Virus record (IMG/VR): IMGVR_UViG_3300021091_000478
Span: 1 to 21,767 of that record
Length of the DNA stretch: 21,767 nucleotides
Direction: 5' to 3' (one strand)
From: a virus
The translations under genes were made by a program, and so were the position numbers. How positions within the stretch are numbered: position 1 is the first letter of the stretch; the number at the start of each line of letters is the position of its first letter. Positions 1-21,767 of the stretch are shown here, piece by piece. Under the pieces are notes generated by a model that saw only the letters and a list, made by a program, of their open reading frames with translations, was not told the DNA's origin and made no database searches.

Positions 1-220
1 CATACAGAAAAAACCTAGTTTCAAAAAAGAATTTGTAAAGAGAATAAAAAAACTTTTCTGTTTTATAGTTTTTATTTTCGCCATTCTCTACGGCGAGAGA
101 ATAGCAAACTTTTCCAGAGCGAAAAAGGAAGTTGCGTAGAGTTTTGTTTAGTGTGGTGTATTTTTTCATTTCGTAATTTATTTTTGTTATAGTTTCTTCT
201 AGTGTTCGTAGGGTTGCCAT
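1..220 (-). CDS. Partial small hypothetical protein, continues past the left edge
   Basis: The frame is open from an ATG at 220 to the window edge, at least 73 codons. The product begins MATLRTLEETITKINYEMKK and is rich in Lys, Glu, Tyr and Phe, with a helical, possibly coiled N-terminus. I do not recognise a family. The ATG follows an AGGAT stretch that could be a weak ribosome binding site. The gene lies downstream of a terminator-like double hairpin at 244-292, so it may have its own promoter. A competing frame (72-254) covers part of the same DNA but gives a less protein-like product with no ribosome binding site. Function unknown. Confidence 0.45.
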   Translation of the reverse strand, partial: MATLRTLEETITKINYEMKKYTTLNKTLRNFLFRSGKVCYSLAVENGENKNYKTEKFFYSLYKFFFETRFFLY

Positions 221-243
221 AATCCTGTAAAAAGAAAATGTAT

Positions 244-292
244 GCTCCCACCAACCTTTCTTTTTGGTGAGAGCAACCCGCAAACTTTGCGG
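244..292 (-). terminator. Double hairpin, likely intrinsic terminator of the 301-1000 operon
   Basis: Reading the minus strand, a perfect 7-bp hairpin with a 1-nt centre (278-292, CCGCAAA/TTTGCGG) is followed by a second stem of about 11 bp with one G-T pair and a 9-nt loop (244-274). A T-rich run of about 15 nt comes next. This fits a Rho-independent terminator just after the stop codon at 301. Confidence 0.6.
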
Positions 293-300
293 ATAGTTAA

Positions 301-498
301 TCATCCTCCGTAAGCCCACTCGCTCAAGTCTTCATCAATCTCTGCTTCGATATTAGGCCACATATGGTCAGGAATACCGAATTGAAGATTGAGTCTTTTT
401 TCTTTTGCAAGGTGTATAGTTTTGCCAACGCTTCCAGTTCCTTCGGAGTAAAAGTAGATTTCCTCTTTGAGTCTTTGAATGTTTTCTGTTAAGTCCAT
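301..498 (-). CDS. Small acidic hypothetical protein (65 aa)
   Basis: The start is set at ATG 498 (MDLTENIQRLKEEIYFYSEG) because GAGGA lies about 8 nt upstream, overlapping the last codons of the preceding gene. An upstream in-frame start at 546 would lie inside that gene. The C-terminus is acidic (EAEIDEDLSEWAYGG). No known domain is recognised. It is the last gene of a three-gene operon (713-1000, 501-707, 301-498) driven from the promoter at 1007-1034 and closed by the hairpins at 244-292. Its small size and position suggest an early accessory phage protein. Confidence 0.6.
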   Translation of the reverse strand: MDLTENIQRLKEEIYFYSEGTGSVGKTIHLAKEKRLNLQFGIPDHMWPNIEAEIDEDLSEWAYGG

Positions 499-500
499 TT

Positions 501-707
501 TTATTTCCTCAAGGTTTCGTAGGCTTCGTCTAGGGTTTGGATACACTTCGAGATGGATTCGATCAAATGCGTATCGGGTTTCTTTGTGTATTTTTGATGG
601 AGTTCAATTTGAGCCTTAAGTTGCATTTTAGCCCAACCGATTTTCCCCATAGCTGTGCCAGCATTTTTGGCTTGTGCTATGAATTGTTCTTCTATGTAGT
701 TTGTCAT
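501..707 (-). CDS. Small helical hypothetical protein (68 aa)
   Basis: The product begins MTNYIEEQFIAQAKNAGTAM and looks almost entirely helical and amphipathic, with no membrane segment and no recognised family. It starts 5 nt after the stop of the 713-1000 gene, with only a weak purine run (AGAAAGAT) as ribosome binding site. Its last codons form the ribosome binding site of the next gene at 498, so the two may be translationally coupled. It is the middle gene of the minus-strand operon and its function is unknown. Confidence 0.6.
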   Translation of the reverse strand: MTNYIEEQFIAQAKNAGTAMGKIGWAKMQLKAQIELHQKYTKKPDTHLIESISKCIQTLDEAYETLRK

Positions 708-712
708 ATTTT

Positions 713-1000
713 TTATCTTTCTGCTTGTTCGATTGTTTTTCCAAGTTCGATTGACCGATTCAATTCGTTCTTAAGAATGTTATTTTTGCGGAGCTTAATG
801 ATCTTAACCGCATCTTGAGTTGCCCAATCCCATCGGGAGCTATAGCAAGCACCTTCGGTCAGATTGATTTTGATGAAGTTGTCGTGATCCTTCACGAACA
901 CAACTCGATCAGTTTTCAGCCAAGGAGTAGCCTTGATGTCGTATTTGAGGAGATAGTATTCTCCCACTTCGGGTTTGATTGTCTTACTTGTTTCTTTCAT
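713..1000 (-). CDS. Hypothetical protein (95 aa), small beta-barrel-like N-terminus
   Basis: Residues about 10-50 alternate hydrophobic and polar residues (VGEYYLLKYDIKATPWL, RVVFVKDHDNFIKINL), as in a small SH3/KOW-like beta barrel. The C-terminal 35 residues are Lys-rich and probably helical. I do not recognise the family. The ATG lies exactly 6 bp from a TAGATT -10 box, so the transcript should begin at or next to the start codon and have no leader. It is the first gene of the operon ending near 301. Confidence that it is coding is good; the fold is a guess. Confidence 0.6.
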   Translation of the reverse strand: MKETSKTIKPEVGEYYLLKYDIKATPWLKTDRVVFVKDHDNFIKINLTEGACYSSRWDWATQDAVKIIKLRKNNILKNELNRSIELGKTIEQAER

Positions 1001-1006
1001 ACTCTT

Positions 1007-1034
1007 AATCTATCACACTTTCTGTTTTTGTCAA
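1007..1034 (-). promoter_or_regulatory. Early sigma70-type promoter A, predicted leaderless
   Basis: Minus strand: TTGACA (1034-1029), 16-bp spacer ending GTGTGA, then TAGATT (1012-1007), then 6 bp to the ATG at 1000. The TGA before TAGATT makes an extended -10. The same layout occurs at 1540, 2631, 2912 and 4208. Confidence 0.75.
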
Positions 1035-1039
1035 CTTTT

Positions 1040-1066
1040 ATTTTGCGTTGATTATCAACGACTTAG
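1040..1066. repeat. Solo palindromic repeat P, left half degenerate
   Basis: The centre CGTTGATTATCAACG (1046-1060) is a perfect palindrome, and the right half ATCAACGACTTAG matches the right half of the full 27-nt palindromes at 1671 and 3163. It lies 5 bp upstream of the -35 box of promoter A and overlaps the stop codon of the 49-aa gene. Confidence 0.7.
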
Positions 1067-1212
1067 GACTTTTTTCCATTTAATTTTGCCTTAAGTAGAG
1101 CGTGAGCCCTAGCCTTTTCTGGATTGTTTTTCTTCCATTCAGCCCAACGCTTGCGGTTTAATTCCCACTTGCGTTGATTTCTTTCGATTCTTTCATTTTC
1201 CCATTGATTCAT
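1063..1212 (-). CDS. Very basic small protein (49 aa)
   Basis: The frame runs from ATG 1212 to TAA at 1063. The product begins MNQWENERIERNQRKWELNR and has about 17 Lys/Arg residues, four Trp and no membrane segment, so it is a single long, highly charged helix. It starts 1 nt after the end of the 92-aa gene, with AAAGG about 12 nt before the ATG. The composition would suit nucleic-acid binding, but no family is recognised. Its stop codon sits inside the palindromic repeat at 1040-1066, which suggests the repeat has been absorbed into the gene end. Confidence 0.6.
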   Translation of the reverse strand: MNQWENERIERNQRKWELNRKRWAEWKKNNPEKARAHALLKAKLNGKKS

Positions 1213-1213
1213 T

Positions 1214-1492
1214 TTATTTATTACCTTTCTCAATTAGTTTTGCATTGGTTAGGTTGATAGTTCCAACCTTTCCTTTATCCTCACCTTCGAGGAATGTTAC
1301 AACCGCATTTCCTGCGGTAGTTCTGTAAGAAACTTTTACCAAAGTTCCTTCGTGCAGGTAGATTTCACCAAAGTATGTTGGTGTATTCCTAGCATTAGTT
1401 ATGATTGCTTCTTCGGAAGCACTCATATTCTTTCTCATATTTTCACGCATCAGTTTTCGCTGATAGTTCCAATTTATCATCCTATGACTCAT
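1214..1492 (-). CDS. KOW/SH3-like small protein (92 aa), paralogue of the 2669-2869 gene
   Basis: The C-terminal half holds a compact beta-rich segment with the signature LEGEDKGKVGTINL. Nearly the same signature (LEGEDKGKWTTIYL) occurs in the product at 2669-2869, so the two are paralogues, and the pattern resembles small KOW or SH3-like barrels. The N-terminal 30 residues are basic and unique to this copy. The start codon ATG 1492 overlaps the TGA of a 14-codon leader ORF (1489-1533) as ATGA, with AAAGG about 12 nt upstream. Translation is therefore probably coupled to the leader. The 49-aa gene follows 1 nt after its stop. Confidence 0.65.
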   Translation of the reverse strand: MSHRMINWNYQRKLMRENMRKNMSASEEAIITNARNTPTYFGEIYLHEGTLVKVSYRTTAGNAVVTFLEGEDKGKVGTINLTNAKLIEKGNK

Positions 1493-1533
1493 TTTCTTTC
1501 ATTACCTTTCTTGTTTTCTTTCTTATCTTTCAT
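1489..1533 (-). CDS. Putative 14-residue leader peptide coupled to the 92-aa gene
   Basis: The ATG at 1533 lies 6 bp from the TATACT -10 box, exactly as the ATG does in three other early units. It opens a 14-codon frame (MKDKKENKKGNERK, Lys/Glu-rich) whose TGA overlaps the ATG of the next gene as ATGA. By analogy with promoters A, C and E this would be the first codon of a leaderless mRNA. Whether a stable peptide is made is unknown. The role may only be to deliver ribosomes to the 92-aa gene. Confidence 0.4.
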   Translation of the reverse strand: MKDKKENKKGNERK

Positions 1534-1539
1534 ACCTTT

Positions 1540-1567
1540 AGTATATCACACGGCAGACGAAAGTCAA
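1540..1567 (-). promoter_or_regulatory. Early sigma70-type promoter B
   Basis: Minus strand: TTGACT (1567-1562), 16-bp spacer ending GTGTGA, TATACT (1545-1540), 6 bp, then the leader-peptide ATG at 1533. It has the same layout as the other early promoters. Confidence 0.75.
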
Positions 1568-1622
1568 GCGAGAGAAATGAGTTAAAAGATTTTCTTATTT
1601 TGTTATAAGTTTTTATTATGAG

Positions 1623-1697
1623 GTAAGTCATTGATTATCAAACACTTACACGCGCGGGGAGGTCGCCTTTGTAAGTCGTTGATGATTAACAACTTAC
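1623..1697. repeat. Composite palindrome-core-palindrome element, copy 1 (27-21-27)
   Basis: The left palindrome, 1623-1649, is GTAAGTCATTGAT, T, ATCAAACACTTAC. A GC-rich 21-nt core follows at 1650-1670. The right palindrome, 1671-1697, is GTAAGTCGTTGAT, G, ATTAACAACTTAC. Several mismatches between the arms are of G-T type, so an RNA copy could still pair. The element lies between the DUF3846 gene stop and promoter B. It carries no T-run, so it is not a classical terminator. Confidence 0.8.
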
Positions 1698-1708
1698 AGA
1701 GGCAGAGT

Positions 1709-2083
1709 TCAGAATGGAATGAACTTTATTTCTTTGGATTCTTCCAGATATTTTTCAGAAGGTTTGAAAAAGATTATTTTCTCAAAAACTTTTTCCGTGG
1801 TGATTTCTTCGTGGAGAGAATCAAAGTCTCCATCTGGAGTTGCACCAACTAGCAAAGCCTTGCCAGCGTAAGGTTGCGAGTCAATTCCCACTTTGAAGTA
1901 TCTTTGAGATTCTGAATCTTTTAAGAGTCCCTCATCATCAAGAATCATATTAGCACCAAACGCTGAAGTGATTGTGATGAGGTCACAACCTAGCAAGCTG
2001 TAGATGGTTTGGAGTTTAGTGTCCACAAGCGTAACCTGTGAGACCGTCTCGGTGAATGGATCGATGAGGATTGCTCGGATCAT
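1709..2083 (-). CDS. DUF3846 family protein (124 aa)
   Basis: The opening MIRAILIDPFTETVSQV, the segment IYSLLGCDLIT, and DDEGLLKD followed by QRYF and GKALLVGATPDG are the hallmarks of DUF3846, a small family common on phages and plasmids with unknown function. The start is placed at ATG 2083 rather than at the upstream GTG 2092. The ATG overlaps the stop of the 37-aa gene as ATGA, and the family normally begins with this MIRA-like strand. It is the last gene of the operon from promoter C, and repeat copy 1 follows its stop. Confidence 0.75.
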   Translation of the reverse strand: MIRAILIDPFTETVSQVTLVDTKLQTIYSLLGCDLITITSAFGANMILDDEGLLKDSESQRYFKVGIDSQPYAGKALLVGATPDGDFDSLHEEITTEKVFEKIIFFKPSEKYLEESKEIKFIPF

Positions 2084-2193
2084 TTCGGCCACTCATTAAT
2101 GATGGATGATACATAAAAGAGCATCCCGAATCCATACAGGATAACTCCAATCATAAAGCAAGTTCCGAAGGTTTGTTCACTCATATTTCTCAT
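2080..2193 (-). CDS. Small single-pass membrane protein (37 aa)
   Basis: The frame runs from ATG 2193 (MRNMSEQTFGTCFMIGVILY) to a TGA at 2080 that overlaps the DUF3846 start. One hydrophobic segment at about residues 10-31 would span the membrane, with a short polar tail ending in NEWPK. A strong ribosome binding site (AAAGGAGA) lies about 11 nt upstream of ATG 2193. ATG 2184 is an alternative start. Size and overlaps favour a real gene in the operon. The family is unknown, and an inner-membrane role is inferred only from the hydrophobic segment. Confidence 0.6.
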   Translation of the reverse strand: MRNMSEQTFGTCFMIGVILYGFGMLFYVSSIINEWPK

Positions 2194-2197
2194 TGTT

Positions 2198-2395
2198 TTA
2201 TTTGTCTCCTTTGTAGATGACTGCCATTTGGTATTCTTGTCTCAACTCAATTGCTGGAGGCATATCAGCATATCGAGCTTGTGCCATTTGAGTTTTAGCA
2301 ACTTCACTATTTTGTTTGCCCATCATAGCAATGAGAGCCAGTCCGTAGACGATGAGTCCAAGAACAAAGACGAGGTGGAGGTTGTTTTCTTTCAT
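2198..2395 (-). CDS. Small membrane protein (65 aa)
   Basis: The product begins MKENNLHLVFVLGLIVYGLA. A single hydrophobic helix at about residues 7-25 is followed by a roughly 40-residue soluble tail. It has an excellent ribosome binding site, AAAGGAGA, about 11 nt before ATG 2395. The same ribosome binding site and spacing are reused for the next gene at 2193. It is the second gene from promoter C. No family is recognised. The N-in signal-anchor topology is a prediction from the sequence, not known. Confidence 0.6.
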   Translation of the reverse strand: MKENNLHLVFVLGLIVYGLALIAMMGKQNSEVAKTQMAQARYADMPPAIELRQEYQMAVIYKGDK

Positions 2396-2426
2396 TGTTT
2401 TAATTTATCTCCTTTTGTTGTTTTTG

Positions 2427-2624
2427 TCAAACACCAAATTTGTCTCGGTATTCCAAGTAGAGCTTCTCAAAAGATTCTCCACCTTGTTTCATTGCATCGC
2501 TGATATCAAACCATTGCATTTGACCTCTGCGATAGTAGCGGGAGTCATCACTCATCATATAAGTCCAATCGTGGTCTTTCAAGAGTTGTTCGAATTGTTC
2601 TAGGTTCATTGTTTTATCTTTCAT
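2427..2624 (-). CDS. Small conserved-looking protein (65 aa)
   Basis: The product has the pattern FEQLLKDHDWTYMMSDDSRY, then YRRGQMQ and FEKLYLEYRDKFGV. This resembles a small domain I have seen in phage and plasmid proteins, but I cannot name it. ATG 2624 sits 6 bp from the AAGCTTA-type -10 of promoter C, so the mRNA is predicted to be leaderless. A second in-frame ATG five codons later (MNLEQFEQ) is an alternative start. It is the first gene of the operon that continues through 2198-2395 and 2080-2193 to 1709-2083. Confidence 0.6.
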   Translation of the reverse strand: MKDKTMNLEQFEQLLKDHDWTYMMSDDSRYYRRGQMQWFDISDAMKQGGESFEKLYLEYRDKFGV

Positions 2625-2630
2625 ATGTTT

Positions 2631-2658
2631 AGCTTATCACACTTTCGTATTTTGTCAA
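2631..2658 (-). promoter_or_regulatory. Early sigma70-type promoter C, predicted leaderless
   Basis: Minus strand: TTGACA (2658-2653), 16-bp spacer ending GTGTGA, TAAGCT (2636-2631), 6 bp, then ATG 2624. Confidence 0.75.
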
Positions 2659-2668
2659 CTTTTATTTC

Positions 2669-2869
2669 TTATTGAGCATCAACGGGATACAAACCCTTGC
2701 GAAGATAAATGGTTGTCCATTTACCTTTATCCTCTCCTTCGAGGATTTCAGCAGTCGCACTCATTGTTTTCCAACCGATAGTGGAAGTGAAGATTTTCAC
2801 GAGTAGTTTCTCGTGACCATATCGGCAGATGTTTTTGTTTTCGTAGAGTTCAGGATTTATCGTTATCAT
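2669..2869 (-). CDS. KOW/SH3-like small protein (66 aa), paralogue of the 1214-1492 gene
   Basis: The core signature LEGEDKGKWTTIYL and the preceding YGHEKLLVKIF match the 92-aa product at 1214-1492 (LEGEDKGKVGTINL, YLHEGTLVKVS), so this is a diverged duplicate without the basic N-terminal extension. The 39-nt leader from promoter D is purine-rich and resembles the leader-peptide region upstream of the 92-aa gene, but has no ATG at the equivalent place. Its last codons (PVDAQ, stop) are read from a sequence matching the palindromic repeat, ATCAACGGGATAC on the plus strand. Function is unknown; binding of RNA or protein is only a fold-based guess. Confidence 0.6.
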   Translation of the reverse strand: MITINPELYENKNICRYGHEKLLVKIFTSTIGWKTMSATAEILEGEDKGKWTTIYLRKGLYPVDAQ

Positions 2870-2911
2870 TTTCTTTTTTCTTTCTTTGTTATCTTTTTTC
2901 TTTCTACATAT

Positions 2912-2939
2912 AATCTATCACATTTTTGGGTTTTTGCAA
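2912..2939 (-). promoter_or_regulatory. Early sigma70-type promoter D (with a leader)
   Basis: Minus strand: TTGCAA (2939-2934), 16-bp spacer ending ATGTGA, TAGATT (2917-2912). Unlike A, B, C and E there is no ATG 6 bp on. The predicted transcript carries a leader of about 36-39 nt of A and G before ATG 2869. Confidence 0.65.
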
Positions 2940-2954
2940 GATATTTTTTCATTT

Positions 2955-3029
2955 AAATTTCATTGATTGACAACGAGTTACACCGCAAGGGAGGCCGCCC
3001 GTTCAAGTCGTTGATACTCAACGAGATCG
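2955..3029. repeat. Composite palindrome-core-palindrome element, copy 2 (27-21-27)
   Basis: The left arm, 2955-2981, is degenerate in its outer half (AAATTTCATTGAT) and ends GACAACGAGTTAC. The core is 2982-3002 (GGGAGGCCGCC centre). The right arm, 3003-3029, is TCAAGTCGTTGAT, A, CTCAACGAGATCG. The outer ends of both arms have decayed, but the 27-21-27 spacing is kept. It lies 15 bp upstream of promoter D. Confidence 0.75.
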
Positions 3030-3114
3030 GTTTTCAGCGTTTAAGACTCAAAGTCTCTAAGATCGGATGTTGATCTTTTCGCTTCGTTCAGGTTTTGTTG
3101 CAAGATCACAGGCT

Positions 3115-3189
3115 GTAACTATATAACTAGCAAGGACTTACAAGAGCGGCTTCCCTGCGCGCGTAAGTCGTTGATACTTAAAGACTTAC
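3115..3189. repeat. Composite palindrome-core-palindrome element, copy 3 (27-21-27), core inverted
   Basis: The left arm is 3115-3141 (starts GTAACT, ends GGACTTAC). The core is 3142-3162. The right arm, 3163-3189, is GTAAGTCGTTGAT, A, CTTAAAGACTTAC. The core matches the other copies better when reverse-complemented: by eye 15 of 21 positions against copy 1, versus 8 of 21 in direct orientation. The element begins 4 nt after the SleB-like gene stop. Confidence 0.75.
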
Positions 3190-3193
3190 AGAA

Positions 3194-3571
3194 TCACAAA
3201 CGATAAAACTTGTGATTGCGAATTATCGCAACAGTCACTTCACCCTTCGACCATTTGGGCGATACTTGGAATGTGTGATAATGATTCGCACCATTCACAA
3301 CATCGGGCATTCGTTTATCTGCTACAAGTTTCGCAAGACGAATTGCGTTGTTTGCTTGCGGATTCTTTAGAAGTTCCTGCTTCTTTGCTTCGCTCACTCC
3401 ACCATTCCAGAAGCTGAATTGTTTTGGAGCGAGACACACCTGCGTTGCTGTTTGCTTACGTTCTATGGTGCGCGTTTGTATGACAGACGCAACGCCAGCC
3501 ATACCTTCAAAGCCTTCGCCTCTAGCTTCGCCTAGTATGGTTAAAGCTATAACAAGTATCTCAGCGGTCAT
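3194..3571 (-). CDS. SleB-type cell-wall hydrolase (endolysin), 125 aa
   Basis: The product matches the Hydrolase_2/SleB family that cuts the peptidoglycan glycan strand. ILGEARGE at residues 12-19 carries the expected catalytic Glu, followed by GMAGVASVIQTR, the QFSFWNG motif, and the closing GANHYHT, SPKWSKG and NHKFYR blocks. The length is that of the bare catalytic domain, without a binding domain. The first 14 residues are hydrophobic but belong to the domain, so export would need a holin or another route. ATG 3571 overlaps the TAA of the upstream gene (TAATG). It belongs to the early minus-strand cassette from promoter E and lies far from the holin-like gene at 21.3 kb. Confidence 0.85.
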   Translation of the reverse strand: MTAEILVIALTILGEARGEGFEGMAGVASVIQTRTIERKQTATQVCLAPKQFSFWNGGVSEAKKQELLKNPQANNAIRLAKLVADKRMPDVVNGANHYHTFQVSPKWSKGEVTVAIIRNHKFYRL

Positions 3572-3990
3572 TAGTCTCTCCCGCTACTGATTGCACCGCA
3601 GTAGTCGCTAGGCTTCTCTGCTGTGATTGTTCCGAGGTTGTAAGTATCATTCGAAACAGAGGATCGAAGGAAACGGCCTTCTTTGATTGAATCGAATTTG
3701 CGTTGTGCTTTTTCTTGAGCAAGACGCAACACACCGCCTTTCATTCCTTTAGCGTGTTTGCTATCAGACAAGGACACAACTGCCACACGCATTAGAGCGT
3801 GTAGCATAGCTTCGGGTTGAGCGTAGAAGTAGAACGCTTTGCCGTTGCCCATATCGTGCAACTCACCAGAGGTTGCACCCCAATTAAACATCTGATTGAA
3901 GAAGTTCTCGATTTGGGTTAGTGTGCCTTCCAACAGGAAAGCGGTTGTGTTGCCGAAGGGTTGTTTCGTTATTGTGATTTGGTTTTTCAT
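3571..3990 (-). CDS. Hypothetical protein (139 aa)
   Basis: The product begins MKNQITITKQPFGNTTAFLL and continues with a mixed alpha/beta segment (EGTLTQIENFFNQMFNWGAT). A Lys/Arg-rich middle follows, then a Ser/Thr-rich tail. I recognise no family. The start is placed at ATG 3990. An upstream TTG at 4026 would extend it by 12 codons, but there is no ribosome binding site for that start. AAAAGG occurs about 14 nt before ATG 3990. The gene lies between the 56-aa coiled protein and the SleB hydrolase in one cassette, and the 1-nt overlap with SleB suggests coupled translation. A lysis role is possible from context alone. Confidence 0.6.
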   Translation of the reverse strand: MKNQITITKQPFGNTTAFLLEGTLTQIENFFNQMFNWGATSGELHDMGNGKAFYFYAQPEAMLHALMRVAVVSLSDSKHAKGMKGGVLRLAQEKAQRKFDSIKEGRFLRSSVSNDTYNLGTITAEKPSDYCGAISSGRD

Positions 3991-4030
3991 AGGTTCTATA
4001 TTGCCTTTTGGTTGATGTTTCGTCAAGGGT

Positions 4031-4201
4031 TTATTTTACAACTTCGCCCATATACTTCTGGTGAGCTTCTTCCTTCTTGGCTTGAGCTTCCGCCACGATG
4101 TTGTCGAGGCGTTGAGCAGAGGCTTGGAAGCCAGCCGTGATAGCTTCAAGGCGTTTGATGGTTTCGTCTAGGTTGAACTTGATGTTTGCTTTAACTTTCA
4201 T
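4031..4201 (-). CDS. Small coiled-coil protein (56 aa)
   Basis: The frame runs from ATG 4201 to TAA at 4031. The product begins MKVKANIKFNLDETIKRLEA, has heptad-like spacing of hydrophobic residues over about residues 12-48, and is rich in Ala, Lys and Glu. It has no membrane segment and no recognised family. The ATG is exactly 6 bp from the TAGACT -10 box of promoter E, so a leaderless message is predicted. It is the first gene of the cassette with the 139-aa protein and the SleB hydrolase. Confidence 0.65.
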   Translation of the reverse strand: MKVKANIKFNLDETIKRLEAITAGFQASAQRLDNIVAEAQAKKEEAHQKYMGEVVK

Positions 4202-4207
4202 GCTTAT

Positions 4208-4235
4208 AGTCTATCACACCTATACGATTTGTCAA
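4208..4235 (-). promoter_or_regulatory. Early sigma70-type promoter E, predicted leaderless
   Basis: Minus strand: TTGACA (4235-4230), 16-bp spacer ending GTGTGA, TAGACT (4213-4208), 6 bp, then ATG 4201. Confidence 0.75.
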
Positions 4236-4261
4236 TGGGCAGGAGCATTTTTATTGCATTT

Positions 4262-4288
4262 AAATTTCATTGATTATCAACGACTTAC
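4262..4288. repeat. Solo palindromic repeat P
   Basis: AAATTTCATTGAT, T, ATCAACGACTTAC. The left half is identical to the left half of copy 2 (2955-2967), and the right half is the consensus. No GC-rich core follows. It lies 26 bp upstream of promoter E and is the last copy before base composition changes. Confidence 0.7.
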
Positions 4289-4492
4289 AGAGAATCGTAA
4301 AAAAAAATTATATACCCCACCCAGTTTTTGAAAAAAATCCGTTATACAAATGTATAAATGAGGCGCGGGGGTACTAAAATCATTCTCCCCATAATAATAA
4401 AAGTATTCTCTTATATATTAAAGTAAAAAAATCCACGGAGCTATTTTTGCTATAATCTCTTTTTGTATATAGCTATATGTGTATATATAGGT
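4289..4492. other. AT-rich non-coding strand-switch region
   Basis: No gene is visible. It holds a perfect 6-bp inverted repeat TTATAC/GTATAA with a 4-nt centre at 4342-4357 (operator-like) and TACCCC and GGGGTA runs at 4313-4318 and 4368-4373 that could pair. It also holds two of the three copies of A7TCC found in this area (4331-4340, 4425-4434; the third is at 4803-4812) and an extended -10 promoter near its end. Coding strand and base composition both change here. Confidence 0.5.
4448..4456 (+). promoter_or_regulatory. Extended -10 promoter for the 67-aa gene
   Basis: TGCTATAAT is a perfect extended -10 (TGn plus TATAAT). No clear -35 is visible. Transcription would start near 4463, about 30 nt before ATG 4493. 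A second motif, GTGTATA, lies at 4479-4485, 14 nt before the ATG, resembling the late heptamer. Confidence 0.5.
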
Positions 4493-4696
4493 ATGGATAA
4501 GAAGAAAACTAAAAAAGTAAATCAATTGACTTTACAAGAATGTAAAGCTATATTAGATCGTTTAACTGGTCAAACAGAGAACAAATACTATCAACATGTA
4601 TTAAATCAATATAGAAAACTAATGCCTTCTCATGAGTATGCTTTTGAATTAAATAAGATAAAAGACACTAAAGATGCTACTCTACCATCAATTTAA
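4493..4696 (+). CDS. Small basic hypothetical protein (67 aa)
   Basis: The product begins MDKKKTKKVNQLTLQECKAI and is helical and Lys-rich, with no membrane segment or known family. ATG 4493 is preferred over an upstream in-frame start at 4463, because the ten codons before it fall in the promoter region and the Lys-rich start is typical. There is no Shine-Dalgarno sequence. GTGTATA stands 14 nt upstream, the same distance as the late heptamer in other genes. It is isolated, with long AT-rich non-coding DNA on both sides, and could be a regulator, though nothing shows a DNA-binding motif. Confidence 0.55.
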   Translation: MDKKKTKKVNQLTLQECKAILDRLTGQTENKYYQHVLNQYRKLMPSHEYAFELNKIKDTKDATLPSI

Positions 4697-5026
4697 ACTA
4701 TTCACTTAAATATAGTATCTGTTTTGTTATCTATCTTTAAATTAGACCCCCCCCATTTTTAAATTAATTTAGATTTTACAAGTCTTATTGTTTTTAAAGC
4801 TCAAAAAAATCCAGGCCCTTTTATTTTTATATAGGTCTTTTTATATATAAGAGATATTTAAATCTCTAATAGGGTATATGAGTCTCTTTGTTTTATAAAA
4901 AGGCATATTAAAAATTTTTTTATTATTTTTTTATTATTTTAAATAGCCGCTTTCCTTACGGCTTTATATTTTACTTTGTGCCAAAAATATATTGACTTTA
5001 ATATAAATAAGCGCTATATTAGTTAT
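4697..5026. other. AT-rich non-coding region
   Basis: No convincing gene. Contents: a C8 run at 4747-4754, a third A7TCC at 4803-4812, a small palindrome AGAGAT/ATCTCT at 4850-4867, long A/T runs, a weak hairpin AGCCG/CGGCT (4945-4963) followed by TTATATTTT that could be a terminator, and the promoter at 4992-5020. Confidence 0.5.
4992..5020 (+). promoter_or_regulatory. Sigma70-type promoter for the secreted-protein pair, predicted leaderless
   Basis: TTGACT (4992-4997), 17-bp spacer, TATATT (5015-5020), then 6 bp to ATG 5027. The spacing again puts the transcript start at or next to the start codon. Confidence 0.6.
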
Positions 5027-5353
5027 ATGAAGCAAAAAATTCTAATAATTCTATCAAGTTTATTAATATTAACTAATATTAATTTAGCCCAAAGCAGATG
5101 TTTTGTTTGGACCGATGATTTTGGTAACGAGCAAAATGCCAAAATTAGGTCTTTAAGAGCTCAAGAAAGATATTATAACATTCAGTATCAAATTCTTAAT
5201 AAATCTAAAACAACAGATAGAGATGTTGTGTTATTAAGGCAAGCAGCTAATCAAGCTAGATTAGCTCAGCTATCAGAACTTCAAATTGTTAGAAATAAGC
5301 ATTTTACAAGAGAACAAAATAATCCTAGAGTATTTACTCGTATTTCTAATTAA
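5027..5353 (+). CDS. Secreted or periplasmic hypothetical protein (108 aa)
   Basis: The product begins MKQKILIILSSLLILTNINL and continues AQS, a clear Sec signal peptide probably cut near residue 22. The mature part is helical, polar and rich in Gln, Arg and Asn, with long coiled segments and a single Cys after the signal. The start is at ATG 5027, since the signal peptide begins there; an upstream ATG at 4976 would add 17 residues that overlap the promoter. Its TAA overlaps the ATG of the next gene (TAATG), so the two secreted proteins are probably made together. I do not recognise the family. A role in the host envelope is inferred from the signal peptide. Confidence 0.65.
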   Translation: MKQKILIILSSLLILTNINLAQSRCFVWTDDFGNEQNAKIRSLRAQERYYNIQYQILNKSKTTDRDVVLLRQAANQARLAQLSELQIVRNKHFTREQNNPRVFTRISN

Positions 5354-5745
5354 TGAGATGTTTTTTCTTATTTTTTCTTTTATGCTTTAATTTATATGGG
5401 CAAAATTTGCCTCCATATAAAATTATCAATATACCACAGTCTTGTTTTATAAATAGTGTTCTTGTTTATGAAAAAATTAACAAAGAGCTTAAAGAATACG
5501 ATGTATGGTCTGATATTTTAGCAGTAGCTTTTGTGGATAAAAAGAATGGTAAACTAGTCCAAGAAGCCCATGCAGTTTGCGTGGTAGAGTGGAAAAATAG
5601 ATTATATGTTTATGATGTTAATAAAGGCACACTACCTGTTGATGTATCAGATTCAAGATTTTATTATAAAAAAGATCATAAAGAACTAGCGAAAATTATT
5701 TTTCCAGACAAATATATAATAGATAGTGCGTTTTTAAAAGATTAA
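5353..5745 (+). CDS. Secreted papain/transglutaminase-like cysteine peptidase candidate (130 aa)
   Basis: Residues 1-17 (MRCFFLFFLLCFNLYGQ) form a signal peptide. The mature part shows QSCFINSVLVYEK (Cys31 at the start of a helix), then EAHAVCVVEWKNRLYVYD (His73 starting one strand, Asp88 ending the next). This order and spacing of Cys, His and Asp is that of transglutaminase-like and papain-fold cysteine peptidases. I infer such a fold without a family match. The length is short but enough for a minimal domain. The gene is coupled to the preceding secreted protein by a 1-nt overlap. Possible roles are cutting a periplasmic or cell-wall target or superinfection exclusion; neither is shown. 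Confidence 0.55.
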   Translation: MRCFFLFFLLCFNLYGQNLPPYKIINIPQSCFINSVLVYEKINKELKEYDVWSDILAVAFVDKKNGKLVQEAHAVCVVEWKNRLYVYDVNKGTLPVDVSDSRFYYKKDHKELAKIIFPDKYIIDSAFLKD

Positions 5746-5747
5746 AC

Positions 5748-5754
5748 GTGTAAA
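5748..5754 (+). promoter_or_regulatory. Late-type heptamer GTGTAAA before the HNH gene
   Basis: It lies 14 nt before ATG 5762, with no Shine-Dalgarno sequence and no -35 box. See the finding on the GTGTAAT motif. Confidence 0.5.
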
Positions 5755-5761
5755 TATATGC

Positions 5762-6097
5762 ATGTTTAAATATATAAAAGACATAGCTCAAAAAAAAGCT
5801 TCTATAGGCGAACGCAGATCTCCTCAATGGCAAACTATTAGAAAAAAACATTTAAAAAATCAACCAACTTGTGCGGCTTGTGGTGGAGATAAAACGTTAG
5901 AAGTTCACCATATTAAACGGTTTAATGAACATCCAGAATTAGAGTTAGATTTAAATAATTTAATTACTCTTTGTGAAAGTAAGAATAATGGAGTATGTTG
6001 TCACCTTTTATTTGGTCATCTTGGTAATTATAAATCCATTAATCCTAATGTTGTAGAAGATGCTAGTATTTGGAATAATAAAATAACAAAAAGATAA
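5762..6097 (+). CDS. HNH endonuclease (111 aa)
   Basis: Family features in order: RRSPQWQTIRKKHLKNQPTC (residues 18-37), Cys37-x2-Cys40 as the first half of a zinc site, LEVHHIKRF with the paired His49-His50, NLITLC around Asn66 and Cys71, then CHLLFGHLG with His81 and His86. This is the phage HNH layout of a beta-beta-alpha metal nuclease with a structural zinc. Such genes occur free-standing as homing nucleases, and also near the terminase, where they can assist packaging. Here it is about 6.5 kb from TerL, so either role is possible. It sits between the secreted proteins and a membrane protein. Confidence 0.85.
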   Translation: MFKYIKDIAQKKASIGERRSPQWQTIRKKHLKNQPTCAACGGDKTLEVHHIKRFNEHPELELDLNNLITLCESKNNGVCCHLLFGHLGNYKSINPNVVEDASIWNNKITKR

Positions 6098-6107
6098 ATA
6101 TCATAGG

Positions 6108-6114
6108 GTGTAAT
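6108..6114 (+). promoter_or_regulatory. Late-type heptamer GTGTAAT before the membrane protein
   Basis: It lies 14 nt before ATG 6122. There is no Shine-Dalgarno sequence. Confidence 0.55.
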
Positions 6115-6121
6115 CATATAT

Positions 6122-7093
6122 ATGTTTAAGTATATATTAGGCGTATCAGCCTTTCTTCTTGCTGGTTGCGCTGCCTTTTTCTCTGTTAAAGGTATAGCTC
6201 TTCTTTTTGCGGCTAGCTTTTGGAGCGTTGCTATAATGGCAGGATCTTTAGAATTAGCCAAACTCGTAACAGCTTCTTATCTTTATAAATATTGGAAACA
6301 AATAAATAAAACCTTAAAGTATTATATGTTTGTAGCTACTATTCTTTTAATGGCTATCACAAGTCTTGGTATTTTTGGATTTCTTTCAGATGCTTTTCAA
6401 AGAAATTTTTCTCAATATAGTTTAAATGTTAATAAAATCCAGTCTTTAAAATCTCAACAAACTTTTATATCTTCTCAAGTTGATTTTAATAAGAGTAAAT
6501 TAAAAGATTTAATAGAACTTCAAAAAACATATCAAACTTCATTAGATAGCGCAGTTAAACAAGACGTTACCACAACAAAAACATCTGGTGGCGGTTTATT
6601 TGGGGGCCAAAAAACAGAGAAAGTTACAGATAATAGATTATTAGATAGTCGCAATAAAATAGTAGAAGGTTCTCAGCAAAATATAAGTAGTTTATTTAAT
6701 CAAATACAAATAGTGACCACAGAGCTTTCTAATCTTGAACAAAAAGCGAGTCAAACAGCACAGGAGATTATGATGCTTGAAGCAGATAATACTAAGGGCG
6801 AAATTGGAACATTTAAATTTGTCGCAGAAGCATTTGGTATGAAAATAGAAAACGCTGTCAGGTTATTCATTGTATTAATAGTTATAGTATTTGATCCATT
6901 AGCCGTGGCCCTTGTTATAGCTTACAATAGTGTTGTAGGTAGAAAAGATATAATTACCAATAGTCAAGAAAAAGTTGTTGAAAAAATTGTAGAAAAACCA
7001 ATTGAAAAGATAAAAGAAATATACCACGAATATAAACGTGGTACAAAAAAATCTCACAATCCGGATCTTGCTGATCCAAATATTGAAGATTAA
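6122..7093 (+). CDS. Multi-pass membrane protein with central coiled coil (323 aa)
   Basis: Layout: hydrophobic segments at about 5-20, 24-40 and 68-88, a long polar helical region at about 95-240 with heptad-like Leu/Ile spacing, interrupted by a Gly-rich loop (GGGLFGGQKTEKVTDN), one strong hydrophobic segment at 245-269 (VRLFIVLIVIVFDPLAVALV), and a charged tail with VEKIVEKPIEKIKE repeats. I believe I have seen this layout, including the FDPLAVAL segment, in phage proteins from environmental sequence, but I cannot name a family. It probably sits in the host inner membrane. It follows the HNH gene under its own GTGTAAT motif, and its stop codon overlaps that of the convergent gene at 7090. 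Confidence 0.65.
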   Translation: MFKYILGVSAFLLAGCAAFFSVKGIALLFAASFWSVAIMAGSLELAKLVTASYLYKYWKQINKTLKYYMFVATILLMAITSLGIFGFLSDAFQRNFSQYSLNVNKIQSLKSQQTFISSQVDFNKSKLKDLIELQKTYQTSLDSAVKQDVTTTKTSGGGLFGGQKTEKVTDNRLLDSRNKIVEGSQQNISSLFNQIQIVTTELSNLEQKASQTAQEIMMLEADNTKGEIGTFKFVAEAFGMKIENAVRLFIVLIVIVFDPLAVALVIAYNSVVGRKDIITNSQEKVVEKIVEKPIEKIKEIYHEYKRGTKKSHNPDLADPNIED

Positions 7094-7371
7094 ACTAAGG
7101 CGTAATCTTTTTTAAATCTTAATTTTAATTCAAAAGGATTCACAGCTAGGCCACGATCAAATCTCTTTATAAAGTTTACGCCTTCTTTTGGCATACTTGC
7201 TGTATATATATCTTTTTTTAGTTCTAGAACTATATGAGATGGAAGAACAGAGACATTTTTAATTTTGCCTTTATATTCTTCTTTTAATGCGCGAGCGATA
7301 GCACAATTTTGAGGATTAGCTTTTTCGCCTTGCATAATATTTTTTTCTTTTATATTAATTATTTTTTTCAT
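7090..7371 (-). CDS. Small conserved-looking phage protein (93 aa)
   Basis: Distinctive segments are NPQNCAIARALKEEY (about 20-34) and VNFIKRFDRGLAVNPFELKL (about 65-84). This pattern of a Cys-Pro-Ile-Ala-like helix and a conserved Phe-Asp strand recurs in small phage proteins, but I cannot attach a name or function. The start at ATG 7371 has a good ribosome binding site (AAAGGAAAATC). It overlaps the upstream gene by 17 nt, so it is translated as the third gene of the minus-strand operon 8256-7090. Its stop codon overlaps that of the convergent membrane-protein gene. Confidence 0.6.
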   Translation of the reverse strand: MKKIINIKEKNIMQGEKANPQNCAIARALKEEYKGKIKNVSVLPSHIVLELKKDIYTASMPKEGVNFIKRFDRGLAVNPFELKLRFKKDYALV

Positions 7372-7576
7372 GATTTTCCTTTGCTTTTCTTCCGAATGTT
7401 ATATTATTAACTATCCGTATATCTTTGGGTCTATATTCCCATATTTCACCTGTATCTTTTATAATACAAGTAAAAATTTTTTCCGTTTCAGTTCCATATT
7501 CTGTTACTAACCAGATTGAGGCTCTTCCTTTTGGGGTATCTACTTCCATTTGATTAGTTGGTTCAAAAATCGTCAT
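7355..7576 (-). CDS. Small beta-rich phage protein (73 aa)
   Basis: The core MEVDTPKGRASIWLVTEYGT followed by EKIFTCIIKDTGEIWEY is a beta-strand-rich pattern typical of small phage and plasmid proteins whose consensus runs VDTPxG...WLxxDYGxExxxxxxxxxxxGEIWE. No function is established that I know of. ATG 7576 overlaps the stop of the transferase-like gene as ATGA and has AAGGT just upstream. It is the middle gene of the three-gene minus-strand operon. Confidence 0.65.
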   Translation of the reverse strand: MTIFEPTNQMEVDTPKGRASIWLVTEYGTETEKIFTCIIKDTGEIWEYRPKDIRIVNNITFGRKAKENHEKNN

Positions 7577-8256
7577 ATACCTTCTATTTTTAGATTATCA
7601 TCTTTTTTACATAATTCTACAAAAAGATTTTCGTCAATACTCCATTCTTTTCCTGTCCACCATTCCATACCATGGAATTTACACTTGTATACGCAACTTG
7701 TCTCATATCCTCCTAATAGATATACATATTTCTTGTTTAAAGACTGCGCTGTTAAACATTCATAATGTTGAGATATAGAGCCAAGAGATATATTATGACA
7801 GCTAAAATCTTGTATAAATTCTAAACTCACAAGGGACTCTTCATATAAAATAGAAAATGTATATCCTTTTATTTCATTATCTTTTTTAAATTCAAAAAAG
7901 CAACTAGAATTATCTATTATTTCTTTTATAGGAATGTTTCTATTAAAATTATTTTTATCACAATAAGATTTGTATATCTTATCTGCTAGTTTATAATCTT
8001 TAAATTCAGAAATTGATTTAAAGTTACATTCTATTCTTTTATAATCTTTTTTCGTACTTTTACTTGGATAATATTTTTCTAAATTAATTCTTACAGATCT
8101 ATGATTGTACCATTTGTTTTTCCAAGGAATCCATCCTTTTTCTAAAGCTTCGTCTGGTTTTTCGTTTTTTTCTAAAGTTCCTTCAGGATTTGAGTATACA
8201 AAATCTTGATGCGTCATTTTACCAAAGCCATTAATATGATCAAAATTTATTAGCAT
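7573..8256 (-). CDS. Arginyl/leucyl-tRNA-protein transferase-like (GNAT-fold) protein, 227 aa
   Basis: Two blocks recall the N-end-rule aminoacyl-tRNA-protein transferases (Ate1/Bpt): WYNHRSVRINLEKYYPSKST (residues 49-68) fits the Arg-rich motif before the GNAT domain. Residues 157-205 fit the C-terminal core, with ISLGSISQHYEC, YVYLLGGYETSCVYKCKF and a closing WWTGKEW. In the family, the core motif reads roughly YLGYYI-SC-KM-YK. These enzymes move Arg or Leu from tRNA to protein N-termini to mark them for degradation. The N-terminal Cys cluster of Ate1 is not evident, and 227 aa is on the short side, so the substrate may differ. It is the first gene of a three-gene minus-strand operon and diverges from phoH. 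Confidence 0.55.
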   Translation of the reverse strand: MLINFDHINGFGKMTHQDFVYSNPEGTLEKNEKPDEALEKGWIPWKNKWYNHRSVRINLEKYYPSKSTKKDYKRIECNFKSISEFKDYKLADKIYKSYCDKNNFNRNIPIKEIIDNSSCFFEFKKDNEIKGYTFSILYEESLVSLEFIQDFSCHNISLGSISQHYECLTAQSLNKKYVYLLGGYETSCVYKCKFHGMEWWTGKEWSIDENLFVELCKKDDNLKIEGI

Positions 8257-8272
8257 CTATCTTACAAAATAA

Positions 8273-8279
8273 TTTACAC
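8273..8279 (-). promoter_or_regulatory. Late-type heptamer GTGTAAA, minus strand
   Basis: GTGTAAA on the minus strand, 23 nt before ATG 8256. A second TGTAAG lies nearer the start codon. It mirrors the arrangement on the plus strand toward phoH. Confidence 0.4.
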
Positions 8280-8293
8280 TTTTTAAAAATTAT

Positions 8294-8300
8294 GTGTAAA
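8294..8300 (+). promoter_or_regulatory. Late-type heptamer GTGTAAA before phoH
   Basis: It lies 24 nt before ATG 8318. A second match, ATGTAAC, is 12 nt before it (8306-8312), closer to the usual spacing. Confidence 0.4.
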
Positions 8301-8317
8301 CTTTTATGTAACTTCGC

Positions 8318-9040
8318 ATGTCTAAAAAAAATAAACGAAGGACAGAAGATAAGTCACCCGTTGTACCTCAAAGAGATAAAATTGAAGGATCTCTGGATAT
8401 TCGTGAATTACAATGGACAGATAATCAAAAAAAATTTATACAAACTCTTCAAGACAAATCAACAAAAATTATTTTTTGTAAAGGACCAGCTGGAACAGCA
8501 AAAAGCTTATTAAGCGTTTATTGCGCATTAAAATCTCTTAATGATAAAAAAGTTGGAGAAATTTTTTATATACGTAATCCAGTCGAAAGCTCTACTCATA
8601 ACTTAGGTTTTCTCAAAGGAGATCTTCATAGTAAACTTGATCCTTATCTTCAGCCTCTTATGGATAAACTTTATGAACTTTTACCAAAGAATCAAGTAGA
8701 AAAACTTTTAAAAGAAGAAAGAGTCAAGGGGTTACCAGTAGGATTTCTTAGAGGTTTAAGTATAAACGCTAGCTATATTATATGTGACGAAGCTCAAAAT
8801 TTGAGTATACATGATCTTTTGCTTATTACTACTAGAATGGGTAGATTTAGTAAACTTATTCTTATAGGAGACATTAGGCAATCAGATATTAAGAATAGTG
8901 GATTCGAAAGAATATATAATCTTTTTAATGATAAGAAAAGTTTTGATAAAGGAATAGTCACTTTTAAGTTTGGAACAGATGATATTATGAGAAATGATAT
9001 TCTTGCTTATATCATAGAAAAATTTGAAGAATTAAAATAA
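8318..9040 (+). CDS. phoH: PhoH-like ATPase (240 aa)
   Basis: Walker A is GPAGTAKS at residues 56-63 after a short N-terminal QxxF-type helix (WTDNQKKFIQTL). The PhoH-specific LPVGFLRGLSI is at 139-149. Walker B is YIICDEAQN at 153-161, followed by the sensor segment LILIGDIRQSDI. This is the nucleotide-binding domain of phosphate-starvation-inducible PhoH, a P-loop ATPase common in marine and freshwater phages, often linked to RNA metabolism but without a settled role. It lacks the extra N-terminal region of longer bacterial PhoH proteins. It diverges from the transferase-like operon and is followed by a structural gene with its own motif. Confidence 0.9.
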   Translation: MSKKNKRRTEDKSPVVPQRDKIEGSLDIRELQWTDNQKKFIQTLQDKSTKIIFCKGPAGTAKSLLSVYCALKSLNDKKVGEIFYIRNPVESSTHNLGFLKGDLHSKLDPYLQPLMDKLYELLPKNQVEKLLKEERVKGLPVGFLRGLSINASYIICDEAQNLSIHDLLLITTRMGRFSKLILIGDIRQSDIKNSGFERIYNLFNDKKSFDKGIVTFKFGTDDIMRNDILAYIIEKFEELK

Positions 9041-9045
9041 TTTTT

Positions 9046-9052
9046 GTGTAAT
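9046..9052 (+). promoter_or_regulatory. Late-type heptamer GTGTAAT before the 142-aa structural gene
   Basis: It lies 14 nt before ATG 9060. No Shine-Dalgarno sequence. Confidence 0.55.
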
Positions 9053-9059
9053 ATGTAAT

Positions 9060-9488
9060 ATGAATAATATAAGAGAATCAGAGTTTAATAAAAACGTAAT
9101 ACAAGTTTATACTCAAGAAAGTGGATTTACAGGATATAAAGGTTTTGAATTTAATAAGATAGATGATATTGAAGATATATTAAAAAGTGGTGTGACGGCA
9201 AAAACAGAAAAAAGTTCTACAATATCAAACAGTACTCCAGCATCTAGTAATGGCACAGTATTAAATGCAAATGCTAATAGATTAGAATTATACGTTCAAA
9301 ATCTTGCTACTGGAGCTCTTTATGTAAAGTATGGAGCAGACGCTAGTAATTCTTCTTTTAATTTTGTTCTTGCTGCGAATACAGCAACTAACGCTGGAGA
9401 TGGTGGAAGTCTTTCTGATCAAAGTTATACTGGAATTGTTAGCGTATCTGGAGATATTCTAAATTATATTAGTTGGGAAAGAAGTTAA
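9060..9488 (+). CDS. Small beta-rich structural protein, probably virion-associated (142 aa)
   Basis: The C-terminal half (about 70-142) reads as a small all-beta domain: ANRLELYVQNLATGALYVKYG, then SSFNFVLAAN and YTGIVSVSG. This pattern, a residue patch such as NxxRxxLxxQNxxxxxLYVKxG, is typical of small phage head or neck proteins that decorate the virion. The N-terminal third is polar, with a Ser/Thr-rich linker. I cannot tell whether it is a decoration protein, a head-tail protein or a fibre base. Its own GTGTAAT motif suggests independent, strong late expression, which suits a high-copy structural protein. Confidence 0.55.
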   Translation: MNNIRESEFNKNVIQVYTQESGFTGYKGFEFNKIDDIEDILKSGVTAKTEKSSTISNSTPASSNGTVLNANANRLELYVQNLATGALYVKYGADASNSSFNFVLAANTATNAGDGGSLSDQSYTGIVSVSGDILNYISWERS

Positions 9489-9538
9489 TAGTAAAACAAA
9501 TTAGGTCTATAATATTTAGAATATAATATATATTTATT

Positions 9539-9545
9539 GTATAAT
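9539..9545 (+). promoter_or_regulatory. GTATAAT promoter-like motif before the zinc-ribbon operon
   Basis: A -10-like TATAAT (9540-9545) lies 13 nt before ATG 9552, with spacing like the GTGTAAT sites. No clear -35 box. Confidence 0.45.
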
Positions 9546-9551
9546 ACATAT

Positions 9552-9974
9552 ATGTTAAAAATATATTGTTCTGATTGTGGTTCTGCAGTAGAATATTTAT
9601 CAAATAAACCAAAATTTTGCAGTAGCTGTGGTAGTCCATTTGATAAAAAAGTAGCTTTACCAGTTTTAAAACCAAAAAGGACAATATCGAAAATTGAAGA
9701 AGAAGATATTGAAGAAATTGAAGATACAGATACCGAAGAATCCGAAAGCTCTAGTGTACCAGATATTAATAATTTAGAATACGATATCTCTATTCCTCAA
9801 AAAACAAAAGAAACTATAGGTAATTTAGTAGGCACTTATACTCCAGAATCTGATCTCAATTTGCCAGATATAGAAAGAAAACAAGTTAGTAGGGAAGAAT
9901 TTTTAGAAAATTTTGCAAAAGAGGCCGGATCTCTTAGAGGTAAAACCCGCAAGAAAAATGGCTCAAAAAATTAA
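9552..9974 (+). CDS. Zinc-ribbon protein with acidic linker (140 aa)
   Basis: Residues 1-30 form a zinc ribbon with paired Cys motifs, YCSDCG (Cys6, Cys9) and FCSSCG (Cys23, Cys26). An acidic, low-complexity linker (about 45-72, rich in Glu and Asp) and a basic C-terminus follow. The start is at ATG 9552; the TTG at 9537 would lie inside the promoter motif. It overlaps the sigma factor gene by 17 nt and opens the operon that also holds the TerS candidate, the ERCC4 nuclease and TerL. A role as a transcription cofactor of the sigma factor or as a packaging accessory is a guess from position alone. Confidence 0.6.
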   Translation: MLKIYCSDCGSAVEYLSNKPKFCSSCGSPFDKKVALPVLKPKRTISKIEEEDIEEIEDTDTEESESSSVPDINNLEYDISIPQKTKETIGNLVGTYTPESDLNLPDIERKQVSREEFLENFAKEAGSLRGKTRKKNGSKN

Positions 9975-10638
9975 ATTTGAAAATTGCATAGACCAAATTA
10001 ACACAGAGATTCTTAAAAGAAAAAATAAATGGAATCTTACTGCAATTGCTTGGATGGATTTTAATGACGTTTCTCAAATATTAAGATTTCATATATATAA
10101 AAAGTGGCACTTATATAATACAAGAAAACCTCTTGCGCCCTGGGTTAATACTATTATCAGCAATCAAATAAAAAATTTAATACGCAATAACTATAGTAAT
10201 TTTACTAGACCATGTTTAAAATGCGCCGCTTCTGATTCAGATAATGGATGCGCAATCTATGGAGCGCAATGTAATTCATGTCCTCTATATGCTAATTGGG
10301 AGAAAAATAAAAAAAGCGCGCATGATACAAAGCTAACTTTAAGTATAGAAAATCATGTTCAAGAAATAAATAGTATTCCTAATAATAATTTAAATATGGA
10401 AAAAAGCGCTAAAAATATTCATGCAAAAATGTCTAAAGTATTAAAACCAATTGAATGGAAAATATACACATATCTTTATATAGAAGGAAAAAATGAGGAG
10501 CAAGTGGCAAAATTAATGGGCTACAGAACTAGCGAAAAAAATAGAGTAGCAGGATATAAACAAATTAAAAATATTAAAAAATCTATTTTAGTAAAAGTAA
10601 AAAAACACTTATACAATGGAGACATAGATATCTCATGA
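9958..10638 (+). CDS. Phage RNA polymerase sigma factor, probably late (226 aa)
   Basis: Residues about 30-80 fit sigma70 region 2 (WMDFNDVSQILRFHIYKKWH, then PWVNTIISNQIKNLIRN). Residues about 160-215 fit a region 4 helix-turn-helix (IEWKIYTYLYIEGKNEEQVA, then LMGYR). Between them lies a Cys cluster (Cys86, 89, 98, 105, 108) that could bind zinc. Phage sigma factors of this size, such as T4 gp55, redirect host polymerase to late promoters with only a -10-like element. The start is ATG 9958, which fits the gene overlap; the upstream TTG is unlikely. It shares an ATGA overlap with the next gene. I infer that it reads the GTGTAAT sites found in this window. Confidence 0.7.
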   Translation: MAQKIKFENCIDQINTEILKRKNKWNLTAIAWMDFNDVSQILRFHIYKKWHLYNTRKPLAPWVNTIISNQIKNLIRNNYSNFTRPCLKCAASDSDNGCAIYGAQCNSCPLYANWEKNKKSAHDTKLTLSIENHVQEINSIPNNNLNMEKSAKNIHAKMSKVLKPIEWKIYTYLYIEGKNEEQVAKLMGYRTSEKNRVAGYKQIKNIKKSILVKVKKHLYNGDIDIS

Positions 10639-11729
10639 GTGAAGAAATTTCAATTTTGACAGAAGAACAACAGCTTAAGCTTTTGCAAGAATGGAATAAT
10701 AGACCAGATAATCCTCCTTCTCTAGCTGAGTTAGTTAAATTAGCTTTTAATAGAGATGATCTTGATGGCAGAAGCAAAGAAGGAAAAGCTGTAAAACAAT
10801 TTTTAGCTTCAAGACAAATCAAACCAAGAAAAAGCCATGAATATGAAGCTAAAGGTCTTATAGAATTGAATAATGAACAAAAAGAGTATGTAAGTAACAA
10901 TTGCCACACAATGACAGGATTAGAAATGGCAAAAGTACTTTTTAAAAACGAAAGCCTTACAAATTTATCTCAAGAGACAAGAAGCGTTTTAGAGCACATG
11001 AAGAATATACCAACTAATGTTAAATTTAATAATACCGAAAACGAAAACGCTTCAACAGATGAGTATAGACCGCCAAGAAGTGAAGAGAGAATGATTGCGA
11101 AGATAAATAAATATATTCTTGATGGCATAGACAAGAATAAAATGACGCATAAAATTAAAAAAGAAATAAATTCAATTATTGGTTATATGAATACTTTTAG
11201 ATTTTGTCATCAAATTAATCTTTATGACGATGAAAGAGATAGAGAATTATTTGAAAGCAGTTTTGTTCGATATACTTATGATAAGAGCGACCTTTCTCAA
11301 GAAGAAGTGGATCAGTACATTGTTCTTTCTACCGAAGTTGTCATTTCCTCTAATATACAACAAACCATCAATGTATTGCAAAATCAAATTGATATAGCTA
11401 TTCAAGAAGATGGAAAAATACCCATGGCTCTTGTTGAAGCTAGTAACACAGCAAGAAAAGAATACAATGATTGCGTTAATCGTCAACAAAAATTACTTAA
11501 CGATTTAAAAGTGAAAAGAAGCGAGAGATTAAGTAAACAAGTCAAAGAAACGGCTTCAATTATTAATCTTGTTCAAATGTGGAAAGAAGAAGAGAGTAGA
11601 CAAAAATTAATTAAAATGGCAGAGATACGAAAGCAAGTGATAGAAAAAGAGATAGATAGATTATCTACGATGGATGAAGTTAAATGTAAAATCTTAGGTA
11701 TTTCTAAAGACGAAATTTTAAATGGATGA
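10635..11729 (+). CDS. Terminase small subunit candidate with tandem helix-turn-helix-like repeats (364 aa)
   Basis: Two similar segments lie in the N-terminal third: one at about 28-63 (SLAELVKLAF, then GRSKEGKAVKQFLASRQI), the other at about 93-125 (LEMAKVLFKNESL, then SQETRSVLEHMKNI). Both fit a helix-turn-helix repeat with the pattern LxELxKLxF...S.E.R.V...L. The rest is a long helical, coiled-coil-rich body. I do not recognise the family by sequence. Position suggests a DNA-binding small terminase subunit or another packaging regulator: it overlaps the sigma gene and the ERCC4 nuclease gene by ATGA, and TerL follows. At 364 aa it is longer than typical small terminases. Confidence 0.5.
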   Translation: MSEEISILTEEQQLKLLQEWNNRPDNPPSLAELVKLAFNRDDLDGRSKEGKAVKQFLASRQIKPRKSHEYEAKGLIELNNEQKEYVSNNCHTMTGLEMAKVLFKNESLTNLSQETRSVLEHMKNIPTNVKFNNTENENASTDEYRPPRSEERMIAKINKYILDGIDKNKMTHKIKKEINSIIGYMNTFRFCHQINLYDDERDRELFESSFVRYTYDKSDLSQEEVDQYIVLSTEVVISSNIQQTINVLQNQIDIAIQEDGKIPMALVEASNTARKEYNDCVNRQQKLLNDLKVKRSERLSKQVKETASIINLVQMWKEEESRQKLIKMAEIRKQVIEKEIDRLSTMDEVKCKILGISKDEILNG

Positions 11730-12661
11730 GCGTAATATGTAAAGTCGATGGTAAGGAATTTAAAGATGAAAAAAGTCTTCATCTTGCGCTAAGAGGTTAT
11801 GGTTTAAATAAAGAAAAATACTATCATCAATATTTTCCTAAAAAAGATCTTCTCACCGGAGATATAATAAATTTTAAATCAAAAGAACAATATTTTGGCA
11901 GTGATTTTAATGATAAAAATAATATGAAAAAATGGTTAAAAGAGCAGACCATAGATAAAGCAAAAGAGTACTGTAAGGAAATATTGATTAGAAGGAAAAA
12001 GGATAAAAATCTTACCCATTCTCCATCGCAAATAGAGCTTAGAACCATAATGAGTCCATCAGTTATATTTTATAATAGTATATTTAAAAACTATTATGAT
12101 TTGTGCTCTTCTTTGGGATTAGAAAATAAATTTATTCACCCTGAGAATATTTCTAATCAATTTAAAAATAAATTAAATGTAAACGAAACTATTTATGTTG
12201 ACACAAGAGAACAGAATTGGTTGAAGTTCGACGTCCCTTTCGAAATTAAGACCTTACCTTATGGTGATTATACGTGCTCTAATGATAATTGTAAATGTTA
12301 TATAGAAAGAAAAAGCTTAAGTGATTTTATTAGTACATTAAGTAGTAGAAATTTCGAGCGTTTTAATAATGAAATATTAAAAGCTAAAAAAGATGGAGCT
12401 TATTTGGTCGTTCTTGTAGAAGAAAAACTTTCTAATGCATTGAGTTTTCAATATCTTCCCTATATTAGCAAAAAGATTAAAGCTACGCCCGATTTCATAT
12501 TTCATAATGTTAGAACTTTGGTTCAAGAATATGATAATTTACAATTTTTATTTGTTGATGGAAGAAAAGAGATGAAAAGGATAATAGAAGCTATTTTTTC
12601 TAGTAAGTGTTTTTATAAAAAGATAGACTTACAGTTAGCTTACGATATGAAACTTTTATGA
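11726..12661 (+). CDS. ERCC4-domain nuclease (311 aa)
   Basis: The C-terminal half has the XPF/ERCC4 nuclease motif set: YVDTREQ (Asp159, Arg161, Glu162), TLPYGDY (Gly180, Asp181), CYIERKSLSDFI (Glu194, Arg195, Lys196), then an alpha/beta core (GAYLVVLVEE). This domain cuts branched or structured DNA such as flaps and junctions. The N-terminal 150 residues are basic and unrecognised and may bind DNA. It overlaps both neighbours by 4 nt (ATGA, then TTATGATG), sitting between the TerS candidate and TerL, so it is probably made with the packaging motor. A job resolving branched concatemers before or during packaging fits this context but is not shown. Confidence 0.8.
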   Translation: MSVICKVDGKEFKDEKSLHLALRGYGLNKEKYYHQYFPKKDLLTGDIINFKSKEQYFGSDFNDKNNMKKWLKEQTIDKAKEYCKEILIRRKKDKNLTHSPSQIELRTIMSPSVIFYNSIFKNYYDLCSSLGLENKFIHPENISNQFKNKLNVNETIYVDTREQNWLKFDVPFEIKTLPYGDYTCSNDNCKCYIERKSLSDFISTLSSRNFERFNNEILKAKKDGAYLVVLVEEKLSNALSFQYLPYISKKIKATPDFIFHNVRTLVQEYDNLQFLFVDGRKEMKRIIEAIFSSKCFYKKIDLQLAYDMKLL

Positions 12662-14502
12662 TGGAATGTCCACAAAAATATATTAAAGAAATTAAGGATA
12701 TAAATAAAGAACTATCCGAACTAAAAGGATTTTTAAATGATAAAGAGGCTAAAATTACTCTTGCTAAATTTTTAAGGTCTAATATTGGATTTACAACAGA
12801 ATTAATTAGTGGAGTCAAGTTAGCTCCTTATCAAGAAATACATTTAAAAGCATTTTTTAATAGAAATTTTAATATGTCTGTTTTTGGTAGAGGCTGTGGA
12901 AAATCATTTATGGCTGCAGTATTTTGTTTTCTTCAATGCGTATTCGAGCCTAATACAAAAATTCTTATAGCTGGACCCACTTTTAGAACAGCAAGATTTA
13001 TATTTAATAATTTAGAAAAAATAGTAAATAGTCCAGGCGCAGAATTATTAGAACAATGTTTTGGCGCCAAAGCAAAAAGAAATGATCAATTTGAATGGCA
13101 GATTAACGGAGGTAGTATAGTGGCAATTCCTCTTAATGGTGAAAAAATTCGAGGTTTTCGAGCTAATGTACTTGTTCTTGACGAGTTTCTTCTATTACCT
13201 GAAGAAATTATTAAGAATGTATTAATGCCATTTCTTGTAGCTCCACAAAATATTAAAGAACGAATGGAAATAAGAGAAATGGAAGATAAATTAATCTCCG
13301 AAGGTTTAATGAAAGAAGAAGATAAAATGATTTTTGAGAATACAAGCAAAATGCTAGCATTTTCTTCTGCTAGTTTTACTTTCGAGAATCTTTATAAAAC
13401 ATACAACGAATGGACAGAAAAAATAATAAATAATGAAAAAGGAGAAGCCACTTATTTCGTAAGTCAATTAAGTTATGAAGCTTTACCAGAAGAAATGATA
13501 GATAAAACGATTATAGAAGAAGCTCAAAATGGTGGATCTAGTCACAGTGGTTTTCTTAGAGAATATTGCGCTAGGTTTACGGATGGAAGCGATAGTTATT
13601 TTAATGCAAAAAAAATGGAAGATTGTACTTTAAAATTTAATGAAAAGCCTCATACTCTTTTAAAAGGAGACCCAAGTAAAAAATATATATTAGGCATTGA
13701 CCCTAATATGAGTGATAGTCCTAATGCTGATTATTTTGCTATGTCTATTTTAGAAGTTGATGAAGAAAAAAAACAAGGTATTCTTGTGCATACTTACGCT
13801 GGATTAGGTAACTTAAAAAATCATGTTGCCTATTTGTATTATATCATGACTAATTTTAATATTGTATTTATGATTGTTGATAATGCTGGGGCAGATGTGT
13901 TTTTATCTGCTTGTAATCAATCAGAATTATTTAAAAAACAAAAAATAGAAATAAAAACAATAGAAATAGACTCTGATCTTGAAGGAGTAGATTATGAATT
14001 AATGATACGTAACGCAAGAAAGAAGTATAATCTTCAAGATAAAAGAATAGCTTTTAATCAAATATTTACTAGTAATTTTATTAGAAAAGCGAATGAATAT
14101 TTACAAGCTTGTATAGATTATAAAAAAATATGGTTTGCTAGCAAAACTGGAGCAAACGAAGAATTTTTTAATGAGGCCGCAAATAAAGGCGCTCCAATAG
14201 ATCTAATGAAAACAGAAGATAAAAAAGATTGGACTCTATTAGATTTTATAGAAAATCAAGATGATTTTATATATCAAACCAAAAAACAATGCGCCCTTGT
14301 AGAGCATTCTTCTACTAGTAGAGGCACACAATCTTTTGATTTACCACAGCATTTAAAAAGAAGCACATCAGCAAATAAAGCTAGAAAAGATAATTATTCT
14401 GCTCTTATGCTAGCTAATTGGGCGTTAAAATGCTATTTTGATATGATGAATCTTCCTGAAATAGCTGAATCTGCTACTTTTTCGCCTATATTAATTAAAT
14501 AA
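12658..14502 (+). CDS. terL: Terminase large subunit (614 aa)
   Basis: Motor ATPase: the Walker A variant GRGCGKS is at residues 77-83 (FGRGCGKSFMAAVF). Walker B is NVLVLDEFLLLPEE with Asp175-Glu176. The nuclease domain begins with ILGIDPNMSDSPNADYFAMS (Asp348, a first metal ligand), followed by FMIVDNAGADVF and a C-terminal Arg/Lys-rich stretch. The length is usual for T4-type large terminases. It pumps DNA into the procapsid through the portal, whose gene follows after 61 nt. The ATG overlaps the stop of the ERCC4 nuclease gene. It lacks its own Shine-Dalgarno sequence and is presumably translated by coupling. Confidence 0.93.
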   Translation: MMECPQKYIKEIKDINKELSELKGFLNDKEAKITLAKFLRSNIGFTTELISGVKLAPYQEIHLKAFFNRNFNMSVFGRGCGKSFMAAVFCFLQCVFEPNTKILIAGPTFRTARFIFNNLEKIVNSPGAELLEQCFGAKAKRNDQFEWQINGGSIVAIPLNGEKIRGFRANVLVLDEFLLLPEEIIKNVLMPFLVAPQNIKERMEIREMEDKLISEGLMKEEDKMIFENTSKMLAFSSASFTFENLYKTYNEWTEKIINNEKGEATYFVSQLSYEALPEEMIDKTIIEEAQNGGSSHSGFLREYCARFTDGSDSYFNAKKMEDCTLKFNEKPHTLLKGDPSKKYILGIDPNMSDSPNADYFAMSILEVDEEKKQGILVHTYAGLGNLKNHVAYLYYIMTNFNIVFMIVDNAGADVFLSACNQSELFKKQKIEIKTIEIDSDLEGVDYELMIRNARKKYNLQDKRIAFNQIFTSNFIRKANEYLQACIDYKKIWFASKTGANEEFFNEAANKGAPIDLMKTEDKKDWTLLDFIENQDDFIYQTKKQCALVEHSSTSRGTQSFDLPQHLKRSTSANKARKDNYSALMLANWALKCYFDMMNLPEIAESATFSPILIK

Positions 14503-14544
14503 ATTAGTTATTAGTTTGTTTTTAAGATATTATTTAAATATAAA

Positions 14545-14551
14545 GTGTAAT
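14545..14551 (+). promoter_or_regulatory. Late-type heptamer GTGTAAT before the portal gene
   Basis: It lies 19 nt before ATG 14564, the longest clear spacing of the GTGTAAT set. The sequence between is A/T only plus one G, with no Shine-Dalgarno sequence. Confidence 0.5.
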
Positions 14552-14563
14552 ATTTAAAGTAAA

Positions 14564-16465
14564 ATGTCAAAAAATTTAAAAAAACAACAAAAAGAATCAA
14601 AAACAAAGCAAACAGAACCTCTTATGGCTTCTTCAGCTTCTGTATCAGAAGCAAAAGCTTCCACAGAAGGCACTTCTACTAGAAGAAATATATCTTCTAA
14701 TATTCAAAGGACAGATAGATACAAGAATATTGATGATGGCATAATACCTTTTAGATATTCTACAGGTATTAAAAATGCATCTAATATGAATATTAGAGAT
14801 GCTGTTATTTTGTGCCAAAAAGCTTATTATAATTTTTCTATATTTAGAAACACAATTGATTTAATGACTGAATTTTCTAATAATAGTATTTATTTTACTG
14901 GTGGAAGTCAAAAATCAAAAGATTTTTTTGAAGCATTATTTAGAAAAATTAATTTAGCTGATTTTCAAGATCAATTTTTTCGTGAATATTATAGAAGCGG
15001 AAATGTTTTTATATATAGATTTGACACATTAGTTCAGGATGCAGATATAACAAAGATAACCCAAACATTTGGTTTAAATACTTCTAAAGCAGCAGTAAAT
15101 CTTCCTTCTAGGTATATGATACTTAACCCAGCAGATATTCAAATGGCTGGCAGTATAAATTTTTCAGTAGGAAGATACTACAAAATGATAAGCGATTACG
15201 AATTAGAAAGATTAAAGAATCCAAAAACAGATGAAGATCGTGAAGTTTTTGAAAGTCTACCTCCAGAAACAAAAAAGATGATACAACAAAAATTAGCTGG
15301 AGCTATTAGCCTTCCTCTAGATGGAGAAAGGCTTTGTGCTGTTTTTTATAAAAAACAAGATTACGAACCCTTCGCAATTCCTATGGGATTTCCAGTTTTA
15401 GATGATATTAATTGGAAAGCCGAAATGAAAAAGATGGATATGTCAATTACAAGAACAATGCAGCAAGCAATTTTATTAGTTACTATGGGCGCAGAACCAG
15501 AAAAAGGTGGGGTCAATCAAAAAAATCTTGAAGCAATGCAAAAGTTATTCGAAAATCAAAGCGTAGGAAGAGTTCTAATAGCAGATTATACAACAAAAGC
15601 TCAATTTGTAATACCAGACATTGGTAATCTAATAGGTCCTCAAAAATATGAAGTTGTTGATAGAGACATTCAGATTGGATTAAATAATATTCTTATTGGG
15701 AACGAAAAATTCGCTAACCAAAGTATTAAAGTACAAGTTTTTATTGAAAGATTAAAACAAGCTAGAGAAGCTTTTATCAATGAGTTTCTTATACCAGAAA
15801 TAAGAAGAATAAGTAAAGATCTTGGTTTTAAAAATTATCCTATGCCTCATTTTCAAGACATTGATCTTAAAGATGATGCCCAATATACAAGAATTTATAA
15901 TAGACTTATGGAACTAGGAATTCTCACTCCAGAAGAAGGCATCAGAGCGATAGAAACTGGTAGATTACCAACTCAAGACGAATCAGAGCTTTCTCAACAA
16001 AAATATAAAGAATTAAAAGATAAAGGATATTATCAACCTTTAATCGGTGGAGCTAAACAAAATGAAGAAGGTAGGCCAGCAGGAACAGGTACTCCTCAAA
16101 CCACTAAAAATGTTAAACCAATAGGTCAAGGAGAGCAATCTAAAGCTGAAGAAAAATATAGTTTTAATAAAGTTAAAGAAAATTTAATTCTTGCGCAAAA
16201 ATTAGAAGAAGAAGTCTCTGCTTTTTTAAGAAAAAAACATAAAATTAGAAAACTAAGTGGACAACAAAAAGAAGTAGCAGAACAAATAAGTAAAATTATT
16301 ATAGCCAATGAATCTCCAGAAGTTTGGAATTCTAAAATTGAAGATTATGTTAATTCTCCTACAGATAAAAATACTCAAAATATTTCGTCTATAGATTCAA
16401 TAGCTTATAATCATCAGATTGATTCTTATCTTGCGAGTATACTATTCCATAGTAAGGTAAAATAA
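14564..16465 (+). CDS. Portal protein (633 aa)
   Basis: A polar, Ser/Thr/Lys-rich N-terminus (about 1-55) is followed by the portal core. Segments typical of the family are AYYNFSIFRNTIDLMTEFSN, then DQFFREYYRSGNVFIYRF. A long helical part follows with QSIKVQVFIERLKQAREAF and PMPHFQDIDLKDDAQYTRIY. The C-terminal 130 residues are helical and Lys-rich, with a Gly/Pro/Thr-rich linker (EGRPAGTGTPQTTK) before a coiled region. The ring of portal subunits docks TerL and later the neck. It sits directly after terL, as expected, and its transcript probably starts at the GTGTAAT at 14545. Confidence 0.85.
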   Translation: MSKNLKKQQKESKTKQTEPLMASSASVSEAKASTEGTSTRRNISSNIQRTDRYKNIDDGIIPFRYSTGIKNASNMNIRDAVILCQKAYYNFSIFRNTIDLMTEFSNNSIYFTGGSQKSKDFFEALFRKINLADFQDQFFREYYRSGNVFIYRFDTLVQDADITKITQTFGLNTSKAAVNLPSRYMILNPADIQMAGSINFSVGRYYKMISDYELERLKNPKTDEDREVFESLPPETKKMIQQKLAGAISLPLDGERLCAVFYKKQDYEPFAIPMGFPVLDDINWKAEMKKMDMSITRTMQQAILLVTMGAEPEKGGVNQKNLEAMQKLFENQSVGRVLIADYTTKAQFVIPDIGNLIGPQKYEVVDRDIQIGLNNILIGNEKFANQSIKVQVFIERLKQAREAFINEFLIPEIRRISKDLGFKNYPMPHFQDIDLKDDAQYTRIYNRLMELGILTPEEGIRAIETGRLPTQDESELSQQKYKELKDKGYYQPLIGGAKQNEEGRPAGTGTPQTTKNVKPIGQGEQSKAEEKYSFNKVKENLILAQKLEEEVSAFLRKKHKIRKLSGQQKEVAEQISKIIIANESPEVWNSKIEDYVNSPTDKNTQNISSIDSIAYNHQIDSYLASILFHSKVK

Positions 16466-16466
16466 T

Positions 16467-17726
16467 ATGCCTACATATATTAGAGTTAAACAAATCAATC
16501 AAGAGGAATTAAGTGGATTCTTTAGTGGTTCAATTTCTAATCAAAATAGTTTATTAAATTCTATAATTAGACAAAGCGCTGTTATCAACACTGGGGATCA
16601 AAATATAAGTGGAGTAAAAACATTTTTTGACAATACAAACTTCGGAAATATTTATTCTACAGGAATTGCGTCTTTTAATATAAATTTAAATTCAAGTTTA
16701 GATTTGTCTGGTAACTCAATCATTTTTGACCATAATACTACAACAGGAAAATTTGAATTTAATGCAAATAGTGGAATTAGGTTCTATCATCAAAACAATA
16801 AATATAATCCAAATTATGCTCCAATAACAATTACTACTGGTAATGATGTTTTAATTAATGGTAACACTTCTTTTGGACAATATAATTTGTATTTTGCTAC
16901 TCTGAATCCAAGCGTTAATAATTTAAGAAATTATATTCATTATTTGCTAGCTAATAATATAAATAATTTTCCTTCTGGATTAAAAAATAATAATATACTT
17001 AATATTTATTATGCGTACAATGATGCGCTCGGATTAAAAAATAAAAAATATGCTTTAAAATCTGATTCTTTTATATTAAGTGATCTTCCAGAAAATTCTT
17101 CTAACTTTTATAATAAAAATTATATTTCTATAACTGGAGGTATGTATTCTGGTAAAGCTCTTAAAAGAATAAAATATGGAACAACAGTAGGGAATGGATA
17201 TAGCAGACTCCTTCTAAAAGGATCTGGTTATTGGCATAATGAGAGTGTAAGATCAGGATCATTTCCTTATGGTGGTAAAAAATATGTAAATGGGCAACTT
17301 TTGATCGTTAATGGAAATTCTGTAGATTTATCTCCACCTATTATTAAACCAAAAACGTATCATTTAGAAACATTTTATGATATTATTGTCCCTAGTGGAG
17401 GAGGTCAATTAAGACCATTAAAATTTGAACTACCAAATAGTCCAGGTAAAATACAAGGTCAAGTTTTAAATTTAGCTTTTCATTTTCAACCAGATAATAT
17501 TCCTCAAATAGTTAGTGGTTTTTATATGGCTAAAGATCATGTAGGAAATCCAATATATACAGGAAATATATTTACTTTAACGGGAGCAAATTATGCATTT
17601 TCACAAAAAGAAAGAATAGTTTGTGTTAAACATGGTAATTTTAAAGAAGCTCTTTCTAATGATCCAACTGCCGGCGGAGGCCCAATATTTAATTCGTCTA
17701 ATGTTTATTATTATGAAAGATGGTAA
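16467..17726 (+). CDS. Tail fibre or receptor-binding-region protein with GDQ-ISG-KTF motif (419 aa)
   Basis: The N-terminal 120 residues hold NTGDQNISGVKTFF (residues 41-54) and beta-rich, Asn/Ser-rich repeats of the kind found in phage tail fibre and spike proteins. The rest is beta-rich and Gly-rich, with no family I can name (GSGYWHNESV, FPYGGKKYVNGQ). ATG 16467 follows the portal stop by one base, with AAGG about 11 nt upstream. The same motif recurs in the next protein, so both likely belong to one adhesion apparatus. No chaperone-type C-terminal domain is recognised. Confidence 0.65.
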   Translation: MPTYIRVKQINQEELSGFFSGSISNQNSLLNSIIRQSAVINTGDQNISGVKTFFDNTNFGNIYSTGIASFNINLNSSLDLSGNSIIFDHNTTTGKFEFNANSGIRFYHQNNKYNPNYAPITITTGNDVLINGNTSFGQYNLYFATLNPSVNNLRNYIHYLLANNINNFPSGLKNNNILNIYYAYNDALGLKNKKYALKSDSFILSDLPENSSNFYNKNYISITGGMYSGKALKRIKYGTTVGNGYSRLLLKGSGYWHNESVRSGSFPYGGKKYVNGQLLIVNGNSVDLSPPIIKPKTYHLETFYDIIVPSGGGQLRPLKFELPNSPGKIQGQVLNLAFHFQPDNIPQIVSGFYMAKDHVGNPIYTGNIFTLTGANYAFSQKERIVCVKHGNFKEALSNDPTAGGGPIFNSSNVYYYERW

Positions 17727-17731
17727 AATTA

Positions 17732-17835
17732 AGTACAATAACGAGATCGTTTCTCACAAAAATGATCATGGGAACATTATGAACAATAATGATCTAGAGA
17801 TCGCTTCCGAACAGGAGCGATCTCGTTATTGTATT
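17732..17835 (+). terminator. Nested hairpins: terminator with a competing antiterminator-like stem
   Basis: Hairpin 1: GAGATCGCT (17797-17805) pairs with AGCGATCTC (17816-17824), plus CC/GG inside, with a 5-nt loop, then a T-rich run. Hairpin 2 uses the same 3' strand: CGATCTCGTTATTG (17818-17831) is the exact complement of CAATAACGAGATCG (17736-17749), extending to about 18 bp with flanks. The two cannot form together. It lies between the stop of the 419-aa gene and the GTGTAAT of the next unit. Confidence 0.6.
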
Positions 17836-17841
17836 ATAAGG

Positions 17842-17848
17842 GTGTAAT
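17842..17848 (+). promoter_or_regulatory. Late-type heptamer GTGTAAT after the hairpins
   Basis: It lies 15 nt before ATG 17857. No Shine-Dalgarno sequence. It follows the hairpin block directly, so a new transcript likely starts here. Confidence 0.55.
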
Positions 17849-17856
17849 TATTAAAA

Positions 17857-18876
17857 ATGAATAACGAAAGAATAGAAACAAAATTTCTTAAAACAGATTT
17901 TTTACAAATTAATAATTCTTCTAACAAATTAACATTATTAAATAATTTAGATATTTCCGGAGATCTTACTGTATCTGGAACGCTAAGATATAACGAAATA
18001 ATTGATACAACAGTCACAGGAAACATAAGTGGATATACAGGAATATTCGAACAGTTGTATGCAAATAATTTCGTTTACAATACTGGGGATCAAACTATAT
18101 CTGGAAACAAAACATTTCTAGACAATTTAAACATTTCTGGTGATCTTACCGTTGCAGGAACAATCAAATATAATGAAGTCATAGATATAACTACGACAGG
18201 AGATATTAGCGGTTACACAGGGTATTTTGAAAAACTTTATGCAGATAATCTAGTATACAATACTGGCAATCAAAATATCGGCGGAAATAAAACATTCACA
18301 GGAACAACAACTTTTTCTGGTCAAGAAGTCAATCTTGTAGACACCGCTTTAAATCTCAGCGGTGTAGGAGATATGACATTTTCTGGTACAAATATTAATT
18401 TTATTAATTCTCCAGTATTTATTAGTGGCACAAATCTAAGAGTTCAAGGAGATACAATAGCCAATAATTTAGTTTACAATACAGGAGATCAAACAATTAG
18501 TGGAGTTAAAACTTTTGCTAATTCTGGAATATTTAATTCTGGCATAGGTCTTAATAATTCTAAATTAATAAATGCTGTTCCAGAGTTTATTAATGAAACA
18601 GATAATTTTATAATATCTGGAAATGATAATAGCAGAATGATTTTAGCTAACTCTAACACGCAAATCACAGGCACAATAGTTAGTGGAAATGTTGGTGGAT
18701 TCAATACTTCAATTATTCAAATTGGCGCAGGTCAAATTCAAATTACAGGATCTGGAGCTGGAATAGTTATTAGTAGCTATAATAATCAGTTTAAAACAGC
18801 GGGAGCATTTGCAACGGTATCGCTTCTTCATACAGGAAACAATAGATATATAATGTATGGAAATACTTCAATATAA
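17857..18876 (+). CDS. Tail fibre protein with 60-residue tandem repeats (339 aa)
   Basis: Two adjacent 60-residue repeats start at residues 28 and 88, each with ISGDLTV, GYTG, FVYNTGDQTISGNKTF-like ends (the second reads NLVYNTGNQNIGGNKTF). A further NTGDQTISGVKTF follows near residue 208. The whole protein is Gly/Asn/Thr-rich and beta-rich, without Cys, as expected for a trimeric beta-helical fibre. The C-terminus (ITGSGAGIVISSYNNQF) continues the pattern. It shares the GDQ-ISG-KTF motif with the upstream 419-aa protein. Translation starts without a Shine-Dalgarno sequence behind GTGTAAT, and the next gene starts 3 nt after its stop. Confidence 0.7.
   Translation: MNNERIETKFLKTDFLQINNSSNKLTLLNNLDISGDLTVSGTLRYNEIIDTTVTGNISGYTGIFEQLYANNFVYNTGDQTISGNKTFLDNLNISGDLTVAGTIKYNEVIDITTTGDISGYTGYFEKLYADNLVYNTGNQNIGGNKTFTGTTTFSGQEVNLVDTALNLSGVGDMTFSGTNINFINSPVFISGTNLRVQGDTIANNLVYNTGDQTISGVKTFANSGIFNSGIGLNNSKLINAVPEFINETDNFIISGNDNSRMILANSNTQITGTIVSGNVGGFNTSIIQIGAGQIQITGSGAGIVISSYNNQFKTAGAFATVSLLHTGNNRYIMYGNTSI
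17938..18297 (+). repeat. Two tandem 180-bp coding repeats
   Basis: Within the 339-aa fibre gene, residues 28-87 and 88-147 align without gaps. The DNA period is 180 bp. Differences are spread through the unit, so the duplication is not recent. Confidence 0.65.
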
Positions 18877-18879
18877 TGT

Positions 18880-21150
18880 ATGATTTTTTTTCCAAGTTTT
18901 GCTGGATTAGTCCATGGCCGATATATAAATGAAAACTTAAATTCAAATCAAGTTTTTGCATCTCAATTAATTTTATCTAATTATACGTTAGTAACCCAAA
19001 CTGGTAATTCTAATTTTTATATTTTTGTAAAAGAAGGAGCTGCAGAAACAGAATATAGTATAACAACAGGAGCAGTAACTGTTTCGCCAATAAATGTAAA
19101 ATATGATCTATCTGATAATAAGCCAAGCTTTCTATATGCCTCACCTAACGCCCCATATAATGATTTAAGATATTTAAAATTAACCAATGGAATTTGGAGC
19201 GGAAACTTAGTTGGAAATTTAGGTCCTAGTATATATGAAGCGGCGATTGATTTAAAATATGATCCAAATGATAATTTACCAGCTTGTGTTGCGTATGATA
19301 GTCAAAATTATGATTTAAATTATTATAAATACAATGGGAGTTCTTTTGTAAAAACCACTATTTTAAATGGCGGAAGCACAGCTAATCTTGTATCTTACGC
19401 AAGTTTAAATTTTGATACATCTGATAATTATCCTATGATTAATTTTATTGAAGGAGATTCTTCTATTTTAAAAAGCGCTAAATATAATGGAACAACTTGG
19501 ACAACTACAAATATAAATACATTTAACTCTTCTTACAATAAAAGATATATTACAACTGAATTTACTCCAACTTTAAATCAGCCAATCGTGCTAATGGGAG
19601 GAAATACTAGTGGATTATTTATGAATGTTAGAGATTCATCAAATATTTGGAAATCTGGAAGGTTTGCTAGCAATACAGACGTTCTTAGTCAAAAGCCAGA
19701 AATTAAGATAAGCGAAGAAGACCAAAATAATGTTTATATTGCTTACGTAAATGATCTAAATCAATTAGTTTTTATTGAAAAATATCTTGTAGGATTAATA
19801 GACACAAATTGGACACCAAATTTAGATTCTTTTGATCCAAAAAAATTAAGTTTAGTAAGTGGTGAAAATTTTATAGATATTAATAAAAAAGTTAAATTAG
19901 AAATAGATTCTGATTTTCAGCCAGTTGTACTTTATAAAAAAGATAATATAATCAAATATATAAAAAATACAGGCGCAGTACACGATATATCCACGATTTC
20001 TTTTTCTGGCGATGTTAATTTTAAAAACATAAATAATTCTAATAATTATAGTTATGATATAGAATTTTTTAAAGATAGTCTTAAAGTATATCAAACTTAT
20101 GATAATACATTTAAAGAATATAAAAGTCCATATCAAAAAACATCTTCTGTTACTTTTGACCCTGCAGCCACAGTAATATATTCTTCTGATACTAAAATAA
20201 ATCCAACAACAAATCAACCAAATATTGTTTTATTTAGTAATACTACCCCGCAGATAAGGTTCTCTTATCCAAATAATAATCAGAGATCTTCTTGGACCAC
20301 TTTAAAGCTTCCGTCTGGAAGTCTTAACTTTAGCGGAACAAATCTTCCCGCGACATTAATGGCAAATCATAATTGCAATTTTGATTTTGATAAGGTTACA
20401 AACCAACCAGTCATATCTGTTTTTGGGTATAGAGGGTTCACGGGAACAGCTTTTCTTATTAAAAAAGACTTAGAAGGATCTGGATATCAATATTACAATA
20501 CCCCATATACTGGATATTATGCTCCTGCTTCAGATTTTAAAATCAATCCAATTACAAATAAATATTGCTTAGCTATTTCAAACGAAGAGACTTATAACAA
20601 AGGATTAAAATATTACGAAATGGATCCAAATACCAATACTTGGATAACAGATAATATTGAATCAAGCGTATCTCAATCTAATAAAATTTATTTAGATTTT
20701 ACAAGCGGTGGCTATCCTATGATTTCTTACTTGACTCAAAGTGGTGTTACTGGATATCTAAAATTAGCATCTTATAATGGGGTAAGTTGGACAAGATCTA
20801 TTATAGAGACTGGAGCTAACACAAATGAATTTTATTTTAATAGTTTTCAATATAACTCTGGAGAAGACTACTATGGAATTTCTTATAAAGCTTTTACGTT
20901 TAATAATAGTGGATTTTATATTTCAAATAAAGGCGGCACAGTTCAAAAATATAATTTAGGTAATCAACATAATCAGACTAGAATACCATATTTAATATTT
21001 AAAAAATATAAAAATGAAGTTCGACCATTCGTTCTTATTAGTCCAACGTCTACAGCCACAAATTTCTTTCATTATCTAGATAATGAATCTTTTGTTACTG
21101 GTCAATTTAAAAATGATTTAATCAGAGATATGGAAGGCGATATAATTTAA
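18880..21150 (+). CDS. Large tail spike-like protein with beta-propeller-type repeats (756 aa)
   Basis: After a short N-terminus the protein carries many copies of a roughly 50-70-residue unit. The unit is an Asp/Asn turn and aromatic strands such as LKYDPNDNLPACVAYDSQ, LNFDTSDNYPMINFIEGD, then YNGTTWTTTNI and LDFTSGGYPMISYLTQSG. Units of the form D-x-DNxP-x-x-x-Y followed by Y-N-G-x-x-W are typical of beta-propellers, including phage receptor-binding and sialidase-like proteins. No catalytic motif stands out. ATG 18880 follows the fibre gene stop by 3 nt without a Shine-Dalgarno sequence. It is probably the host-recognition tip or a binding accessory of the same fibre. Confidence 0.6.
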   Translation: MIFFPSFAGLVHGRYINENLNSNQVFASQLILSNYTLVTQTGNSNFYIFVKEGAAETEYSITTGAVTVSPINVKYDLSDNKPSFLYASPNAPYNDLRYLKLTNGIWSGNLVGNLGPSIYEAAIDLKYDPNDNLPACVAYDSQNYDLNYYKYNGSSFVKTTILNGGSTANLVSYASLNFDTSDNYPMINFIEGDSSILKSAKYNGTTWTTTNINTFNSSYNKRYITTEFTPTLNQPIVLMGGNTSGLFMNVRDSSNIWKSGRFASNTDVLSQKPEIKISEEDQNNVYIAYVNDLNQLVFIEKYLVGLIDTNWTPNLDSFDPKKLSLVSGENFIDINKKVKLEIDSDFQPVVLYKKDNIIKYIKNTGAVHDISTISFSGDVNFKNINNSNNYSYDIEFFKDSLKVYQTYDNTFKEYKSPYQKTSSVTFDPAATVIYSSDTKINPTTNQPNIVLFSNTTPQIRFSYPNNNQRSSWTTLKLPSGSLNFSGTNLPATLMANHNCNFDFDKVTNQPVISVFGYRGFTGTAFLIKKDLEGSGYQYYNTPYTGYYAPASDFKINPITNKYCLAISNEETYNKGLKYYEMDPNTNTWITDNIESSVSQSNKIYLDFTSGGYPMISYLTQSGVTGYLKLASYNGVSWTRSIIETGANTNEFYFNSFQYNSGEDYYGISYKAFTFNNSGFYISNKGGTVQKYNLGNQHNQTRIPYLIFKKYKNEVRPFVLISPTSTATNFFHYLDNESFVTGQFKNDLIRDMEGDII

Positions 21151-21152
21151 AC

Positions 21153-21159
21153 GTGTAAT
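21153..21159 (+). promoter_or_regulatory. Late-type heptamer GTGTAAT before the short lipoprotein
   Basis: It lies 14 nt before ATG 21167, just after the stop of the spike gene. No Shine-Dalgarno sequence. Confidence 0.55.
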
Positions 21160-21166
21160 TTTATTT

Positions 21167-21253
21167 ATGAAATGGATTTTACTTTTGCCACTATTTTTAT
21201 TAGTTTCTTGCTCTGAGCCAAATTATGAGAGTAGAGAATTATCTACTAAATAA
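21167..21253 (+). CDS. Very short lipoprotein (28 aa), spanin or entericidin-like
   Basis: The product begins MKWILLLPLFLLVSCSEPNY. A signal peptide ends in the lipobox LVSC, so Cys15 would be lipidated and the mature peptide would be only about 14 residues. This is shorter than usual outer-membrane spanin lipoproteins and close in size to entericidin or phage toxin-like lipoproteins. It sits before the holin-like gene, and a second lipoprotein follows that gene, so a lysis role is plausible but unproved. Confidence 0.55.
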   Translation: MKWILLLPLFLLVSCSEPNYESRELSTK

Positions 21254-21286
21254 TTTGATTTAAATGTTATGATAATATATAATATA

Positions 21287-21293
21287 GTGTAAT
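21287..21293 (+). promoter_or_regulatory. Late-type heptamer GTGTAAT before the holin-like gene
   Basis: It lies 12 nt before ATG 21299. No Shine-Dalgarno sequence. Confidence 0.55.
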
Positions 21294-21298
21294 CTATT

Positions 21299-21619
21299 AT
21301 GAATAATATGCTATCTAAAATATTTGGCCCAAATTGGCGTTCTAGTACATCTGGACTAGTTACTGTTATTGCAGTATCAACAGCTTTCGTGATTCATGGG
21401 GATAATTCTATTGTAGCTTTTTTACCAGATAAACTTGAAGAATATATTGTTGGCTTTGCAAAATTGATTGCAGTTGTTAGTGGAGTAGTTTTTGCTCTTA
21501 CTGTTAAAGATGCGTCTGTAACAGGCGGTACAGTTCCTCAAACAGTAGAAGCAGAGAAAAGAAGTCACTCACAAAAAATAAAAAGTCCAGTTGATAAAAT
21601 TGGCAGGAGAAATATATGA
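21299..21619 (+). CDS. Holin-like membrane protein (106 aa)
   Basis: The N-terminus (MNNMLSKIFGPNWRSSTSGL) leads into a hydrophobic segment at about 19-34. A second hydrophobic segment at about 50-68 (VGFAKLIAVVSGVVFALTV) is followed by KDASVTGGT and a charged, basic C-terminal tail (about 80-106). Two membrane segments and a basic tail fit class II holins. The ending KDxxVTGGT is a pattern I associate with small phage membrane proteins next to lysis genes. A holin role is inferred from topology and neighbours. It overlaps the next lipoprotein gene by ATGA. Confidence 0.55.
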   Translation: MNNMLSKIFGPNWRSSTSGLVTVIAVSTAFVIHGDNSIVAFLPDKLEEYIVGFAKLIAVVSGVVFALTVKDASVTGGTVPQTVEAEKRSHSQKIKSPVDKIGRRNI

Positions 21620-21767
21620 ATAAATTAAACTTAATTGCTGTTGCCCTTATGGGTATTTTTATGGTTGGTTGCTCTACAACAAATACTGGTGGAGACAATC
21701 AAGTTGGTGGCACAACCGCAGTAGAGAATGCGCTGCCTTATATCAAACCAGCAGTTATTCTTGCTTG
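21616..21767 (+). CDS. Lipoprotein, cut by the right edge
   Basis: The product begins MNKLNLIAVALMGIFMVGCS, a signal peptide with lipobox MVGC (Cys19), then a Thr/Gly-rich linker and TAVENALPYIKPAVILA at the edge. The start has a strong ribosome binding site (AGGAG) and overlaps the holin-like gene by ATGA, so they are co-translated. An outer-membrane spanin or another envelope protein is possible. The visible 50 residues do not decide it. Confidence 0.7.
   Translation, partial: MNKLNLIAVALMGIFMVGCSTTNTGGDNQVGGTTAVENALPYIKPAVILA

Follow-up and report, generated by a model that had tools for sequence, protein, structure and literature searches.

The composite palindromic elements described here mark transcription-unit boundaries in genomes of an uncultivated tailed-phage lineage. 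The best explanation we can offer, which we hold tentatively, is that they are protein-bound boundary elements with an insulator- or terminator-like action; we infer both the protein binding and the insulating or terminating role, the role from position only.

Elements in the window

The window is the whole IMG/VR virus contig that was analyzed, a phage contig of 21,767 bases (21.8 kb). Small minus-strand genes fill its left 4.3 kb, and the remainder encodes PhoH, a T4-type terminase, and structural genes. A sequence-only reading of this DNA had described three copies of a 27-nt palindrome, a 21-nt GC-rich core, and a second 27-nt palindrome (1623-1697, 2955-3029, and 3115-3189) as well as solo palindromes at 1040-1066 and 4262-4288. 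All of these were present, and a third, decayed solo palindrome that had been missed was located at 2664-2690 (Table 1). The cores, claimed to be rich in GC, measured 71-76% GC versus 40% in the region. Mismatches in the window palindromes were counted against the consensus RTAASTCGTTGANNNTCAACGASTTAY. The half-site GTAAGTCGTTGAT was matched 17 times with up to 3 mismatches, compared with 5.6 ± 2.5 expected matches; none of 100 shuffles reached as many, and no palindrome pairs occurred in shuffled windows.

Element 1 is flanked by the 3' end of gene 1709-2092(-) on one side and by the promoter of gene 1214-1492(-) on the other. Element 2 has homologues at L035:5490 (aligned) and L088:578, and the doublet 2955/3115 recurs in L088 at 578/738, also with 21-nt cores. 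The solo at 1040-1066 is conserved, again unpaired, in L065 (11283) and L035 (6111), and that at 4262-4288 in L065 (8221), L035 (3079), and L045 (2982). The window promoters at 1007-1034 and 4208-4235 each come after a solo, and that at 1540-1567 comes after an element. Five promoter regions of the window are alike (994-1034, 1523-1551, 2618-2658, 2899-2939, and 4195-4235) and adjoin elements or solos; they combine a TTGACA-like box, 16-17 nt, and a TGTGATAGANT-like box and belong to minus-strand early genes. The PF07486 cell-wall hydrolase gene 3194-3571 is situated within the early block, an unusual location for a lysis gene.

Table 1. Coordinates of elements, promoters, and neighboring genes (window positions unless L288 is named)
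Feature	Position	Strand	Remarks
Sigma70-like promoter of gene 713-1000(-)	1007-1034	-	TTGACA-16-TAGATT, 10/12; 5 nt from solo palindrome
Solo palindrome	1040-1066		5 mismatches; ATTTTGC replaces one half-site
Sigma70-like promoter of gene 1214-1492(-)	1540-1567	-	TTGACT-16-TATACT, 10/12; 55 nt from element 1
Element 1, left 27-nt palindrome	1623-1649		GTAAGTCATTGATTATCAAACACTTAC; 3 mismatches vs family consensus
Element 1, core	1650-1670		21 nt, GC-rich; 71% GC
Element 1, right 27-nt palindrome	1671-1697		GTAAGTCGTTGATGATTAACAACTTAC; 2 mismatches
Early gene upstream of element 1, DUF3846	1709-2092	-	Pfam PF12957
Promoter-region repeat, copy of 994-1034 (family D3)	2618-2658	-	Adjoins decayed solo palindrome
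Decayed solo palindrome	2664-2690		6 mismatches
Promoter-region repeat, copy of 994-1034 (family D3)	2899-2939	-	Adjoins element 2
Element 2, left palindrome	2955-2981		5 mismatches; AAATTTC replaces outer half
Element 2, core	2982-3002		21 nt, GC-rich; 76% GC
Element 2, right palindrome	3003-3029		5 mismatches
Element 3, left palindrome, decayed	3115-3141		6 mismatches; homologous to L088:738
Element 3, core	3142-3162		21 nt, GC-rich; 71% GC; orientation opposite to cores 1 and 2
Element 3, right palindrome	3163-3189		2 mismatches
Cell-wall hydrolase/endolysin family gene	3194-3571	-	PF07486, phrog_938; ends 4 nt from element 3
Sigma70-like promoter of gene 4031-4201(-)	4208-4235	-	TTGACA-16-TAGACT, 10/12; 26 nt from solo palindrome
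Solo palindrome	4262-4288		4 mismatches; AAATTTC replaces one half-site
Class B element in L288	284-345
Class B element in L288	773-834
Class B element in L288	1211-1272
Class B element in L288	1576-1627
Class B element in L288	3182-3243

Occurrence in a phage lineage

A near-exact search with a single palindrome had matches in three viral contigs, all of which bear several pairs with starts 50 nt apart. With a pattern of the two inner arms and a free gap of 19-27 nt, 100 viral-contig stretches were matched, and every gap measured 21-25 nt. A similar pattern gave 17 matches with scattered gaps in 257 Gb of bacterial genomes; most are apparently chance matches, and one of them lies on L117, a contig of the phage lineage. 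A looser scan (gaps of 5-60 nt) showed peaks at 21 (39 elements), 23 (174), 24 (16), and 25 nt (19), against about 0-8 in the background. In total, about 250 elements were found on 73 viral contigs. Of the 47 contigs with at least two elements, 44 kept one core length, which was 21, 23 (the mode), 24, or 25 nt. As a control for selection, loci were retrieved independently of the element, using a conserved phage protein that has no relation to it (window 10635-11729). The core was 23 nt in all 24 pairs within the 21-25 range at these loci, and each of the four unselected loci that have 10 kb upstream bears 4-7 elements. The geometry is thus preserved in further copies, the check that the sequence-only reading had named. 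Of the claimed fixed 27-21-27 layout, the constancy of the core held within contigs, whereas its length of 21 nt is not general; the window has a sub-lineage version, and cores outside it are usually 23 nt long.

Most of the element contigs that were checked belong to a single uncultivated tailed-phage lineage. Among 21 long records, 17 carry the terminase of the window and 18 the marker protein, which is matched by >500 IMG/VR viral contigs. The terminases of the relatives are mostly just 38-42% identical to that of the window, and the nearest ones in INPHARED about 25%. The element was absent from the cultured phages in INPHARED, where one chance-like 21-nt match occurred in a crAss-like phage. 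The contig L117 resides in a Verrucomicrobiales MAG, which is a weak hint at the host of the lineage. Long genomes have one or two blocks of elements of roughly 5-12 kb each, where small early or accessory genes are found. The records are fragments, and comparisons among related contigs are not independent.

Several variants were seen beside the standard layout. L010, L018, and L064 have extended elements in which the pair is flanked at 7-8 nt by extra outer palindromes (palindrome-7-palindrome-24-palindrome-8-palindrome). In L218, a member of the lineage, tandem repeats of TAGCAAA and GGTAATNATTAGCGTGG occupy positions 231-362 and 3275-3458 of the corresponding early region, and no elements of either sequence class (A or B, see below) were found. 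Dispersed intergenic repeats with phage-like palindromes were observed in the chromosomes of Verrucomicrobiales RYN_636 (L167-L174), where they are apparently MITEs, and of Microscillaceae Prado074 (L175-L185) and a Verrucomicrobiota genome (L194-L209). The chromosomal palindromes are single or paired with other spacer lengths.

Placement at gene junctions

Genes were predicted with a simple, home-made hexamer caller at several gene-score thresholds. No element lay within a predicted gene, which bears out the confinement of the copies to intergenic space. An element was present at 23 of 25 long convergent junctions, 178 of 234 long co-directional ones, and 8 of 18 long divergent ones, but at only 2 of 225 short co-directional junctions. 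Lower gene-score thresholds gave occupancies of about 90, 76-84, 44-64, and 1-2%, respectively, and at the strictest threshold 9 of 10 long divergent junctions were occupied. About one quarter of the long co-directional and about half of the long divergent junctions were without an element. Because the long junctions are occupied and the short co-directional ones are nearly empty, the elements mark transcription-unit boundaries; a bias toward the 3' ends of units is possible. Together with the sharp core-length peaks and the constancy within contigs, this placement supports the earlier argument that constant geometry implies function.

Elements follow each other at 0.3-1.5 kb at unit borders, and the sequence downstream of them is A-rich. 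Promoter-like sites were found after the element in 12.3%, compared with 2.1% in shuffled sequences and 1.3% upstream, at no fixed distance. Such a placement near promoters would also suit a regulator. Between the elements lie, among others, genes of the DUF932, GP88, SprT-like, and DUF3846 families, of an anti-restriction family, and for a PolyVal-type peptidase; such genes are typical of an early accessory set, possibly with a role in anti-defense.

Mobility and recombination

The presence or absence of an element between homologous neighboring genes was concordant in 120 cases and discordant in 2; therefore, the elements do not hop. Flanking target duplications (≥4 nt) were found for only 1.6% of the elements, no Y1 transposase (RAYT, PF01797) was detected in 21 records, some of them fragmentary, and no empty sites with target duplications were seen in close relatives. 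The lack of both flanking duplications and independent insertion speaks against the small mobile unit that had been suggested. Selfish units of the MITE or REPIN type that tolerate intergenic insertion only would agree with dispersed, multicopy palindromic repeats and with the related palindromes in apparent chromosomal MITEs. Nevertheless, we regard this explanation as highly improbable in view of the 120:2 concordance, the rarity of duplications, and the missing transposase. Furthermore, the elements never occur in genes, keep their 0.3-1.5-kb spacing at unit borders, and are conserved across relatives as deep as the terminase identities indicate.

The order of units varies among relatives, with elements staying at the borders (for example, L102 versus L007). 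Adjacency was kept in 72% of cases within units versus 46% across elements, and some one-sided homologies end inside elements. These observations would be expected if the elements were gene-cassette recombination sites, integron-like or Xer-like, by which early units are shuffled. However, no tyrosine (PF00589) or serine recombinase scored above the cut-off in 21 records, an integron integrase was likewise absent, and an attC R-box pair (RYYYAAC...GTTRRRY) spanned the site in only 2.0% of the elements, which also lack covariation. Breakpoints fell across elements in 16-40% versus 20-49% at element-free gene junctions. With this control, the elements no longer looked like hot spots of recombination, as they had at first, and the earlier suggestion of a recombination site found no breakpoint excess in its favor. 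Cassette sites are therefore very unlikely.

Constraint on the half-sites

Covariation between the palindrome arms was absent (86.3% paired versus 87.1% in shuffled columns), and RNAalifold predicted no pairs and no consensus structure for the elements. The complementarity of the left and right palindromes, which would form a long hairpin, was below that of all 500 shuffles. Self-complementarity of the core exceeded shuffles in both sequence classes, a value perhaps inflated by relatedness, and single elements folded better as RNA than shuffles (z of -1.1 to -8.2). No U-tract follows the element; T5+ occurred within 20 nt after only 3.5% of the elements, by which an intrinsic terminator was ruled out. 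An Rfam scan of the window and eight relatives yielded no match to the element, and solely tRNAs, in the relatives. A structured RNA had been proposed with compensatory arm changes as its own criterion; such changes are absent, and the core signal is weak.

In the half-site, A3 and T10 changed in 0% of cases and T2, A4, and A12 in 4-6%, compared with 26% in the flanks. The central 3 nt of the palindrome and position 5 are unconstrained; position 5 has C and G in about equal shares, with no dependence between the half-sites of a palindrome, and its C/G toggling outpaces the divergence of the flanks. Because position 5 toggles freely while A3 and T10 never change, without pairing covariation, the independent base-by-base constraint on the half-sites probably is the signature of protein contacts. 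Among the four roles suggested earlier, the protein-binding site fits best, with half-sites constrained in the absence of covariation, although as judged by sequence it is a candidate site.

Two further observations concern the half-sites. At position 5 of class A, 199 of 226 changes were between C and G, and the inner half-sites of one element were identical in just 30%, a pattern that would arise if the two palindromes avoided being fully complementary. An apparently better conservation of inner than outer arms was due to selection bias (0.074 versus 0.106 in selected and 0.097 versus 0.101 in unselected loci).

An RNA-level element at 3' ends was weighed against the protein-binding site. 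Here, the transcribed palindromes and GC core would form hairpins that end, process, or stabilize early mRNAs. The bias toward 3' ends, strongest at convergent junctions, and the position of class B elements 5-12 nt past many stop codons agree with this reading, and the single-element folds with z down to -8 and the core covariation in both classes point the same way. However, neither class shows arm covariation, the long hairpin is under-paired, and consensus pairs, a U-tract, and an Rfam match are all missing, so that an RNA role is rather unlikely.

Resemblance to IHF sites and a second sequence class

The IHF consensus is TAAnnnnTTGATW or WATCAANNNNTTR (PMC10380432; PMC5896051), and the class A half-site R-TAA-STCG-TTGA(T)(W) equals it in sequence and spacing. 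At least one strict match to WATCAANNNNTTR occurs in 78% of the elements, in class A only, and the strict motif is 86-fold denser inside elements (15.6/kb) than elsewhere in the same contigs (0.18/kb). Solos in the sub-lineage of the window resemble lambda H', including the A/T tract. The tract expected of IHF opposite an intact half-site was confined to this sub-lineage and failed as a general feature.

The elements might accordingly be docking sites for host IHF or HU, in which each palindrome would comprise two overlapping, opposed IHF sites of a RIB/BIME-1-like element. The density of the consensus, the A/T tract of the window solos at the place where lambda H' has it, and the same palindrome in chromosomal repeats of two Verrucomicrobiota genomes and one Microscillaceae genome all favor this explanation. 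On the other side, T6 and C7 are conserved though free in IHF sites, the A/T tract is not general, and no IHF/HU gene scored above the cut-off in the 21 phage records, so that a host protein would be required. Moreover, class B elements take the same positions without an IHF consensus. We consider IHF docking unlikely.

Class B elements have two 19-nt palindromes, one on either side of a 13-14-nt GC core CCAGGnnnCCTGG, and their sequence is unrelated to class A. The palindromes read TACCTA...TAGGTA (CCTAGGTA...), around CCTAGG..CCTAGG. They were found in many copies per contig in L288 and L290-L297, one clade of the same lineage. An element was present at 5 of 5 convergent, 38 of 47 long co-directional, and 0 of 21 short co-directional junctions; as in class A, there was no arm covariation and the long hairpin was under-paired. 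The two classes are mutually exclusive within a contig. In a tree of the marker protein, class B was limited to a single group with 100/100 support, which includes one element-free locus, and class A lay on deeper branches. One clade has thus swapped the whole class A set for class B under the same placement rule. Because a universal host factor would not need such a switch, a lineage- or host-specific protein was ranked above IHF.

Discussion

In the proposed mechanism, the elements would be double-stranded DNA sites for a putative dimeric DNA-binding protein. Each 27-nt palindrome may offer two opposed half-sites of ~12 bp (RTAASTCGTTGA), and two palindromes ~48-52 bp apart from center to center flank a rigid GC-rich core. 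One element is retained at nearly every early transcription-unit boundary, where the bound nucleoprotein complex could act as a bidirectional insulator or a factor-dependent terminator at unit ends. This separation would allow many small, independently promoted early genes to be packed serially. The class switch may reflect an altered binding protein or host.

The closest known systems are the BIME/RIB repeats. According to PMC2817692, which cites Boccard and Prentki 1993, BIME-1 or RIB of E. coli is a pair of REP palindromes that enclose an IHF site and is located at the 3' ends of transcription units. The phage elements share the two palindromes around a spacer, the extragenic location at transcription-unit ends, the many copies, and, in class A, the IHF consensus. 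They differ in that they occur in phages and have no GTAG/CGTC tag, the palindromes themselves bear the IHF-like consensus, the GC-rich core has a fixed length, one element serves each unit boundary, and the whole set switches to a second class. REP and REPIN elements with RAYT transposases (PMC2817692, PMC3733652) likewise have paired palindromes and a conserved spacer length; however, the GTAG or CGTC tag of REP palindrome ends was found in 0 phage elements, which also have no Y1 transposase or covariation and show no trace of dispersal. Integron attC cassette arrays are known in some phages (PMC9892861), and there, too, small accessory genes are parted by repeated near-palindromic sites. 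In contrast to attC, the phage elements have no RYYYAAC/GTTRRRY boxes, integrase, or breakpoint excess and are constrained in sequence rather than in structure. Phage operators such as lambda OL/OR resemble the elements as dimer-type palindromic sites near early promoters, but the elements also occupy promoterless convergent junctions, have two sites around a GC core, and lie at variable distances from promoters. The elements are thus paired extragenic palindromes at transcription-unit ends, akin to BIME/RIB in layout and placement, that lack both the tag and transposase expected of REP/REPIN and the boxes and integrase expected of attC.

Literature searches yielded no description of the element, and we know of none for class A or class B. 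To our knowledge, few DNA elements separate neighboring transcription units in bacteria or phages. That a whole set was exchanged for one with the same layout but an unrelated sequence suggests that a factor acts on the elements in trans and that their boundary function is selectable. It is conceivable, although we regard it as doubtful, that the lineage evolved its own punctuation, in which a cognate DNA-binding protein encoded by the phage or taken from its host would be paired with one composite element per early unit, and the specificity of the protein and the whole set would shift jointly, as from A to B. If true, this would be a type of insulator/terminator system so far undescribed in bacteria or phages. 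The elements are also a handle for finding and classifying the uncultivated lineage, and they mark its early accessory, possibly anti-defense, genes.
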